IMG/VR virus record: IMGVR_UViG_3300042541_001760 | Coordinates: 197,053-261,052 of that record | Reading direction: 5' to 3' (one strand) | DNA from: a virus | DNA: 64,000 bases | Shown here: piece after piece, positions 1-64,000 of the stretch | Layout of the letters: each line of letters begins with the position of its first letter | Position numbering within the stretch: the first letter of the stretch is position 1 | Notes under the pieces: model-generated | What the model was told of the DNA's origin: nothing | Databases searched by the model: none | Seen by the model: the letters and a program-made list of their open reading frames with translations, nothing else | Position numbers and translations under genes: made by a program

Positions 1-414
1 ATCTCTCCATACAACAGGAAAATATTGTTTGTATTTTGTGAATTTTTTAAGGTCATCTGTTAATTTAAACAAATCCTCCATAAATAAATCACGTGCTCTT
101 TCAACACTACCTGAGTCGTCAGTTTCGGGACTCTCATAGTTCTTTAACATCCAATTAACATATTGACCCGGTTGAATCTTTTTTAAATTCTCAGGACTAA
201 AATCCGCATCGTTAAAATCCGCAGGTTTTTTTGTGGTTGGATCGGCAAATATGATATCTGCCAATTTATTTATATCCATTAAAGCTTTTGAGCCTTTACC
301 GGGTATTACATCTTTCTTAGGTTTTGTATATTTGTCAATCAATACATCAAAACGACTTTGTTCCGTTAGAATATTACGTAACAATGTGTTTAATTTTATA
401 TTTTTAATTTTCAT
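1..414 (-). CDS. Candidate capsid-targeted protein, 3' end beyond window
   Basis: An open frame of 138 codons runs off the left edge without a stop. The ATG is at 414-412, 30 bases after the stop of the upstream LRR gene. The protein starts with a short basic, leucine-rich leader (MKIKNIKLNTLLRNILTEQ), then becomes charged and soluble with no recognised domain. The leader contains L-T-E at residues 16-18 followed by Gln. This fits the (I/L)-x-E cleavage rule of the T4 prohead protease and recurs in other genes here (10221, 13990, 22222, 61098). I infer that it may be a virion internal protein. Function is otherwise unknown. Confidence 0.65.
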   Translation of the reverse strand, partial: MKIKNIKLNTLLRNILTEQSRFDVLIDKYTKPKKDVIPGKGSKALMDINKLADIIFADPTTKKPADFNDADFSPENLKKIQPGQYVNWMLKNYESPETDDSGSVERARDLFMEDLFKLTDDLKKFTKYKQYFPVVWRD

Positions 415-444
415 ATCTATTATATATTTTGCTAAGTTATTAAA

Positions 445-2259
445 TTAATACCAAATATAAAAACCGGGACCTTCTTCTTTCATCCTTGCTCTTACTTCTT
501 CGGGTATGATTATATCAGGATTAGATCCCTCCAATAGGATGAAATCTAACTCTTCTAATTTTGCTAATGATTTGGGTAATGACTTTAGTCTAGGGTTGTT
601 GGGTAATCCTAAAACAGATAACCTACTTAGATTACCAATTGATTCGGGTAACTCCTCAACAACGCCAGTCAAACTTAAATTCTCAAGATTACTAAATCTA
701 TCTATGTCGTTTGGTATATCTATTTTTATTGACCCATCTTTACTCTTATTCTTTATTACTAACTCAGTGATGGTGTCAGGTAATGAATCAAAAAGTTCTT
801 TTAATCCATATAGGGCAATGTATTTACCTTCGTTTGATGATGGTAACTCAATTACTGCTGAGTCCTTGAATACAAAATTGGTTGCGAACTTAGTTTTAAG
901 GGATTCTTTTAGTTTGGCCATCATAGGTAAATTTAGTATGGCTATCTCACCTTCACTTAAACTACCAATATTCTTGTTAGATAAAGCCTCAACTTTTTTC
1001 TTTAGGTAGTATTTCATTGTGTCAGAATCAGAGTTCCTAACTTGACCTGCGGTTAATTCGTGACCTAAAGCAATATATTTCTTTCTTAAATTTGGTGTTA
1101 GGCTATTGAATTGTTCATCACTTACTTTCCTATTAACAATCTCTAACCAATACTCAACCTCATTTTCATTAGCGAAAGTATCAAAGAGATTATCACCGAC
1201 TTTTGAGTTTCTTATTTTATCTATAAGTACTTTTTCGTCAGATGTTAATGGTTTTGGTTTGAATACGCCCTCCAATCCTTTTAATTTAGGTATTTTAGTT
1301 AATATCTCACTCCAAGGAATATTGTTATGACCTGAATATCTACCTGAGTTTGTACCATCCGCCAATGACATATCCCCATCAGGGTCAACCAATATAACAA
1401 CCGCAAAGTTTACATCAGAATAATCCTTATCTTGGTCTATCACATAGTATAATGTTCTCTCGTTGTCTAATCTATAGTTATAGAATAAGTTTGATGTTCC
1501 CTCACGAGATGTACACCAACTTCTACCATTCTTTAACTTAATACACTGGTCTCTCGTCTTTGGTTGGAATATTAATAAGTTATTCTCATTGTATACTTCC
1601 TCAATATCAGATACATCTGTTTTTGTTTCTGTGTCGTCGGATTTAACTGACGCATCAATATAATGTTCAAAATCTGTAAAACTTAGTGAGGTTGCCAATG
1701 GCATTTGCTCATATAACTGATTAAAGTTATCCAAGTACGCTTGAACATAATACATTATTACATCTTCCGTTAGATTTGGATTCTCTTTCTTAAATTTCTC
1801 TGACAATATTTTTAGTAGAAACTTGGGGTAAGATTGGTCAATAACTTTTTGTAAATCCAAGAATTTATACTTGGTGATGTCCTTACCTTTACCGAATGCG
1901 TCCTCAATCTCCAAAAACTTTCTAATGGTTTTCTTAAGAGACACATTTTCAATACCCCCTTCTTTCTTTTTGAACTCCTTAAAAAGATCGGATTCTCTTT
2001 TTTGAGTTCTCTTTAAAGCAATAATGTTTTTTAATTCACTATATGAATATCTTGATAAATCTCTTTTCTCAACAGGTAACCCGTTTTTGTATTTTTCAAA
2101 ATCGTCAATGTATCCACCTATGGTTTTTTCGTCATCCTTAGTATCTTGTAAAAATTTACCGATTAACTTCGCTTTTATTTTATCGGATACTTCTTTAAGT
2201 AACTTTTTAGGTAACGGGCTTTCAACCACAACGGACGATAATAAATTTACTAACTTCAT
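445..2259 (-). CDS. Leucine-rich-repeat protein with an S-W-C-T motif domain
   Basis: 604 aa. The N-terminal ~200 residues are charged and mostly helical. A middle domain around residues 230-320 has an R-S-W-C-T motif (247-250), then an N-Y-R element, a Y-Y-V-I-D strand and a hydrophobic strand ending V-D-P-D-G. I recall similar SWC(T/I) segments in phage proteins of unknown function. The C-terminus (~530-590) holds three or four leucine-rich repeats of the L-x-x-L-x-L type with L-P-x-S and I-G-N-L elements. No signal peptide or membrane segment is seen. LRRs usually bind proteins, so a host-interacting or virion-packaged factor is plausible. The reaction, if any, is unknown. A TATTTAT element lies 19 bases upstream. 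Confidence 0.8.
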   Translation of the reverse strand: MKLVNLLSSVVVESPLPKKLLKEVSDKIKAKLIGKFLQDTKDDEKTIGGYIDDFEKYKNGLPVEKRDLSRYSYSELKNIIALKRTQKRESDLFKEFKKKEGGIENVSLKKTIRKFLEIEDAFGKGKDITKYKFLDLQKVIDQSYPKFLLKILSEKFKKENPNLTEDVIMYYVQAYLDNFNQLYEQMPLATSLSFTDFEHYIDASVKSDDTETKTDVSDIEEVYNENNLLIFQPKTRDQCIKLKNGRSWCTSREGTSNLFYNYRLDNERTLYYVIDQDKDYSDVNFAVVILVDPDGDMSLADGTNSGRYSGHNNIPWSEILTKIPKLKGLEGVFKPKPLTSDEKVLIDKIRNSKVGDNLFDTFANENEVEYWLEIVNRKVSDEQFNSLTPNLRKKYIALGHELTAGQVRNSDSDTMKYYLKKKVEALSNKNIGSLSEGEIAILNLPMMAKLKESLKTKFATNFVFKDSAVIELPSSNEGKYIALYGLKELFDSLPDTITELVIKNKSKDGSIKIDIPNDIDRFSNLENLSLTGVVEELPESIGNLSRLSVLGLPNNPRLKSLPKSLAKLEELDFILLEGSNPDIIIPEEVRARMKEEGPGFYIWY

Positions 2260-2278
2260 TTTATATATGTAATTTATT

Positions 2279-2285
2279 ATAAATA
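2279..2285 (-). promoter_or_regulatory. TATTTAT element, candidate late promoter
   Basis: TATTTAT on the minus strand, 19 bases before the start codon of the LRR gene. One of 16 similarly placed copies in the window. Confidence 0.4.
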
Positions 2286-2304
2286 CCTATAAAGTCAGAA
2301 AAAA

Positions 2305-3150
2305 TTAATAGTTCATAATCAAAAGTTCTTCCCCCATAGATTGTTTACCACCTTTTTTTGCTCCTGCCGCTTTTGCGAACTCTTTACTCTCCCATCTATA
2401 CTTATCTTTTGGAAACCATTCCTCCAATTTATCAAAATAATAGTATGACATTGAGAACTTACCTTTCATATTTCTTAGGGTGTCTGCCAGTCTTTCGTGG
2501 TCACTTAATCCGAATCCGTGATTGGAATAATAGTCCTCCGTCTTGTAGTATGGAGCGTCAACATACACATAAAAATTCTCATCGTCATATTTCTCAATGA
2601 ACTTTTGAAAATCCATATTCTCAACGATATTGATGCTCTTAAATTTCTTAATCCACTCAGGATGTTTTAATTTATCTCTGAATGTTAGAAACTTAGATTT
2701 ATACTTACCCTTCAAATCAATGTAGTTACTTTTCTCAGGTTTACTACCTGAAAATACTTGTGTTAAGATGTAAGCGTATTGAGCGGCAACCTCATAATTA
2801 GGTTCATCACCAACCACAAAATTGGGATCGTATAACTTTGTTTGGAACTCTTTGAATAGTTTTGGTAACTCAGGTGATGTATTGGGGTCGTCTTTCTGTT
2901 GGCAAGGTATGTTCTCAACCTCAACCAACAATAGTTCGGGGTTCTTTAAACACTTAAAAAAATTAGTGTTAAGTGGATTAAAGTCATTATATATGACGTT
3001 GGTAAGATTTGGGAAGTTCACCATATCCATATTAAAGAAACACCAAAACATTCCACCGAAGCATTCTGAGTAATTAGTTATGTTTGAAGGGTAGTGTGGG
3101 GTAATCCATTTTGAGATTCGGGACTTACCTCCGATGTATGAAACTGGCAT
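2305..3150 (-). CDS. D12-class (Dam-like) adenine-N6 DNA methyltransferase
   Basis: 281 aa. It probably transfers a methyl group from S-adenosylmethionine to adenine N6. The N-terminus has the D12/Dam pattern Y-I-G-G-K-S-R at residues 5-11 in place of the usual Y-x-G-x-K motif. A Y-N-D-F-N-P acidic loop follows near 54-59. Motif IV is D-A-P-Y-Y at 198-202 followed by K-T-E-D-Y-Y, as in the family, except that Ala replaces the first Pro of D-P-P-Y. The C-terminal part F-S-M-S-Y-Y-Y is also family-like. The length is usual for phage Dam enzymes. It may protect phage DNA from host restriction. No restriction enzyme is adjacent. Confidence 0.88.
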   Translation of the reverse strand: MPVSYIGGKSRISKWITPHYPSNITNYSECFGGMFWCFFNMDMVNFPNLTNVIYNDFNPLNTNFFKCLKNPELLLVEVENIPCQQKDDPNTSPELPKLFKEFQTKLYDPNFVVGDEPNYEVAAQYAYILTQVFSGSKPEKSNYIDLKGKYKSKFLTFRDKLKHPEWIKKFKSINIVENMDFQKFIEKYDDENFYVYVDAPYYKTEDYYSNHGFGLSDHERLADTLRNMKGKFSMSYYYFDKLEEWFPKDKYRWESKEFAKAAGAKKGGKQSMGEELLIMNY

Positions 3151-3199
3151 AATATTTTTTATAGAAGTATAACCAATTTATTAGACTTAATCAACCTTC

Positions 3200-3319
3200 T
3201 TAGTCGTTTTTGTTACCCTTACGAGAGTAAACCTTACCCGAAGGTTTAACCTTCTGAATCATCTTTCTACGTATGATTTGTGCCGTATGTCTTTCAGATA
3301 GTCCGTTAAAAGTCATCAT
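3200..3319 (-). CDS. Small basic protein, 39 aa
   Basis: Reading the minus strand from tandem ATG codons at 3319-3314 gives 39 residues ending in TAA. The protein is rich in Arg and Lys and ends K-P-S-G-K-V-Y-S-R-K-G-N-K-N-D. No family is recognised; the N-terminal half could form a helix (L-S-E-R-H-T-A-Q-I-I-R-R). It is supported mainly by context: a near-perfect Bacteroidetes promoter lies just upstream (3354-3384), and the reading frame fills most of an otherwise empty gap. A nucleic-acid-binding role is possible from the charge but is not shown. Confidence 0.6.
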   Translation of the reverse strand: MMTFNGLSERHTAQIIRRKMIQKVKPSGKVYSRKGNKND

Positions 3320-3353
3320 AGTTTCTAAGTTTTTAGGGTGGTTGATTGTTTTA

Positions 3354-3384
3354 CAAAGATACAATAAATATCATTACCACCAAA
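3354..3384 (-). promoter_or_regulatory. Bacteroidetes-type promoter, TTTG-N19-TATCTTTG
   Basis: On the minus strand TTTG (3384-3381) is followed after 19 bases by TATCTTTG (3361-3354), matching the Bacteroidetes -33/-7 consensus TTTG/TAnnTTTG. It lies 34 bases before the 39-aa gene. A TATTTAT copy (3364-3370) falls inside the spacer. Confidence 0.65.
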
Positions 3385-3448
3385 TCTTATTTAAATAAAA
3401 TTTACAAATACAGGTAGAACCCCTATGTTTGTTAAAAATAAAAATATT

Positions 3449-3634
3449 ATGGAAAATATCGTAGAAACACTATTCGCAAAAGACAACTCAAAACCTGAAG
3501 GTGAGTGTAAAACATGTAAAAATAAAGTCAACCCGTTACAAAGTGGTTTAATTTGGTTCTCAGTTTGGATGTTAATAATGTCATTATATGGTCACGTAGT
3601 TTTTTTTAAAAAAATATTTGGTCTTATTTTTTAA
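3449..3634 (+). CDS. Small membrane protein with a CxxC motif
   Basis: 61 aa from the ATG at 3449. An in-frame ATG at 3425 would add eight residues, but the N-terminal sequence M-E-N-I-V-E-T looks like the natural start. The soluble N-terminus contains C-K-T-C and is followed by one hydrophobic stretch (L-I-W-F-S-V-W-M-L-I-M-S-L-Y) that could span the membrane, then a basic end. It is one of the few plus-strand genes, and its 3' end overlaps the convergent DnaJ gene by 11 bases. No family recognised. Alternatives are a small inner-membrane effector or a superinfection protein; neither is supported directly. Confidence 0.6.
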   Translation: MENIVETLFAKDNSKPEGECKTCKNKVNPLQSGLIWFSVWMLIMSLYGHVVFFKKIFGLIF

Positions 3635-4568
3635 ATCTGACATTCAATCTGACATACATATCCCCTAACCCGTTGTTCCTGAACCCCTTTGATTTTAATC
3701 TTAGGGGTTTTGTTGTATCAAACTCATCTGGCATCTTAATAGCCAACTTACCATCAGGGTGTGGTATCTCAAAACTATCCGACTTTAACTCATCAAGATT
3801 AAAAAACTTATTGTATATGAGATCGTTATTAACCTTCTCAAAATCTTCCAATGGTTGGACATTAAATTTTATGAGTAAGTTACCATAACTACCATTTATA
3901 AAATCCCCTTTACCTTGAGCCTTAATGAATTGTCCATTATCAATTCCGTGAGGTATGGCAATATTAATTGAGTCCATCATATCTTTTGTTCCTGAACCAA
4001 CACAAGAGTGGCAGGTGGTCTTAAATGTAAATCCTCTACCACCACATCCATTACAAGCGGTTCTAACCATCTGAACAAACATACCGGTACCTACTCTTTG
4101 TGTTATTGATCCGGCGCCACCGCACATTCCACATTGTATCCTTTCTCCACCACTACCACTACAATCCTGACATTGGTGTTTTCTATTATATACTATATTT
4201 TTTTGAGCTGACTTATATGAATCCAATACACTTATATTAACATCAACCACTTTATCAGGGGCTTGTCTTTGTTGTTGTTGGGGATTACCTCCACGACCAC
4301 CACCGAAGAACTGAGCAAACAAATCTTCCATAGATCCACCTCCACCACCAAATCCTGCCATTGGGTTGTTTCTTTGGTTATCGTATCGTTTTCGTTTATT
4401 ATCGTCTCCAATCGTATCATAAGCCTGAGCAACCTCCTTGAATATATTCTCATCCCCTCCTTTATCGGGGTGATGCTCAACCGCTTTCTTCCTATACGCT
4501 TTTTTTATTTCATCTTGGGTTGCGGTTTCGGAAACTCCTAACACTTCATAATAATTGGGTTGTGCCAT
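3624..4568 (-). CDS. dnaJ: DnaJ/Hsp40 co-chaperone
   Basis: 314 aa, slightly shorter than bacterial DnaJ. The J domain (1-65) has the H-P-D tripeptide at 33-35 that stimulates DnaK ATPase. It is followed by a Gly-rich linker with a Gln run (about 70-105). A zinc-binding region has all four C-x-x-C-x-G-x-G repeats (133-140, 146-153, 172-179, 186-193), then the C-terminal substrate-binding domain. With every functional motif intact, the protein is likely active and would recruit the host DnaK to phage proteins during replication or assembly. The phage also carries ClpP at 55669. Presence of a complete type I DnaJ in a phage is uncommon. The start is the only ATG before the J domain. Confidence 0.95.
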   Translation of the reverse strand: MAQPNYYEVLGVSETATQDEIKKAYRKKAVEHHPDKGGDENIFKEVAQAYDTIGDDNKRKRYDNQRNNPMAGFGGGGGSMEDLFAQFFGGGRGGNPQQQQRQAPDKVVDVNISVLDSYKSAQKNIVYNRKHQCQDCSGSGGERIQCGMCGGAGSITQRVGTGMFVQMVRTACNGCGGRGFTFKTTCHSCVGSGTKDMMDSINIAIPHGIDNGQFIKAQGKGDFINGSYGNLLIKFNVQPLEDFEKVNNDLIYNKFFNLDELKSDSFEIPHPDGKLAIKMPDEFDTTKPLRLKSKGFRNNGLGDMYVRLNVRFKK

Positions 4569-4607
4569 AATGATTTACTTAATCTTATAATTGTGGTATT
4601 TTATAAT

Positions 4608-5258
4608 ATGGATAATAATTTTTTGGTTGTCTTATTCAAGAATAGAGTAAAACAAAAAATACTAAACAAATTTAAAACTTATAAGCGAGTTAATCAATAC
4701 TTCAAAGATTTGGAGAAGGAGAGTAATGCCGTTATATTCGATCGACATTACGATAATGGTGTTAAGTGTGACTATCAATTGGGATTACTACAAAAAAGTA
4801 ATGTGGGTAAATCTATGGTATATATGGTAGATTCCCTGGGTCGTAACATCAAGATAGAGTTTGAGGATCCCGATTACGAATTAGTTAAGATGGTAAATTA
4901 TAATTTTGAGGAGTTGATATTTGATAACCAAAAAAAGAAAAGGATAACAATTGATAAATTTATGTTAAAATATTTATCCAAGCCAGGACTTAAGATGATA
5001 TCAAAATTGAACCACAGGATTATAGTTCAATTGGATGAATTGATATGGTTATTTACTTTGAAAACTGAGGATGATGGTGATAGGTTCATTAACCAACTAT
5101 CGGAACATTTCTCTTCGTTGGGTAGGATGGATTGTATTTTGGTTAGGGATTGTTCTACCGATCAAAGAAAATACCTTTACTCCTTATTAGAGGAGTCAGG
5201 TATTCCTAAGACGATGTTGTATCGTCAGTCAACGACGTTTCCATCCTCAACCCGTTAA
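4608..5258 (+). CDS. Hypothetical protein, 216 aa
   Basis: The start chosen is the ATG at 4608 (M-D-N-N-F-L-V-V-L-F-K). An upstream in-frame ATG at 4560 would overlap the divergent DnaJ start and add an unlikely leader. The protein is soluble, mixed alpha/beta, rich in Lys and Asp, with a basic N-terminus and no recognised motif. I recall similar N-termini in uncultured T4-like phages but no function. The 3' end overlaps the convergent gene at 5206 by 53 bases, so the two mRNAs would be antisense there. Confidence 0.75.
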   Translation: MDNNFLVVLFKNRVKQKILNKFKTYKRVNQYFKDLEKESNAVIFDRHYDNGVKCDYQLGLLQKSNVGKSMVYMVDSLGRNIKIEFEDPDYELVKMVNYNFEELIFDNQKKKRITIDKFMLKYLSKPGLKMISKLNHRIIVQLDELIWLFTLKTEDDGDRFINQLSEHFSSLGRMDCILVRDCSTDQRKYLYSLLEESGIPKTMLYRQSTTFPSSTR

Positions 5259-5466
5259 TAAGGAAGATAAATTCTGTCCCCGACATATCTATCTTAAACT
5301 TATCATCTTTAAGATTTGGTTGTTTTAACATTACTTGAGTTCTTCTGAATTCCATCTCATCAAGTTCAAATATAATGGTAGACCTACCATTAAATAAATT
5401 TTGAGTTGCGTCAGCCATTAAAGCCAATTTTGCTAGAATCCCAATATCGTCGTTATCTTCTGCCAT
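5206..5466 (-). CDS. Hypothetical protein, 86 aa
   Basis: A small acidic soluble protein starting M-A-E-D-N-D-D, ending T-D-D-T-T-S-S. No motif is recognised. It overlaps the upstream gene (5433-5654) by 34 bases, which suggests translational coupling. Its last 53 bases overlap the convergent plus-strand gene. It is the last gene of a minus-strand run that begins at 6399. Confidence 0.65.
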   Translation of the reverse strand: MAEDNDDIGILAKLALMADATQNLFNGRSTIIFELDEMEFRRTQVMLKQPNLKDDKFKIDMSGTEFIFLINGLRMETSLTDDTTSS

Positions 5467-5654
5467 AATGTCAATTTTTTTGGTGTCGTGTTAACGATTT
5501 CCTCTTTTCTTACTTTTTTTATTGAATTAATAAATTCTTCCTTAACCTTTAAGATGCTTAATTCATCTTTTTTGGTTTGGGATTCATACCAAGCAAGAAT
5601 ATCTTTTTCTTCAGTTTGTTGCTGGCTCTGCGTCTGTGAGTTCTTCATCTTCAA
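5433..5654 (-). CDS. Hypothetical protein, 73 aa
   Basis: Small hydrophilic protein with a Gln-rich N-terminus (S-Q-T-Q-S-Q-Q-Q) and a Lys/Glu-rich helical middle. It ends in a short hydrophobic segment (L-W-Q-K-I-T-T-I-L-G-F). A second ATG two codons in could be the start. It overlaps the genes on both sides in different frames, typical of tightly packed phage operons. Function unknown. Confidence 0.6.
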   Translation of the reverse strand: MKMKNSQTQSQQQTEEKDILAWYESQTKKDELSILKVKEEFINSIKKVRKEEIVNTTPKKLTLWQKITTILGF

Positions 5655-6033
5655 ATTCTACTTTTTTTGATGTGATGTCAAATTTCAAATTCTTTAAATT
5701 GTCAAGGTTCTGCTTATCAAACATTTTTCTTAATTCACTAACCTTATCATCAAATAACTTTTCCTTCTCTTCTCTCTCTTTATTATATCTAATAACATTT
5801 TGGATGTTTGAAAGGATATTATCTACCGCCTGTTCTTCAAATTCACTCACAAAGGAGAAGAATCTATGGTCAGGTAACTGACTCTCATTCTCAACTATTG
5901 AGTTTTCAGGAATATACTTCTTTGGTAGTTTCCAAGAATTTGGAAACATAACATCAATAGATAGGTGGGTCTTTAGTTTCCTAATTGAGTGTAGATAAGG
6001 AAACAATATAGTTACTTCTTGATAGAGAGTCAT
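5611..6033 (-). CDS. Hypothetical protein, 140 aa, coiled-coil C-terminal half
   Basis: The first half (about 1-70) looks globular, with aromatic residues and P-N-S-W-K-L-P-K-K. The second half (about 70-125) is highly charged and helical (N-K-E-R-E-E-K-E-K-L), suggesting a coiled coil, and ends in an acidic tail. The start codon overlaps the stop of the membrane-protein gene upstream by 4 bases. No family recognised; a structural or scaffold-like role cannot be told from sequence. Confidence 0.65.
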   Translation of the reverse strand: MTLYQEVTILFPYLHSIRKLKTHLSIDVMFPNSWKLPKKYIPENSIVENESQLPDHRFFSFVSEFEEQAVDNILSNIQNVIRYNKEREEKEKLFDDKVSELRKMFDKQNLDNLKNLKFDITSKKVEFEDEELTDAEPATN

Positions 6034-6224
6034 AATAGTGTTTGTATAATGTAAGTTAATATATATGACAATGCGAGTCCGTTTGAAATTAGTGCCGTAT
6101 TACTATGATGCACCTTTTCAGGAATCTCTTGTAACACGGCACTTATAATTTTAACAAAATTTCTCGTGATTGTCAAAATTGAGAATATGAATATAAACAA
6201 AAATAGGGTATTAATATTAAACAT
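6030..6224 (-). CDS. Small membrane protein, 64 aa, two hydrophobic segments
   Basis: The N-terminus (about 5-22, F-L-F-I-F-I-F-S-I-L) and the C-terminus (about 45-62) are both hydrophobic enough to span the membrane, with a short polar loop carrying P-E-K-V-H-H between them. This two-segment shape is compatible with a small holin, but there is no lysin next to it; the amidase is at 10840. It overlaps the histone H1-like gene upstream by 8 bases. Confidence 0.6.
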   Translation of the reverse strand: MFNINTLFLFIFIFSILTITRNFVKIISAVLQEIPEKVHHSNTALISNGLALSYILTYIIQTLL

Positions 6225-6399
6225 TTTCTCTGCTTTTTCTTTCCTCTAGAATTTCTTTTCTTAGGGTTTGTAAAAGTTCTTTAAGATCTTGAGCGGTATT
6301 TCTTACTCTCGTACCAGCACTTTTGTTACCACCGTAAAATTTGTCCGCATCATTTGATAGAGATTCGGTCAATTCTTTGATTTTTCCAATTGTTTCCAT
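6217..6399 (-). CDS. Histone H1-like (Hc1-type) nucleoid protein
   Basis: 60 aa. The sequence (D-K-F-Y-G-G-N-K-S-A-G-T-R-V-R, then L-K-E-L-x-x-x-L-R-K-E-I) matches the short histone H1-like proteins common in Bacteroidetes chromosomes, of the Hc1 family. These bind DNA non-specifically and condense it. The bacterial proteins usually have a Lys/Ala-rich tail; here the end is R-K-E-I-L-E-E-R-K-S-R and no long basic tail is present. It could modulate host or phage DNA compaction. Assignment is from remembered family pattern. It heads a compact run of small genes. Confidence 0.8.
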   Translation of the reverse strand: METIGKIKELTESLSNDADKFYGGNKSAGTRVRNTAQDLKELLQTLRKEILEERKSRENV

Positions 6400-6478
6400 A
6401 ATAATTTTTTAATTATAACTTGTTTATTTTTATTAAATCTTAACTTTTTTATAGTCATAGTAAAGATTTTAATATGTT

Positions 6479-6946
6479 TTATTTTTTAAGATTCTTGTCT
6501 AAAGACTTATACAGGTCGGTTAACATATCAATATCCGATTTAGTGAATGGTTTTTTTAAGTCAAATAAATCCTCAAAAAAAACACCTATTTGGTCTTTAA
6601 CCTTCTGTTCCTTTTGGTTGTAATAGACCTCATCAAAAAAGGATTTAAAATGGTCATAGTGTTCTCCTCTCGAATAGAACTTAACATTTTCCTTATTGAA
6701 ATTTTCAATTGACTTTTTCCAACACCAATCAAAATGTTTGGTATTATCCTCTTCCGTTAATTTAATGTTGGATTCGTTGGACTTATCATCCTCACCTAAA
6801 TATGTGTTAAGTATTAACTTATATAACGAACTTGTAAAGTCAGAATATAGGTCTACTTTCTCAGGTATAATGTTGTTTATATTCAACCATACTTGAACGT
6901 CATCGGGGTGTACCGGCTTTGATATGTAGTTAAAAAAATTCTCCAT
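6479..6946 (-). CDS. Hypothetical protein, 155 aa
   Basis: Soluble, acidic and aromatic-rich (F-D-W-C-W-K-K, F-Y-S-R-G-E-H-Y-D-H). No known motif and no signal peptide. The start codon at 6946 lies inside a perfect 9-bp hairpin (6941-6963), which could hide it from ribosomes, so translation may be regulated. It sits alone between the acidic EF-hand gene and the histone-like run. Confidence 0.65.
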   Translation of the reverse strand: MENFFNYISKPVHPDDVQVWLNINNIIPEKVDLYSDFTSSLYKLILNTYLGEDDKSNESNIKLTEEDNTKHFDWCWKKSIENFNKENVKFYSRGEHYDHFKSFFDEVYYNQKEQKVKDQIGVFFEDLFDLKKPFTKSDIDMLTDLYKSLDKNLKK

Positions 6947-6963
6947 AGGTATTTCCTATGGAG
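6941..6963 (-). promoter_or_regulatory. Start-codon hairpin
   Basis: CTCCATAGG and CCTATGGAG form a perfect 9-bp stem with a 5-base loop. On the mRNA the start codon of the 155-aa gene is inside the 3' arm. This could repress translation until melted. No T-run follows it, so a terminator is unlikely. Confidence 0.5.
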
Positions 6964-7001
6964 AAAGTATAAGGTTAGATTTAATAATGTGAATAAATAA
7001 A

Positions 7002-8300
7002 TTACTGTGTTTTTCTATTGTAATTCAGTAAGTTACTCATTTTATTTATTTCTTCGTTCAACAACTTAGTTTTCTTATCTTGTGTTGACTCTAATTGATT
7101 CATAATCTTATTAGCCTTTGTGTTACTTTTATTAGTAGTGTTTGTCTCTCCTTTAGTAACTTCACCAGCCTCATCAGTAACGACCGGTTGGGGTGATTTA
7201 TTATAGGCTTGTTTTTTAAGTGCCCCCAATAAATTATCCTTTCTGATTTTATTTCTGTTTTTATTAACAGGTGTCTCAACCGCATTTGCCCACTTAGGAT
7301 TATTACCAGTTCTAGATGAACCTTCAATATTGTCTGTTACCCAATCTTCATTCGGGTGAATTTCATCATACATTAAGTTCTCTTGACCTGCGGATGAAAA
7401 TGCTTCAACATATTCCTCAACTGCGTCAGATGCTTGGTATGTCTTTTTTGCCATCTTTTTATCCATTTGTCCGTTAGATTCAGGGAAATGTTCTGCATCC
7501 ATAGTATAATCTTCTTTAGAACCATTTTTAAGGTAGTCCTTCATCTTTTGAGTTACAGATTTAATGTAATCATCATTTTCTTTTTTAGATTTACCAATTG
7601 CCGTTTCGTATGTTGCCAATCCTTTAGGTTTTGACATTTTTTTAATATTGTCTTTCTCCTCTTTAACAATCTTTTCAATCATATCAATCATCTCATCTTC
7701 GGTTAATTTGATAGATTCTTTAACTTGATATTCTTTACCATCAACTTCAAAGTCATCATCTCCTTTACGTTTTGCTTTTGCTAATGCTCCTGTAAACGCA
7801 TTACCTTCTTCCATTTCTTCGTCAGTTTGATGTTTTTTTGACTTTCTTAACATTTTAAAATCTTCAGCGTCAATTTTGTTATTTTTATTCTTATCCATTT
7901 TTTTCTGTCCACCGAATAATGCTTCAGTCATTTCAGCACCAGCATATCTTTTGTGACTCTCACAAGCCTGTGCGTCATAATCTTCACCATCTTCATTACA
8001 AACTCTTGATAATTTTTCAGAGGGGTCGAAATCCATATCGGTACTTTCCATCATGCCACCATATCCACATTCGTTACATTGACCTTCATTCATAGTTCCA
8101 CCACATTGTTCACAAGTTTCTCCTTCTTCCATCTCTTCATCCATTGATATTTCTTGCCATTCATCCTCTGTCGTCATATCATCATCAATTTCATTGACTT
8201 TGGATTTGATTTTATTTACTAGTGATTCGGCTCTTTCTTCTAATGACTCCTTTAATGTTTTTTTAACAATTGAATCAATATAGTTATTTACGTTTTTCAT
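7002..8300 (-). CDS. Acidic protein with zinc ribbon and EF-hand-like loop
   Basis: 432 aa, very rich in Glu, Asp and Lys. The N-terminal leader (M-K-N-V-N-N-Y-I-D-S-I-V-K-K-T-L-K-E) resembles the other candidate capsid-targeting leaders. A zinc-ribbon-like segment has C-E-Q-C and C-N-E-C at about residues 63-78. At about 133-146 the stretch D-K-N-K-N-N-K-I-D-A-E-D-F matches a calcium-binding EF-hand loop. A central helix (I-K-L-T-E-D-E-M-I-D-M-I) is a motif I recall from phage proteins of this type. The C-terminal third is Asn/Lys-rich and low-complexity. It may be a scaffold/core or internal virion protein. A TATTTAT element lies 14 bases upstream. Confidence 0.75.
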   Translation of the reverse strand: MKNVNNYIDSIVKKTLKESLEERAESLVNKIKSKVNEIDDDMTTEDEWQEISMDEEMEEGETCEQCGGTMNEGQCNECGYGGMMESTDMDFDPSEKLSRVCNEDGEDYDAQACESHKRYAGAEMTEALFGGQKKMDKNKNNKIDAEDFKMLRKSKKHQTDEEMEEGNAFTGALAKAKRKGDDDFEVDGKEYQVKESIKLTEDEMIDMIEKIVKEEKDNIKKMSKPKGLATYETAIGKSKKENDDYIKSVTQKMKDYLKNGSKEDYTMDAEHFPESNGQMDKKMAKKTYQASDAVEEYVEAFSSAGQENLMYDEIHPNEDWVTDNIEGSSRTGNNPKWANAVETPVNKNRNKIRKDNLLGALKKQAYNKSPQPVVTDEAGEVTKGETNTTNKSNTKANKIMNQLESTQDKKTKLLNEEINKMSNLLNYNRKTQ

Positions 8301-8314
8301 AATTTTGTTTTTAT

Positions 8315-8321
8315 ATAAATA
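8315..8321 (-). promoter_or_regulatory. TATTTAT element, candidate late promoter
   Basis: TATTTAT on the minus strand, 14 bases before the start of the acidic EF-hand gene. Confidence 0.4.
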
Positions 8322-8324
8322 TCT

Positions 8325-9347
8325 TTATTTAGTTAAAGTGTTACCTTTTTTATATTCTTTAATGATAATGTTTTTAATTGTATTTTCACTTATACCGTGT
8401 TTCTTACTTATATTCTTTATCACCTTCATAAGTAATTTATTTTCAAATATGTTCAGAGATTTAATATCCCCCTGATTACAGTATGGGAATTTTTGACATT
8501 TTTTCTTAACCTCAACAAATTTACCTCCAGGTATCTGAGTTTTAGCCGCTCCTCTCCAATTTTTCTTACTACCTGACTTAGCCCAAGCCGCAGGTGTTTC
8601 ATATGAACCGGAAGAACCTGATCCCGTCGCTTCTTTTGTTTCAATTTTCTTAGGTTTATTAACGAATCTGTCGGCACTTGAGAATAATGGACCTTCAAAA
8701 CCACCCGCGGAACCCGAACCTGTTGCTTCTGTATTCTCTTCTTTATTTTTTTTGTTTTTTAGTGATTCAAAACTTTTACGTCCTCTACCTTCGTGTTCTT
8801 CCATATTAAAATAATCTTCTATGTGTTTATCTTGTAGTTTTTGGATAAACTCAGGTCTATCATTACTTTTGTTTGGTGAAAATCTCTTATAACCGTTAAT
8901 TTTTTGTATTTTTAATACATCTTTATTTTTCTTATATAACCAATAAGGTAATTTAACATACTTGAAAGGTTCATAACCCTCAACATCACCTATTATTTCT
9001 ACTTGTGATTTTGGTAATTTTATTTTATGAATTTCTATATTAAATGGTCTTGCCCCATCCACAAACATCCTACTCTCAAACTCATTCTCAATAATATTAA
9101 TCACCTCAATTGTATTTGATTGTGAGTCGTCACTTACAATATATGAACCTATAAAAGATTTTTCTTCGGGTAGATATAATGATTTATAATAACTTAAATC
9201 ATATGTAGGTTTTGTAGATTCTTCGTCCTGTTCCGGTAAGTCAGACGGTATACGTAAAGAAGATACATATGGTGATGCCATATTTTGAGCCACCCCCGTA
9301 TTACTTTTAAATCCAGCCATAATCTTCGATCCAATTTCGTTCTTCAT
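8325..9347 (-). CDS. Hypothetical phage protein with duplicated A-T-G-S-G-S motif
   Basis: 340 aa. The first half is mixed alpha/beta (K-L-P-Y-W-L-Y-K-K). The middle holds two copies of E-A-T-G-S-G-S-(A/S)-G followed by an aromatic/Pro segment (about residues 208-225 and 240-258). The end of the protein carries K-K-C-Q-K-F-P-Y-C-N-Q-G-D-I and a helix-turn-helix-like tail (I-S-K-K-H-G-I-S-E-N-T-I-K-N-I-I). I recall homologues with E-A-T-x-x-S-S-G repeats and the same F-P-Y-C-N-Q-G-D-I motif in many T4-like environmental phages, without a function. The tail could bind nucleic acid. It abuts the upstream stop by one base, favouring the first ATG. Confidence 0.75.
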   Translation of the reverse strand: MKNEIGSKIMAGFKSNTGVAQNMASPYVSSLRIPSDLPEQDEESTKPTYDLSYYKSLYLPEEKSFIGSYIVSDDSQSNTIEVINIIENEFESRMFVDGARPFNIEIHKIKLPKSQVEIIGDVEGYEPFKYVKLPYWLYKKNKDVLKIQKINGYKRFSPNKSNDRPEFIQKLQDKHIEDYFNMEEHEGRGRKSFESLKNKKNKEENTEATGSGSAGGFEGPLFSSADRFVNKPKKIETKEATGSGSSGSYETPAAWAKSGSKKNWRGAAKTQIPGGKFVEVKKKCQKFPYCNQGDIKSLNIFENKLLMKVIKNISKKHGISENTIKNIIIKEYKKGNTLTK

Positions 9348-9348
9348 A

Positions 9349-9594
9349 TTATGCTCTCCTTATTCTTGGTTCCCAAGTTCCTTTTTGAGTCCATAGGAAT
9401 TGATAAAATTCACTAAAGCTTCTAACTATTAGTTCTTTTACGTTACCTTCCAATTTACCTCGTTTAATTTCCTTAGCAATTTCATCCATTAACTTTTCTT
9501 CAAATTGTTTAATGGTGGATGATCCCATGAAATCCCTAATCTCTTTACGGACCATAGTTTCAATTTCTTTTTTTTCGGTAGAAGTTAATGACAT
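9349..9594 (-). CDS. Hypothetical protein, 81 aa
   Basis: Small helical, charged protein (M-S-L-T-S-T-E-K-K-E-I-E-T-M-V-R-K-E-I). It has a C-terminal aromatic patch (F-Y-Q-F-L-W-T-Q-K-G-T-W) and a basic end. No family recognised. It is packed 1 base from the genes on either side, so it is co-transcribed with them. Confidence 0.65.
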   Translation of the reverse strand: MSLTSTEKKEIETMVRKEIRDFMGSSTIKQFEEKLMDEIAKEIKRGKLEGNVKELIVRSFSEFYQFLWTQKGTWEPRIRRA

Positions 9595-9595
9595 A

Positions 9596-10219
9596 TTATT
9601 TCTTTAGTTTAATCTTCCAATAAATACTTCCTTGTAGTGATATTTGTTTGGAGTTATTTAGTCCAACACCAAGTCCGAATATTTTATCTTTCTTGTCTTT
9701 ATAAAGTAAAGATGGTCCTGCGTAATTAAGTATATTTACCTTATCAAATCCACCTGTAAGACCTAAATATATTTGTCGTTTAGCGGGTTCTTTTAAGAAT
9801 AAAGTGTCATTAATAATTCTTTCGGTTATTCTTGAAGTGAATTTTCTTGCGAATATTTTGTTCTCAACGACAGTATCTTCAATTGTAACATAAGAATCTT
9901 TACCTAAGTCCAATGTGTCTGTATAAAACCTTTTGGTAAAATAATCCATTAATATTAATTGTGTGTCAGCTTCTTGTGGAATATACTTTGGGACTTCAAC
10001 TTTAACTTTGATGGTTTTACCTTCCTTATATACGATTGTATCTCTTTTAATATAAATGGTGTCTCTTTTATTATCCACCACTTCGTATTTTTTTCCGTTC
10101 ACCTTTACGATGTCACCCTTATTAATTTCTTTCTTACCATTATCCCCATCACACATTCTCATTAATAGAACAACGATAATCAATCCAATAATTGCCAGTG
10201 TTTTAAAATCAAGTTTCAT
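9596..10219 (-). CDS. Membrane-anchored protein, 207 aa
   Basis: One N-terminal membrane segment (about 7-22, L-A-I-I-G-L-I-I-V-V-L-L) is followed by a periplasm-type beta-rich region with repeated I-Y-I-K-R-D-T-I-V-Y strands. The C-terminal ~60 residues (G-L-T-G-G-F-D then alternating hydrophobic strands, ending I-Y-W-K-I-K-L-K-K) resemble small beta-barrel ends. Similar anchored proteins are common in Bacteroidetes phages near lysis genes. A spanin-like envelope-fusion role is possible but is inference. It lies upstream (3') of the amidase run. Confidence 0.65.
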   Translation of the reverse strand: MKLDFKTLAIIGLIIVVLLMRMCDGDNGKKEINKGDIVKVNGKKYEVVDNKRDTIYIKRDTIVYKEGKTIKVKVEVPKYIPQEADTQLILMDYFTKRFYTDTLDLGKDSYVTIEDTVVENKIFARKFTSRITERIINDTLFLKEPAKRQIYLGLTGGFDKVNILNYAGPSLLYKDKKDKIFGLGVGLNNSKQISLQGSIYWKIKLKK

Positions 10220-10220
10220 A

Positions 10221-10847
10221 TTAGTCAGTTTTTTTTCTTGACGCGATTATTTTACCCCACTTAGATTTAAATTTTTCATAATATTGTCTAAGTTTTTGTA
10301 TCATTGAGTCAAAGTCCTGGTCAACTTTTACAGTTTCACAATTGATATACACTCCGTTTGTCTCTCCCACTCTAAAAATGAAATCCAAATCAAAATCAAT
10401 AATCTTACCTGACCACTCAGCACTATCGCTATATAGGTTTAATTGATTAAAGTCGGTCATTTCGGATACCTCGGATACAAATTCATCCATAGTTTCCTGA
10501 AACGCTTTTTTATCATCGGTAGTTAATTCCAAGGCCTTCTTATCGTTTCCGTGTATCATTAACACACCACCAGATATTCTATATCCTTGTTGTTTTGAAT
10601 CTTTATTATTATCTTTCTTATCTTCATCAAAATCTATTTCACTCTCCACAGATCCGGGAACATTAACTCTTTGAGTTATTTCGTCTCCTGTGTTCTCAAT
10701 ATCACCAGAGTCCTTAAATGTTTGTTCATTAATAATACCGTATTTTTTTTTGATACCATTAATATCCTCAGATATCTGAGTGTTATTTTTTTGAAGCATC
10801 TCTCTTGAGGCTTTCAATAATCTTTGTATTTCTTCGTGGTTACTCAT
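10221..10847 (-). CDS. Hypothetical protein with candidate prohead-cleavage leader
   Basis: 208 aa. The first ~41 residues form a charged helical leader ending I-I-N-E-Q (cleavage predicted after Glu41), then a low-complexity acidic linker (D-E-D-K-K-D-N-N-K-D-S-K). A globular C-terminal domain (about 95-205) is rich in Asp and aromatic residues (W-S-G-K-I-I-D-F-D-L-D-F-I-F). No known family. The (I/L)-x-E-Q leader is shared with other genes here and suggests virion packaging. It overlaps the amidase gene by 8 bases, so both are probably co-translated. Confidence 0.65.
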   Translation of the reverse strand: MSNHEEIQRLLKASREMLQKNNTQISEDINGIKKKYGIINEQTFKDSGDIENTGDEITQRVNVPGSVESEIDFDEDKKDNNKDSKQQGYRISGGVLMIHGNDKKALELTTDDKKAFQETMDEFVSEVSEMTDFNQLNLYSDSAEWSGKIIDFDLDFIFRVGETNGVYINCETVKVDQDFDSMIQKLRQYYEKFKSKWGKIIASRKKTD

Positions 10848-11436
10848 ATCCTATTAGTTCGTTAAATTTGTTAAAGTCAAATGCTGGACTCACATCAGTA
10901 AATATCACATCAAAGTTGCTTTTCGTAACAATACCTTCAAATTTTTCAATTCCTTCAAATTTTGTGTTATGCCCGACACTTCTTTTATTAATGGAGTGTT
11001 CTCCCATTAGTTTAATACATAGTTCTGCGGTCTTATTCATTTGTATATCGGTATATGGTTGCCAAAAGAAATAATCTCTCCATTTTTTTTCAAATACCTT
11101 ATCTTTATAAATATTACCAATCCAATTAATGTGATGGTCCTTTAATGGTTCTTTTTGTAACCAACCAAGATTCTCCAAACATATGATAATTGAGTTCCTA
11201 TTAACATTATCTACCTTGAAGAAGTTTGAATGTTCTGTGTCCGACATTAGTTTTAGTATGGTACCTTCTCGACTAATTACGTAATTTGGTATCTTATCGT
11301 AGTTACCATTAGCCCTAAATTTAAGGGATGTTAAATATTCACCGATCTCACGGGAAGTATGGCACAGGATTATTTGTTTCTTCTTTTTTTGTTTACCCGT
11401 AGCCTTGAAATCACCATAACTAATTATTTCAAACAT
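10840..11436 (-). CDS. N-acetylmuramoyl-L-alanine amidase-like endolysin
   Basis: 198 aa, close to the size of T7 lysozyme-type amidases (Amidase_2). It likely cuts the bond between muramic acid and the L-Ala of peptidoglycan to release progeny. Zinc-ligand candidates are His26 (I-I-L-C-H-T-S), His156 (S-V-G-H-N) and Asp181 (T-D-V-S-P-A-F-D). A core strand I-I-I-C-L-E-N-L-G (83-91) matches the family's Ile-Glu-x-x-Asn-x-Gly segment. The third ligand is Asp rather than the commoner Cys or His. No signal peptide, so a holin is expected; the neighbouring membrane proteins at 11429 and 12309 are candidates. Confidence 0.82.
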   Translation of the reverse strand: MFEIISYGDFKATGKQKKKKQIILCHTSREIGEYLTSLKFRANGNYDKIPNYVISREGTILKLMSDTEHSNFFKVDNVNRNSIIICLENLGWLQKEPLKDHHINWIGNIYKDKVFEKKWRDYFFWQPYTDIQMNKTAELCIKLMGEHSINKRSVGHNTKFEGIEKFEGIVTKSNFDVIFTDVSPAFDFNKFNELIGYE

Positions 11437-12304
11437 CTCGTTTTGAATAACTTAATCTTTTTATGTTGGTATCGTTAGATAATTGGTCTTTAAGTTCATC
11501 TAAGTTTTGATTCTCAACCACAATCTCTTCGGTATGTTCTTCATGTATTTCCTCTACCGTTGGTTCAACAATCTCTTCGGTATGTTCTTCATGTATTTCC
11601 TCTACCGTTGGTTCAACAATCTCTTCAACCACCTCATCTTCAACTACAATATCCTTCACCTTTTCTTCCTCACCGAATTTTTCTTTTTGAATCACATCAA
11701 GATGTTTCTCCAATTTTTCAATAGTTTCTATTGTTATAGCGGGGGTAATAGTATTTACTTCCCTCTCAATAATACCCGCCTTACGAGATATTTCATCTAT
11801 TTGTTCTTCCGTTAGTTCGGTTGCGGTTTCAGTTATGGTTTCTTTATTTGAATAAACCACTAACATATGAGCAAATGTTAAAGATATGATGGGTAGTAAT
11901 CCACCACTGAATAAAGCCAAAATTAATTTATGTGTTGGTATATTAGTTGGGTCAATACCCATAGGTTCAAATAAAGGTCCAGCCATCTCCATCCATTGTT
12001 TGAATGTCTCGGATGTTTCCTGTATGTATGAATATGAAAAGAATAGGTTACCCACGAATTGAATAAAGGTTACCAATATGAAGGGGAAATATATGAACCT
12101 ACCCATCTTTACTGACACACCGGCAAGGGCTGATAGTGCGGCAATCTCAACCGCAACAGAAAGATATATAGCCCAAGCAAAAGGGTTTGTAATACCATAG
12201 AATGAAGTTACGTGTGATATAGACACAAAGGCAACTAACAATATAGGTATTACAAACGCCGTGGCAATTATACTCTTAAGATTTTTTTGAATCCAATTTT
12301 TCAT
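11429..12304 (-). CDS. Four-pass membrane protein with acidic repeat tail
   Basis: 291 aa. Four hydrophobic segments lie at about 13-32, 42-62, 72-94 and 128-150, the N-terminus being basic. The cytoplasmic-type tail (about 165-285) is strongly acidic and contains a 16-residue unit (E-E-I-V-E-P-T-V-E-E-I-H-E-E-H-T) repeated twice plus a partial third, encoded by a perfect 48-bp DNA repeat. It overlaps the endolysin gene by 8 bases, so a holin-like or lysis-timing role is possible. Its size and acidic tail are unlike classical holins. The copy number of the repeat may vary between relatives. Confidence 0.7.
   Translation of the reverse strand: MKNWIQKNLKSIIATAFVIPILLVAFVSISHVTSFYGITNPFAWAIYLSVAVEIAALSALAGVSVKMGRFIYFPFILVTFIQFVGNLFFSYSYIQETSETFKQWMEMAGPLFEPMGIDPTNIPTHKLILALFSGGLLPIISLTFAHMLVVYSNKETITETATELTEEQIDEISRKAGIIEREVNTITPAITIETIEKLEKHLDVIQKEKFGEEEKVKDIVVEDEVVEEIVEPTVEEIHEEHTEEIVEPTVEEIHEEHTEEIVVENQNLDELKDQLSNDTNIKRLSYSKRDV
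11521..11626. repeat. Perfect 48-bp tandem repeat inside a coding region
   Basis: Two perfect 48-bp copies (11521-11568, 11569-11616) and 10 bases of a third. The period is a multiple of three, so the frame is kept and the protein gains 16 residues per copy. Confidence 0.9.
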
Positions 12305-12308
12305 TTAA

Positions 12309-12584
12309 TCATTTGTCCATATTTTTATAGTAATTAACCGGAACTTTGTTTTTGTCCGATAATTCCTCAATCTCTAATGTTTTCCAATTAGGAGTTTCTT
12401 TAATAATCTTAACCATCTCGTTTGATTTAATAGAGGTAGAATCCATTTGATGTACCTTTTTGTTCAAACTTTCAATGTCCTTTTCAATTCTACCTAATTC
12501 GGATGCAGTTCCACACGTTCTTAGAAATATAAATAAACATAGAGTTAGTGTGGCAATGGTGAAGTAATTTTGATATTTTTCCAT
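12309..12584 (-). CDS. Small membrane-anchored coiled-coil protein
   Basis: 91 aa. One membrane segment at about 7-22 (F-T-I-A-T-L-T-L-C-L-F-I-F-L) is followed by a heptad-like coiled coil (L-G-R-I-E-K-D-I-E-S-L-N-K-K-V) and a polar C-terminus. This layout resembles i-spanins, which connect inner and outer membranes during lysis, and the amidase is two genes downstream. No outer spanin is visible. The TATTTAT element 13 bases upstream suggests it heads the lysis transcript. Confidence 0.65.
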   Translation of the reverse strand: MEKYQNYFTIATLTLCLFIFLRTCGTASELGRIEKDIESLNKKVHQMDSTSIKSNEMVKIIKETPNWKTLEIEELSDKNKVPVNYYKNMDK

Positions 12585-12597
12585 AAGTTTTTATTAT

Positions 12598-12604
12598 ATA
12601 AATA
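12598..12604 (-). promoter_or_regulatory. TATTTAT element, candidate late promoter
   Basis: TATTTAT on the minus strand, 13 bases before the start of the 91-aa gene that precedes the lysis genes. Confidence 0.4.
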
Positions 12605-12613
12605 GATTAGATT

Positions 12614-13414
12614 TTACATATATTCAAAAAGAACCGAACTTTCATTTCGTAATTTACGAAGAGCCTTCTCTTTAATCTGTCTCACACGTTCTTTAGTAAG
12701 ATTGAAGTCGTCACCGATGTCCTCCAAAGTTCTTGGTGTCCCCGTTAGACCGAAATAATCCTCAATGATGGATCTCTCTCTTTTGTCCAAAATACCTAAC
12801 ACATCCATAAGTTTTTCTTTCAACTTATCTTTGGTATCAAAACCATCGTCAGGCATTACACAATTCTCATTTACGATTACATCAATAAGTGTATCTCCGT
12901 CTTCATTAATCTCGTCGTTAAGATTGACCATTGAAGGTAGTGAGGTGAACTTATCGGACAATTGCTTGCCATTGTTCTCAACCTCTTTTTTAGCTCGTTG
13001 TAGGTCTTGTACGACATTAACAGGGAGTCGTATGGTTCTTGCGTTCTCGTTAAGAGATTGGAGAATACATTGACGAACCCACCATACCGCATATGATATA
13101 AATCGTAGGTTCTTATTCCAATCAAAATTCTCAATGGCTTTAATCAATCCCATATTACCTTCGGCAATTAAATCGGGGAATGGTAATCCTTGATTCTGAT
13201 ATTGTTTTGCCACGGTAATAACAAAACGTAAATTACCTTCAACTAACTCCTGATGTATCTCATCTTTCTGTCTATCTGTTAGGTTTCCTGTGGCCATCAT
13301 AGCAGCCAACTCACGTTCTCTATCAGGTGTCATAACCTTAATCTTTCTTAGATCTTTAAGATAAGATTGAATCTCGTCTTGGTTGATCGGTATTCCTGTG
13401 TTTTTCTCTCTCAT
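12614..13414 (-). CDS. RNA polymerase sigma-70 family factor
   Basis: 266 aa, about the size of Bacteroidetes primary sigma factors, which lack region 1.1. Region 1.2 is at the start (S-Y-L-K-D-L-R-K-I). Region 2 is complete: N-L-R-F-V-I-T-V-A-K-Q-Y, D-L-I-A-E-G-N-M-G-L-I, and the -10-binding helix F-I-S-Y-A-V-W-W-V-R-Q. Region 3 is shortened. Region 4 has a helix-turn-helix (T-L-E-D-I-G-D-D-F-N-L-T-K-E-R-V-R-Q-I-K) for -35 contact. It probably redirects host RNA polymerase to phage promoters, the job of gp55 in T4, and the TATTTAT elements are the natural candidate target. Compared with host RpoD, the 2.4 and 3 segments are diverged (N-E-N-A-R-T-I-R-L-P is kept). Confidence 0.93.
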   Translation of the reverse strand: MREKNTGIPINQDEIQSYLKDLRKIKVMTPDRERELAAMMATGNLTDRQKDEIHQELVEGNLRFVITVAKQYQNQGLPFPDLIAEGNMGLIKAIENFDWNKNLRFISYAVWWVRQCILQSLNENARTIRLPVNVVQDLQRAKKEVENNGKQLSDKFTSLPSMVNLNDEINEDGDTLIDVIVNENCVMPDDGFDTKDKLKEKLMDVLGILDKRERSIIEDYFGLTGTPRTLEDIGDDFNLTKERVRQIKEKALRKLRNESSVLFEYM

Positions 13415-13418
13415 ATGA

Positions 13419-13934
13419 TTATTTTGAATATTGGTGTAAGGTTTGTTTTTCTTTTTTGGTTAATGACTCAATTCCTTTATTACTTATCTTCTCTAATATT
13501 TCATCCAAAGATAACACTTTTTCGGGAATAATGGTCTCTTGATAATCATCGTTTGTTAAACTTAATACTTCGTTAATGGTATCATAATCTTGTTGTAACT
13601 CAGGGTTAACATTATTATAATTATCCAGAAATCCGATTCCGTCATCCTCTAAGTCAAAAAGATGTTCAAAAATTTGTGTTGGCATCTGACAAGATATCTC
13701 ACCCTCGTACGGCACCAACATATATATGATACATTCGTTTGATACGACAGAGTGGATAAATTGTTTTAATTTAAAGAAATCTTCATTGGATTTGAAGTGG
13801 AATATACTACTACTCTCACCATAACTAAATTTTACGTTTTTAGAGTCGGAGACATCGACAATTTTCTTAGCCATTCTCTCAACACCTGATTCATCGTTTT
13901 TAACTTGACCGAATATAGATAATAGATATTTCAT
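13419..13934 (-). CDS. Hypothetical protein, 171 aa
   Basis: The N-terminal ~100 residues look globular (M-K-Y-L-L-S-I-F-G-Q-V; I-I-Y-M-L-V-P-Y-E-G). An acidic linker is followed by a C-terminal helical motif (L-S-L-D-E-I-L-E-K-I-S-N-K-G-I-E-S-L-T-K-K-E-K) that matches a short module found at the ends of many Bacteroidetes proteins (DUF6576-like). Function unknown. A strong Bacteroidetes promoter lies upstream (13952-13983) and the sigma gene follows 4 bases after its stop, so both are probably one early transcript. Confidence 0.7.
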   Translation of the reverse strand: MKYLLSIFGQVKNDESGVERMAKKIVDVSDSKNVKFSYGESSSIFHFKSNEDFFKLKQFIHSVVSNECIIYMLVPYEGEISCQMPTQIFEHLFDLEDDGIGFLDNYNNVNPELQQDYDTINEVLSLTNDDYQETIIPEKVLSLDEILEKISNKGIESLTKKEKQTLHQYSK

Positions 13935-13951
13935 AGTTATTTATTATTTTA

Positions 13952-13983
13952 CAAATGTAATGATATTTATCGTGATAAACAAA
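13952..13983 (-). promoter_or_regulatory. Bacteroidetes-type promoter, TTTG-N20-TACATTTG
   Basis: Minus strand: TTTG (13983-13980), 20-base spacer, TACATTTG (13959-13952), then 17 bases to the start codon at 13934. It probably drives the 171-aa gene and the sigma factor. Confidence 0.7.
13964..13970 (+). promoter_or_regulatory. TATTTAT element, candidate late promoter
   Basis: TATTTAT on the plus strand, 19 bases before the start at 13990. It lies within the spacer of the opposing minus-strand promoter. Confidence 0.4.
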
Positions 13984-13989
13984 CTTATT

Positions 13990-14631
13990 ATGAATAAAAG
14001 AATATCAATTACAAGAGACCAACTGGTTGAACATATTAGAAAATCAATTTCTAAAAATTTAATGGAACAGGACTATTCGTCCGATATAAATAGACCAACT
14101 CAACCTAGAGAAAAAGGGGTTAAGACAATATTTGGTGATAAGTATTCAAGATATATTCCAAATGATGTTATTCGTTATATGAGAAAGAACCCGGCTCTTA
14201 TATTTGAAAGGTTATTTGAACTATATGGTGAGGACGCCTATATGTATTTAGATAAAGCAAAAGAAAAGATGGGTGATTCACCTGAACCTATGATGGAACA
14301 AGATATGGATGATGATTACGATGATGAAGATGAGGAAGAAGAACAGGATCCATTGATGGACACATTAAAAGATGTTGTTAACAACAATGGTGAATTCAGT
14401 GAAAGTGACATTGATGACATTAATGATTATGGGGGTTCTAAAAGATCGTTTAGAGGTTCAATTTATTTAGATGGAATGGTACCCGAAACTGACGATAAAG
14501 AATTTGATAGAAAAGTGGCAATTAAAATTATGGAGTTCTTCGCATCAGGACTGAACATTAACAGATATGTCGGTGGTGTTGGTTTCAAACAACGAAGTAT
14601 GACAAACCCATTTGATAACGAGAATTTTTAA
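13990..14631 (+). CDS. Acidic candidate capsid-cargo protein
   Basis: 213 aa from the ATG at 13990; an upstream in-frame ATG at 13960 adds ten residues but lies before the putative promoter start. The leader (M-N-K-R-I-S-I-T-R-D-Q-L-V-E-H-I-R-K) is a basic amphipathic helix ending N-L-M-E-Q, with predicted cleavage after Glu26. The middle holds a long Asp/Glu run (D-M-D-D-D-Y-D-D-E-D-E-E-E-E). The C-terminal half is globular with no known family. A clear terminator follows. I infer a virion internal or core protein. Confidence 0.75.
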   Translation: MNKRISITRDQLVEHIRKSISKNLMEQDYSSDINRPTQPREKGVKTIFGDKYSRYIPNDVIRYMRKNPALIFERLFELYGEDAYMYLDKAKEKMGDSPEPMMEQDMDDDYDDEDEEEEQDPLMDTLKDVVNNNGEFSESDIDDINDYGGSKRSFRGSIYLDGMVPETDDKEFDRKVAIKIMEFFASGLNINRYVGGVGFKQRSMTNPFDNENF

Positions 14632-14639
14632 AATATAAG

Positions 14640-14665
14640 CCCCACCCTAAGAGTGGGGTTTTTTT
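14640..14665 (+). terminator. Rho-independent terminator
   Basis: CCCCAC / GTGGGG 6-bp GC-rich stem, 7-base loop and a run of seven T, directly after the 213-aa gene. Confidence 0.9.
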
Positions 14666-14681
14666 ATATCATTATTTTTCG

Positions 14682-14689
14682 TATATTTG
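14682..14689 (+). promoter_or_regulatory. Possible -7 box TATATTTG
   Basis: Matches the Bacteroidetes TAnnTTTG -7 box, 36 bases upstream of the start at 14726. No TTTG is seen 19-21 bases upstream, so support is partial. Confidence 0.4.
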
Positions 14690-14725
14690 TAAAATTAAAT
14701 TAGTGTTAACCTTTTAAAATATAAA

Positions 14726-15343
14726 ATGAAAAACATATTATTTTTAGATGAACAAATTAAAAGAATCTACGAAGTGTCATATACTATTTCGGAATCAAGA
14801 GGTAAGAATAGACAGAACATTATTAATGATGTGGTAATAGAATCCTTAAAATCCGATATATACTATAATGATTGTGTGTTTAAAAAAGAAGTTATAATCC
14901 CCGGAACAAAATTACTATGGGGTAAATACTTTCCTGTTGATATATGCGTATATAAAGATAATACTCTAATTGAGATTATTTTAAATAAGGCGCCTTCATC
15001 AAATATAAAGCAAAATAGAATTAATTCACTTAATGGTATTAATTCAGACATAACAAGATTATCTAAATTAGAAAATATAAAAATTTCTTTAATTAATTTT
15101 TTACCTAAGATATCCCCTTTCTTTAAAAGAGATGAAAGTATTAAATCTTTTGAGAAAAATGAGCCTTTTTTCTTATCTACTTCTGGCGCCTTTTATAAAT
15201 TCGATGTTGATGAAATATATGTTACTTTTGAAATTAATAATTTATATAAATGTAATTCAAAAGTTGATGTTAGAAATTTATTTTTGGTGAATCCTATAAA
15301 AAATGTGAATTTAATTCAAAAAAATTATAAAAGTTTAACTTAA
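14726..15343 (+). CDS. Unknown protein paired with methyltransferase; possible restriction enzyme
   Basis: 205 aa, very rich in Asn, Ile and Lys, more AT-biased than most neighbours. I do not recognise a family. A segment near residues 72-92 reads P-V-D-I-C-V-Y-K-D-N-T-L-I-E-I-I, loosely like the PD-(D/E)XK pattern of type II restriction enzymes, but the Lys of (D/E)-x-K is replaced by Ile (a Lys comes three residues later). The gene converges with, and overlaps by 4 bases, an N6-adenine methyltransferase of the restriction-modification type. The cognate nuclease is therefore the natural reading, on context rather than on motif. Confidence 0.6.
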   Translation: MKNILFLDEQIKRIYEVSYTISESRGKNRQNIINDVVIESLKSDIYYNDCVFKKEVIIPGTKLLWGKYFPVDICVYKDNTLIEIILNKAPSSNIKQNRINSLNGINSDITRLSKLENIKISLINFLPKISPFFKRDESIKSFEKNEPFFLSTSGAFYKFDVDEIYVTFEINNLYKCNSKVDVRNLFLVNPIKNVNLIQKNYKSLT

Positions 15344-16788
15344 TAAGTATAACTCTTTATAGTTGTGGTGGATACACTCAACCAAACATCATCAGATTTA
15401 CTTTTATCTGATAAAATTTTATTATTTAACTCACAAAAACTATGGAAATTACCACTTGAGATTATTTTAACGAACTCTTCTTTCATTCCTTTTTTAATAT
15501 CGATTAACAATCCAGACATAACTAGACAATTTTCTTTTTCGGGTATTTCAATATAATGTATGTTTCTTGATCTTAGGAATGTTAATGGTAGTATTATGTA
15601 ATCACCTTTTTTTTCTTTTAGTAATCCTTGCCTTCTACCGTAAGCATACCAAGTATCATAATTTGACGTTTTTCCTTTATCTCTTGATAATAAATCATTT
15701 TTTCTACTTAAAAGATAATCATAACAAAATGGATAATCTCGTTTAAGGTTATTTTCATTTATTATTTCACCATTTACGTAAGGATATATGATGTATTTAT
15801 ACTCGCTAAAATTTCTACTTGTGGTTGCTTTTATATATTTTTTACAAATGTTTTTTTCTATTTTAAAACCATTCTTATAACAAAAATCCTCGTCATTATA
15901 ATCCATTTTAAAAACATCGTCCTTTATTGTTGCCAATCCACCAGAATAATAATTAACCATATCACTTAGTTTATTGTTACCGTATTTTATTTCCTCAAAT
16001 ATCCATTTGTTAAGAGATAAATCTTTTTTGTTTTTAATAATATTTAATTTATTTGTTTCATATAAAACAACATCAGAAATATTTTCTTCACATATAACTA
16101 TTGATGTGTAGGTTGATATATTATCCCATACTTTTTCATTCTTAAAATCATAAATATATGATACTCGTTCTTTTATTATTTCTCTTATAAAAGACCCTGA
16201 TTTATTTTTTATAAAAGAATTTGGTATAATAAAACCTACTTTTTTTGAATGTATTAATGATTTTTCCAAAAAAGCATAATATAAATCAATATTACCTAAT
16301 GAAATTGATTTTAACTCTCCTTTTAACGAATTTAAATAATCTTTGTTTATATTTTGAATTCGGACATATGGTGGATTTCCAAGTATAACATCATAATCCA
16401 TTTTCTGTATTAGAAAATCACCTTGTATAATATTATTAAATGATAATTCACCATCATGTTTAAAATATTCAAAATACCCATTTAATAGTAATTTAAATTC
16501 ATTAAGAAAATCTTTATTTATATCATAACAGAATAAATTATTATTTACAAAATTGGCAATTTCCTTTATAGAATAATCTTTTTGTCTGAAAAACTCTAAT
16601 AGTGAAAAAACGAAAACTCCTTTACCGACACTTGGCTCACAGATAATTTCATTTATTTTTGGATTAATTCTATTAATAATAATATCACATATGGTTTTGT
16701 CTGTGAAAACAACACCATTTTCTTTAATGGATTTTTTATCTTTCTGATTAAAGTAACTTGAATTACTTATTATTTTGTCTAAATTCAT
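15340..16788 (-). CDS. N6-adenine DNA methyltransferase, type II R-M (Eco57I/TaqI) style
   Basis: 482 aa. The AdoMet-binding motif I is E-P-S-V-G-K-G-V-F (about 50-58), preceded by the usual G-V-V-F-T-D-K-T-I segment. Catalytic motif IV is N-P-P-Y (D-V-I-L-G-N-P-P-Y-V-R). The C-terminal ~230 residues form a target-recognition domain with the W-Y-A-Y-G-R-R-Q-G-L element seen in TaqI-like gamma-class enzymes. It would methylate adenine in a specific site to protect DNA. It converges with the 205-aa unknown gene, forming a possible R-M pair. A TATTTAT element lies 15 bases upstream. The AT-rich, Asn-rich composition suggests recent transfer. Confidence 0.9.
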   Translation of the reverse strand: MNLDKIISNSSYFNQKDKKSIKENGVVFTDKTICDIIINRINPKINEIICEPSVGKGVFVFSLLEFFRQKDYSIKEIANFVNNNLFCYDINKDFLNEFKLLLNGYFEYFKHDGELSFNNIIQGDFLIQKMDYDVILGNPPYVRIQNINKDYLNSLKGELKSISLGNIDLYYAFLEKSLIHSKKVGFIIPNSFIKNKSGSFIREIIKERVSYIYDFKNEKVWDNISTYTSIVICEENISDVVLYETNKLNIIKNKKDLSLNKWIFEEIKYGNNKLSDMVNYYSGGLATIKDDVFKMDYNDEDFCYKNGFKIEKNICKKYIKATTSRNFSEYKYIIYPYVNGEIINENNLKRDYPFCYDYLLSRKNDLLSRDKGKTSNYDTWYAYGRRQGLLKEKKGDYIILPLTFLRSRNIHYIEIPEKENCLVMSGLLIDIKKGMKEEFVKIISSGNFHSFCELNNKILSDKSKSDDVWLSVSTTTIKSYTY

Positions 16789-16803
16789 AGATTATTTATT
16801 TTT

Positions 16804-16810
16804 ATAAATA
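16804..16810 (-). promoter_or_regulatory. TATTTAT element, candidate late promoter
   Basis: TATTTAT on the minus strand, 15 bases before the methyltransferase start. Confidence 0.35.
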
Positions 16811-16826
16811 TTAGTTTAAACCACTA

Positions 16827-19157
16827 TTATTGAGTAATCCTACTAATATTATTTTCTTTTGTGATTCTTATTACGTTGTCCGCCCAATTAGTGATTAGAG
16901 GATTGTGAGTTATGACGAATATCTTCTCAAAATAATCCTTAATCTTAACGAAGAATTCATATACCATATCTAAGTTGTCATTGGATATTTTACCGAACAC
17001 CTCATCCATAACATTTATATTAGGTTTTGGTAATGAACATACCTTACTTAATACCGATCTTAATGCTAGTGAAGCAATCGTCTTTTCATACCCACTACCT
17101 GATGACATCAACTTCTCTACCTGAGTATCGTTATCAATCATAATAAACTCAACTTCATTCTTATCGTTGATTCTGACTTCAAGTTTGAACTGACAACTAT
17201 CTTCCAATAATCTTTGTAACTCAGAATTAATAATTGGTATCATTGTTTTCATAATCAACTTTGATATACCGTTCTTACCATAGACCTCCAAATAAAGTTT
17301 ATAATACTTTTCTCTTTCTGACTCTTCGGATATCTTTTGAATAAGTGTCATATTTTCCACAATCTTATTATTAAGAGTTTGAGTTTGATATGTTAGATTC
17401 GTTATCTCCCTATCTATCTTATTCTCTTCCATATTAAGTTCGTCCATACGGATGTTCGCCTTAATTATCTGACTTTCAATTTTAAGGTTCTGTTCAATCT
17501 TGGTTTGAATTTGATTATACCGGTTTAACTTGTCCTTAATCGCATCAATTTTAAGATTATTACTTTCAATATTAACCTCGTATTTCTCTTTGATTAACTT
17601 GTTTTTCTCGTATTCATTAAACTCTTTCTTAAGTTGAACGAAACCCTTCTCTTTGCCCGATAAATCAAGCATTAACTCGGTTATTTGACCATAATGCTGG
17701 TTATATGAGGCAAGTTCCCCCAATTTTGTCTTGGTAATTTCCGCATTTAATAACTCAATTCCGCAGTGTTCACACTTGATTCCACCCGATACAGATTTCG
17801 CCAACTCATTAAGGTTTGCGATTTTGGTTTCCGTTTCAATCTTCTTAACAAGTTGTTCGTTATACTCTTCCTTTACCTTGTCGTGTTTGTCCTCGTGATA
17901 AAATGAGGATGGTTCAACAACATTAATCTTGGATAGGTCTTCAATTAACTTTTTATTGGTATAGTCAATCTGTGTGATGTCCTCGTTAAGTTTGGTTGGA
18001 TTAAGGATGGCAATTGCGTTGTCAATGTCATTATGTTTCTGAGAAACTAATCCATCTCTATAGTCCTGACCCTTCTTAATTCTTCCCTTAACATCCTCCA
18101 ATTGTTCTTGGTGTTTTATTAGGGTTTCATTGTTTTCGGTAATCTTTGTCTTGGCCGATTCAATATCCTGTTTCAATTGTTCGGTGTTATAAACATTGGA
18201 CAACATAGATTTTGAATATTTACTATACAAATCTTTACCTATCTCCTCTTTTTTCTTTAGAGATTCCAAACCAAGAAACCTTGATAATACCTGACCCCTT
18301 GCGGTTGGTTTGGCGTCAATTAAATCCTCCAAATTAGATCCTGTGGTTAGAATGGTTGTTAAGAAGTCGTCCATCTCACCGATTGATGTTTTGATAAACT
18401 TTTCTGTCTCAACTCTTTGTTCCCCCGTGAAATTCTGTAAACTTCCGTCGGACAACTTTTTAAAGAAGTCCAACGTAGTTTTTACATTCCATTCACCGGC
18501 TTTTGACATTTTTCTCTCAATGGTTCTGATAATCAAATAGTTATCACCATCAATCATAATATCACCACGAACTGACACCTTGTTCTTATCTGTAAATCTA
18601 TTAAAGATTTCTTCTGCCTTTTGCGTCTTTGTTGTCGTGTTAAAGAATAGGAATAGTAATAAGTCAACGGTAAGGACGGTCTTACCCCCAAAATTAGGTG
18701 GATTTGATTCTACAACGGTAATACCATTACATAAGTCAAAATCAATCACCTGATCCTCACCATACGATAAGAAATTGGAGAACTCTATCTTTTTAACAAA
18801 CCACTTCTTAAATGGTGTTACTTCGGACTGGTCTAATACCAATTCATTCTCAACTTGGGCATCAATTCTCAATACCTCCGGTAGATAATCCTCTGCCGAT
18901 TTTGAGATTAGAAAGTTCTTCATCAACTCCTGTTGATAATTTTTATCCAAGATGTTAAACGATATGTCAACCGATTGAGTCGTATCCTCCGATGTCTTAA
19001 CCTTAGTTATAACATTAACATTATTTGAAGCGTATTTTTTTTGGAAGTATTGTTTTACACTTTTGATTTTCTCTTGTGTGAAATTCTCAGGTGCATCTTC
19101 CCACACCACTTTGACGTAGGGATTCTCCAATTCGGATATATCCAAATTATGTTTCAT
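16827..19157 (-). CDS. gp46-like recombination nuclease subunit (SbcC/Rad50 family)
   Basis: 776 aa from the ATG at 19157. A further upstream ATG (19241) would overlap the preceding gene by 74 bases. An N-terminal extension of about 120 residues precedes the ATPase, which begins K-K-I-E-F-S-N-F-L-S-Y-G. The P-loop reads N-P-P-N-F-G-G-K-T, an atypical Walker A. Long coiled coils flank a zinc hook (C-E-H-C near 470). The C-terminal lobe has the signature S-S-G-S-G-Y-E-K-T, Walker B N-V-M-D-E-V-F and the switch H-N-P. With gp47 (20103) it would process DNA ends for recombination-dependent replication. Confidence 0.93.
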   Translation of the reverse strand: MKHNLDISELENPYVKVVWEDAPENFTQEKIKSVKQYFQKKYASNNVNVITKVKTSEDTTQSVDISFNILDKNYQQELMKNFLISKSAEDYLPEVLRIDAQVENELVLDQSEVTPFKKWFVKKIEFSNFLSYGEDQVIDFDLCNGITVVESNPPNFGGKTVLTVDLLLFLFFNTTTKTQKAEEIFNRFTDKNKVSVRGDIMIDGDNYLIIRTIERKMSKAGEWNVKTTLDFFKKLSDGSLQNFTGEQRVETEKFIKTSIGEMDDFLTTILTTGSNLEDLIDAKPTARGQVLSRFLGLESLKKKEEIGKDLYSKYSKSMLSNVYNTEQLKQDIESAKTKITENNETLIKHQEQLEDVKGRIKKGQDYRDGLVSQKHNDIDNAIAILNPTKLNEDITQIDYTNKKLIEDLSKINVVEPSSFYHEDKHDKVKEEYNEQLVKKIETETKIANLNELAKSVSGGIKCEHCGIELLNAEITKTKLGELASYNQHYGQITELMLDLSGKEKGFVQLKKEFNEYEKNKLIKEKYEVNIESNNLKIDAIKDKLNRYNQIQTKIEQNLKIESQIIKANIRMDELNMEENKIDREITNLTYQTQTLNNKIVENMTLIQKISEESEREKYYKLYLEVYGKNGISKLIMKTMIPIINSELQRLLEDSCQFKLEVRINDKNEVEFIMIDNDTQVEKLMSSGSGYEKTIASLALRSVLSKVCSLPKPNINVMDEVFGKISNDNLDMVYEFFVKIKDYFEKIFVITHNPLITNWADNVIRITKENNISRITQ

Positions 19158-19167
19158 GTTTTCGTAA

Positions 19168-19359
19168 TTAAAGTTCTTGGGCGGATTGAATAAGTCCAGT
19201 GTCTTCCGTGTCACCAGATGGTGTTGTTTTGAGTTCCTCAAGTTGTTTTGCCATTAATTGTTCAAATGATTTTTGGAAATGTGCTTTTTCGGCGCCGATT
19301 CTCTGAGTTCTTGCCTTTGATTTCGCTTTGTGGTTTTTTCTGTTTTTAGATGTTGGCAT
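19168..19359 (-). CDS. Small basic protein, 63 aa
   Basis: The N-terminus is strongly basic (M-P-T-S-K-N-R-K-N-H-K-A-K-S-K-A-R) and the C-terminus is acidic. I recall similar short K-N-R-K-x-H-K proteins in T4-like phages without a function. A nucleic-acid contact is likely from charge. It lies between the gp46 gene and a membrane protein, in the same transcript as gp46/gp47. Confidence 0.65.
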   Translation of the reverse strand: MPTSKNRKNHKAKSKARTQRIGAEKAHFQKSFEQLMAKQLEELKTTPSGDTEDTGLIQSAQEL

Positions 19360-19376
19360 GATATATAAAATTTAAA

Positions 19377-19730
19377 TTAATTTTTTTGTTGTGGTCGGTT
19401 TTGTTCAAACCATTCAATCACTGCGTTAATTGCCCAAGCCGAACCTGATGCTAACATACCATCAAATATCCAAGACAAATAATGTGTAAATCCTAATATT
19501 TCGTGAACTGGTGAATAAACAAATAGACCCAAAAAGAATCCTAACCATACCCCGAAACACATTACACATTGTATCATATTTGAAATGAATGCCGATACCC
19601 CTGCGAATGGTAAATATTGACTTTCCCCATACATTTTGAAGAAGTTTCTAAGTCCACTGAATATTGATCCGTAAACTACTACGTTAGCCGTTCCATACGC
19701 TAACATCATCCATAAAAAAAGTGCTGCCAT
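19377..19730 (-). CDS. Membrane protein, 117 aa, CxxC in membrane segment
   Basis: At least three hydrophobic segments (about 2-24, 40-62 with C-V-M-C-F-G-V-W, and 68-105). The C-x-x-C-F-G-V-W core resembles small DUF1360-like membrane proteins. The C-terminus is polar (F-E-Q-N-R-P-Q-Q-K-N). Function unknown; its place between gp46 and gp47 is probably incidental. Confidence 0.65.
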   Translation of the reverse strand: MAALFLWMMLAYGTANVVVYGSIFSGLRNFFKMYGESQYLPFAGVSAFISNMIQCVMCFGVWLGFFLGLFVYSPVHEILGFTHYLSWIFDGMLASGSAWAINAVIEWFEQNRPQQKN

Positions 19731-19732
19731 AA

Positions 19733-20131
19733 TTATAATATTGATTTTATATTTGAACCTGAGTGGTAAACTGCTCCTCGTGATAATACCACGTCTTTAA
19801 AGTGGTTTGCCATTTCCTCAAGTTGGTTTATTTTTTCGTCTCTTAATGATAATTCTTTTTTTAATACCTGTAAAGTACCCTCCAACAATTTAATCTTTGT
19901 TTCGTCACAAGGTTTATCAACAACCCTCTCCACAATCTTTTCAACCTCAATCTCAATTACTTCAGGTTCTTTACCATTAATAAGACCATATTTATCTATC
20001 GCATATCCCTTCTTAAAGCAATATTGGATATACTTTTGAACGTCATCTATATTGTTTAATTTACAGAATATGTTTACGTTTTTCAGATCACTATCTGAAA
20101 TTTTAATGATTGACAAGTCGTTCTGTTCCAT
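19733..20131 (-). CDS. Coiled-coil hypothetical protein, 132 aa
   Basis: The N-terminal ~60 residues are compact (C-K-L-N-N-I-D-D-V-Q-K-Y-I). The middle has an I-E-I-E-V-E-K-I-V-E-R-V-V heptad region and the C-terminal half a second helix (L-R-D-E-K-I-N-Q-L-E-E-M). No family recognised. It overlaps the end of the gp47 gene by 29 bases, so expression is coupled. Confidence 0.65.
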   Translation of the reverse strand: MEQNDLSIIKISDSDLKNVNIFCKLNNIDDVQKYIQYCFKKGYAIDKYGLINGKEPEVIEIEVEKIVERVVDKPCDETKIKLLEGTLQVLKKELSLRDEKINQLEEMANHFKDVVLSRGAVYHSGSNIKSIL

Positions 20132-20882
20132 CTACTAAATTATCTATTGAATCTATCTTGAATGATAGAAATGGTTTAGGGTTTTTTAAATCCACAAATT
20201 CGTATTTATCTTCCTTCACATTGTAAATTCCGTACCCGTGTTTTTTTATGGTCTCACCATAGTTCTGTTGGATTGTTGACCCAACCATATACGCCTTCTT
20301 ACCTCCAGGGATGTCAAATACTTGTCGTTTGTGAATATCCCCACATAAAACTAAATCACACCCACCGAACTTATCTGACTCAAACCCTGAATCAAATTTA
20401 TACCCAATATCGGTTGTTAATCCTTGTACCGGTCCGTGAAATAATCCAATATTTAATTTACCATTTTTAGGTATCTCAGGTGGTATGTTATGGTCAATCA
20501 ATGAATATACACACCAATTGATGTTATCATCCTCATGTGTCCCTCTATTCTTATAATAAACAATGTTTTGATTGTCTAATGAATCAATAATGGGAGTTAG
20601 AGCGTCTAATCTAGATTGATTAGACTCCAAAAAATCGTGATTACCAATGATTACAATTGTTTTGGCAATCTTTGAACATTCTGTTAATACCCAAACCACA
20701 AACTCAATAAGTTCGGGTGTCATTTGGTTCTTTGAATGTACGAGGTCTCCTGTGAAAACAATTCTGTCGGGGGTAACATCTCCCCATTGTTTAAACATAT
20801 CTTTCAATATTGACTTATACAAATCGTGATCCTTGAATAGTCGTATGTGTAAATCTGAGAAGTGTATTAATTTATCAATCAT
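20103..20882 (-). CDS. gp47-like recombination nuclease subunit (SbcD/Mre11 family)
   Basis: 259 aa from the ATG at 20882, which begins exactly at the phosphoesterase core (M-I-D-K-L-I-H-F-S-D-L-H). A longer frame from 20978 adds 32 non-conserved residues overlapping the previous gene. Metal-binding motifs of the calcineurin-like family are all present: D-L-H, F-T-G-D-L-V-H, I-I-G-N-H-D-F, G-L-F-H-G, and C-G-D-I-H-K-R. It forms the nuclease half of the gp46/gp47 complex. The start overlaps the preceding stop by 8 bases. Confidence 0.94.
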   Translation of the reverse strand: MIDKLIHFSDLHIRLFKDHDLYKSILKDMFKQWGDVTPDRIVFTGDLVHSKNQMTPELIEFVVWVLTECSKIAKTIVIIGNHDFLESNQSRLDALTPIIDSLDNQNIVYYKNRGTHEDDNINWCVYSLIDHNIPPEIPKNGKLNIGLFHGPVQGLTTDIGYKFDSGFESDKFGGCDLVLCGDIHKRQVFDIPGGKKAYMVGSTIQQNYGETIKKHGYGIYNVKEDKYEFVDLKNPKPFLSFKIDSIDNLVDGTERLVNH

Positions 20883-21147
20883 ATCTTTCGTATTTATCTC
20901 CCGTATCTTGGTCTCCGTTGTGGAATATGATTTTAGGTCCTTCCGGTTTATATGGATGTGTGTTCCAATTCTCACCAAGTAATTCTCTTTTATTATCCAA
21001 AAAATTATCCCTATCCCGTTTAATAATGTTGGATGTTTCTGAAACCTCTTTCATCTTTTCCTTTATAGTTTCAAGGTCTTTCTCAACAACCCACTCTCGG
21101 TTTGTCATAAATCCATCTAGCCAAACATAAAACTCCTTATGTGTCAT
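20875..21147 (-). CDS. Hypothetical protein, 90 aa
   Basis: Small hydrophilic helical protein (M-T-H-K-E-F-Y-V-W-L-D-G-F) with a Lys/Glu-rich middle and a C-terminal tail rich in Gly, Asp and Tyr. The first 20 residues resemble a short helical module seen in T4-like phages, not assigned. It overlaps genes on both sides by 4-8 bases, indicating an operon with the zinc-ribbon protein and gp47. Confidence 0.65.
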   Translation of the reverse strand: MTHKEFYVWLDGFMTNREWVVEKDLETIKEKMKEVSETSNIIKRDRDNFLDNKRELLGENWNTHPYKPEGPKIIFHNGDQDTGDKYERYD

Positions 21148-21371
21148 TGCTCGTCTTCTGTGAATGGGTTTTGGTCTTTATTTACGTGTCCGCAAGAGTC
21201 GCACATATAAACGGGGAATGGTACGTCAGTGTCTTGGGGTGACCCAGTTAATAATCGTGATACTCGTTTAAGTATAGTTACTTCTCTGAAGAAAATACCA
21301 TCACATTTTTCACAAGTAATGGTTGGTTGTTCTCTTAAATCAATTTTAGGTTTTCCGATGTCTAAATCCAT
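21144..21371 (-). CDS. Zinc-ribbon protein, 75 aa
   Basis: Two C-x-x-C pairs (C-E-K-C near 20-23 and C-D-S-C near 57-60) spaced about 33 residues apart, as in zinc ribbons. The rest is short strands with G-H-V-N-K-D at the end. Likely a small nucleic-acid or protein-binding factor. The role in the recombination operon is unknown. Confidence 0.75.
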   Translation of the reverse strand: MDLDIGKPKIDLREQPTITCEKCDGIFFREVTILKRVSRLLTGSPQDTDVPFPVYMCDSCGHVNKDQNPFTEDEQ

Positions 21372-21383
21372 AATTTTATTATT

Positions 21384-22151
21384 TTATTTTTTAGTTGTTT
21401 CTAACATTAATTTCAATTCTGCGGTTAAATCCTTACAAGGAAAAATCTTGTAGTTATCATTAACCTCATTTATCCACACAAGATAAAGATTACCTATTTT
21501 TAGATTGGTGTTCTTCTCTATGATGTGTTTGTAAAGGTGTAGTTGTAAAGAATAAGTATTTATTTCACAAACGTCAATATGTGATATAGGTGATTTGAAA
21601 TTCTCCCTATACACACTCTTTAGTTTTATCTCCTTATTTGTCTTATAGTCATATATTTCCAACATACCAGACTTTTTATTATAGAATAAACAATCCACCA
21701 TTCCCGCAATTCCGTAGTCCTCATCCGCAACCACAAACTCCATCTTAACAGGAATCAGATTAGTTTTGGCATCATTATAGAATCTCTCAAATATTGTTAC
21801 ACACTTCTCAAATTTTTCTTTGATAATGTCCGTCCCAAATTTCTTTATAGAAACAGACGGATCGTATGGGAACACTTTATTATACCAAAAGTTCTCTGCG
21901 TAATTGTGAACCATTGACCCCTTTACGGTGGATATATCTCTCTTTAAATCCCACTCATTGATAACATCCTCAACCATAAGACCTCTCTTATCAGCATAGG
22001 TTTGAGCCATATTCTCGGTATCAAACTTATTTTTGAATTTACCGATGAATGTGGTGGCACTTGTGAATTCCCGATTACCTGCGTAATATTTGTGGGGTTC
22101 GTCATAATACTTTATATGACTAAACTTATTTAACTCTAAAATTGTATCCAT
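21384..22151 (-). CDS. PD-(D/E)XK superfamily exonuclease
   Basis: 255 aa. The catalytic set fits RecB/Cas4-like nucleases: His82 (S-M-V-H-N-Y-A-E), Glu138 (K-M-E-F-V-V), Asp153 (I-A-G-M-V-D-C-L) and D168-Y-K170 (E-I-Y-D-Y-K-T). There are no Cys clusters, so the Fe-S type is excluded. It probably acts in DNA end processing or repair beside the gp46/gp47 genes. A near-consensus Bacteroidetes promoter lies 15 bases upstream. Confidence 0.87.
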   Translation of the reverse strand: MDTILELNKFSHIKYYDEPHKYYAGNREFTSATTFIGKFKNKFDTENMAQTYADKRGLMVEDVINEWDLKRDISTVKGSMVHNYAENFWYNKVFPYDPSVSIKKFGTDIIKEKFEKCVTIFERFYNDAKTNLIPVKMEFVVADEDYGIAGMVDCLFYNKKSGMLEIYDYKTNKEIKLKSVYRENFKSPISHIDVCEINTYSLQLHLYKHIIEKNTNLKIGNLYLVWINEVNDNYKIFPCKDLTAELKLMLETTKK

Positions 22152-22165
22152 TTAATATCTTTGTT

Positions 22166-22197
22166 TAAAGATAGTTATTTTTTTTCTATAAAACAAA
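22166..22197 (-). promoter_or_regulatory. Bacteroidetes-type promoter, TTTG-N20-TATCTTTA
   Basis: Minus strand: TTTG (22197-22194), 20-base spacer, TATCTTTA (22173-22166), one base from the TAnnTTTG consensus. It is 14 bases from the nuclease start codon. Confidence 0.55.
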
Positions 22198-22198
22198 G

Positions 22199-22205
22199 TA
22201 TTTAT
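22199..22205 (+). promoter_or_regulatory. TATTTAT element, candidate late promoter
   Basis: TATTTAT on the plus strand, 16 bases before the start at 22222; a second copy (22215-22221) abuts the ATG. Confidence 0.4.
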
Positions 22206-22221
22206 AATAAAAAATATTTAT

Positions 22222-22902
22222 ATGAAAAACTTATTTAATGATATCTCTCAAGATGAGAGAAACAGGATTTTGGAAATGCATAAATCCGCAACTAGAAAAA
22301 ACTATTTGTCAGAACAAACACCCGCTCCCGCACCTGCTCCTGCAACTGCTCCTGCGGCGGCACCTGCCGGGGTTCCTAAAGGTCCGGTTGGGGGTGTAAC
22401 TAAAAAACCTGCGGTAGTGCCAGGTGGTGATAAACCACAGGGTTCTGCGGGGATTTATAAAGAAATTGATGTCGAGACTTTCAATCCAAAATTTCAAATG
22501 TGCTGGAACGAAAACACTGCAAGTGGAAAAAAATACATTTCACTAAAACAAAAGGTTGAGAATGGGGATGATGAAGAGGAAAAATTGATGGTGTATAATA
22601 ATAACAATATTAGACAATCAATGTTTAATACCATTAACCAAGTTTATTTGAAGTCTCTAACTAAACCTATGAGTAGTGACGAGTTAGGCAGATTATGGAA
22701 CACCGTAAAAACTTACCCAATTACATACTATTTCACTGACCCGAAAGTACGACCAAGAGTGTCAAATACGATTTCATCAACTGTTGAAGAAGCAATAAAA
22801 AACGTTTATACGAATGAGAATGAAATGAAAATAGATTATTTGAATACGTTTAATTGCGCAATGAAGGGTATTCAAGGTGCTCAACCTACACAAGGTACTT
22901 AA
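22222..22902 (+). CDS. Candidate capsid-cargo protein with Pro/Ala linker
   Basis: 226 aa. The leader (31 residues, M-K-N-L-F-N-D-I-S-Q-D-E-R-N-R-I-L) is helical and ends N-Y-L-S-E-Q, so cleavage by a T4-type prohead protease is predicted after Glu31. A Pro/Ala linker (A-P-A-P-A-T-A-P) and a Gly/Pro stretch follow to residue ~72. The rest is globular, with two Cys and no known family. Its own plus-strand TATTTAT element and downstream terminator make it a one-gene unit. Virion packaging is inferred from the leader only. Confidence 0.78.
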   Translation: MKNLFNDISQDERNRILEMHKSATRKNYLSEQTPAPAPAPATAPAAAPAGVPKGPVGGVTKKPAVVPGGDKPQGSAGIYKEIDVETFNPKFQMCWNENTASGKKYISLKQKVENGDDEEEKLMVYNNNNIRQSMFNTINQVYLKSLTKPMSSDELGRLWNTVKTYPITYYFTDPKVRPRVSNTISSTVEEAIKNVYTNENEMKIDYLNTFNCAMKGIQGAQPTQGT

Positions 22903-22923
22903 TTCATATAGATAAAATATAAT

Positions 22924-22949
22924 AAAAAGGGAGTTAACTCCCTTTTTTT
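22924..22949. terminator. Bidirectional terminator between convergent genes
   Basis: A-run, GGGAG-TTAA-CTCCC stem, then a T-run: symmetric, so it can stop transcription from both the plus gene (ends 22902) and the minus gene (stop at 22948-22950). Confidence 0.88.
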
Positions 22950-23385
22950 ATTTAATAGAATATGTTAAAATATCACTATATACTCCTTGAGTGTGTGGTA
23001 ATTCAGGTGTAAATTCGAGACAAATTAAAATATTTAATTGTTTCCCAACATCTTTACATAGAAAAAAAGTATAGTATTCTTCGTTTACTTTTGCGAAAAC
23101 CTTAAAATGATCCCCATCATTAGAAATCACATTTATCATTTTACACTTAATAGACCAATCACTTTCATTACTCATATTAATAACTTGATTATTGAAATCA
23201 AATTCATATGTTAATTTGTATGGATACAGTAAGGTGTTTTTTATAGAATCTTTCTGTACCGCCTCATTGAAGTCCATATTTGTTGGTATTTGGAAAATTG
23301 AGTAATTCTCCATAACTATGGTTGTTACTTGCGAATGAAGATTAAAACAAAAAAGAAAAAGTACTGAGAGAATGAGAGTTTTCAT
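22948..23385 (-). CDS. Secreted protein with Flavobacteria-type signal peptide
   Basis: 145 aa. The first ~19 residues (M-K-T-L-I-L-S-V-L-F-L-F-C-F-N-L-H-S-Q) form a typical Bacteroidetes signal peptide ending S-Q, so the protein should reach the periplasm or envelope. The mature part is beta-rich with few cysteines and no recognised domain. It has its own strong host-type promoter and a terminator, so it is a single-gene early unit. It may alter the host envelope (for example superinfection exclusion); that is inference. Confidence 0.78.
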   Translation of the reverse strand: MKTLILSVLFLFCFNLHSQVTTIVMENYSIFQIPTNMDFNEAVQKDSIKNTLLYPYKLTYEFDFNNQVINMSNESDWSIKCKMINVISNDGDHFKVFAKVNEEYYTFFLCKDVGKQLNILICLEFTPELPHTQGVYSDILTYSIK

Positions 23386-23407
23386 AGTTATGTTGTTTTT
23401 GGTTTTA

Positions 23408-23439
23408 CAAATATAGACATATTATTTGATTTCCACAAA
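23408..23439 (-). promoter_or_regulatory. Bacteroidetes-type promoter, TTTG-N20-TATATTTG
   Basis: Minus strand: TTTG (23439-23436), exactly 20 bases, TATATTTG (23415-23408), then 22 bases to the start of the secreted protein. Full consensus match. Confidence 0.75.
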
Positions 23440-24321
23440 AAAATCTTCTATTTTCCCCTGTAAATCCGCAATGTCTTTATCTTCAGGTAGTTTTAATATC
23501 TTAACCTTACCGAACAACCTACCCCCATTTAACTCGTGAAACAATCTTTTAGCATTGTCAAAGGCATCACCATCCAAAGCAATGATAACATTATTTAATG
23601 CTTTCTCATATATGGTCTCAAACAATAGTTTTGACATATGTTTACCGAGCATTGGTATTGAGTTGTCCAAGAAGATACCATCAAATACCCCTTCACAAAG
23701 ATAAACATCCTTAAACCAATCTATTAGGTTCTCATTAAAGATTATCTTGTCTTTCTCTGCCGTTGGGTTCTTATATTTAGCCTTGGTTGTTTTGTTCCAA
23801 GATCTGGCAATGAAGTAGTTTAACTTATTGTTTTCATCATAGGAGGGTATGATTATCCTACCTGAGAATTCACCATCATCACAGAAACCAATCTGATATT
23901 TCTCAATCATTTGGTCGGTTATGTTTCGCTCTTTTAGGTATTTCATCGCCTGTCTATATATTGGATAAACGGGGTTGGAATCCTTAAACTTGGTATATCC
24001 TTGGGGTAATACTAGTTTTGGTTTCTTGGGTGTTATTTTCTCATCTTCCTTGGGTTTTAACATTCTATATAACTTAACCTGTTTCTTGGTTCCGTTATTT
24101 TCAATTAACTTACCTAAAGGTCCGTGAGTTCCTTCGGTATCTCCACAAGACCAACAATGGTAAACGTCTTTGAAGATGTTAATCTCCAAATTACCCTTAT
24201 GTCTTCCTTCGTCACAGTTGGGACAATTGAATGAGTATTGACCCTTACTTTCGTAGTGTTGTTTTTCTTTACCTAGGAAACTCCTTACAATATCTAATAT
24301 GATTTCTTGCTCGTCTAACAT
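23422..24321 (-). CDS. DnaG-type DNA primase
   Basis: 299 aa from the ATG at 24321 (M-L-D-E-Q-E-I-I-L-D). A further ATG six codons upstream (24339) lies before the likely transcription start. The zinc-binding domain has C33-x-x-C36 and C56-x-x-C59 with a His at 41. The Toprim domain shows L-C-E-G-V-F-D near 200 and A-L-D-G-D-A-F near 244, needed for primer synthesis. It is shorter than bacterial DnaG, having no helicase-binding tail that I can see. It would work with the gp41-like helicase at 53776. Confidence 0.88.
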   Translation of the reverse strand: MLDEQEIILDIVRSFLGKEKQHYESKGQYSFNCPNCDEGRHKGNLEINIFKDVYHCWSCGDTEGTHGPLGKLIENNGTKKQVKLYRMLKPKEDEKITPKKPKLVLPQGYTKFKDSNPVYPIYRQAMKYLKERNITDQMIEKYQIGFCDDGEFSGRIIIPSYDENNKLNYFIARSWNKTTKAKYKNPTAEKDKIIFNENLIDWFKDVYLCEGVFDGIFLDNSIPMLGKHMSKLLFETIYEKALNNVIIALDGDAFDNAKRLFHELNGGRLFGKVKILKLPEDKDIADLQGKIEDFFVEIK

Positions 24322-24326
24322 TACCA

Positions 24327-24334
24327 CAAAGATA
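24327..24334 (-). promoter_or_regulatory. -7 box TATCTTTG for primase
   Basis: Full TAnnTTTG match on the minus strand, five bases from the chosen start. Only a weak TTG lies 20 bases upstream. It implies a nearly leaderless mRNA. Confidence 0.5.
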
Positions 24335-24383
24335 AACAAAATTTATAAATCAATCAATATTCACAAGTTTTCTAATAACACTA

Positions 24384-24390
24384 TATTTAT
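24384..24390 (+). promoter_or_regulatory. TATTTAT element, candidate late promoter
   Basis: TATTTAT on the plus strand, 19 bases before the start at 24410. Confidence 0.4.
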
Positions 24391-24409
24391 TGACATAGAA
24401 CACAATTAG

Positions 24410-24649
24410 ATGCCAAAATACGTAGAAATAACCTCAGTAACAGGATCCTCACCATATAACATATATATTTGTGACGTGGCTCAAGTGTCTTGTACTTGGA
24501 TATCAACAATTACATCAGGTAACTTACCTTATTCGTTTGAGTTACCTTCCATTTTTTCAAGTTATTCCGATTTTGCCGTTAAGGTGGTTGACTCATCCAA
24601 TTGTAATATGATAAAATTTAGTGGGACAAGTTATCCTGAATGTCCTTAA
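24410..24649 (+). CDS. Small tail-associated protein, 79 aa
   Basis: Shares its whole pattern with the N-terminus of the minus-strand gene at 30967: S-x-T-G-x-x-P-Y-x-I-Y-I-C-D-V, then I-x-T-I-T, P-x-x-F/L-S, and a cysteine followed by K-F. It is a stand-alone copy of this ~75-residue module, probably a small beta domain attached to tail fibres. It is followed by the 490-aa adhesin gene after 11 bases, so they form one plus-strand unit. Confidence 0.72.
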   Translation: MPKYVEITSVTGSSPYNIYICDVAQVSCTWISTITSGNLPYSFELPSIFSSYSDFAVKVVDSSNCNMIKFSGTSYPECP

Positions 24650-24660
24650 TTAGTTAAAAT

Positions 24661-26133
24661 ATGAGTAATTGTAATAATTGTCTACCTACCTCAATAACTT
24701 GGTCACCTGCTAACAACGGAACATTAAATTGTACGGGAACATCCGCTAGTACGGTATATACCTGCTATTCCAACGAAACTATATTTTTTACTGATTGGGA
24801 CTTTTCTTCCGCCAATGTATTATATCAAGATTCCATAGATGGCGGTGTTATTCCTGTTACAGGTGTGACTATTAATTATCCATACGGTATCGCAAATACT
24901 AATAGTAAATTTTGGGTTCAGGATTCTGGAAATACGAGTATTAACGAATACTCAATTTCATATTCTCCGTTATTGCCAGGTAATTCTGTTATTTTGACAG
25001 GCCCAATCAATAAGCCAATTACGGGAACTAATCAATTAAATTCGTTGGTCGCAATTAGCGAAGATGTTTTAGTTGGTGGCGGTCAAAGTACTTTTGATGG
25101 AAATAAAATAATTAAATACCCTGTTAGTGGTTCGTCAATTGAATCGGTAGGTTTGTTTGAATTACCTTATACTAGCGGGTCAATTAATGACATAAAATAT
25201 GACGTTAAAAAACAAACACTGGTAATTACATATTACAACGATGATTTAGGAAAATACTACGTATCCGAATACACCACAGGTGGAACTATGGTTAATGAGA
25301 TTGAAATCATCCCTTACGTAAACAACAAACAAATAGTTTCATTAGCAACATATAATGGTGTTAATTATATGTTAAGTGGAGGTTCCTCAACTTGGACTTG
25401 GTATAGTTACGATAACTTAACAAATTTGAATTTAGTTAACACAGGTATATCTACCTTATATTCCCAACCAAGTTCATCACAAGCCTTAGGTGTTTTCAGA
25501 TCACCATTCACATCAACAGGGTCGAGTTATTGCCTTTCCACAATGTATTCATCAACATCACAATATGATGGTAACTATTATTCAGGTGGAACATATGATG
25601 GGTATTTATTTTACGTAGGTGACGGATCTACACCTGGGTTAATATACTATAACACAGGGTCAACATCTTGGTGTTTATCCACAAGTTTAGGTGGTACTTG
25701 TATTTTGTTTGGGGGTAATAGTTGTCAAAGTCCCACACCTAACTTTTCAAGTGGTTTTTTCTCAAACGCGATGTGTCCAACGCCAACTCCATCACCAACA
25801 AATAATTGTACCGTTTTAAATATTGATGCATTTTTTGATTGTGACATTATACCACCAACACCATCAATAACACCAACGATGACAGTTACCCCAACGTCAG
25901 GATACACTTATCCAACGCCAACACCGACGATGACCCCATCTCCAACTGCGTCAAGTCAATCATGTTCTAATGTTAACTTCTGTTTCAATATACAGAATTT
26001 TGGACCAACACCGACACCCACAATGACAATGACGCCAAGTAGTGGTTCTGGTAGAAATACGGTCGCAGGTGGAACTAGATCGTTTATCACAATTAATGAC
26101 AATTTAGTTTGTCCTCCGCCACAAATAGTTTAA
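24661..26133 (+). CDS. Tail adhesin-like protein with Pro/Thr linkers
   Basis: 490 aa. Residues 1 to ~340 are beta-rich, with G-G-x-S-T and Y-D-G-N-Y-Y repeats that could form a propeller or fibre head. The C-terminal third is made of Pro/Thr/Ser linkers (P-T-P-T-P-T-M-T, P-T-P-S-P-T) alternating with short Cys-containing globular units (N-x-x-F-x-F/C). Such linkers are typical of fibre stalks and of Bacteroidetes surface proteins. It is probably a virion host-recognition protein encoded opposite to the rest of the tail cluster. Receptor unknown. Confidence 0.72.
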   Translation: MSNCNNCLPTSITWSPANNGTLNCTGTSASTVYTCYSNETIFFTDWDFSSANVLYQDSIDGGVIPVTGVTINYPYGIANTNSKFWVQDSGNTSINEYSISYSPLLPGNSVILTGPINKPITGTNQLNSLVAISEDVLVGGGQSTFDGNKIIKYPVSGSSIESVGLFELPYTSGSINDIKYDVKKQTLVITYYNDDLGKYYVSEYTTGGTMVNEIEIIPYVNNKQIVSLATYNGVNYMLSGGSSTWTWYSYDNLTNLNLVNTGISTLYSQPSSSQALGVFRSPFTSTGSSYCLSTMYSSTSQYDGNYYSGGTYDGYLFYVGDGSTPGLIYYNTGSTSWCLSTSLGGTCILFGGNSCQSPTPNFSSGFFSNAMCPTPTPSPTNNCTVLNIDAFFDCDIIPPTPSITPTMTVTPTSGYTYPTPTPTMTPSPTASSQSCSNVNFCFNIQNFGPTPTPTMTMTPSSGSGRNTVAGGTRSFITINDNLVCPPPQIV

Positions 26134-26135
26134 TA

Positions 26136-26741
26136 TTATTTCCAAATACTTTCTTGGTGCATATGTCCTAAAACACAAGCATAAGCATCTGTCATATCAA
26201 AATTCTCTTTTTTAAGAGTTTGATTCTTAGTATATTGCCATTCAATTTGGGGTTCTCTCTTGGCAACCAAGTCCCAAACTATCATTTTCTTGTCAATATC
26301 TTTAGGTAATCCACCAAACAATACAAACTTATTTTTATCGTTCTCTTTAACCAATTCAGGGAAAGCAAACTTTCTTGAGTTGTATGTTGATATGTATTCA
26401 GGAACTATACCTAAAGTGTCGTATATCTCCTTAGAGATGAGTGTATTATACCTAAGTAGTGTTTGTACTGTATAAACATTATTAGAGTTAAGTAGGGGTT
26501 CTTCTATGATTACTTTTGTAATACCTAAATTCTTATACTCGGTTAACTTTTGTTTGAATACCTCAGCCTTTAAAAATAACTCCTTAATTTTATTATCTTC
26601 TTTTGGTTTGGGGACTGGTGAGATGTGAGTTAGTTCTAATAATTCTTGACTCATTATATCAAATAGAGCCCAACCGATAGTTTTAGTTGACACGTCTAAA
26701 CCCAATACTTTTGGGTTATTCTTAATTTGTTGCTTTGCCAT
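26136..26741 (-). CDS. RuvC-like Holliday junction resolvase/RNase H-fold nuclease
   Basis: 201 aa. First catalytic strand V-L-G-L-D-V-S-T-K-T-I-G-W-A (Asp16), second acidic site I-I-E-E-P-L (Glu80/81), and C-terminal D-M-T-D-A-Y (Asp182, Asp185), as in RuvC and phage resolvases. It may resolve branched DNA before packaging, the job of gp49 (a different fold) in T4. It sits 2 bases after the plus-strand adhesin end and is separate from the tail cluster functionally. Confidence 0.82.
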   Translation of the reverse strand: MAKQQIKNNPKVLGLDVSTKTIGWALFDIMSQELLELTHISPVPKPKEDNKIKELFLKAEVFKQKLTEYKNLGITKVIIEEPLLNSNNVYTVQTLLRYNTLISKEIYDTLGIVPEYISTYNSRKFAFPELVKENDKNKFVLFGGLPKDIDKKMIVWDLVAKREPQIEWQYTKNQTLKKENFDMTDAYACVLGHMHQESIWK

Positions 26742-26782
26742 ATTACATATGGTAATATATTAGTTAAATTTGTAAATAATAC

Positions 26783-29059
26783 TTATATATCAAGCTTAAC
26801 CAAGAATTGTTGTATACTCTGTCTTTCTATGGGTGATTGTAACTTAGCAATAGCCATTAGGTCTCTAACATTGTCATATAAAGCCACTTCACTTATATAT
26901 GATGGTACTCCTGCCGTCCAAGTCGGATTTGATGGGTAATTAAACTCGTTTTGATTTAGATTACACAACCATCTCATTTCATATATGGTCGCCTGTATTT
27001 CTGTTTCAATATTACCGTAGAAGTAATACTCATCTCCGAAGTTAAGGGTTTGTCCTGTTTGTCCAACTGTGGGTAATGTCACGTAATTATTTAAGTTATA
27101 TGTAAGTGCCAAATCGTAATCGGACTTTGTGATATACAATGTGGTTCCTGTAATACCGCTAGTCGTGATTTTACCTCCAACTATGGTTGCCGATAATTGA
27201 TTTGTTACATCTATTTTTTTCCATCCTGTCGGGCTTGGTTTTCCTTCTCCACTTACTTTCTGACATAGTATTTCAAAAGAATCATAAGTAAAATTACCAA
27301 GACACCCAAACTCATTTCCGAATGTAATTGCGATATCTTGACTAGTGCTATTACAAGTTTGATTAGGACCCAATATTGATGAATAATAATTACAATGTAA
27401 TGAATTAGTATAGAAAAGGCTATTTGAGAATCTATATGTCACATACATATAATCAGTATTTCCCGTTAATACACCTTCTCCGTTTGGAGTTGATAGCACT
27501 AATCTCGGTGCCGGTAATGTCCAATTTCTGTTGGACTTATATGACATTGCCGCGATTATTTCCTCATCGTCAATAACTATCGTATTTAAATCGGGAAACA
27601 CTTTACCTATTCTACTTGGGTATCCGTCAATTACGTTCGCATTTGTATCCCAAAGATGATAATATCTATGACCCGGATTGTTCATATCCGTATTTTTATT
27701 TGAGGTTAGATAATGTTCTTGGAACAGTCCTAATGTTTCAAATTCTACGTTTGGTGGGTCAACATAAAATGTTTGTCCTTGGCAACAGTCTGCTGATTTA
27801 TGCCATTGTAACCAAGGTATTGTGAATCTGAAATTTCTTGCCATACCAACCGTATTGGTTTCATTCAAAGGGTCATATGGTTGTAACGCAAATTTTTCAC
27901 CATAAACAAAGTCAATGGTGTTATTAGTATAATGAACAATCGCTATTGCCTTTTGGTCTTTACCCGGTACAATGATTTTATCACCAAGAGAATTATAATA
28001 GTTAACAGAATCACTATCTGTTTGACCATTACTATTACTATATCCAAAGTATTCTTTACTACCCAAATAATTTACAGATCCAAAATTAGTATAATCCTTA
28101 TAAGCAGAACCATTTAAACCTGCCGGTGATTCTGACCAAGGAATATTCATATTCCATATATTAACATTAAATAAATCAACATCACATACAGATTCAAAAT
28201 TAAAAACATCTTGATTCCAATGTGGTTCTGGCGTAGCACTGTCGTAGAAGTTAGTCATACCTGATGGGTACACCAAAACTCTCGCCTCACCTGTTACCGA
28301 TGGGGTTGCATAGTTAGGAACATTTCTATCCACAGTGATTATATTACCATTAACCCCAATAATTCTATATGTTAAAATTGGCGTACAACTTTGAAATGAC
28401 ATAAAACAAGATCTATCGCTTGGGGGTACTGGAGGGCATGGATTATACGGTGAATAAACGGTTGTACATGGTGATGAAACCGAAGTATAAGTACAATTAC
28501 AATTAGTTAATCCTAACCCATCATAATATATTGTAACAAAATCCCCTGCGGAAAATGAATATGTTGTTGCGGTATTACAAATACTCGGAACCGGAATTAA
28601 GGTCATAGTATTTTGACTAGGGCCTAAATTATTCATATCCACATAGTAATTACCTGTCTTAACATATTCACTACCTGTTTTAGCACTCCAATTTGTAGGT
28701 AATGTGGTTGTGTCAGCACTAAAAAATCCTCTCATTGGGGCTACATTATATACATTTGAAACTATAGAATCCATAAATGGTATTCCGTAAGTTGCTCCTG
28801 ATAACGTATCAACATAATAAGGGTACTTAACATTTTGAAAATTGGCTTGGGGTACAGGCGCTCCATTTTGTGAATTAAAAGCGGGTTCTAACACAACACT
28901 ATTTGTTTGATTAAAACCACTTATCGCGTTGTATGAAACCTCACTATCTCCAACTTGGAAATAAGTTATGTTAAAATTACCTTGTGATATTTTTTGTCTA
29001 CCAATATCAGTAATTCTTGTATTAACTAAACCTGATGTATTTTTTAATATATAAGCCAT
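26783..29059 (-). CDS. Tail structural protein, 758 aa
   Basis: The N-terminus (M-A-Y-I-L-K-N-T-S-G-L-V-N-T-R-I-T-D-I-G-R) has the form of T4-like baseplate or tail proteins seen in environmental phages. The body is beta-rich, with many Cys in one part (about 155-230, T-N-C-N-C-T, C-F-M-S-F-Q-S-C) and aromatic-rich blocks. No enzymatic motif. It is the last of the long minus-strand tail run and has a TATTTAT element five bases upstream. Probable fibre or baseplate component; exact counterpart unknown. Confidence 0.78.
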   Translation of the reverse strand: MAYILKNTSGLVNTRITDIGRQKISQGNFNITYFQVGDSEVSYNAISGFNQTNSVVLEPAFNSQNGAPVPQANFQNVKYPYYVDTLSGATYGIPFMDSIVSNVYNVAPMRGFFSADTTTLPTNWSAKTGSEYVKTGNYYVDMNNLGPSQNTMTLIPVPSICNTATTYSFSAGDFVTIYYDGLGLTNCNCTYTSVSSPCTTVYSPYNPCPPVPPSDRSCFMSFQSCTPILTYRIIGVNGNIITVDRNVPNYATPSVTGEARVLVYPSGMTNFYDSATPEPHWNQDVFNFESVCDVDLFNVNIWNMNIPWSESPAGLNGSAYKDYTNFGSVNYLGSKEYFGYSNSNGQTDSDSVNYYNSLGDKIIVPGKDQKAIAIVHYTNNTIDFVYGEKFALQPYDPLNETNTVGMARNFRFTIPWLQWHKSADCCQGQTFYVDPPNVEFETLGLFQEHYLTSNKNTDMNNPGHRYYHLWDTNANVIDGYPSRIGKVFPDLNTIVIDDEEIIAAMSYKSNRNWTLPAPRLVLSTPNGEGVLTGNTDYMYVTYRFSNSLFYTNSLHCNYYSSILGPNQTCNSTSQDIAITFGNEFGCLGNFTYDSFEILCQKVSGEGKPSPTGWKKIDVTNQLSATIVGGKITTSGITGTTLYITKSDYDLALTYNLNNYVTLPTVGQTGQTLNFGDEYYFYGNIETEIQATIYEMRWLCNLNQNEFNYPSNPTWTAGVPSYISEVALYDNVRDLMAIAKLQSPIERQSIQQFLVKLDI

Positions 29060-29064
29060 TTTCT

Positions 29065-29071
29065 ATAAATA
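29065..29071 (-). promoter_or_regulatory. TATTTAT element, candidate late promoter
   Basis: TATTTAT on the minus strand, only 5 bases before the start at 29059; a transcript from it would be almost leaderless. Confidence 0.35.
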
Positions 29072-29087
29072 CTTTATTAGTTGTTTT

Positions 29088-30701
29088 TTATGGGTTGTTA
29101 ATAGACATAACATTAGTTTCTGGCGCCCCTGTGACATTACAACAAGTACATCCATTAATTGATGAGGTACTTAGTATAAACACTTTATCGGTTGATTTAA
29201 CGTAACAAGACAAGGGACTTAATTTAAGTATTGAAGTTATAACCGTTCCTGATATCACATCCACCCCTGATATTGTAATATTGTTATACGTTAAAGTGGT
29301 TGCAGTTGAATATTCCTTAGTGTTTGGTGGGCATATGCCGGTTGTTGATCCAGATTGTGTTGAAGATGCGGTTGTTGGTGTTATACCTATAGGGACTCCA
29401 TTTTTATGTACTTGAACAGTATTAGTTATACTTCCAAACGCCGGATTGGTCGCCACCATAAAATTATTATATTCGGATAAATCAAAAGTTATTATTGTAC
29501 CGGATGGTAAGTTTGATATAATGTTATTATTTATGTCTCTAACAACAACTTTAAATGTTAATTTTTTCTGTCCCACCCCTGTTGATACTATTGTATTATC
29601 TATTGTTAAATTATACGAATTTGTTGCCGGTCCGGCCGGAACGATTGCGTTCTGTTGTCTTACTGTTGACGATCCATCTTGTACCCAAATACTATAAGTA
29701 CCCGCCGGTAAGTTATTAAACATTGGTGATTGTTGTGTTGTAATACCTCCATCTTTTGAATATATTACGGGTGGTTGACCGTTAAGGGGATTTATAATTA
29801 AAGATCCCGTAGAGTCGTTAACACAATTAGGGGCACTAATAGTTGGTGGATTTAAACTCATCACAGGCGCATTACAAGCCCCCGCATATGTGGTGGCATT
29901 ACCCGCTGGTCCGAATAAAGTCCAACCACCAATTGGTGGAATACTCGCGTTCGTGTTTATTATCAATGTTGAGTCAATATCAACAAACCAATAAGCTTGT
30001 GATAATCCACCCCATCTCATATCGAGAGTACCAGAAATCCAAGTGGGTTTACCATTTACAATACTCCCCGTTGGTGTGAATGTATATAATGTTGTAATAT
30101 TACCTGTAGTATATTGTAAACATAAATTAGGGTACACAACAGGAATTGGTGTCGGTGTTGGTGTAGGAGTTGGTGATGGTGTTTGACTAGGAACAATTAA
30201 AGAACAGGTTGTTGTTGCCGTATAATCAGACCCTCCGTTTGGCCAATTGTAGTCGGTTACTGTTACAGTATACACCCCATTAGAAGTGGCATTAGTTAAA
30301 GTAGGACCTAAAGTTCCTGTACTCCAAAGAATTTTATAAGGTGGTGTACCACCCGATACTAACATAGTAATACTATTATTTAATAGATTTGGACTACAAC
30401 TAATAGTCATTGGCGTTATTGTAACAATATCACACTGATTAACTCCTGTAACTCTATTACAGACATACAATGCGGTACATTCACCACAATTACCATAAGA
30501 ACCCTCTAAAGTGACTCCTGGCGATAAAAAAGAATATGTGGGTGAATCAGGATACAATGAACCAGAACTAATAACAGTACAACAACCACTGAAATAATTG
30601 GGTATAATTACATACTTTATATCACCAATCGTTAATGTTGGAGAATTGGTTAGTGTAAACGTAAAACTGGAATCGCAACAGGATTTGAAATAATGGGTCA
30701 T
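29088..30701 (-). CDS. Tail protein with SprB-like repeats and Cys-rich domain
   Basis: 537 aa. Residues 1-75 form a Cys-rich domain (S-C-C, F-T-F-T-L, I-P-N, G-C-C-T-V, C-x-E-C) shared with the gene at 30967. SprB-type repeats lie at about 100-160 (G-G-T-P-P-Y-K-I-L-W-S, G-V-Y-T-V-T-V-T-D) and 290-350 (G-Q-P-P-V, L-P-A-G-T-Y-S-I-W-V-Q-D). A Pro/Thr linker (P-S-P-T-P-T-P-T-P) lies between them. SprB is the gliding adhesin of Flavobacterium; the modules here probably build a fibre that displays or binds host-like surfaces. Confidence 0.8.
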   Translation of the reverse strand: MTHYFKSCCDSSFTFTLTNSPTLTIGDIKYVIIPNYFSGCCTVISSGSLYPDSPTYSFLSPGVTLEGSYGNCGECTALYVCNRVTGVNQCDIVTITPMTISCSPNLLNNSITMLVSGGTPPYKILWSTGTLGPTLTNATSNGVYTVTVTDYNWPNGGSDYTATTTCSLIVPSQTPSPTPTPTPTPIPVVYPNLCLQYTTGNITTLYTFTPTGSIVNGKPTWISGTLDMRWGGLSQAYWFVDIDSTLIINTNASIPPIGGWTLFGPAGNATTYAGACNAPVMSLNPPTISAPNCVNDSTGSLIINPLNGQPPVIYSKDGGITTQQSPMFNNLPAGTYSIWVQDGSSTVRQQNAIVPAGPATNSYNLTIDNTIVSTGVGQKKLTFKVVVRDINNNIISNLPSGTIITFDLSEYNNFMVATNPAFGSITNTVQVHKNGVPIGITPTTASSTQSGSTTGICPPNTKEYSTATTLTYNNITISGVDVISGTVITSILKLSPLSCYVKSTDKVFILSTSSINGCTCCNVTGAPETNVMSINNP

Positions 30702-30748
30702 TTAATAATAATTCTTACAAACTAAATAATAATTGGTTATTTTTAGTT

Positions 30749-30755
30749 ATAAATA
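30749..30755 (-). promoter_or_regulatory. TATTTAT element, candidate late promoter
   Basis: TATTTAT on the minus strand, 47 bases before the start at 30701. Confidence 0.35.
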
Positions 30756-30793
30756 TCTTAATTAATGTTTTGTGGTATTAATATACCTTAGAG

Positions 30794-30800
30794 TATTTAT
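30794..30800 (+). promoter_or_regulatory. TATTTAT element, candidate late promoter
   Basis: TATTTAT on the plus strand, five bases before the start at 30806. The opposing copy at 30749 makes this gap a divergent pair. Confidence 0.4.
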
Positions 30801-30805
30801 ATTAT

Positions 30806-30988
30806 ATGAAATTATTAAGAACAATAGAAAAGATGGTTACCGAATCTGAAAGAGCGTATGAAGAAGCATGTGAGAGAGGTGCTAAACCACAGGTGTTAGA
30901 TAAATTAGAAAAAAACTACTTGGACTCACTTAAATTGATGTCTTTATACGAGAGTGTTGAGAAAAATCAACAAGGGAAGACATCCTGA
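30806..30988 (+). CDS. Small helical protein, 60 aa
   Basis: Highly charged, helical (T-I-E-K-M-V-T-E-S-E-R-A-Y-E-E-A-C-E-R-G). The leader M-K-L-L-R-T-I-E-K-M-V-T-E-S is a weaker match to the leaders of the candidate cargo proteins (V-T-E rather than L/I-x-E). The last 22 bases overlap the convergent gene at 30967. It stands alone on the plus strand inside the tail cluster. Function unknown. Confidence 0.6.
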   Translation: MKLLRTIEKMVTESERAYEEACERGAKPQVLDKLEKNYLDSLKLMSLYESVEKNQQGKTS

Positions 30989-31707
30989 CAATCATTACAA
31001 TCCGTCATTGGTGGGAAAGGGAAAATATTGGATGTTTCTCTGTTTGTAATATTATTCCAATCAATACTAGTATATGTTTCGTTGGGGGTTAAGTAATTAG
31101 CCACTACTGTGGTACATCCTGTGTATCCCGTGCCGCTACCCAAAGACGAGTTTGGTATATTAACATACCATCTTGTGTTAGGTTCAAATGTACTTTGGAA
31201 TGTCTCATCTAAAGTGAATGTGTAGTCATAACAACAGGCACTAAAATATGTTGGTGCTATCGCATCGTAACATTCCTGACAAGTCGTAAAAACCGGTTCA
31301 ATATGAGTTAAAATCGATGCGGTGTTATTGGTGAATTGATATCCAGAATATACCCAACACTGACCATATTCATTTAATGAAACAATATCTCCGAAATTAA
31401 GGTTTGGATTATCTTCCGTATAAACACAATTAGATAAATCACCACAATTACAGAAAGTAAAATATACATTTGGTAGATACGTACAAGTAACTAATTGAAA
31501 TTTTTCACAGGGGGCTATTGTCTCAATAATTTTAAGACCGACGGATGGTGCTCCACTAAATAATAGAGGTAGTGGTATTACATTAATTGGGGGTACATTA
31601 TTGGTTATTGTATCAATATATTGACATCGGTTACCATAAACATCGCAAATATATATTTCGTATGGTGGTGTAAGTCCCGTTATTGACGATATAATAATAC
31701 TCTTCAT
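30967..31707 (-). CDS. Cys-rich tail protein, 246 aa, three-module
   Basis: Residues 1-78 match the stand-alone 79-aa protein at 24410. Residues 80-155 (F-C-N-C-G-D-L, G-D-I-V-S-L-N-E-Y-G-Q-C-W, T-C-Q-E-C) and 160-246 (A-C-C-Y-D-Y-T-F-T-L, I-P-N-S, G-C-T-T-V-V, C-N-D-C-Q) look like two copies of the Cys-rich module found at the start of the 29088 gene. I recall the E-Y-x-G-x-C-W pattern as repetitive in Bacteroidetes phage tails. Probably a fibre or baseplate appendage stabilised by metal or disulfides. Confidence 0.75.
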   Translation of the reverse strand: MKSIIISSITGLTPPYEIYICDVYGNRCQYIDTITNNVPPINVIPLPLLFSGAPSVGLKIIETIAPCEKFQLVTCTYLPNVYFTFCNCGDLSNCVYTEDNPNLNFGDIVSLNEYGQCWVYSGYQFTNNTASILTHIEPVFTTCQECYDAIAPTYFSACCYDYTFTLDETFQSTFEPNTRWYVNIPNSSLGSGTGYTGCTTVVANYLTPNETYTSIDWNNITNRETSNIFPFPPMTDCNDCQDVFPC

Positions 31708-31714
31708 AACTTAT

Positions 31715-34009
31715 TTAACAAGATACACAATTTATATTATATAATATGGATACTTGTACCGTAATGTTTTGGTTTGATAAAGCGTCCGTGGTTTCTTCAC
31801 AACTTGTGTTAACCGTAATTGTATTATTGTTGGTGTCAACTATAACTTCACCAATCCCTGTTACGTCACTTAGTAGTGTATCAACAGTATTATACCAACT
31901 ACTATTTGCTGGAACGTCGTTTAAAGTTGTGGCGGTATAAAATGATTGAGAGTAAGAGTTTCCAGCCACTGTGGCAACCGCAGAGAATGTTGCCGAACTT
32001 AATAAACAATCCGTACAACCATTAGTTAAATCCAAATACCCTTCAAGTAACATTTTACCTAAAGTTCTTTCTGTAATACCACCACTTGATATCGTACTTT
32101 CACAAATATTGTACTCGCTCAAGTTTGATAATATAAATGATCCTGTTACTATTACCGATTTAGTTATCGTACATCCGTCGGTGTCTTGTACTGTTAAAGT
32201 ATATGTCCCTGCGGATAAATTATCAATTGCCGTACCTGTTTGACCATTGACATTTGATGACCATGTTAGGGTAAATGGGGGTATTCCTTGGAATATGTTA
32301 GCGAATATCTCTCCATTGTATCCGTTAGTGGAGCTTGTTGGTATTAATATAAAATTTATTTGCTCGCTCTCATCTATGTAGAAATTACTAGTTGATATAC
32401 ACCCATTACTATCCGTTACCGTCGCCTGATAATAACCTGACGATAAATCATTAAAAGTATATGAACTCAATGGTATTTGACCTGATGGTGGAATAGGAAG
32501 TCCATTACCTCCTTGAATTGAATATATAAATGGTGATGTTCCGCCTGTCGTTTTAAATATCTTTACTATTCCATTATTACCCCCGCAAGTAGTTCCAGAT
32601 GCTTGTGTCGTAACATTATATGATAAAGTTGACTGAACAACAACAGTACCGCTATAAGTACAAATACCATCAGTTATTGTTAGTGTGTATGTATCAGGAA
32701 ATAGATTATTGAACGAAGTATTTAAACTTTGTTGTGGTCGATTATCCGAATCCCCATTACTTTTTTTAAGTGAATAATCATAACTAGAATTTGGATTACC
32801 ATTCAATGTTATTGAAATACTACCATTACTATTACCACAAACACTACTAATGACGTTAGTTGTTGCGACCGCAAAACTATTTGGTTGAGCTAAACTTACT
32901 TGTGTGTTAACACTACAAAGGGACGAATCGGTTACGGTTATATCATAAATACCCCCATATAAATTAGGAAAGGTATATGTTTGTTGGTAAGATATATCAA
33001 TATAATTTATTGATGGTATGTAATACCTATATGGTGGAGTACCATTTATTACCGTTATCTGTATTGCCCCGTTGGGGGCAAAACAAGTCGGCGGTGTTGG
33101 AGTTATAGGCCCTAATGACACCGGAGCCACATCGGTAATAAGCGCATTTTTGGTTGATGTACAACCTTGTGCATCTGTTATAGTAACACTATAATCGCCA
33201 GCGGTTAATCCTGTTATTGAAACTCCAGTTAACGATACATTATTTTCTAATAATCCTGGTGTTGATGATGACCATAAATAAGTATATGGAGCAACTCCGG
33301 TTAATCCCGTAATAAATATTCTACCAACACCAGTACTAACATTACCACAATTTGAGCTATTAACTGAATATAACCCATAATTTAATAGTGTGGAATTCTG
33401 TATTATAGAATTTTCACTTCTACCTGTACACCCTCCTCCGTCATCGGCAATTACATAATACATACCGTACGGTAAATTATCGAAAACGAATGTATCGGAG
33501 TTGGTGGATCCTGTTCTTATTAAATCAGGTTGATACGGTTCATTTGGTGGTGTATTAATAGGAGGTACTCTATTGTTATTATTTTCTAAATATAATTTAT
33601 ATGTGGCCAAACCGTTAGTATTAGCAACCGTTGCGGTTAAAGACCCATTTACTAAACCACAAGTAGTTGGGGTTACGTTAGTAATCGACACACAACTAGA
33701 TGCCGAAGAAACATATATGTTAAGTGTTGTTCTATTGTTTTGTGTTAACTCGGTAGGTCCTCCACAAGAGTCATTTATTTCTAGTACATATAAACCTGCC
33801 GGTAGATTACTATATGTTCTCGGTCCATTTAAAATACCTGTTTCAACCGAAGGTCCTCCACCCTCATTTGGGGACCAAGGATTTGGTAGATACCAAGTAA
33901 TACTCATCGGTTCTGATGTCGTAGATAGATTGAGGGTAAATGACCCCGATGCATTATTTTGACAGTCACCAACTACACTAAAATCACTAAAATTAAAATC
34001 GCAAGCCAT
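31715..34009 (-). CDS. Tail fibre protein with seven SprB-like repeats
   Basis: 764 aa. About seven tandem ~85-residue Ig-like units of the SprB type fill residues 1-630. Each starts with a Cys (T-x-C-G/F), has an N-G-x-(I/L)-x-(I/V) strand and G-x-x-P-(Y/F) turn, and ends L-x-x-G-x-Y-x-(V/L)-T-(V/I)-x-D-x-x-G-C. Good examples are V-A-P-Y-T-Y-L-W-S and L-S-A-G-T-Y-T-L-T-V-Q-D. A different C-terminal domain (about 640-764) is shared with the end of the 34011 protein. The repeats match those of the Flavobacterium gliding adhesin SprB. Likely a host-binding fibre. Confidence 0.85.
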   Translation of the reverse strand: MACDFNFSDFSVVGDCQNNASGSFTLNLSTTSEPMSITWYLPNPWSPNEGGGPSVETGILNGPRTYSNLPAGLYVLEINDSCGGPTELTQNNRTTLNIYVSSASSCVSITNVTPTTCGLVNGSLTATVANTNGLATYKLYLENNNNRVPPINTPPNEPYQPDLIRTGSTNSDTFVFDNLPYGMYYVIADDGGGCTGRSENSIIQNSTLLNYGLYSVNSSNCGNVSTGVGRIFITGLTGVAPYTYLWSSSTPGLLENNVSLTGVSITGLTAGDYSVTITDAQGCTSTKNALITDVAPVSLGPITPTPPTCFAPNGAIQITVINGTPPYRYYIPSINYIDISYQQTYTFPNLYGGIYDITVTDSSLCSVNTQVSLAQPNSFAVATTNVISSVCGNSNGSISITLNGNPNSSYDYSLKKSNGDSDNRPQQSLNTSFNNLFPDTYTLTITDGICTYSGTVVVQSTLSYNVTTQASGTTCGGNNGIVKIFKTTGGTSPFIYSIQGGNGLPIPPSGQIPLSSYTFNDLSSGYYQATVTDSNGCISTSNFYIDESEQINFILIPTSSTNGYNGEIFANIFQGIPPFTLTWSSNVNGQTGTAIDNLSAGTYTLTVQDTDGCTITKSVIVTGSFILSNLSEYNICESTISSGGITERTLGKMLLEGYLDLTNGCTDCLLSSATFSAVATVAGNSYSQSFYTATTLNDVPANSSWYNTVDTLLSDVTGIGEVIVDTNNNTITVNTSCEETTDALSNQNITVQVSILYNINCVSC

Positions 34010-34010
34010 T

Positions 34011-36992
34011 TTATGAACAAGATATATTGAAATTTATTCCCACATTTATTTTAAAATCTGAGTTAAGGTTATTACCATCACAAGTAAGCGTATAAATAGT
34101 CACCTCATTATTTACTATATAATAATCTAACCCATAATCTATAAGTAAATCCAATTGTGATTCAAGTGCCGTTAGCCACTGACTAGACGATGGATAACTA
34201 ACGCCAGGACCTAAAGTTAAACCAAAACCATTATTAAAGAATGGATAACTTATTATCTCAGACCCACCTAATGATATCTTAACATACCACTTGGATGTTA
34301 ATGTATTAAGATTACAATTATTTCCACTAGTGTAATTTAACACCAATTGACTTAAAAGCGAACCAAAAGTAGTTATATTAGGGTTACTAGTCCAAGGATA
34401 AACATCACAAGTTGTTGATGCTTGCGGACAATCAATGGTAAATATTGGACCAATAAGAGTACAAGGGTTACAAGGTACAGGTACAATTTGACAACCTCTT
34501 TGTCTTCTCCATACAAATTTTTGACGATGAAACGCTGAGTTCTCGTATCTAACACCCGTATTCCAAATAGTAGTCGCTGGTACCATTTGTTCAACTAATC
34601 TTATCCAATAGTCCCCCAACCCACCTATGTAATCAATCATTTTTTGATATGTATAATCGGTGTTCGGAGCGTTGTTACCTTCACCGGATTTCAAATACTT
34701 CCAATAGATATATTCTAGTGTTGGGTATCCACCCGTCTTACCGTTTGTTACATATTGTCTATCCCTAACATTAATCATATTTTGCCAAAAGGTCTGAGCA
34801 AATTCAAAGAATGTTTTTTGTGATGGATTTGGGTCAATTAATGTACTATCCAATATCGTTGGATTAAGGTATGTCGGACAATAACAATTACCGCTAATAG
34901 TTAGTCCTGATGCGGGTATTGGGTAATCATAATTACTTGATGTATACCACACATCATAAACTAAGGCTTGTCCGGGATTTAAGAAAAGATCAACATTCTT
35001 TACATTGAGTATTAGTTTTTCATCATCAACAAAATAGAATGAGTTATTTCCGTCGGAATTTCTTCTTAACCCCGTCTCTAAAGTTGACCAACTTTTCTTG
35101 TTATCTATTGTTTTAGTTAAAGTAAATCCTAAGTCTGTATAAGGGAAATCTCTAAATCTATCCAAATAAACTTGACCATATGTGAATGGTGCTAATTTGG
35201 TTTGATAATTAGGGTTCTGACCCGTGAAAGTCGTATTAACAGAATCAAACACCTCATTAGATCTATGTGAAGGTGTACTTTCAAACCATCCAGCACCTAT
35301 TTGAAAATAAAAATTATCTGTGTCTTCGGGAGCTCTTGGGTATCCATTAATGTCTATTGGGAACTCTTCTAAGGTTATATCAGCATCTTCTACTATTGTC
35401 TCTGTAGTAAACCCCGTAAATACTCGTCCTTGGACTTTAAATGTGTTACCAGGTTCTAATACGGGTAGTTCTTTTGAGTATGTTCCTCCTGATATCTGAG
35501 CAAATTCTTGATTGAACTGCGTCATATTAATCTTTTGGTCGGCAACATAAATATACTCATTAAAATCAACCAATGCGTCAGGGGCTCCAACTAATCTTAG
35601 TAACCCCTCTATTGATTTTCTAGTCCCTTTTGATTTAAAAAGGTATGCAGAGTTTAGAATCAAATTTCTATAAAATTGATAATTTAACTCGTCGGGAGTG
35701 TATCCCCTACCAACACCAGGAAACTCACTAAATTCTTCACCACCAAAAACAGAATTTAAGAAATCTTCGTTAGTTATTGGTGATATGTTTTTTGACCATC
35801 CCAAAGTTTGGGATAAGTTCTTTAATAGTTGTGATGGTATGTCATTACCCACATTATAATTAACTGAATTCATAAAAGCCAGAGCGTCTATGAATTTCTT
35901 TACTTGATCAAAACTTCTACCATATAACTCTAAAACTTTACTTATTTTTTGGTCATATGTATCAAAATCTTTAAACGCACCTGTGGTTAAAAATCTATTA
36001 ATTAAATTTGTTTTAAATGAGTCAAAATTTTCAGCAATAACACTTACACTTACCACATAATCTTTAAATACCGGAGTTCGTATATCTAAATTCCAAACAC
36101 CGTCCAATGGCCAAGTTACTGATTGGGTGGTAACATAATACTTACCATTATTATCTTCTTCCACAACCTGAAAATCGGCAGTATAAATTGGTGTTACCAA
36201 TCTATTGAGTAAAAATCTCTCAATCTCATCAAAATCCTGCCCGAAAACCATTTCAGTTGTTTGGTAATTAGGTCTTATGATAAAATTATCGTAAGTTGTG
36301 GTTACCCCCGTAAAAGGATTACCTCTAACAAACATTTTTAATGTCCCTGAAGATAAGTTATCCGTAGGGGTCATAGAGATTAATGGGTGACTACTTCCAT
36401 TAATATATAAACTATATTTTGTAAAGGTGGTTGTCATATCCCTAAGTGGGGACAATTCAATCTCACTAACACTTATATTTCTTGGTGCGTTTATCGTAAA
36501 ATCAATATCAAAAGGATTCCTTATCCTCGCAAGGTCGATTTCCAAATAACTCACGTCATTAATAACATTGTAAGATATATTTGTTGCAGTTGCCCCTGTC
36601 GTATAATTTGGTGATTTAAATGTAACCTCTAAAGCGGCAGGGAAAAAATTAATTATTTTTGTAATTGATACAGATAACCTTTTAGTTAATGAACCGTATT
36701 GTGAAAAATTGGAAACCTGACTTAAATCAAAATTTGGATATACTTTAAAGTTTTTCTCAATAATTGATCTTGATTCTTCTACAGATCTAACACCAAGACT
36801 ATCTAATGTAATAGGGTCAGAAAAAGAACCTATAACAAAATCCCTATTAGATTTTTCCGTAATTCCTACTGTAAACTCAAAATTACCTTGTGTCAATCCA
36901 CCTCCCGCAACTAATTGGAAACCAACTAAATTGTCAGAAAAAGTATTATCTGCGGTCGCTTTTTGCGGTGGACAAGTATATTTTTTAGCCAT
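34011..36992 (-). CDS. Large tail/baseplate protein, 993 aa
   Basis: The N-terminal third is beta-rich. The middle (about 350-500) has a helical segment Y-G-R-S-F-D-Q-V-K-K-F-I-D-A-L and S-K-G-T-R-K-S-I-E-G-L-L-R, as in tail protein I/baseplate-wedge proteins that join the fibre to the baseplate. The C-terminal ~110 residues share a W-x-x-x-L, V/I-T-I/V and C pattern with the 764-aa SprB protein, suggesting a common attachment domain. It overlaps the next gene by one base. Probably a wedge component that carries fibres. Confidence 0.78.
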   Translation of the reverse strand: MAKKYTCPPQKATADNTFSDNLVGFQLVAGGGLTQGNFEFTVGITEKSNRDFVIGSFSDPITLDSLGVRSVEESRSIIEKNFKVYPNFDLSQVSNFSQYGSLTKRLSVSITKIINFFPAALEVTFKSPNYTTGATATNISYNVINDVSYLEIDLARIRNPFDIDFTINAPRNISVSEIELSPLRDMTTTFTKYSLYINGSSHPLISMTPTDNLSSGTLKMFVRGNPFTGVTTTYDNFIIRPNYQTTEMVFGQDFDEIERFLLNRLVTPIYTADFQVVEEDNNGKYYVTTQSVTWPLDGVWNLDIRTPVFKDYVVSVSVIAENFDSFKTNLINRFLTTGAFKDFDTYDQKISKVLELYGRSFDQVKKFIDALAFMNSVNYNVGNDIPSQLLKNLSQTLGWSKNISPITNEDFLNSVFGGEEFSEFPGVGRGYTPDELNYQFYRNLILNSAYLFKSKGTRKSIEGLLRLVGAPDALVDFNEYIYVADQKINMTQFNQEFAQISGGTYSKELPVLEPGNTFKVQGRVFTGFTTETIVEDADITLEEFPIDINGYPRAPEDTDNFYFQIGAGWFESTPSHRSNEVFDSVNTTFTGQNPNYQTKLAPFTYGQVYLDRFRDFPYTDLGFTLTKTIDNKKSWSTLETGLRRNSDGNNSFYFVDDEKLILNVKNVDLFLNPGQALVYDVWYTSSNYDYPIPASGLTISGNCYCPTYLNPTILDSTLIDPNPSQKTFFEFAQTFWQNMINVRDRQYVTNGKTGGYPTLEYIYWKYLKSGEGNNAPNTDYTYQKMIDYIGGLGDYWIRLVEQMVPATTIWNTGVRYENSAFHRQKFVWRRQRGCQIVPVPCNPCTLIGPIFTIDCPQASTTCDVYPWTSNPNITTFGSLLSQLVLNYTSGNNCNLNTLTSKWYVKISLGGSEIISYPFFNNGFGLTLGPGVSYPSSSQWLTALESQLDLLIDYGLDYYIVNNEVTIYTLTCDGNNLNSDFKINVGINFNISCS

Positions 36993-37900
36993 TATTGAGT
37001 GATATTTACAAAGTTTTTACTGTAATCAATATTAGTTCCCCTATCCTGTCTAACTTCATATAATAACTCATTAAATTCATCTCTAACCTCATAAAGATTG
37101 TATTGTTTGTAAATATTGTTATTACTGTCGTATATAGTGTAAATACCATCGTCCATAGATTTGGTTTGATTACCGTATAGAGCAATTGCCAGGGTTGATA
37201 TGTCATGTTCCACAATCTCAACCTCAATACTAATAGGATTGAAGTATGTGTTACTTATAACCACATTTTGATTGGGTTGTCCAATGAATGGGGTTGCGTT
37301 AGGCTTGTTTGTTGGTGATGATGATGGTGAAACTGTACAAAATAGTAAATTTGTCGCTCCATCAACATATCTATATCTAATTGATTTCTGTGATGAGTTT
37401 GTCTGATTTTCTGTAACAGGCTCACAATAAAATGAAGATGTTATGATTCTAAAAAAGTTGGGTATTTTACTTCCGTCAGGGTTTAAATATTCTATTCTGA
37501 ATCCAACCAATCCTTGAGCCACGAATTTATTTCTGTATTGAGATGGTACTTGTTCTAAATTAAAAATTAACCCCTTAACATTTGGTATTGCCGATAACAC
37601 ACCGCAATCATTAATTGTTGTTCTGATTTGTGCCGGTCTAAGATATAGGTTATAGATACCTAAAGCATTAAATTGATCTGCGGGTAGTTTTAGGTTATAT
37701 AAACCCCCTAATATCTCAACATCTGCATTACCTCCCGTTTCTCCGTTATTAAAATATGGTTTTAAAACATCCTGAGCATTTAATGTTGTAAGTGTGAAAT
37801 TATCAGTATTATCCCTACTTGGGGTATAATTTAGTATTATCTCAACATCTTCGGGGGAAACATCCGCCGGCCTTATAGTTCCATATGATCCAGTTGCCAT
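36992..37900 (-). CDS. Tail structural protein, 302 aa
   Basis: Starts M-A-T-G-S-Y-G-T-I-R-P-A-D-V-S-P-E-D-V; beta-rich, ending in a charged segment (L-L-Y-E-V-R-Q-D-R-G). I recall homologues in uncultured T4-like phages beside baseplate genes, without a defined role. It abuts the 993-aa gene and is in the same late run. A TATTTAT element lies 37 bases upstream. Confidence 0.75.
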   Translation of the reverse strand: MATGSYGTIRPADVSPEDVEIILNYTPSRDNTDNFTLTTLNAQDVLKPYFNNGETGGNADVEILGGLYNLKLPADQFNALGIYNLYLRPAQIRTTINDCGVLSAIPNVKGLIFNLEQVPSQYRNKFVAQGLVGFRIEYLNPDGSKIPNFFRIITSSFYCEPVTENQTNSSQKSIRYRYVDGATNLLFCTVSPSSSPTNKPNATPFIGQPNQNVVISNTYFNPISIEVEIVEHDISTLAIALYGNQTKSMDDGIYTIYDSNNNIYKQYNLYEVRDEFNELLYEVRQDRGTNIDYSKNFVNITQ

Positions 37901-37937
37901 CTTTTTTAATTAAATTATTATTTTTTTAACCATATTT

Positions 37938-37944
37938 ATAAATA
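37938..37944 (-). promoter_or_regulatory. TATTTAT element, candidate late promoter
   Basis: TATTTAT on the minus strand, 37 bases before the start at 37900. It is part of a near palindrome, so it also reads on the plus strand. Confidence 0.3.
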
Positions 37945-37951
37945 CTTAATG

Positions 37952-39142
37952 TTAGGTTTTATTGACATTAAAAAATTTATAACCATACGATACTAACCCC
38001 CCTATTGTTGATACCTCACCCAATCTGTGTATACTTTCAAGTGCTGAATTTTTACCTCTCTCTATATATACATTGGAAAACACCTGTACCTGATCGATTA
38101 CATTTAATAATGCCTCATCTTTAGTTAATCCTGACGAAACCAACCAATTTTGTGTTAATCCTGACGACTTCACAACATATATTGTTGATCCATCATCATA
38201 GTCATAATAATCAACACCATTAATAGTGTAAGCATCCGACATATTATCGGGGGTTCTACCTTTGTAGATACCAACAGTGTTACTTGTTCCTGTTATTTGT
38301 TGATTAAGTTTAAACGACTTACCGTCTTTTGTTGCGTCACCTTTATATTGTGATAAGTCACCCAATGTTGATTTTGTATAACCCGTAATATAAAAAGGAA
38401 CTGTTGTATAGTTTGAACTAATATGAGCCAATAAATTGGTGTTTGAGTCCCCCGAAAAAATGTAGTCATACATTATTGGGGTTCCTGACCAATCACCTCC
38501 TTGTGGTACAAAATAAGCAGTTCCATTGGGGTTGAATATTGGTACATTTGTGAATGGTACTTGGACTTGTTTTTCGATTACCGTCACCCCGAATTGAGTA
38601 TATCCCGATAGTGTTATAGTATATTGAGCACTTCCCGATGGATATGTATGTGATGTGTAATTTGGTGCTACCGAAGTTAAAGTTTGTACTGGTGTATTAT
38701 CACCCCAATTTATCTTAAAAGTAGAACTTTTTAGAAATTTCTTATACTTAACATCTGATGTATTGTACACATAGTAAGTCGATGAGTTAATCCCCGTGAC
38801 CGCCGAGAATAAAAAGTTAGTAATAACATCTTTTTGTAAAATAGCCCCATCAAAAACAGAATAATAACCAATGTCCGTAATATTTTGAGTAAATAAAATT
38901 GGTATTGTTAATCCCGTCATTAAGGAAGTTCCACTTGTACCACCAGTGACCACCGCAGACATTTGTAATTGTACTCTTGTGGATGCGGTTGTAAAATAGA
39001 AGTTTTCCGTATAACTCGTAAAGTCGCAACAGGTCAAGTCCAAACTAAGGGTAACTCCCGTAGATGCGGTATATACCATTGTAACAATATCGCTAGTTAT
39101 TACTTCAGGTGAAATCTTAATATAGTATCTTTGATCCTCCAT
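37952..39142 (-). CDS. Tail protein with PKD-like domain, 396 aa
   Basis: Beta-rich throughout. A PKD-type segment lies at about 145-200: I-N-W-G-D-N-T-P then S-H-T-Y-P-S-G-S-A-Q-Y-T-I-T-L-S-G, the W-G-D-G / H-x-Y / Y-x-I-x-L pattern of these Ig-like modules. The end reads V-S-Y-G-Y-K-F-F-N-V-N-K. It shares a base with the next gene. PKD domains in phage tails usually bind surface glycans or stabilise fibres. Confidence 0.75.
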   Translation of the reverse strand: MEDQRYYIKISPEVITSDIVTMVYTASTGVTLSLDLTCCDFTSYTENFYFTTASTRVQLQMSAVVTGGTSGTSLMTGLTIPILFTQNITDIGYYSVFDGAILQKDVITNFLFSAVTGINSSTYYVYNTSDVKYKKFLKSSTFKINWGDNTPVQTLTSVAPNYTSHTYPSGSAQYTITLSGYTQFGVTVIEKQVQVPFTNVPIFNPNGTAYFVPQGGDWSGTPIMYDYIFSGDSNTNLLAHISSNYTTVPFYITGYTKSTLGDLSQYKGDATKDGKSFKLNQQITGTSNTVGIYKGRTPDNMSDAYTINGVDYYDYDDGSTIYVVKSSGLTQNWLVSSGLTKDEALLNVIDQVQVFSNVYIERGKNSALESIHRLGEVSTIGGLVSYGYKFFNVNKT

Positions 39143-39969
39143 TAACTTGGGTTAACATACTCATACCAATTTATGGGTTTGGATTCATAACCAACCCTAA
39201 TATCTGACCCGTTCGCATAATCGAATATTTGATATGTGTAATCAGAATAATCTAATTTTACCTTATAGTAAAAATACTTTTCTCCGTTAAACCCATACTT
39301 ATCGCCCGATAATTCATTTGATCCTTGATTTCTATTTATCATTTTTACGAAATTACCGGTACTCCCATTAAAAAATTTAGCCGACATATAAAATGTGTCA
39401 ATATTTAAAAACTCTCTACTTTTTAACCAATAAAAAAAGTAACCTTCTTTTTGTTGTCCAACAAAATCTAATTTAAATCTAGGTACACTAATATTAACAT
39501 CGGGTAGGTATGTTGATATTGATTTTAATTCATCTAACGATTCGTTCGCAAATAGAATTACAGTAAAGTAATTTTTTTGAGTTTTACCATCTTTAGTATC
39601 GTAAAAATCTAATTTAAAAAATGACTTTTGGAATGGTTTTGTGGTATAATATATGTCTTTATCGGAGAATCCTTCACTATTATAATTTGCCTCCCAATAA
39701 GTTGGAATTGCGGTATTCATAAAATTTAAATCAGCACTATAAAAATAAAAATTGTAATTAACTGACGTTTCGTTATTATTAGGGTATTTTTTATTCTGAA
39801 ATCTTGCCAACTCAAAATCTTTTGGTTTACCAATTACTTTTTCAATTATATCCTCTTGTATTTTATCAATACTATCATCCCTACCATAGAAATCCCATTT
39901 GATTTCCACGGGAATATCAATATACTTATCAGTACTTGTTTTAACTATCTTAAACTTATTCACACTCAT
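39142..39969 (-). CDS. Tail structural protein, 275 aa
   Basis: The ATG at 39969 (M-S-V-N-K-F-K-I-V-K-T) is preferred; the upstream one at 39987 adds six residues and more overlap with the preceding gene. Mixed alpha/beta with many Tyr, Phe and Lys, no known motif. It overlaps the upstream structural gene by 14 bases. Same late run as the baseplate genes. Confidence 0.7.
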   Translation of the reverse strand: MSVNKFKIVKTSTDKYIDIPVEIKWDFYGRDDSIDKIQEDIIEKVIGKPKDFELARFQNKKYPNNNETSVNYNFYFYSADLNFMNTAIPTYWEANYNSEGFSDKDIYYTTKPFQKSFFKLDFYDTKDGKTQKNYFTVILFANESLDELKSISTYLPDVNISVPRFKLDFVGQQKEGYFFYWLKSREFLNIDTFYMSAKFFNGSTGNFVKMINRNQGSNELSGDKYGFNGEKYFYYKVKLDYSDYTYQIFDYANGSDIRVGYESKPINWYEYVNPS

Positions 39970-41737
39970 CTGTAGTAGGTAAAGCAACCGTATTTATTGT
40001 TGATAAAGGTGTTGACGCACCTTCAGGGATTACTCTAAATATCGTATTAGTAAAAGGATAATGAACCCCATTTAAAAACGGATAATCAACTCCAATACCA
40101 TCGGTATCTATAAACCCATATGTATATATATCTCTCCAAATGAAAGTTCCATTGGTTTTTGAAAAAACAGCATAATCAGGTATTTCACTTACCGTTGCAG
40201 GGTCTCCATCCTCAATATATGATGAAAAATCCCTTATTTTAATTGGGTTATGTGGTTTATAGTAGTACCCTAGCGGATTTGCCGGTGGTGCTTGTTGCGT
40301 TATGTTTATATTAAAATGAGTAGGATTATATATTATTTTATGATAATACTCGGAAATAACTCTCTCGGTATATTCATAATCATTCCACTCACAAAAATCA
40401 CCATCAAGAGTATCTCCATTTATTAATGGTTTGTTATAGTAAAAAGTTTTACCATTGACCGCATATGATATTGTTGGTATGGACGTATATGCGTTTGGTG
40501 TTAGGTTTTGTGGGGCATTGTCCCACCAATCAGATGGTTGTCCATTTTTTAATGGTATATTAAAATCAAAACCTTGCTTCAACGCAATATTTGAATTTAC
40601 AGATGGATAGGTGGGACTTGATGTCCATCCAAATCTACCAATCCACTGAAAAGTAAAGAATAGTTGGGTTATAGGTCGGTTTTGATTGTCAACTAAATCA
40701 TCTATTGATATGTCTTTTGAGAAAGATAATGTATATGATTGACTACCTTCTTTTACCGAAATCCTTGATACCTTATTCGGAGTTAATCCTGATGGTTCAT
40801 ATTGCTTAATTACCTTGAATGGGTTTAATTCAAATCCTGCGTTTACCAACATCGCATCCTGCGGATTTGTTATTATTTTATGTCTTCTAATATAATATTC
40901 AGACATTGTATCTTGGTAGTTATTCTCGTCAATAACTCTTTTAAATGTCCCTGTAGTTCCCGCATCAAAAGTGTTTCCAGTATATCCTAAATTTGAAATA
41001 CTAAACACATATTCATCTGACCCATAATCACCATCACCTAATTCATAAACTTGAAATAAACTTTGTCCATTATAATTAATAGATAGGTAAGCGAACTCAC
41101 CGACACTTAATCCATGTCTACAAACAGATCTAAATGTTATTAAACTTTGTCCGTTTGATGTAGAACCAGTTATGATAAATGGTATTCCGTCAAACGCCGT
41201 CCAATTTAAAGTCGTATTGGTCATTGGTTCAACCGCCTTTAGAGTTTTATTTACATTATCATAAGGATAACTAATAAAAAAATTCCAATTATAAGATGAC
41301 GCACTTGTACCAATGAAATTAATATGATTATTCGGTCCGGTAGTATAACCCACAACATTATTATCAGTCCTCATTAAATCAAATTCATTATACAATGGAT
41401 AACCTGACCAATAAACCGAATTACTATTACTACAAAACTGTCTAGACGATGTTAAGGCATTAACATAATATAGATTTTCAGTAAATGGTTTATAATCAGT
41501 TTGACCATAATAAGTATTTTTAAACAAATATGTTATTTTGGTAACTGGTCTAAATGTAGTTGATGATTGTCTTTCATTTTCAAACACCTGAGCTAAATCA
41601 ATAGTATTACTTCTATCAAATTCAACAGATTCCTTGGAGGTCTGTGATAAACCAACATCAACCATATTATCAACAATTGGTGATGATTTGTACCTTAAAG
41701 TACTAAGGACTATTTTTGTATTATTCTCGTTTCCCAT
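39956..41737 (-). CDS. Tail structural protein, 593 aa
   Basis: Starts M-G-N-E-N-N-T-K-I-V-L-S-T-L-R-Y-K; beta-rich, aromatic-rich, with Tyr/Asn-dense loops typical of baseplate or fibre proteins. No catalytic motif. I recall the same N-terminal pattern beside giant baseplate proteins in uncultured Bacteroidetes phages. Its start shares one base with the stop of the 2067-aa gene, so translation is probably coupled. Confidence 0.75.
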   Translation of the reverse strand: MGNENNTKIVLSTLRYKSSPIVDNMVDVGLSQTSKESVEFDRSNTIDLAQVFENERQSSTTFRPVTKITYLFKNTYYGQTDYKPFTENLYYVNALTSSRQFCSNSNSVYWSGYPLYNEFDLMRTDNNVVGYTTGPNNHINFIGTSASSYNWNFFISYPYDNVNKTLKAVEPMTNTTLNWTAFDGIPFIITGSTSNGQSLITFRSVCRHGLSVGEFAYLSINYNGQSLFQVYELGDGDYGSDEYVFSISNLGYTGNTFDAGTTGTFKRVIDENNYQDTMSEYYIRRHKIITNPQDAMLVNAGFELNPFKVIKQYEPSGLTPNKVSRISVKEGSQSYTLSFSKDISIDDLVDNQNRPITQLFFTFQWIGRFGWTSSPTYPSVNSNIALKQGFDFNIPLKNGQPSDWWDNAPQNLTPNAYTSIPTISYAVNGKTFYYNKPLINGDTLDGDFCEWNDYEYTERVISEYYHKIIYNPTHFNINITQQAPPANPLGYYYKPHNPIKIRDFSSYIEDGDPATVSEIPDYAVFSKTNGTFIWRDIYTYGFIDTDGIGVDYPFLNGVHYPFTNTIFRVIPEGASTPLSTINTVALPTTDECE

Positions 41738-44700
41738 TAGTCAGCAAATGCGTCTGTGTCAATCCATTTAGCGGTAAATCTATCGAAAGCCGATGCCCCT
41801 TTAGCTAATCCAAAATAAAAATAGAATGGAGCGCCTAAGTTGTATTTACCGGATATCCCAGGTTCCGGTTTATAATCACTTTCACCTGTTGCTGGATTAA
41901 TGACTAAAGGCCCATCAACATTATAAATCCAACCTTTATTGTATTTTATTTCAGTTACGCTAGGACTTGGTTGGAATGTTCTCGATCCATTTACACCTCC
42001 GTACAGTCTATCTATTTTTTGATATCCGTATTTGAATGCGTTAGCACCCGCACCACCAAAAACCCAGTCATTTGTTTGTTTTCCGAAAATATTATCATTA
42101 CCACTATTATTAAAAATTTGCCATAAATAAAATGGGACTGTTTGTGTTGTAACCGGGATATAAGTAAAATTACAATCATTATTTATTCCAATAAGACCAT
42201 CTGGATTATATAAAGTTCTATTTGGTGATATATAATCTCTAAGTTGACTATCGCCAGTATAAAAAATACCAAAAGTAATATCCTTATAACTACCAACCCC
42301 ACCCGGAAAATATAAAGGTGAGTTAAATCCTGAATTAATAGCTGGCTCAGGATAATTTGCAGGTTCAAAAGCGGAGATACCTAATTGTGAATTGGTTGCA
42401 ATCATTTGAGAAAAATCCGCATCAACGAATCTTTTAGGACGTGAAAAATAATTCATAATACTAGCACCCGCAGGTGTCCCAAATAACGCTCCAAAACTTG
42501 TACTAGCAAATCTTGACAATATGAATATATTCAATATTTCTGAAGTATCTCCGAATGTTGTACTATTTAACTTATTCATAATATACCCATCCCAATTTCC
42601 GCTTTGAGATAAAAATTTTTGTAGTTCGTCTCTTGGACCTAAGTCCATCATCGTCGTTGGGAACATTAAATTTCTACTATTTCCTAAAAGATTTGATCCG
42701 TCATAAAACCCTTTTTTACCTACGAAATCATCTGTAGCTTCATCATATGGTGAACTCCTATAATAAAAATTAGAAGTGTCAGGGTCTAAGTATATTGTAT
42801 CTTTACAATATTTATTATATGGTATATTTGGTGGATTTCCATTTGGTCCGGTAAAATATCTTGTTGTTTTAAATGGGAACATATACAATGACCCATTAAC
42901 CCAATTATTAAAAAACGTATGTGAAAATACTTCCCTACAAGCTCCAAAATTAATATTCATTCGTGATAACCACTCAGTAACTAATTGTAAGTCTTTAGTT
43001 AAATGTGCCCCTAAATAATTTGCATGTACTAAATTATAACAAGACCCACCAATAAAAAATTGGGCATATCCTCCTGATGTATAAAATTGACAAGATGCTG
43101 CCGGTAAAATATCTAGTGTATCATTAACATTTTGATAACAACCTATTGGGACTAAATGTTCACAAGCAAAAGAATCTAATACTTTATCAACCGATCCAAA
43201 ACTTTCTGGTTCAGTTGATCCGGTAATTCTAATATCAGGGTCATCACCGGGAAACGCTTGAGTCCCTGACGCTGGGTTTACACCGGCAACAACACCTTCA
43301 TCAGATAGTTGATATACGGTAAATTGCCCGTTAGCCATCATATTCATACCTTGCGGTATAATCGTATTAACTGTATTAAAAGATTGAAATAGGTCGGATG
43401 TCGGCATTCTGTCAGTCCTCATTACAATTCTATTACTATCTGACATTATAGTATTAACAGTAGGGAGGTATTTTGGAGAAAAGTATACTGACCCTAACGC
43501 CGTTCTAGTTCCATTATTTAAAGTATTTATTTCAGATCTCATACCAACCATAGATCCACCTTCAACACTCTCCCCAATAGCATATCTTTTACCCACAAAT
43601 TGCATAATTTCAACATTAGCGGGAGGTGCAGGAGGTACGGTAGGTGCAACATAATTTACAGGAAATCCGCAGTAACCACTATCTGATGGACCATCAATCT
43701 GAGAACCTGGTAGTCTAGCATACATATTCTTACCACCAACTCTTAACCCCCCTCCTGTTGTTCCATTAGTTCCACCAATAAAAGTATATTCCGCTATTGA
43801 TGAATACATTGCGGGTGGTGTTCCCCCTGGTGCGTAACCAACTACATTACTATTTTCATCCAATGATGAGTAATTAGAGCTTCGATATGTTGGGAATGGT
43901 GTCCATTGATCCGGTTGGAAGTGATAAGAAGGGAAGAATAGTCTACCATTAGAATATCCGGTATCTACCGAGGTATTATTAATAATATTTGTATGATTTA
44001 CGCATCTATGAGCATTATTATAGGCAATTACATCGGATCCAATTTGAAGCGATTGACCAAAATCTAAACCATCATTAGGTTGTAATGGGATGTTCATTTT
44101 GAAATCACCAATAACCGAAACATCAAAATGGGTAGTTCTACCAAATAAACGACCTAAACCATATTTTATGGGTATCCTACTTGAATGGGGGTCAACACCT
44201 CTAACCATTATAGTTATTAGGGCATTTGGTTTATCTGAATATAATGACCAAAGGTTAATCCAAGACCAAAGTCCAGGACTGTTGGTATTTGCTCTTATAT
44301 CGGGTCCGTTAGTCCCAATAGATTGATTAATTGGCGTCCAATTATTAAATATCCTCGCGAAGAAACTTTCTTGTTCTCTTTTATCTTGAAGCCATCCCGA
44401 CGAGACAAGTATATTACTGTATTCATCAAATGTCATTGCGGTAATAACTTGAAAGTATTCAATACCTGTTGGGTATTTTAGATATCTATCCGTATCTGAA
44501 TTAGTTTGAGTTATATTGTAATTAGTAACCTTTCTACCTCCCGTAATGGGGTCTGTGTAACTAACAGTTGTTGTACCACTAACGTTTATAGGATTACCCG
44601 TTACTGAATATGTACCATACGCATTTGCTTGAGTTGTGGCGCTCATATTAACATCAACGCCGTCATAAGGATTATTAAATGTTAAAATAGTACCAGATTC

Positions 44701-47700
44701 AATTTTTTCCTCCAACATTAACATCATTATATTATCGTAATGAGTTCCACCATTGAATCCCTCATTAAATCTGACTCTTATTTGATTTGTACCTCCACCT
44801 AAACAATAATCACTACCATTAACGGTATCTATAACTCTAACACTATTATTAGAATTTCCAACATATAAATAATCATTAGTCGTATTATACACCGCAAAAC
44901 TAGGGGTTGATCCAACGGATATCGTATTAATCACAGAATTAATTGAGGTATCAATAACACTAACTGTATTGGATAAGGTATTTCCAACATATAAACGATT
45001 TTCCCCTGAAACATACGTACCAAAGGAAGGATTTGTTCCTGGTCCTATGGATATTATTGTTATCAACGAATTATTATTTATGGTATCAAAAACACTAACA
45101 TCACCGGAACCACTATTTCCAACATATAGATAACCATTATCAGGATTATATGTCCCAAAAGTAGGGTTTGTCCCTGGACCTATAGTTATTAAGTCAATTA
45201 CCGTAACACCAGATATTACACTAATAGTACCATCCCCTCTATTTCCAACATATAAACAATTATTATTGGGGGTATATGTTCCGAAAGAAGGATTATTACC
45301 AACTGATATTGTTGGTATTGTACTAGACGTACCTGATATTACACTAACAGTACCATCTCCTTTATTTCCAACATAAACGCAATTATTACTAGGGTTGTAT
45401 GTTCCGAAAATAGGTTGGTCTCCAACATTTTTAATTCCAGCAATTCCATTATTTACGGTATTTATAATAGTAACAGTATCACTCGCATTATTTCCAACAT
45501 ATAGATATTGATTAACAGGATTATATGTTCCGAAAGAAGGATTATTACCAAAAAGAATTATCGAACCACTCGCAACATTGTTTGTGGTATTTATTGGTTT
45601 AACTTGACCATTAGCACCACCAAATCCAACATATAAAGTATTATTGACATACGTTCCAAAAGTAGGATTTGAACCGACTGATATCGTACTAACCCCCCCA
45701 TTATTCGCGGTATCAATAGCACTAACATTACTAGATCCATTATTTCCAACATATAAACGACCATTTGGCGCATATGTTCCAAAGATAGGATTTGTTCCAA
45801 CGGTGATTGATCTTGTATCCGTTCTCTTATTTAAATCACCTGTAGTATTAATCTCAGCATTACCTTCACCAAAAAACTTACCCTTAAAGTTCATCATATT
45901 AACGCTTTCCGGTATAGTTAATCCTTGAACCCAAATAAAACGACCATCACTAAAATTATCTCTTTGTGGTGTTCTAAAAGCGGCTGAATATTGTAAATTA
46001 TTAGATATCCAACCCGCAGCAAATCTTTGTATTGGCCCAATAACCTCATCATAATCAGTATTAACGTCATAAGATCCTGGATCAATTATATTTGCCAATA
46101 TACTACTATTAGTAAATAGTGGTGGTCTATATGTGGATCCTGGATTATTAAACCCTTCGTTTGTTGGAGTACATGAACAGAGTTGGCATTCGGGAAAAAC
46201 AAATAACGGGATTGCTAATTGACTAAATCTATTTTCTATGTCAATTAAAACCTGCCAATTTTCAAAGGGTCGTAAAGTAAACGATAAAAGGCTACCACTA
46301 TATCCGATTCCGAAGTTCCTTATTTTTGAAACTAGAAAGCATATAACGTGAAATATTGTTACTACCAATTTTAATATGATAGAAATAAAGGACGATACAA
46401 TTACAAATAGTAAAAACAATAAATCAAATCTATATTGAGCATCATTGGTTGGAAATTTATTACTTGTACTTTCACAAGTTTCATCGGTAATGTTTTTAAT
46501 TCCTAAGTATTGTCTTTGTCTATTACCTTTCGTGAATCTTGTTACAAGTTGAGATATCGTATAAACTTTATTATATGACATCTCGTAGAATTTATCTTCA
46601 CAATTTATAGCCTCCTGTATAATATCATCACCAAATGATGACCCTGAATACCCATAATCATCCCAATCTAAACTAAATGCATATGATTTCTTAGCCGCAA
46701 TATATCCACCTGAAGTGGATGCGAAATTTATCAGAGGATCATCATCGGGATTATTTGAATCCCACCCATTTTCTTTTACGTTTGGTATTAAGAAGTTTGC
46801 TCGTTTAATTGGTTCACCCAAACTTGGTGACTGATTCCATTTTACTTTAAATCTATATTTAGATTTGGTTGGTATTCCTTTTCTCTCATCATTTGAGAAT
46901 ATTTGCTCACCAAATTCATTTGTTATTATAAAATCCAAATTCATTGGTACATCTAATAGCCAAGCACCATCAGAATCGATAACTTTACCGTTGTTTTCAA
47001 ACTCGTACTCCTCTAAAATAGGTCTACCGTTTATATCTTGTTTAATCGTTTGTCTAATCGCCAATATCTGACCCGGTCCTGAAATTAAATTACATTGGTA
47101 TCCAGATTTTTTAATTGGTTTACAATTTTTTCTTAACGCCGATTCATCAGTATCGGATATGATTGAACCCATAAAAATCGCGGTAGGTTTAATGGTGATA
47201 CTAGCCTCGGCAGTTAAATCAAAATCGGTTCTTGTAATTGATGGTTGACAAATTTCAGGTTCACCCCACAATGGTAAAACCTCAACTGTCTTATTTAAGA
47301 AGATAATCTGTGGTAATGTTGTTAAATTCTCTGATGTTTGGAATTTAGTTCCGTTAACTTGACTCTCGGTGGCTACACCTATTCTTATTAAATCCTGTGG
47401 TGATTGTGAAAACGGACCCATATCTGATAAATCCAAATTCATTAAGATTGTGTAACTACCAACAGGAACTCCAAATATCATAAAGTCACCACTGTCATTG
47501 GTTGTTACAGTAAATTTATAATACTTGTCATATAACTCAATTGCGGTAGGATTTGTTAATACATCTTCTAAGTCAGGAAATGACCCTGTGGCTGCGTGTC
47601 CAGGAAATGATGGTTTGTAAGGTAATAAATTATATTTATAACCATCCTCATTAATATCACTTATTGTTTTATAAGGATATATTTCACTGATGGTTGGATT

Positions 47701-47940
47701 TAACTCGTCATCGGCGGTTATTGGTATGAATAACGATAATTTAGCGTTAGGTACACCATATCCATCATTGACGGAAACCCTACCAGCAATAACACCATAA
47801 TCGGAACATTGTCTTACATATATCTCGCTTTGTGATAATTTTAAGGATAATATTTCCAAAAAATCAAAATCTTGATCTAAATTTACGGTTACTGATTTAT
47901 CAACGCCAACCTGCGTTCTTACCCTATATGACTTCGACAT
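41737..47940 (-). CDS. Giant baseplate/tail protein, 2067 aa, with YVTN propeller
   Basis: The largest gene here. Residues ~40-200 contain a carboxypeptidase-regulatory-like beta domain (A-G-R-V-S-V-N-D-G-Y-G-V-P-N-A, F-G-V-P-V-G-S-Y-T). Residues ~500-537 form two hydrophobic segments, unusual in a virion protein, followed by a Cys cluster (C-Q-L-C-S-C). Residues ~703-1045 are eight ~42-residue repeats of the type I-S-V-G-x-x-P-x-F-G-T-Y ... L-Y-V-G-N ... V-I-D-T, a YVTN/NHL-style propeller. The rest is beta-rich and structural. Its place right after gp25/gp6 corresponds to gp7 in T4 order, but I cannot show homology. Confidence 0.85.
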   Translation of the reverse strand: MSKSYRVRTQVGVDKSVTVNLDQDFDFLEILSLKLSQSEIYVRQCSDYGVIAGRVSVNDGYGVPNAKLSLFIPITADDELNPTISEIYPYKTISDINEDGYKYNLLPYKPSFPGHAATGSFPDLEDVLTNPTAIELYDKYYKFTVTTNDSGDFMIFGVPVGSYTILMNLDLSDMGPFSQSPQDLIRIGVATESQVNGTKFQTSENLTTLPQIIFLNKTVEVLPLWGEPEICQPSITRTDFDLTAEASITIKPTAIFMGSIISDTDESALRKNCKPIKKSGYQCNLISGPGQILAIRQTIKQDINGRPILEEYEFENNGKVIDSDGAWLLDVPMNLDFIITNEFGEQIFSNDERKGIPTKSKYRFKVKWNQSPSLGEPIKRANFLIPNVKENGWDSNNPDDDPLINFASTSGGYIAAKKSYAFSLDWDDYGYSGSSFGDDIIQEAINCEDKFYEMSYNKVYTISQLVTRFTKGNRQRQYLGIKNITDETCESTSNKFPTNDAQYRFDLLFLLFVIVSSFISIILKLVVTIFHVICFLVSKIRNFGIGYSGSLLSFTLRPFENWQVLIDIENRFSQLAIPLFVFPECQLCSCTPTNEGFNNPGSTYRPPLFTNSSILANIIDPGSYDVNTDYDEVIGPIQRFAAGWISNNLQYSAAFRTPQRDNFSDGRFIWVQGLTIPESVNMMNFKGKFFGEGNAEINTTGDLNKRTDTRSITVGTNPIFGTYAPNGRLYVGNNGSSNVSAIDTANNGGVSTISVGSNPTFGTYVNNTLYVGFGGANGQVKPINTTNNVASGSIILFGNNPSFGTYNPVNQYLYVGNNASDTVTIINTVNNGIAGIKNVGDQPIFGTYNPSNNCVYVGNKGDGTVSVISGTSSTIPTISVGNNPSFGTYTPNNNCLYVGNRGDGTISVISGVTVIDLITIGPGTNPTFGTYNPDNGYLYVGNSGSGDVSVFDTINNNSLITIISIGPGTNPSFGTYVSGENRLYVGNTLSNTVSVIDTSINSVINTISVGSTPSFAVYNTTNDYLYVGNSNNSVRVIDTVNGSDYCLGGGTNQIRVRFNEGFNGGTHYDNIMMLMLEEKIESGTILTFNNPYDGVDVNMSATTQANAYGTYSVTGNPINVSGTTTVSYTDPITGGRKVTNYNITQTNSDTDRYLKYPTGIEYFQVITAMTFDEYSNILVSSGWLQDKREQESFFARIFNNWTPINQSIGTNGPDIRANTNSPGLWSWINLWSLYSDKPNALITIMVRGVDPHSSRIPIKYGLGRLFGRTTHFDVSVIGDFKMNIPLQPNDGLDFGQSLQIGSDVIAYNNAHRCVNHTNIINNTSVDTGYSNGRLFFPSYHFQPDQWTPFPTYRSSNYSSLDENSNVVGYAPGGTPPAMYSSIAEYTFIGGTNGTTGGGLRVGGKNMYARLPGSQIDGPSDSGYCGFPVNYVAPTVPPAPPANVEIMQFVGKRYAIGESVEGGSMVGMRSEINTLNNGTRTALGSVYFSPKYLPTVNTIMSDSNRIVMRTDRMPTSDLFQSFNTVNTIIPQGMNMMANGQFTVYQLSDEGVVAGVNPASGTQAFPGDDPDIRITGSTEPESFGSVDKVLDSFACEHLVPIGCYQNVNDTLDILPAASCQFYTSGGYAQFFIGGSCYNLVHANYLGAHLTKDLQLVTEWLSRMNINFGACREVFSHTFFNNWVNGSLYMFPFKTTRYFTGPNGNPPNIPYNKYCKDTIYLDPDTSNFYYRSSPYDEATDDFVGKKGFYDGSNLLGNSRNLMFPTTMMDLGPRDELQKFLSQSGNWDGYIMNKLNSTTFGDTSEILNIFILSRFASTSFGALFGTPAGASIMNYFSRPKRFVDADFSQMIATNSQLGISAFEPANYPEPAINSGFNSPLYFPGGVGSYKDITFGIFYTGDSQLRDYISPNRTLYNPDGLIGINNDCNFTYIPVTTQTVPFYLWQIFNNSGNDNIFGKQTNDWVFGGAGANAFKYGYQKIDRLYGGVNGSRTFQPSPSVTEIKYNKGWIYNVDGPLVINPATGESDYKPEPGISGKYNLGAPFYFYFGLAKGASAFDRFTAKWIDTDAFAD
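44803..45830 (-). repeat. Eight in-frame propeller repeats (~126 bp)
   Basis: Eight consecutive coding units of about 126 bp. Each carries the same DNA-level blocks (for example TTTCCAACATATA on the plus strand) and encodes P-x-F-G-T-Y and L-Y-V-G-N motifs. The high DNA similarity suggests recent unit duplication. Confidence 0.88.
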
Positions 47941-47954
47941 TTAATACTTTTTGA

Positions 47955-47961
47955 ATAAATA
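47955..47961 (-). promoter_or_regulatory. TATTTAT element, candidate late promoter
   Basis: TATTTAT on the minus strand, 14 bases before the start of the 2067-aa gene. Confidence 0.4.
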
Positions 47962-48011
47962 GTTTATATTCTACTTTCAAAAAATAATTGATTTAATAAA
48001 AAAATAAATTA

Positions 48012-49850
48012 TCAACTGAAATTAACCGTTTTTAGGTTTTTAACCCTAACTCTAATATCTCTGCCGGGATATCTAACTTGATATATCTGTGTCGGTTCAG
48101 CAAATATCGTATCATCAATAAGTTCTATTTGTCTTGTTGTTGAATCCAAATATCTTTGTGAGGTTTGTGATGATGAGTATTGACCCCCAACTTCATTTAT
48201 AACATCTATTGCCGCCACACTAATAACACCGTTTAAAGTTTGTACTTGTCTTCTTATTTCAGATATATAGACATTCTCACCCATCTCTCTAACTGATGGT
48301 GAGAAGTATTTAGTTACAATATCAACCATTTGTGAAATAACCACACCTTGGTTTTGACTTGAATCCAATACAACCGATATGTCCATACTAAGGTCAACAA
48401 CTTGAGCACTTTCTACGGATATATAGTCATTAATCATTCGGTAGTTTGAAAGGTAGTTAGCAATGTTTGTTTTAAGTGTGTTTGAAATAACATTACTTAA
48501 TCCTCCACTTGAATCGTATGATAATATCTGAATTTTAATTTTATTCTCTTGTTCGGTTACCGCTACTTTGGCGGGTGCTCCGAATTGTGAAGGCATTTTT
48601 CTAATTAAAGATTCGTAGTCATTAATTGTTACCGCTCTGTTTTGTGCCGCAAAATTGTATGTTACATAGTTTCTTACTTCCTCAATAGTTGGTACATTTG
48701 CCCCACCTATTGCGGCGGTTGTATTATTACATGTTAATGTATTAACTACCGTTGTATTTTGTGTTTGTGATGGACCGTTAACGAAGAATGAGACCGTACC
48801 TAATTGATTAAGGACATTGACACCTAAATTGGTTGATATACCACCACCAACTCTGTATTGGATGAATAATGTGGTGTTAGCCTTCAATGTACTACCCAAA
48901 GCAAAGTTGTTTGAGTATTTTTGTAGATTCATGGGGTTACCATTGGCGGCAAAATCTCTTAATTGTTCGTCCGCCGATTGACTACCCCCACCGAATATCA
49001 TTTTAAAGAAACTCTCAGGAGTAAATTCTGTTATAAATCTTGTAGGCGCCGGAACATATTTACCCACCTTTACACCAGGTTGGTCTGATACTTTAGTTGG
49101 ATCCTCAACAAAAACTTTGTCCTGTATTAAAGCATCAACTTCGTACCATCTATTATCTAATCCCAAGAATTCATTATCTGTTGGTATATTCGCATATTGT
49201 GTTCCGTCTTTTAATAATACACTTGTTACACCTAAAACATTTTTTTCAGGTAAGAATAACTCAAAAAATGGTCTTACATCGTTTGATGATATAACTCTTT
49301 TGAACACTTTAGTAATACCGTTAACTACGGTTTCTCTTTTTGTAATCGTATAATTAATAATCTTATTATTGGCATCAAAGTTTGGAACTTTGGTTCTGTT
49401 TGGAAACCCTTCGTTATTATATGGTGATGAAAAATCTATGTCATATACGGTCTCAAATGTTTGACCCGCACCATTTATCTGTGACCCCCTTCTTAGGATA
49501 CCACAATACCTAATATCCTCTTTATCTCCGAAAGCCGGAACAGTTATTGAGAAATCAACTAACGCAACTGATGGTCTTTGTCCGGGTATTTTAAGTCCAT
49601 AAGTTCTGGCAATGTTGTATATTGATGACCTCTGTTGAGCGTATTGTAATACCGTTTCTTGAATACTTCTATCAATATTAAATTGTAGGTTGTCTGATAC
49701 CGCAGCATTTAAATCAAGTAACACCGAGAATGTTGAAGCGTCATTTACGTTAGATAACAAATCAGGATAGTATGTTTTAACAAAATTAATTAATTCCGTT
49801 CTTATCCCCTGAAAATCTCTCGTAGTATAGGATATTTTTTTATTTGCCAT
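48012..49850 (-). CDS. Baseplate wedge subunit, gp6/BaseplateJ-like
   Basis: 612 aa, near the 660 aa of T4 gp6. The N-terminus (I-S-Y-T-T-R-D-F-Q-G-I-R-T-E-L, then Y-P-D-L, V-L-L-D-L-N-A-A-V-S-D-N-L-Q-F-N-I-D-R) is the strongly conserved gp6-like start in T4-like phages. The middle has the N-Y-V-T-Y-N-F-A-A-Q-N-R-A-V-T-I-N-D-Y-E segment typical of BaseplateJ proteins. It forms the ring of wedges around the hub. It follows the gp25 gene by 6 bases, as in T4 gene order. Confidence 0.93.
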   Translation of the reverse strand: MANKKISYTTRDFQGIRTELINFVKTYYPDLLSNVNDASTFSVLLDLNAAVSDNLQFNIDRSIQETVLQYAQQRSSIYNIARTYGLKIPGQRPSVALVDFSITVPAFGDKEDIRYCGILRRGSQINGAGQTFETVYDIDFSSPYNNEGFPNRTKVPNFDANNKIINYTITKRETVVNGITKVFKRVISSNDVRPFFELFLPEKNVLGVTSVLLKDGTQYANIPTDNEFLGLDNRWYEVDALIQDKVFVEDPTKVSDQPGVKVGKYVPAPTRFITEFTPESFFKMIFGGGSQSADEQLRDFAANGNPMNLQKYSNNFALGSTLKANTTLFIQYRVGGGISTNLGVNVLNQLGTVSFFVNGPSQTQNTTVVNTLTCNNTTAAIGGANVPTIEEVRNYVTYNFAAQNRAVTINDYESLIRKMPSQFGAPAKVAVTEQENKIKIQILSYDSSGGLSNVISNTLKTNIANYLSNYRMINDYISVESAQVVDLSMDISVVLDSSQNQGVVISQMVDIVTKYFSPSVREMGENVYISEIRRQVQTLNGVISVAAIDVINEVGGQYSSSQTSQRYLDSTTRQIELIDDTIFAEPTQIYQVRYPGRDIRVRVKNLKTVNFS

Positions 49851-49856
49851 AATCTA

Positions 49857-50315
49857 TTAAATATTAATTATTATAAAATCACTTGACTCAAATACATTAG
49901 ATGTGATTTTATAATCTATTCTAACTTTAGCGGTATGTTCTTTTGTTCCGATACCGGGAACTCTAAAAACCCTCTCATCACCACTTATTACGGTAACATT
50001 TGGGTCGTCTTCTTCTGTTGATGCGTCATAAACGGCGATTTTCGTTATTACCAAATTAGGTACGTATTTTGAAACTGAATCTCTTATTTCTGATTCTATC
50101 TCGGAGAATGTTGGTCCGTCTAATGGTTCAAATATATATTCAAGTAGTCTAGTTCCGAAGTCAGGTAAAAAATATCTTGTCCCCTTTCTCGTTAATAACA
50201 GATGTATAAGGTCAGTTCTAATCTCCTCCTCAATGGTTGATGATAAATCTAAAAATCTACCATCAAATGAATCCCTGAATGGGAAATTTATTCCATATGT
50301 AACGCCGTTTGCCAT
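49857..50315 (-). CDS. Baseplate wedge subunit, gp25/GPW-like
   Basis: 152 aa, close to T4 gp25 (132 aa). Typical pattern: N-F-P-F-R-D-S, E-E-E-I-R-T-D-L-I-H-L-L-L-T-R-K-G-T-R, L-P-D-F-G-T-R-L, and F-E-P-L, the last corresponding to the conserved E-P-R loop. It nucleates sheath polymerisation on the baseplate. It heads the late tail run: a terminator separates it from nrdA, and a TATTTAT element lies four bases before its start codon. Confidence 0.93.
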   Translation of the reverse strand: MANGVTYGINFPFRDSFDGRFLDLSSTIEEEIRTDLIHLLLTRKGTRYFLPDFGTRLLEYIFEPLDGPTFSEIESEIRDSVSKYVPNLVITKIAVYDASTEEDDPNVTVISGDERVFRVPGIGTKEHTAKVRIDYKITSNVFESSDFIIINI

Positions 50316-50319
50316 ACAT

Positions 50320-50326
50320 ATAAATA
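50320..50326 (-). promoter_or_regulatory. TATTTAT element, candidate late promoter
   Basis: TATTTAT on the minus strand, four bases before the gp25-like start. Located between the nrdA terminator and the tail run, so it is the best-placed candidate. Confidence 0.45.
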
Positions 50327-50364
50327 TAGTGCCTCTAATTTTTCTTTAAATAGGTATAAAATAA

Positions 50365-50391
50365 AAAATCACGACGAATTGTCGTGATTTT
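50365..50391 (-). terminator. Terminator after nrdA
   Basis: Perfect 11-bp stem (AAAATCACGAC / GTCGTGATTTT), 5-base loop, then T-rich sequence on the minus strand. It ends the replication/nucleotide run nine bases after the nrdA stop. Confidence 0.88.
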
Positions 50392-50399
50392 AAATGTGA

Positions 50400-52814
50400 T
50401 TAGGATGAACACCCAAAACAATCAACTAAACTACTGTCAGGTTTTGGTGGTAAATTCATTTTAGAGTAATCAATCTCAGGTAGTGGTTGATTAGTTTGAC
50501 TAATATCCACCGCTAAGTGTTTCGCTCCCGTTGATATCGCCTTTGTTCTAACATAATAACAAAGTGTCTTTAATCCTTTATCCCACCCGTGAAAGTGTGA
50601 TGTAGTAATTTTAGATACCGTTGGATTAGCCAAGTAGATATTCATTGATTGTGATTGGTCAATGAATGGTGCTCTATCGGCCGACATATCAATTAATTCT
50701 CTTTGTGATATCTCCCAAATTGTTTTGTATTTCTTAAGTAGATACTCAACTCGTTTAACCTTTTTAGAGTGATTCTTATCTTCAGGATCCAAATACTTAT
50801 TAAAGTTAATGTTTTGAATTGACCCCTCGTTCATAATGATTTCGTGTTTAACCGATTCGTTCCAAATACCCATCTTCTCAAAGTCATTGATAAGATACTT
50901 GTTAACAATCATAATCTCACCACCGACAACTCTACGATTAAATAATGCCGAGTGAGCCGGTTCTGTCATTTCAAATGACCCTGTGATTTTTGCCGATGAC
51001 GCTACAGGCATTTGTGCGGTATTTAAACTATTACAAACTCCATATGTTTTAACATCCTCTTTTAGTGAATCCCAATCCCATAATCCTGATACATCTTCGT
51101 TAGTTAATCCCCACATATCAAATTGGAAAATTCCTTTTGACATTGGTGACCCGTCAAAGTATTTGTATGGTTGATATTCACCAGTCTTACAAAGATTATT
51201 ACTTTCATAAACCGCTCCGTAATAGATTGTTTCAAATATCTCTTTGTTTAACTTCTTAGCCTCATCAGATGTGAACACATAATCCATTAGGAAAAATACA
51301 TCAGCAAGTCCTTGTGTTCCGATGGCAATGGCTCTTTGTTCCATACCACCTTTTAAACCCTTTTCAGTTGAGTAGTGATTGATATCAATAACTTTATTAA
51401 GTGCTCTGACAACCTTTCTTGTTTCGTGAAACAATAAATTAAAGTTAAATTTACCATCAATAATGAAGTTCTTTAGAATCATTGAAGATAGGGTACAGAT
51501 TGCGGTCGTATCTTCGTCCGTGTATTGATAAATCTCGTTACATAGATTGGATTGTTTAATAACCCCGATATTCTGATGGTTCGTCTTTCTGTTAGCACTA
51601 TCTTTTGAACATAGATAGGGAACTCCGGTCTCAATCTGAGATTCAATAATCTTATACCAAATACTCTGAGCGGTAACTTTCTTACCTAATCCCATTTCAA
51701 CCGCCTTGTTATAGTTCTCTTCATATTCTTCACCATAACATTCTTGTAGTGGTTTAATACCTGCTCTTTTAATGTCGTTAGGACAAAATAAATACCAATC
51801 GGAACTCTCTCTAACTGCTCTCATAAAGTTATCAGGAATCCAAAGTGCGGTGAATAAATCTCTCGCTCTTAATTCTTCTTGACCTGTGTTTTTCTTAATA
51901 TCCAATAGGTCAAAGATGTCTTTATGCCAAGGTTCAATGTAGATTGCGGCACTTCCAGGTCGTCTTCCTTGTTGGTTAAAGAATCTCAATGACTCATTAA
52001 CGATTTTAAGGTACTTAAGTAATCCACCCGCGAATCCACCTGATGATGAAATTCTACTTTCTTTAGACCGGATATTACTCATAGATAAACCAATACCTGC
52101 AGCGTCTGATGAGTATGTTGAGATGTCAGTTAATGTATTCAACAATCCACTTCTTGAATCACTATTGTTATAGTGTAACACACAAGATGCTAGTTGGGGA
52201 ACAATAGTTCCCGAATTAATCATAATCGGTGTTGCCGGTGATATTAGTTGTGTGGATAAAGAAAAATAGTAATTAACCGCTTCTTCAAATGATTTTGTAA
52301 CCCATAGAGCAACCCTCATATACATATGTTGTGGTCTCTCTAATACAATACCTTCAGAGTTCTTCAAAAGATACATTTCTTGTAGTGATCTCCAACCAAA
52401 ATAGTCAAAGTTATAATCATTGTCGTGACGAATAACCTCATCAATGTTTTCCGCTCCATAACTCTCAATGATTTCCATAAGTTTATCACTTACGATACCA
52501 TCTACGTGTAGGGTATGCATTGTGTTACAGAAACTTGGGTCAGTTTCTTTATGGTGTAAAGAGATAGCAATACTTGCCGCAAATCTACTATAGTCATAGT
52601 GACTACCAGTATATGAGGCGGATATCTCATAAATCAATTTATCCAATTCTTTAGTGGTAATCCTACCCTCCGTCGGAACAGAGGTTATGACCTTAATAAA
52701 GATTTCGTCAGAATTGACATTTAAAGATTTAGATGCTTTCTTAATCCTGTTATATATTTTTGAGGGGTTAAATGATGTTTCTTCCCCGTCTTTCTTAATA
52801 ATTGTTAGTGACAT
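50400..52814 (-). CDS. nrdA: Ribonucleotide reductase class I, large subunit
   Basis: 804 aa. It reduces ribonucleoside diphosphates to supply dNTPs. An ATP-cone regulatory domain (1-95, starting M-S-L-T-I-I-K-K-D-G) is intact. Active-site residues are present: A-S-C-V-L-H (first redox Cys), N-L-C-N-E-I (radical Cys with Asn and Glu) and A-I-C-T-L-S-S (second redox Cys). The C-terminal redox pair is C-F-G-C. NrdB follows upstream at 52826, and the terminator after nrdA ends the transcript. A complete, probably active enzyme. Confidence 0.97.
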   Translation of the reverse strand: MSLTIIKKDGEETSFNPSKIYNRIKKASKSLNVNSDEIFIKVITSVPTEGRITTKELDKLIYEISASYTGSHYDYSRFAASIAISLHHKETDPSFCNTMHTLHVDGIVSDKLMEIIESYGAENIDEVIRHDNDYNFDYFGWRSLQEMYLLKNSEGIVLERPQHMYMRVALWVTKSFEEAVNYYFSLSTQLISPATPIMINSGTIVPQLASCVLHYNNSDSRSGLLNTLTDISTYSSDAAGIGLSMSNIRSKESRISSSGGFAGGLLKYLKIVNESLRFFNQQGRRPGSAAIYIEPWHKDIFDLLDIKKNTGQEELRARDLFTALWIPDNFMRAVRESSDWYLFCPNDIKRAGIKPLQECYGEEYEENYNKAVEMGLGKKVTAQSIWYKIIESQIETGVPYLCSKDSANRKTNHQNIGVIKQSNLCNEIYQYTDEDTTAICTLSSMILKNFIIDGKFNFNLLFHETRKVVRALNKVIDINHYSTEKGLKGGMEQRAIAIGTQGLADVFFLMDYVFTSDEAKKLNKEIFETIYYGAVYESNNLCKTGEYQPYKYFDGSPMSKGIFQFDMWGLTNEDVSGLWDWDSLKEDVKTYGVCNSLNTAQMPVASSAKITGSFEMTEPAHSALFNRRVVGGEIMIVNKYLINDFEKMGIWNESVKHEIIMNEGSIQNINFNKYLDPEDKNHSKKVKRVEYLLKKYKTIWEISQRELIDMSADRAPFIDQSQSMNIYLANPTVSKITTSHFHGWDKGLKTLCYYVRTKAISTGAKHLAVDISQTNQPLPEIDYSKMNLPPKPDSSLVDCFGCSS

Positions 52815-52825
52815 AGTTTTATTTT

Positions 52826-53773
52826 TTAAAAATCCTCATCAAATGAAATAGCCTCGTTTAATTTTGCCTTTTGATACTCAATAGTTCTACTTTCAAAGAA
52901 GTTACCTTTTGTTTCCACGGCAATTTGTTCCATAAACTTGAATGGTTGTTCTACATTAAAGTGTTTTTTACATCCAAGTTTCATTAATAGTTGGTCAACA
53001 ACAAACTCCAAATATTGTTTCATTAAGTTTTGATTCATACCAATTAACGATACAGGTAATGACTCAGTAATGAATTCCTTTTCAATTTCAAGCGCTGATA
53101 ATAGAATTTCTTTAATTCGTTTTTCGGAGATTTTATCGTCAATGTGTTTGTTGAACAAATGAATAGCGAAATCACAATGTAGGTTTTCGTCCTTAAAAAT
53201 CAAGGCATTTGCGTTACATAATCCTTGCATAATACCTCTTGATTTCATCCAAAATATAGAACAAAATGAACCTGAGAAAAATATACCCTCAACCGCCGCA
53301 AATGCTATCAATCTTTCTTGAAAAGATGCGTTATCAATCCAATCTAATGCCCATTTAGCCTTTTTCTGAACTGCCGGTAGAGTTTCAATTGCTCTGAAAC
53401 ATTCAAGTTTTTCATCGTGATCGGATATGTAAGTGTCAATCAATAACGAATACATTAGTGAGTGTATGTTCTCCATCGCCAACTGCATTCCGTAGAAGAA
53501 TTTAGCCTCAGGATACTGAACCTCTCTGTAGAAATTTTCCGCCAAGTTTTCATTAACGATACCATCAGAAGCCGCGAAAAACGATAATATGTTTTTTATG
53601 AAGTATTTTTCGTTATCTGATAATGATTCCCAATCACGGATATCACCACTCAAATCAATTTCTTCTGCCGTCCAAATGGCCGCTTGGTGTTGTTTATAAA
53701 ACTCCCAAATATCATCGTGTTCAATTGGGAAGATAACAAATCGGTGCGGGTTTGGTTGTAATATTTTTTCCAT
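52826..53773 (-). CDS. nrdB: Ribonucleotide reductase class Ia, small subunit
   Basis: 315 aa. It houses the diiron centre and tyrosyl radical for NrdA. By alignment with mouse R2, ligands are Asp70 (A-A-S-D-G), Glu101 and His104 (A-M-E-N-I-H), and the radical Tyr is Tyr108 (S-L-M-Y-S-L-L). Further Glu/His ligands follow in the C-terminal half (E-N-L-H-C-D-F). The sequence [11 protein letters not shown] resembles the eukaryote-like R2 branch. Transcribed with helicase and nrdA. Confidence 0.97.
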
Positions 53774-53775
53774 AA

Positions 53776-55164
53776 TTAATTTACTTTTTGTTGTTCTTTT
53801 TGTTTTCTTTTATCCATTAACTCATTAATCCTTTTTCTATTGTTCTCCTCTTTTTGTTCTTCGTGACCTAAGAACGTAACAGAACTTTCGGTGTCAATCT
53901 CCAACATACCATTGTCAAACTTACAATTTTCAAATACGATTCCATCGTCCCCGATTCTTGATTTTGTAATGGCGATTGTTGCCAATTTCATCTCTTTTTG
54001 TGTTAGTGACTTAGCGACAGATATAATAACGTGACCAACTTGAGCCTTCTTAATTGACCCACCCATTTGGTCTGTTGTTACAACCTCAGATGAAATTGAC
54101 GAACGATTACCTTGTGTTGCCGTCCAACCAACTAAATCCAACTCGTGACACATTGATTCAAACCCTCTCATTACAGATCCTTCACTTTTCCACTCATCTT
54201 GGTGTGAATTGTTTTCAGGTAAAACACAATCAATATAATCTAATAATATCATATCAACCTTTTGTCCGTCAGCAATCATTTTTCTAACTCTATTTTTAAT
54301 CTGATTCATTGTTAGAGAATCCGATGATTCTTTTTGAAGAATCAATTTGTTAGACATATTATTTTCAATTTCCTTAACCTTAGTAATAACCTCTTCTTTT
54401 CTAAGTGATAAATCGTCAGGGTGAATCTTAGTCCATAGTGTGAAGTGTTTTCGTTGGATAATCTTTGGGTTGTCCTCAAAGAATATCTGTAAAACGTTGT
54501 TACCTAAATTGAATGCGTGGTTCGCAATCTTTGTAAGTAGGGTACTCTTACCGACACCTGTTGGTGCTAAAATTACCCCAATCTCACCTCTTGCCAATCC
54601 ACCCTTTAATAGTTTGTCAATTCCCGGTATTCCCATTGGGATGGGGTGTCTGTAATCCTCATTTAGAACGTCATCTAAATTAGAGAATACATCCATTACA
54701 CCACCCTCAACTTCACCTACTTGTAGTGCTCCTCTGAATAACTCTTCAATAGAATCGTAACTCTCAAATTCACCTCCGTCAATTATCTTTTGTGCCTTAA
54801 CCATCGCCTTTTGAACCTCCTGTTGTTTACAGAATTTCAAGGCTTTCTCTTGAACGAAATCACCACCTTCAAATGGAGCATCTTGGACTTTCTTAATAGT
54901 GTCTATTACTACCTTAGCAACCACTTCTTGAGGTAGTTCTGAACGTGTAATTTGGTTTAATGTCTCAAATGAAGGTGTGTTCTGGTATTTTGAATAGTAC
55001 TCCTTGACCATCTGTATGATGATTTTAAAGTATTTATTCTCAAAATAGTTGGGTTCTATTACATCAATAATTGAATGGGCGAATAGTTTATCTACCACAA
55101 TCTGATTTAATAATTGTATCTGAAATGATTGCCCTAAATAATCAAAATTTTTCTCTGTCGCCAT
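53776..55164 (-). CDS. Replicative DNA helicase, gp41/DnaB-like
   Basis: 462 aa. The N-terminal helical domain (1-150) is followed by a RecA-fold motor: Walker [10 protein letters not shown] (200-208), H1a-type F-F-E-D-N, Walker B M-I-L-L-D-Y-I-D, and T-Q-G-N-R. It unwinds DNA at phage forks and would partner the primase at 23422. A Lys/Gln-rich C-terminal tail may contact other factors. Upstream TATTTAT element at 55187-55193. Confidence 0.92.
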
Positions 55165-55186
55165 AATTAATTTGTTAATGTATTGA

Positions 55187-55193
55187 ATAAATA
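55187..55193 (-). promoter_or_regulatory. TATTTAT element, candidate promoter
   Basis: TATTTAT on the minus strand, 22 bases before the helicase start. Confidence 0.3.
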
Positions 55194-55646
55194 TTACCCT
55201 TCTAAGTTATAATCCATATATTCGTAACTTAAATTTTTTTCCGAAAAAATCTCGGTTAGAGAGTTCAATAGACCCTTTAATTGGGGACGAACATCTACTG
55301 TGTATCGCACTTTTGGTGGATAAACCTTCGCGTCAATCTCGCGATTATACATAACACTATCACCATTTTTAATCGTTAGTGTGAACTTCTCAGGTCCGTC
55401 AGTGATTGATGTTTCCATAACCATCGGGTTCTCATAAATTTCAAACTGATTCTCCATCATATACACAACGGATTTGGTTCTCAATCGGTCTTTGAATTCT
55501 CTAACGAAGTAACTAACGTACTCGTGTAACTCCATAGAGTTCTTTGCCTTGGGGTTATACCCTTTCACGTTAAAAAATCGTTGTACAATGATGTTTTCGT
55601 TCACTTTCAATAGGAACTCAAGTTTGGTTGATTCTTGCTCTTTCAT
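55194..55646 (-). CDS. Hypothetical protein, 150 aa
   Basis: Mixed alpha/beta, starting M-K-E-Q-E-S-T-K-L-E-F-L-L-K-V-N. A conserved-looking core has F-N-V-K-G-Y-N-P-K-A and a beta region (T-L-T-I-K-N-G-D-S-V-M). No family recognised. Its place between ClpP and helicase suggests a role in replication or dNTP supply, but there is no direct evidence. Confidence 0.7.
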   Translation of the reverse strand: MKEQESTKLEFLLKVNENIIVQRFFNVKGYNPKAKNSMELHEYVSYFVREFKDRLRTKSVVYMMENQFEIYENPMVMETSITDGPEKFTLTIKNGDSVMYNREIDAKVYPPKVRYTVDVRPQLKGLLNSLTEIFSEKNLSYEYMDYNLEG

Positions 55647-55668
55647 AATTTAATTTATTTAATATTTG

Positions 55669-56346
55669 TTACTTTGTTTTTGGTTTTACAATTTCATCAA
55701 TTATTCCGTATTCTAAACTTTCTTCCGCTGACAACCATAGGTCACGACTTGCGTCTTCCATTACTTGTTTAGCATCTTTACCACAATATCCACCCAAAAG
55801 TTCAAAAAGGATGTTGTTTGTTTTTTCCCACTCAACCATTGAGATACGAGCGTCTTGGATATTACCTTCTAATCCACCACTTGATTGGTGTAACATTGTT
55901 CGTGAGAATCTCAATGATGATCTCATTCCCTTTGTTCCTGCTCCCAACAATACTGAACCCATTGATGCCGCCATCCCTGTGTTGATTGTCGCAATTGGTG
56001 CGGTAATATATTCCATAACATCAACCATACTCAATCCTGCCTTAACAGACCCACCAGGCGAATCAATGTGCATTGTAATTGGTTTCTTTGGGTCTTGTTG
56101 ATCTAAGAATAGAAGTTGTGCTTGGACGATTGTTGACATATGGTCATTAACAGTTCCTGCTACCCAAAGGATACGATCCATCATCAATCTTGAAAAGATA
56201 TCAATTTGTGTTGCTCGTAACTCTCGTTCCTCCAAAATATATGGAGTCATACTACTTTTAACTCCTGATTGGAATTTTTGGTATTGGTGTAATGTGTTTG
56301 AACCGATACCTTTACCTTTAATGGCATATTTTTCAAATTCTGTCAT
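55669..56346 (-). CDS. clpP: ClpP-like serine peptidase (S14)
   Basis: 225 aa. The catalytic triad is Ser128 (G-M-A-A-S-M-G), His153 (M-L-H-Q-S) and Asp202 (S-R-D-L-W-L-S-A-E-E). The spacings of 25 and 49 residues equal those of E. coli ClpP. Oxyanion and substrate elements I-D-S-P-G-G-S-V are kept. The N-terminal ~35 residues differ from bacterial ClpP, where the axial loops that dock the unfoldase lie. It may work with a host ClpX/ClpA, or act in phage protein turnover. Some phages use ClpP-fold enzymes in capsid maturation, but the replication context argues against that. Confidence 0.95.
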   Translation of the reverse strand: MTEFEKYAIKGKGIGSNTLHQYQKFQSGVKSSMTPYILEERELRATQIDIFSRLMMDRILWVAGTVNDHMSTIVQAQLLFLDQQDPKKPITMHIDSPGGSVKAGLSMVDVMEYITAPIATINTGMAASMGSVLLGAGTKGMRSSLRFSRTMLHQSSGGLEGNIQDARISMVEWEKTNNILFELLGGYCGKDAKQVMEDASRDLWLSAEESLEYGIIDEIVKPKTK

Positions 56347-56347
56347 A

Positions 56348-57355
56348 CTATTTTTTTTCGTTTTTAAATTTTTGTTTTTCTTTTCTCGTTAGTTTCATTA
56401 TTGGTCTTAGGAACTCAACCCAAGCATCGTCTTTCTTTGGTAGGTATTTAAATATACCATCTTCATTCATCATCTTGATTAAGTTCTTGTAACCCCTTCC
56501 GTCGGGGTCTAATGACTCTCTATAGAATTCCTCTACGATCGTCTTTCCCTCGTCAGTAATGAGGGGTTTAGATAGGTCTATTATTTTTTCATTAACTTGG
56601 AAGTATTCGTTACCATAAACTCCTCTTTTTGTTCTACCACTTAATAGGTTTTTTAAAACTGCGTTGTCCTTATCTTCGGTTAAAAGCTTTTCAGCCTTTT
56701 CCAAAATATCGGTAAAGGAAGTTGGATTTTCAAGTATCTCAGGAAATAATTTAACTAATGTTTTCTCCCCAAGATAGAATATACCGTCAATATTATCCGA
56801 AGAATCTCCAGTTAAGATTTTACAGGTTTTGATATTGTAATGGGGGAACTCTATGTCTTTATTTTTAATCATATCTCCGAACTTGTGTATCTTCTTTGTG
56901 GAAGGCGAATATACACAAATATTTTCAGATATCAGTTGAGTTAAGTCCCGATCTGATGAAAAAATCACTTTATTTTCATCGGGTGATATTTGACAATAGT
57001 AAGCGATTAAGTCATCTGACTCATTATCATTCATCTCAACTTGACGAACAAACATCTCCTCAAGATATTGCTTAACACGTTGTTTTTGGTAGTTAAACGA
57101 ATTCTCCTTTAACTCGTCAGGTTCAGGTCTGTGTTGTTTGTATTGGGGGTATAGTAATTTCCTAACAGATGAGTTGTCCTCACCATCCCAAAACACAACT
57201 ACCTTATCAAGGTTATGTCTCTCAATAAACTTACTCAACGTATTGAGGAAATGATATATTCCCCCAATATGTTGACCTTTATGGTAGAAGTCCTTTACTC
57301 CGTGAAAGCCGATTTTTAGTAAATTATTACCATCAACCAAAAGTGTTTTTATCAC
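56348..57355 (-). CDS. 5'-3' exonuclease / RNase H (T4 rnh-like)
   Basis: 335 aa. A PIN/FEN-type nuclease that would remove RNA primers and flaps. Acidic metal sites: L-L-V-D-G-N-N-L (Asp8), V-F-W-D-G, N-E-S-D-D-L-I-A, S-S-D-R-D-L-T and T-G-D-S-S-D-N-I-D-G. The last is the helix-hairpin-helix entry typical of the family. The size matches T4 RNase H (305 aa). It lies between UvsX and ClpP in the replication run. Confidence 0.92.
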   Translation of the reverse strand: MIKTLLVDGNNLLKIGFHGVKDFYHKGQHIGGIYHFLNTLSKFIERHNLDKVVVFWDGEDNSSVRKLLYPQYKQHRPEPDELKENSFNYQKQRVKQYLEEMFVRQVEMNDNESDDLIAYYCQISPDENKVIFSSDRDLTQLISENICVYSPSTKKIHKFGDMIKNKDIEFPHYNIKTCKILTGDSSDNIDGIFYLGEKTLVKLFPEILENPTSFTDILEKAEKLLTEDKDNAVLKNLLSGRTKRGVYGNEYFQVNEKIIDLSKPLITDEGKTIVEEFYRESLDPDGRGYKNLIKMMNEDGIFKYLPKKDDAWVEFLRPIMKLTRKEKQKFKNEKK

Positions 57356-57394
57356 TTAATTGTTTTTAAATTGTTTGTAAAAAATTCTTGATGA

Positions 57395-58381
57395 TTATTC
57401 ATCAATTTCTGATTCGGATTCATCTATTAAGATTTCACCCGTTCCTGAAAGTATTGCGTTCCAATAAAGTGAGTATTGTTTCTTATATTGTTCCAACGCT
57501 TCTTTCGTATCACTAATATAACCTTGTGGTACTGCGATAATCTTACCATCTTTGTAACCCAAACCATTTACGTGATTTTTGATAATAGATACTTTGGTTC
57601 TGATTGCGTATGATACGGTTCTTCCGTTTTTAGTTGCCGTAATGTGATTAATACCCGCCTTCTTTTGATTACCGAATAAGAATACTAATGAAGATGCTAA
57701 CCAAAGTGCCTCCCCACCTTTTGCTTTAATCTCAGGTTGTCCGAAAGGATTATCGGGTAGGTCTACCCAAGGTTGGTTAACCACTACCATAGTGTTGTAA
57801 TATGGATAATCTTCTTTCTTTGACTTTGAGATTCTTGAATGGATTCCCATCCCAATCTTATCGGCAAGTGCCGAGGCGTTATGCATTTTCCCACCTTTTC
57901 CTTCAAAAGTCATCTTACAAGGAATAGAACCTACTGAATCCCATAGGAACAATAAGTTATAGGGTATTTTACCTTTTTCTTGTTCGTCCAACATTTCGTT
58001 AATGAAGTCCGTCGCTTGTTCAATATAATCAAAACTATCGTTAAATATGAAATCTCCGTCCCATTCTCCGTCACTATTCTTTTCCGCCGATAATCCTAAT
58101 TCAATGGCATGTTCCCAAGACCATTTCTTTTCTGTGATAATAAAAACGGGAATATCCCCTTTTCTTTGAGCATCCGCTCCGGCCAAAATCATTGCGGTAG
58201 TTTTAGATGAATTTGAGTGACCCAAAAACATATTGATACCACCCATGACAGGACCCGGTAATCCACAAGCCTCCATAAAAGCATCCCCACAATTATAATA
58301 ACTTTCGGGTTTATATTTTGTTTTAGTGGAAAACTTATCTTTAATAGAGCCTAACCCTATTTCTTTTTTTTTAAGTGCCAT
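57395..58381 (-). CDS. uvsX: RecA-like recombinase, UvsX family
   Basis: 328 aa. The Walker A is G-H-S-N-S-S-K-T (54-61), the non-canonical P-loop form seen in UvsX; Walker B is L-L-F-L-W-D-S-V. The DNA-binding loop contains G-K-G-G-K-M-H-N-A-S-A-L. It performs strand invasion for recombination-dependent replication, together with gp32-like SSB and gp46/gp47. Short acidic C-terminus (D-E-S-E-S-E-I-D-E). UvsY is not recognised in the window. Confidence 0.93.
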   Translation of the reverse strand: MALKKKEIGLGSIKDKFSTKTKYKPESYYNCGDAFMEACGLPGPVMGGINMFLGHSNSSKTTAMILAGADAQRKGDIPVFIITEKKWSWEHAIELGLSAEKNSDGEWDGDFIFNDSFDYIEQATDFINEMLDEQEKGKIPYNLLFLWDSVGSIPCKMTFEGKGGKMHNASALADKIGMGIHSRISKSKKEDYPYYNTMVVVNQPWVDLPDNPFGQPEIKAKGGEALWLASSLVFLFGNQKKAGINHITATKNGRTVSYAIRTKVSIIKNHVNGLGYKDGKIIAVPQGYISDTKEALEQYKKQYSLYWNAILSGTGEILIDESESEIDE

Positions 58382-58383
58382 AT

Positions 58384-58602
58384 TTAAATTTCGTATTTAT
58401 AGAACTGTTCCAAGTTTTCAAGTTTACCTTGGGCGTTTGCTCGTTTTTCAATTAATTTATCCATTTCTTCAATATGTTGTGGATGTTCTCCAATACCAAC
58501 TGGGTTGTGAAAATAAATGAGTAATGAAGTTTCTGATTCCAACATTTCGCTCTCATATTTCTTTTTAAGAGCCTCATACATTTTGTTTTTAATTTTGTCC
58601 AT
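58384..58602 (-). CDS. Hypothetical protein, 72 aa
   Basis: Small helical, charged protein (M-D-K-I-K-N-K-M-Y-E-A-L-K-K-K-Y, then I-E-E-M-D-K-L-I-E-K). No motif. It abuts uvsX by 2 bases and has a TATTTAT element eight bases upstream. By size and place it could be a recombination mediator, but sequence does not show this. Confidence 0.6.
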   Translation of the reverse strand: MDKIKNKMYEALKKKYESEMLESETSLLIYFHNPVGIGEHPQHIEEMDKLIEKRANAQGKLENLEQFYKYEI

Positions 58603-58610
58603 GTAGATTA

Positions 58611-58617
58611 ATAAATA
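58611..58617 (-). promoter_or_regulatory. TATTTAT element, candidate promoter
   Basis: TATTTAT on the minus strand, eight bases before the 72-aa gene that precedes uvsX. Confidence 0.35.
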
Positions 58618-58631
58618 TTGTTTTTAAATTT

Positions 58632-58664
58632 AAAAAGGGTGAAGATATTTACATCCCCACCCTT
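58632..58664 (-). terminator. Terminator after the SSB gene
   Basis: AAGGGTG / CACCCTT stem with a larger, partly paired loop, then a T-run on the minus strand, just after the SSB stop. It would separate SSB expression from the uvsX run. Confidence 0.75.
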
Positions 58665-58673
58665 AGTGTAATG

Positions 58674-59549
58674 TTAGAATGGCATGTCCTCGTCGGGTGC
58701 CGACTCTGCCTGTGGGTCAGGAGTTTTCTCCACTTTACCACTTGATGATTTTGATTTACCTCCGATTACTGTTTCATCCACGGTAGAATCACTATAAGCG
58801 TATTTACCTGCGTCTGAGTCCCATCTTGGAGTTTCTCCACGAGCAATCGCTTCAAGATACTCTACGGGTTTTTTAGAATAAACGTCAGCCCAAGTTAGTT
58901 CGTCTTCAACCCAAGATTTAAGGGTATCTTCGTTATCACTAATAGGTTGTGGGTCGTCATACATAACCGCTTGGATTACCGTGTAATAAGAACCATTGTT
59001 TGTCTTTGACTTTGTTAGTTCAAGAATCAAATCTCTACCTTTTTGTGGGTCTGTAACATCACCTTTTGCTCTCCAAATTGGAATGATTTTGTCAAGGATA
59101 CCCTCTTTTTTGTAGTTGTGTTTGAAACGCCAGAATTTAACTCCGTCCTGCTCTGCGTCTCGGTCAATTACCTTTACAATGTAAAACATACGAGATCGGT
59201 AGTTACCCGCCAATTTCTTATCCGCTTCTTTACCTGTTGACATAAGGTCTTCAAAAACCTCGTTAAGTGGTGATCTTTCGTTGTCGTTTTTTCCTGGATC
59301 GTAAAGTTTAATCCATTTACCGTCAACTTGAACTTCGTGAAACCATACTTCTTTGAAAGGTGATGACCCGTCAGCGGTTGGTAGGATACGAATTCGTTTT
59401 TGTCCTTGTTTTTCTTTATCGCTTAGAATTGCCGCGAAATACTTCTTCATTCTATCATCTTGTGACATCTTTGATGTTGAAGATGAGCTTGATTTTTGTG
59501 TCTGTTCGTACTGTGCCAGTACCGCATCCATAGTGTTTGTTGTCGCCAT
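58674..59549 (-). CDS. Single-stranded DNA-binding protein, gp32-like
   Basis: 291 aa, near T4 gp32 (301 aa). Low-complexity N-terminus (S-S-S-S-S-T-S-K) then an OB-fold core (I-R-I-L-P, W-F-H-E-V-Q-V-D-G-K-W, F-W-R-F-K-H-N). The C-terminal ~45 residues are acidic and end D-E-D-M-P-F, as SSB-type tails that recruit replication proteins. No Cys is seen, so the zinc finger of T4 gp32 is absent. Terminators on both sides make it a single-gene unit, fitting the high level needed. Confidence 0.9.
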   Translation of the reverse strand: MATTNTMDAVLAQYEQTQKSSSSSTSKMSQDDRMKKYFAAILSDKEKQGQKRIRILPTADGSSPFKEVWFHEVQVDGKWIKLYDPGKNDNERSPLNEVFEDLMSTGKEADKKLAGNYRSRMFYIVKVIDRDAEQDGVKFWRFKHNYKKEGILDKIIPIWRAKGDVTDPQKGRDLILELTKSKTNNGSYYTVIQAVMYDDPQPISDNEDTLKSWVEDELTWADVYSKKPVEYLEAIARGETPRWDSDAGKYAYSDSTVDETVIGGKSKSSSGKVEKTPDPQAESAPDEDMPF

Positions 59550-59615
59550 AAATTATTATTTTTATTTGTTTAAAGTGTTACTCAATTATAGGTGATTTTG
59601 TGAATTTGTCAAACG

Positions 59616-59649
59616 AAAAAGGGTATGAATTTTTAGTTTCATACCCTTT
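59616..59649 (-). terminator. Terminator upstream of SSB
   Basis: AAAGGGTATGAA / TTCATACCCTTT perfect 12-bp stem, 8-base loop, then a T-run on the minus strand. It ends the tandem-paralogue run (59713-61787) before the SSB gene. Confidence 0.88.
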
Positions 59650-59712
59650 AATTATAGTGATATATTTTTAATTAATCTAATGTTTTAATCCTCTTCCAAT
59701 CCTAAACGATGA

Positions 59713-60024
59713 TTATTGCCGAGAATCAAGTGGCATCACTCCCCTTAAATCATAAGACTTATCCAACCAATGTCCTAAAATTGATTTAGTTTCACGGGGC
59801 TTAAGACGAAATAACAATTCAAGTATTAACCAAATACGACCATAATCAATAAAAACCCATTCATTTTCTTTATCATATTCCATAACCATATTATCATTGG
59901 AATCAACATATAATATTAAGTTAGGATAACCTTTATGTTTTTTTAATGTTAAGTTACCATAGTGTATATTTAGCCACTTGATAACTACTCTTTCTAACTG
60001 ATTTTTATTTACCTGTATGTCCAT
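59713..60024 (-). CDS. Tandem paralogue copy 1, unknown family
   Basis: 103 aa. Shared family pattern: M-D-I-Q-V-N-K, L-E-R-V-V-I-K-W-L-N, G-N-L-T-x-K-K, Y-V-D-S, M-E-Y-D-K, Y-G-R-I-W, then L-F-x-L, S-I-L, W-L-D-K-S-Y-x-L-x-G-V. One of four copies in a row. No known domain, signal peptide or membrane segment. C-terminal tail is different from the others (M-P-L-D-S-R-Q). I recall relatives in other environmental T4-like phages, also in arrays. Confidence 0.75.
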   Translation of the reverse strand: MDIQVNKNQLERVVIKWLNIHYGNLTLKKHKGYPNLILYVDSNDNMVMEYDKENEWVFIDYGRIWLILELLFRLKPRETKSILGHWLDKSYDLRGVMPLDSRQ

Positions 60025-60114
60025 AAGTTAATCCTCTTCCAACTAAATTCACACTTTTAATATTTGCTTGTATGGTGTTACTCCCTCTAATTTGTAAGAC
60101 TCTTCCAACGGTGC
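60025..60114 (-). pseudogene. Remnant of a further tandem copy
   Basis: This 90-base gap holds, at 60074-60109, a 36-base perfect copy of the 3' end of copy 2 (60140-60175), 66 bases apart. The corresponding peptide ends W-L/E-E-S-Y-K-L-E-G-V. The rest of the copy is gone, so it is a decayed or partial paralogue end. Confidence 0.65.
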
Positions 60115-60432
60115 TTAATACACCTGAAATTGCTTGAAGGGTGTTACTCCCTCTAATTTGTAAGACTCTTCCAACCAAACCTTAATAATTGATTGAGTAT
60201 CTCTGTAGTTAAGATAAAATAGTGATTCAATTTTTAACCAAATTTGACCATAATTAATATAAACACGCTCAGTTTTCTTATCGTATTCCATCATAACTTC
60301 ATTACTTGGATTAACGTAAAATACTGAGTTAACGTAACCATTACGCTTCTTTGGTGTTAAGTTACCAAAGTGTTTATCTAGCCACTTGATAACTACTCTT
60401 TCTAACTGATGTTTATTCACCTGTATGTTCAT
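60115..60432 (-). CDS. Tandem paralogue copy 2, unknown family
   Basis: 105 aa, same pattern as its neighbours: M-N-I-Q-V-N-K, L-E-R-V-V-I-K-W-L-D, F-G-N-L-T-P-K-K, M-E-Y-D-K-K, W-L-E-E-S-Y-K-L-E-G-V-T-P-F. Its 3' end is duplicated in the remnant next to it. Substitutions among copies are spread over the surface-like residues, while the W-L and Y-x-x-I-W positions are kept. Confidence 0.75.
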   Translation of the reverse strand: MNIQVNKHQLERVVIKWLDKHFGNLTPKKRNGYVNSVFYVNPSNEVMMEYDKKTERVYINYGQIWLKIESLFYLNYRDTQSIIKVWLEESYKLEGVTPFKQFQVY

Positions 60433-60435
60433 AAG

Positions 60436-60771
60436 TTAATCCTCTTCAAACTTCATTAAACTACCAACCAATTGTAGAAGCGTTACTCCCTCCAAATTAT
60501 AAGTATCTTTCAACCATAAATTAATAATTGAATGAATTTCACCATATTTAAGGTGAAATAATGATTCAATCATTAACCAAATACGGGATTCACTAACCCA
60601 AAGATAGTTGTTTTTTTTATCGTAACCCATTAAAACCTCGTTATCTGAATTTACGTAAAATAATACATTAGGATTATCTTTACGTTTCTTTGGTGTTAAA
60701 TTACCGAAGTTTTTGTTTAACCACTTGATAACTATCCTCTCTAACTGCTCCTTATTTACCTGTATATCCAT
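60436..60771 (-). CDS. Tandem paralogue copy 3, unknown family
   Basis: 111 aa: M-D-I-Q-V-N-K, L-E-R-I-V-I-K-W-L-N-K, F-G-N-L-T-P-K-K, Y-V-N-S-D, W-V-S-E-S-R-I-W, L-K-D-T-Y-N-L-E-G-V-T. It has the longest C-terminal tail of the set (Q-L-V-G-S-L-M-K-F-E-E-D). It follows copy 4 by 17 bases, with the same short spacer sequence after each start. Confidence 0.75.
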   Translation of the reverse strand: MDIQVNKEQLERIVIKWLNKNFGNLTPKKRKDNPNVLFYVNSDNEVLMGYDKKNNYLWVSESRIWLMIESLFHLKYGEIHSIINLWLKDTYNLEGVTLLQLVGSLMKFEED

Positions 60772-60788
60772 AAGTTAATCAATCCCAT

Positions 60789-61094
60789 TCAAGCGTAGTC
60801 TGGTGTTACTCCACTCAATTTATAGGTCTCCTCCAACCATATCTTCATAATTGATTTAATGTCATCATACTTTAGGTGAAATATAGATTCAATTTTTGAC
60901 CAAACATATCTATAATGAATATAAACACTATCAGTTTCCTTATCGTATTCCATTACAACCTTATTATCTGAGTTTACGTATAATACGTAGTTAGGATTAT
61001 TTTTATGTTTCTTTTGTGTTAAGTTACCATAGTATAAGTTTAACCACTTAATAACAACTCTATCCAATTGATTTTTATCTACCTGTATGTCCAT
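60789..61094 (-). CDS. Tandem paralogue copy 4, unknown family
   Basis: 101 aa, first in transcription order: M-D-I-Q-V-D-K, L-D-R-V-V-I-K-W-L-N-L, Y-G-N-L-T-Q-K-K, M-E-Y-D-K, H-Y-R-Y-V-W, I-M-K-I-W-L-E-E-T-Y-K-L-S-G-V-T. It begins 3 bases after the stop of the Pro-rich gene and is probably co-transcribed with it. Confidence 0.75.
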   Translation of the reverse strand: MDIQVDKNQLDRVVIKWLNLYYGNLTQKKHKNNPNYVLYVNSDNKVVMEYDKETDSVYIHYRYVWSKIESIFHLKYDDIKSIMKIWLEETYKLSGVTPDYA

Positions 61095-61097
61095 AAG

Positions 61098-61787
61098 TTA
61101 CTTAACCTCAACAGGTCTTTCATTACCCGGAAACGCTCTGAAACTATCCTTAACATCACTAGCCGAAAAATCTTTCACTTGGTCTGTTGTTAACACATAT
61201 TCATTCTTACCCGACTTTTCCATATCCTCTTCTTTATCAACGAAGAAATCAGTTAATTTTTGGTTAAATGGACCTGAATCAATACTTCTCAACTCCAATT
61301 TTTCTTGTGGTGTTTTTGGTCTGTATTTGTCAATCTTAGCCTCTAAACTATCAATCTTACCAACCAATTTATCCATCTCACCCAATTTATTTTGTAGTGT
61401 GTCTAATTGAGAAAATAGGTTGTTGAAGTATTCTTCTTGTTTTGTTTCAATAGTTTTTTGTGAATTAACCAAGTCAGTGATATCCAATTCTTCGGATCCT
61501 TCACCTGTGTCTCCACCTTCTTTTTCTTCACCTACTTTTTCAACATCGGGGTCGTTCTCAATATCTACAGGTGTAGGCCCTGCCGGAGCTGCCGGTGGGG
61601 GTGGTGGTAATGCCGCTCCTGCGTCTCCCGGTGGTGGTGCGATTCCTCCTAAAGCGGGATCTGCCGGTGGTGCGTCTGCTGGTGGGGGTACTTCAAGGGC
61701 GTCTTGTTCATTGATATAATTGTTAATTTCATTATATCTTCTTAATTCTTCTAAGATTGTTTTATCTACATTCATTTTGTTAACCAT
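61098..61787 (-). CDS. Candidate capsid-cargo protein with Pro-rich linker
   Basis: 229 aa. The leader (27 residues) is helical and ends N-Y-I-N-E-Q, with predicted cleavage after Glu27. A Pro/Ala/Gly stretch follows to about residue 70 (P-P-P-A-D-A-P-P, A-L-P-P-P-P-P). An acidic segment and a coiled coil (L-F-S-Q-L-D-T-L-Q-N-K-L-G, V-G-K-I-D-S-L-E-A-K) follow, then a globular end. Same layout as the 22222 protein. It overlaps the upstream gene by 8 bases; a second ATG at 61775 is possible. Virion scaffold/core or internal protein by inference. Confidence 0.75.
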   Translation of the reverse strand: MVNKMNVDKTILEELRRYNEINNYINEQDALEVPPPADAPPADPALGGIAPPPGDAGAALPPPPPAAPAGPTPVDIENDPDVEKVGEEKEGGDTGEGSEELDITDLVNSQKTIETKQEEYFNNLFSQLDTLQNKLGEMDKLVGKIDSLEAKIDKYRPKTPQEKLELRSIDSGPFNQKLTDFFVDKEEDMEKSGKNEYVLTTDQVKDFSASDVKDSFRAFPGNERPVEVK

Positions 61788-62007
61788 TTAATAATTGTTT
61801 AATACCTGTTGAGGTTTCTACTTGGACTTTTCTATTTTTGTTGATTGTATTATCAACTCTTTCAATTAATCCGTCTTTAGTTCTGATTGTGTAACAATCT
61901 CCGGTGTCAAGGTCACAAACTTCTTTTGACCCATTACCATTATCTTTTTCGGCAATTCTTGTGTTCTTACCAAGATAATTATCTAATATTTTTTTAGTTT
62001 CGCTCAT
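61780..62007 (-). CDS. Hypothetical protein, 75 aa
   Basis: Small soluble protein with C-D-L-D-T-G-D-C (a compact Cys pair around an acidic turn) and a beta-type second half (Y-T-I-R-T-K-D-G-L-I-E-R-V). No family recognised. It overlaps the Pro-rich gene downstream and has a TATTTAT element 15 bases upstream. Confidence 0.65.
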   Translation of the reverse strand: MSETKKILDNYLGKNTRIAEKDNGNGSKEVCDLDTGDCYTIRTKDGLIERVDNTINKNRKVQVETSTGIKQLLNG

Positions 62008-62022
62008 AATTCAAATTTATAT

Positions 62023-62029
62023 ATAAATA
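62023..62029 (-). promoter_or_regulatory. TATTTAT element, candidate late promoter
   Basis: TATTTAT on the minus strand, 15 bases before the start at 62007. Confidence 0.4.
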
Positions 62030-62047
62030 TCGTAAGTTTATGTAAAT

Positions 62048-64000
62048 TTACAACCCTAATGATTTAGCCGTAATAATTGCCGACTTAATTGATTCTCTAA
62101 CAGATTTTACTTCATCTGTGTTTTTTTGACTCTCATAAACATTACCAACTTTTGGCCAATTATCAAATAAGAATTTGGTAAGTTGTGTTGCTAACTCATC
62201 ATCACTAACATTAAAAGAACCATTAACTTTAGATGCTTTTATTGTACCCTCACGACCTTTTAAAAACGCTTTTAAGAATATTATTAAATTTTCAAAATTT
62301 GAGTATGTAGCATAAGACCATTCATTTTGAGAATTAGCCATACAAAAGTATCTTTTTTGGAGGTTACTCTTAAGGTTTCCATAGGTTATTTCTTGATTAC
62401 CTACTTTATAGTTTAATCTAACATTTGCATAATTATATTCATATCCTTTGAATCCTGTGTTGTCGTTAGTTGATCCATACAACCATATTAAAGACCATAT
62501 AGCATAACTCATTTTGTCTTTTGAAGTACCCAATGATGCGGTATTTGCGGTTATTGTTGTTATAGCACTTCTAAAACTTGTTGTGGTTAATTTAGGGTCG
62601 GGAACATTCTCAAAACCATCAAAAGGCGCGTTTCTAGTACATTTCTGATTTGCCGTCAATTGTAATTGGTTAGTGTTCTGACTATTTTGTGCCGCCTGTT
62701 GATTAGGCGTATTTGCTGATGCCGTTTTCTTATTATCCTTATCTTGTTTAACTTTATTGATAATGGATTTTAATAAATTCTCCCTAATTGATTGGACATA
62801 TGAATCAAGTTTAGGTAAAGAGTAAACCGGTTGTCTAACCCCTGAAAATGTGGTTGTAAAATTACCAGGTGTTATAGTGTGATTAACATCTAAAATCATA
62901 TATGAACCACTAAACATTGGTATGTGTCTTAGGTTAAAATACATTGTAGGTTGAATCATTGCGTTACCCAACATACTCACGGTACATCCATAAGATCTGG
63001 TCTTATATAGGTTATATAGTGAGTTATTTTGAGTTTCTGACCCTCTACCTGTCGCACTATTCGCTATACTATTTTGTACCGCCAAAGATTCTGAGGTAGC
63101 TTTACCCGCATCTTGTGACACCCCAATATTGGTAAATATGTTTTGATTTGTTGTTCCCATATCAACATTAAATCCGACAACTCTATTTGATAAAGCCCAA
63201 TCTGACTTATCCTTTTGGTCTTCTATTAATGGTTGGGGACTTATTTTAGATAAATCCAACGCATCGTCCTTAAATCTATAATTGGTATTATTAACCGCCA
63301 AATGTTCCGAGGATTTACCGGCATATAAACATACCAATTTTGGCCCTGAGTTCCTATAATCAACGGTCGTGTGTGTTCCAAATAAATCATTGGCAAACTC
63401 AAGAGACCCCTCCAATTTAGGTATTGGATTTTTTATTGGGTCTTGTACATTATAGAAATTAACATATGAGGGTAACGCCATTATTTGGAAATTATTCATT
63501 TGTAATATTGACTGAACATATAACAATAGATTACTGTCCACATTCATTGTGGTTATCATATCGTTTAACTTTAAAACATCCACAATAACTTTATTACCTA
63601 AGTCCCTACTCGCTCTATCTAATAATAAGACATCTTCAAAAATGGTTTTATATGTTAAGTCAGCTCCCGCAATCCACTTATCATTAGTAGCCTTCAAGGA
63701 TTCCCACATCTCAACCTTACTTTGTTTACCTATAATTCCTGTTGATATATTTCTAACGGGTGTATTATTAACATCGGGTAATGATTTTTGTAATTTAGTC
63801 ACTAAATCGTTCAATACTAAATTTTGCAAGTCATTATTATCATTAACATATTCATTAATAGAATTCCTGAAAAGAGTTTTATTATAAGATGGATTATCAC
63901 TTTTCTGTGTTGCGTATACCCTAATTAAAGGGTAAAAAGCTTTAATATTAGTTTCACTAAACTCAACATTATTATCAATAAAAAAGTCAAATATTGTTGA
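62048..64000 (-). CDS. Tail/baseplate-hub-like protein, 5' end beyond window
   Basis: The frame is open from 62048 to the right edge (650 residues visible), so the true start lies outside. Apparent starts inside, such as the TTG at 63829, are not credible because coding continues upstream. A domain near the middle (Y-G-C-T-V-S-M-L-G-N-A-M-I-Q-P-T-M-Y-F-N-L-R-H-I-P-M) followed by H-T-I-T-P-G-N-F-T-T-T-F-S-G-V-R-Q-P resembles phage tail hub/late-control proteins. The C-terminal ~200 residues look globular and may be peptidoglycan- or tail-associated. Gln/Asn linker (N-T-P-N-Q-Q-A-A-Q-N-S-Q-N) between them. Confidence 0.75.
   Translation of the reverse strand, partial: STIFDFFIDNNVEFSETNIKAFYPLIRVYATQKSDNPSYNKTLFRNSINEYVNDNNDLQNLVLNDLVTKLQKSLPDVNNTPVRNISTGIIGKQSKVEMWESLKATNDKWIAGADLTYKTIFEDVLLLDRASRDLGNKVIVDVLKLNDMITTMNVDSNLLLYVQSILQMNNFQIMALPSYVNFYNVQDPIKNPIPKLEGSLEFANDLFGTHTTVDYRNSGPKLVCLYAGKSSEHLAVNNTNYRFKDDALDLSKISPQPLIEDQKDKSDWALSNRVVGFNVDMGTTNQNIFTNIGVSQDAGKATSESLAVQNSIANSATGRGSETQNNSLYNLYKTRSYGCTVSMLGNAMIQPTMYFNLRHIPMFSGSYMILDVNHTITPGNFTTTFSGVRQPVYSLPKLDSYVQSIRENLLKSIINKVKQDKDNKKTASANTPNQQAAQNSQNTNQLQLTANQKCTRNAPFDGFENVPDPKLTTTSFRSAITTITANTASLGTSKDKMSYAIWSLIWLYGSTNDNTGFKGYEYNYANVRLNYKVGNQEITYGNLKSNLQKRYFCMANSQNEWSYATYSNFENLIIFLKAFLKGREGTIKASKVNGSFNVSDDELATQLTKFLFDNWPKVGNVYESQKNTDEVKSVRESIKSAIITAKSLGL

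Follow-up and report, generated by a model that had tools for sequence, protein, structure and literature searches.

Four small genes lie side by side near one end of the window, by which we mean the whole 64,000-nucleotide stretch of viral DNA analysed here, which forms the end of a virus record of 261,052 bases. The question raised by this locus is what multiplies these genes and which part of them is free to change. The original prediction read them as paralogues of an unknown family, diversified in an arms race with the host, for instance as inhibitors of variable host targets. We find that the end of each gene is at the same time a CRISPR-like DNA repeat.

Gene family and phage

All four genes are real open reading frames on the minus strand, supported by ORF calls and by the family alignment: paralogue A (60789..61094, 101 aa), paralogue C (60436..60771, 111 aa), paralogue D (60115..60432, 105 aa) and paralogue E (59713..60024, 103 aa). 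The motifs M-x-I-Q-V-x-K, K-W-L and Y-x-L-x-G-V, which had been proposed as shared elements, are among the 38 columns that are invariant in the four window paralogues. Identity to the first copy is 51–56%, a likeness far above chance.

The count of four copies is correct for the window but too low for the virus. In the 261,052-base record the family numbers 16 full copies plus a fragment. They form five clusters, every one on the minus strand, with six copies at 156.4–158.5 kb of the record, two at 177.0–177.6 kb, three at 188.4–189.4 kb, one at 192.8 kb and the four in the window. Copy number at the window locus varies among close relatives, as a comparison suggested by the original prediction shows, with three copies in the related loci L016 and L033 and four in L013 and in the window. 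Mosaic family copies are also found in relatives. An SmpB-like protein encoded by the phage (G000:C1:176298-176732, G000 being the record studied here) adjoins one family cluster, and another small tandem family with the common motif TAVEWLVEQL is found at G000:C1:149410-150510.

Relatives of the family come from uncultured phage contigs only; INPHARED phages, PDB sequences and the 84,980 species genomes of bacteria and archaea that were scanned contain none. The phage is T4-like, with a gp32-like protein and a Peptidase_S77 prohead protease (E 2.4e-24). Since its ribonucleotide reductase is closest to the versions of Cellulophaga and Tenacibaculum phages, we infer that a Bacteroidota host is likely.

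Protein fold and selection

No domain had been recognised from the sequence, and profile searches agree, with best E-values of 0.02 or worse in Pfam and PHROG, which is chance level. Neither Pfam, PHROGs, NCBIfam nor PADLOC contains a profile that matches the family above threshold, and no housekeeping structural family was found in these collections or among PDB sequences. A match to phrog_218 ('head closure') at 9e-4 was dismissed, as it came from 1 of 27 members. Models of defence and anti-defence systems give no match above chance, and nothing was found that shows the predicted inhibition of host targets.

AlphaFold, given a 26-row alignment, predicts the family domain with confidence (pLDDT 86.8, pTM 0.78) as a succession of helix, four strands, two helices and strand. 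Foldseek finds no match to this predicted fold in the PDB (best E 0.35). In the viral library BFVD it returns ten matches of probability 1.00. All are unnamed proteins from uncultured phages, and their accessions are neighbours. These relatives include A0A6J5L9L5, A0A6J5L5U3 and eight others, some of them 176–329 aa long; the longer ones may come from a single uncultured phage in which the domain is followed by translated repeats. A model of the domain with eight repeats is uninformative (pLDDT 32).

Purifying selection acts on the gene body, since orthologous copies in close relatives have dN of 0.005–0.040 versus dS of 0.023–0.247. The original prediction is supported in the tandem multi-copy organization, the lack of a recognised domain and the variable copy number, but arms-race diversification of the gene body is not supported; it is the 3′ tail that turns over fast. 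Distant members start with MKxIITESQ in place of MDIQVNKxQ, and a profile built without the N-terminus still recovers them (E 8e-17 and 1e-10).

Repeat-spacer units behind the genes

In the window, the 36 nt that encode the conserved C-terminus W-L-E-E-x-Y-K-L-x-G-V-T-P appear a second time after a gap of 30 nt. The Y-x-L-x-G-V element is therefore indeed shared by the paralogues, but it is not solely a protein motif, as it is also a 36-nt CRISPR-like DNA repeat. The general layout of a unit is a 36-nt repeat, then 29–30 nt that are not repeated, then another repeat that has decayed in most cases.

Paralogue D carries the most complete array of the window, all on the minus strand. Repeat 1 (GTTGGAAGAGTCTTACAAATTAGAGGGAGTAACACC, 60140..60175) is in frame with the gene and is followed by the 30-nt spacer S1 (60110..60139), which contains the stop codon of paralogue D. 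Repeat 2 (60074..60109) is identical to repeat 1 at 36/36 positions, and behind it lie the 30-nt spacer S2 (60044..60073) and a decayed terminal repeat (GTTGGAAGAG, 60034..60043) that immediately precedes the next gene. Over their first 10 nt, S1 and S2 share 8/10 positions, so this pair may stem from a partial duplication. The remaining copies, also on the minus strand, are simpler. Paralogue C ends in a 36-nt repeat (60479..60514), followed by a 27-nt spacer-like segment (60452..60478) and a decayed second repeat (GTTTGAAGAG, 60442..60451) before the next gene, while the repeat of paralogue E (59732..59767) is followed by a 30-nt spacer (59702..59731) and a decayed terminal repeat (GATTGGAAGAGGAT, 59688..59701). 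Paralogue A, too, has a 36-nt repeat as its 3′ coding end (60802..60837), and the ~17–30 nt behind it contain no clear second one. In most copies of this phage the second repeat is decayed or missing, and within a single phage the repeats vary widely from copy to copy.

The pattern extends through the family. Using a criterion of at least 11/16 matches, a second repeat lies 28–31 nt after the first in 29/58 family units of this phage and its relatives. Dinucleotide shuffles give 0.2 such units, and two control offsets give 1 and 0. Spacers of 30 nt (32 cases) and 29 nt (22 cases) make up 54/74 extracted segments. Longer arrays are found in large related phages. The longest regular ones, L079/L082, contain seven near-full repeats and one decayed repeat with an exact 66-nt period and unrelated 30-nt spacers; four repeats are present in L083 and in L080/L081/L084/L085, and three to five in L037 and L017. 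Near-identical direct repeats at constant spacing, as expected of a CRISPR array, are thus found in L079/L082 and in the window pair. The spacers are of constant length and mutually unrelated, since within-array spacer likeness equals that of shuffled pairs (median score 10 vs 10).

In every array, the 3′ end of a family gene serves as the first repeat. Moving away from the gene, matches to repeat 1 (of 36) run 36,36,35,34,31 in L017, 36,33,34,33,24,16 in L080 and 36,36,36,35,34,36,33,20 in L079. Repeats near the gene are identical at 33–36/36 positions and decay rises with distance from the gene, the polarity of a CRISPR array that grows at its leader end and closes with a decayed terminal repeat. 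L080 also contains a second, strongly diverged array behind a family-like domain (reverse complement, 3533-4555). This array is much older; it has a 22-residue period (xxDxLENGVKxT), is open over about ten units and keeps the G-V motif with synonymous changes.

Growth of the array can be followed at the window locus itself. The window reads R-S1-R-S2-R′, whereas L033 reads R-S2-R′ at the same position, with S2 matching at 29/30 positions; in L013, S2 is still recognisable. S1 is missing from both. Compared with these two relatives, the window contains a clean insertion of one gene-proximal 66-nt unit of repeat and spacer. L015, L011 and L016 carry different spacers at this locus, though their flanks are ~90% identical or more. 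Judged from these alignments, the differences form the pattern of CRISPR spacer acquisition.

Reading frame of the arrays

The repeat begins at the third base of a tryptophan codon, and a 66-nt unit therefore preserves the reading frame. In-frame stops are rare in 30-nt spacers (5/288 codons) compared with stops in the other two frames (37/608; Fisher p = 0.0035), and L079, L059 and L080 have no such stop in any of their 16 spacers. Because of this depletion the array seems to be translated, with predicted tail peptides of the type VEEHYKMGVTTT with variable tens. Avoidance of transcription termination could account for part of the depletion. The 29-nt spacers shift the frame, which means that not every array can be translated throughout; the second repeat then gives a W-x-x-x-T ending and a stop.

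Search for CRISPR partners

A CRISPR array is further expected to come with cas genes or a host counterpart and with spacers that match foreign elements, and neither was found. Searches of eight phage records for Cas1 and of four for Cas2 found neither gene, and no Cas9 was found in the phages; a TIGR01865 match in this phage was rejected as Cas9, as it covers ~75 of 1070 positions and belongs to a 165-aa HNH-like protein. The one repeat core tested, TTGTARTGTT, has no bacterial array in 84,980 species genomes. Thirty-seven bacterial loci containing the core were discarded as counterpart arrays, being chance matches or unrelated repeats. Spacers match no foreign element in INPHARED, in the compared family loci or, for four spacers, in IMG/VR. 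Self-derived decoys were rejected too, as the whole records G000, G001, G013 and G014 contain no match beyond the arrays themselves. An Rfam search returned no CRISPR or other family, and consistent RNA structure or hairpins were not found in the repeats; a supposed likeness to Cas13b direct repeats is unsupported.

Comparison with known systems

The closest viral precedent is given by the Saccharolobus portogloboviruses SPV1 and SPV2 (PMC6858448), which likewise carry repeat-spacer units without cas genes and exchange spacers at one position between related viruses. Their mini-arrays are intergenic, have host-like repeats and leaders, and contain spacers that match related viruses. In the family described here, by contrast, the array starts with the coding 3′ end of a gene as its first repeat, and no host array with an identical or nearly identical repeat was found for the one core searched. 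RNA anti-CRISPRs and solitary repeat units (PMC10651486) also combine short CRISPR-like repeats with phage genomes that lack cas genes. Solitary units were identified through their likeness to known host repeats and lie outside ORFs, whereas the repeats of this family overlap ORFs, number several per genome and belong to arrays that grow.

In size and growth, the arrays resemble the type II-C and VI-B arrays of Flavobacteriia (PMC8092290), with 36-bp repeats, mostly 30-bp spacers and growth at one end. They differ in belonging to phages without cas1, cas2 or cas9, and in a repeat that is coding, varies between copies and has no bacterial match in the one test made. The internal head proteins of T4-like phages share with this family small tandem genes and, in distant members, a short N-terminal motif that is also found on unrelated proteins. 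Here, however, the window copies lack the cleavage-like glutamate, and the head proteins offer nothing comparable to the CRISPR-like tails. In the open-access literature we found no prior description of a coding CRISPR-like array on a multi-copy phage gene.

Interpretation

We tentatively favour the reading that the 3′ end of the gene is the insertion site of a CRISPR-adaptation-like integrase, probably host Cas1–Cas2, which rewrites the tail of the protein; it is a serious possibility that we hold at somewhat less than even confidence. What appears at the level of sequence is a set of 36-nt repeats, unrelated spacers of mostly 29–30 nt, decay distal to the gene and one gene-proximal gain. In each gene, a conserved folded domain of about 100 aa would be followed by 36 coding bases that double as the first repeat of the array. 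A Bacteroidota host would supply the integrase, a Cas1–Cas2 with a 36/30 ruler as in type II-C. This enzyme would read the gene end as a leader-repeat junction and duplicate that end around a foreign 30-mer, and each insertion would replace or extend the C-terminal tail by 10 variable residues followed by the 12-residue repeat. The outcome would be a constant domain with a hypervariable tail, the main effect being on the protein, while recombination between repeats would amplify and shuffle the gene copies and could in this way explain the cluster of paralogues.

Two bodies of work make host Cas1–Cas2 a fitting candidate for length, duplication and polarity alike. The II-C and VI-B arrays of F. 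columnare have 36-bp repeats and acquire spacers of 28–32 bp, mostly 30, and the VI-B array is served in trans by the II-C Cas1–Cas2 (PMC8092290). In type II-A, Cas1–Cas2 sets the repeat length by a ruler and also integrates off-target at sites that resemble leader-repeat junctions (PMC6895254). With more reserve, we suggest that the phage family may have made its own 3′ end a target of spacer integration, with the gene as leader and foreign 30-mers translated as hypervariable C-terminal tails. We prefer an effect on the protein tail to a use as guides because the repeats are variable, unstructured and without bacterial counterpart for the one core, because no targets were found, and because of the frame data. 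Arrays are known as non-coding guide stores; if coding arrays are translated, the CRISPR adaptation reaction can also edit proteins.

Guide use would mean virus-borne mini-CRISPR arrays, whose spacers would be directed against rival phages or other elements, or RNA anti-CRISPR decoys, with transcribed repeats that are used by or jam a host effector, the protein being perhaps secondary or a companion. The arrays are like known viral mini-arrays in geometry, polarity, spacer turnover and the lack of cas genes in the virus. One list of candidate RNA anti-CRISPRs names about two thousand viral repeat units (PMC10651486), and coding repeats would have escaped it because the search masked ORFs. Phages would then hide CRISPR decoys inside genes, where ORF-masking repeat finders do not look. 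Known viral mini-arrays, however, have host-identical repeats (PMC11656645), and the failure of the one core tested to find a bacterial array, the lack of protospacers in INPHARED and, for four spacers, in IMG/VR, and repeats that vary widely within one phage and form no consistent RNA structure speak against guide or decoy use, which we regard as a plausible but less likely reading. We regard it as quite unlikely that the CRISPR likeness is accidental and that a 22-residue protein repeat was multiplied by slippage or recombination, with the ten residues between motifs diverging quickly under selection. The old second array of L080, the depletion of in-frame stops and the part of the first 10 nt shared by S1 and S2 would all fit such a history. 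It is contradicted by the young arrays, which keep repeats at 33–36/36 while their 30-nt segments are no more alike than shuffled ones, since duplication would copy repeat and spacer both. Many units are moreover 65 nt long and shift the frame, which takes the second repeat out of the coding frame of the first, and the window insertion is one precise gene-proximal unit.

The original prediction of anti-host effectors, with the arrays as by-products of recombination, draws on the 16 copies in five clusters, their variable number, the mosaic copies in relatives and the lack of a housekeeping match. We consider it improbable, given gene bodies under purifying selection and no match above chance in defence or anti-defence models, and it leaves the repeat-spacer arrays unexplained. 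Equally improbable in our judgement is a role as virion-packaged internal proteins like those of T4, in which the MKxIITESQ start may be a capsid-targeting tag cleaved by a T4-type prohead protease. The domain-only profile ties members with an MKxIITES-type start to the family, the phage has the S77 protease, and similar N-termini occur on unrelated proteins of the phage; yet the window copies have V-N-K or V-D-K at the cleavage-like site, [LIV]-x-E being confined to distant members, and the family clusters are not among head genes.

Short N-terminal tag families that end near [LIV]-x-E were observed on unrelated proteins of this phage, namely MKKVIRLTESDLTRLVKRVxxE, MNLQENIQRIQEVMGLNE and MKxIIxESQ. 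Given the S77 prohead protease, these tags look like capsid-targeting sequences. They occur at G000:C1 46932, 65958, 104926, 131388, 138650, 139059, 141047 and 143190, at 22222-22902 of the window and at other sites. Two annexin-like proteins (124470 and 139059) bear different N-terminal tags.
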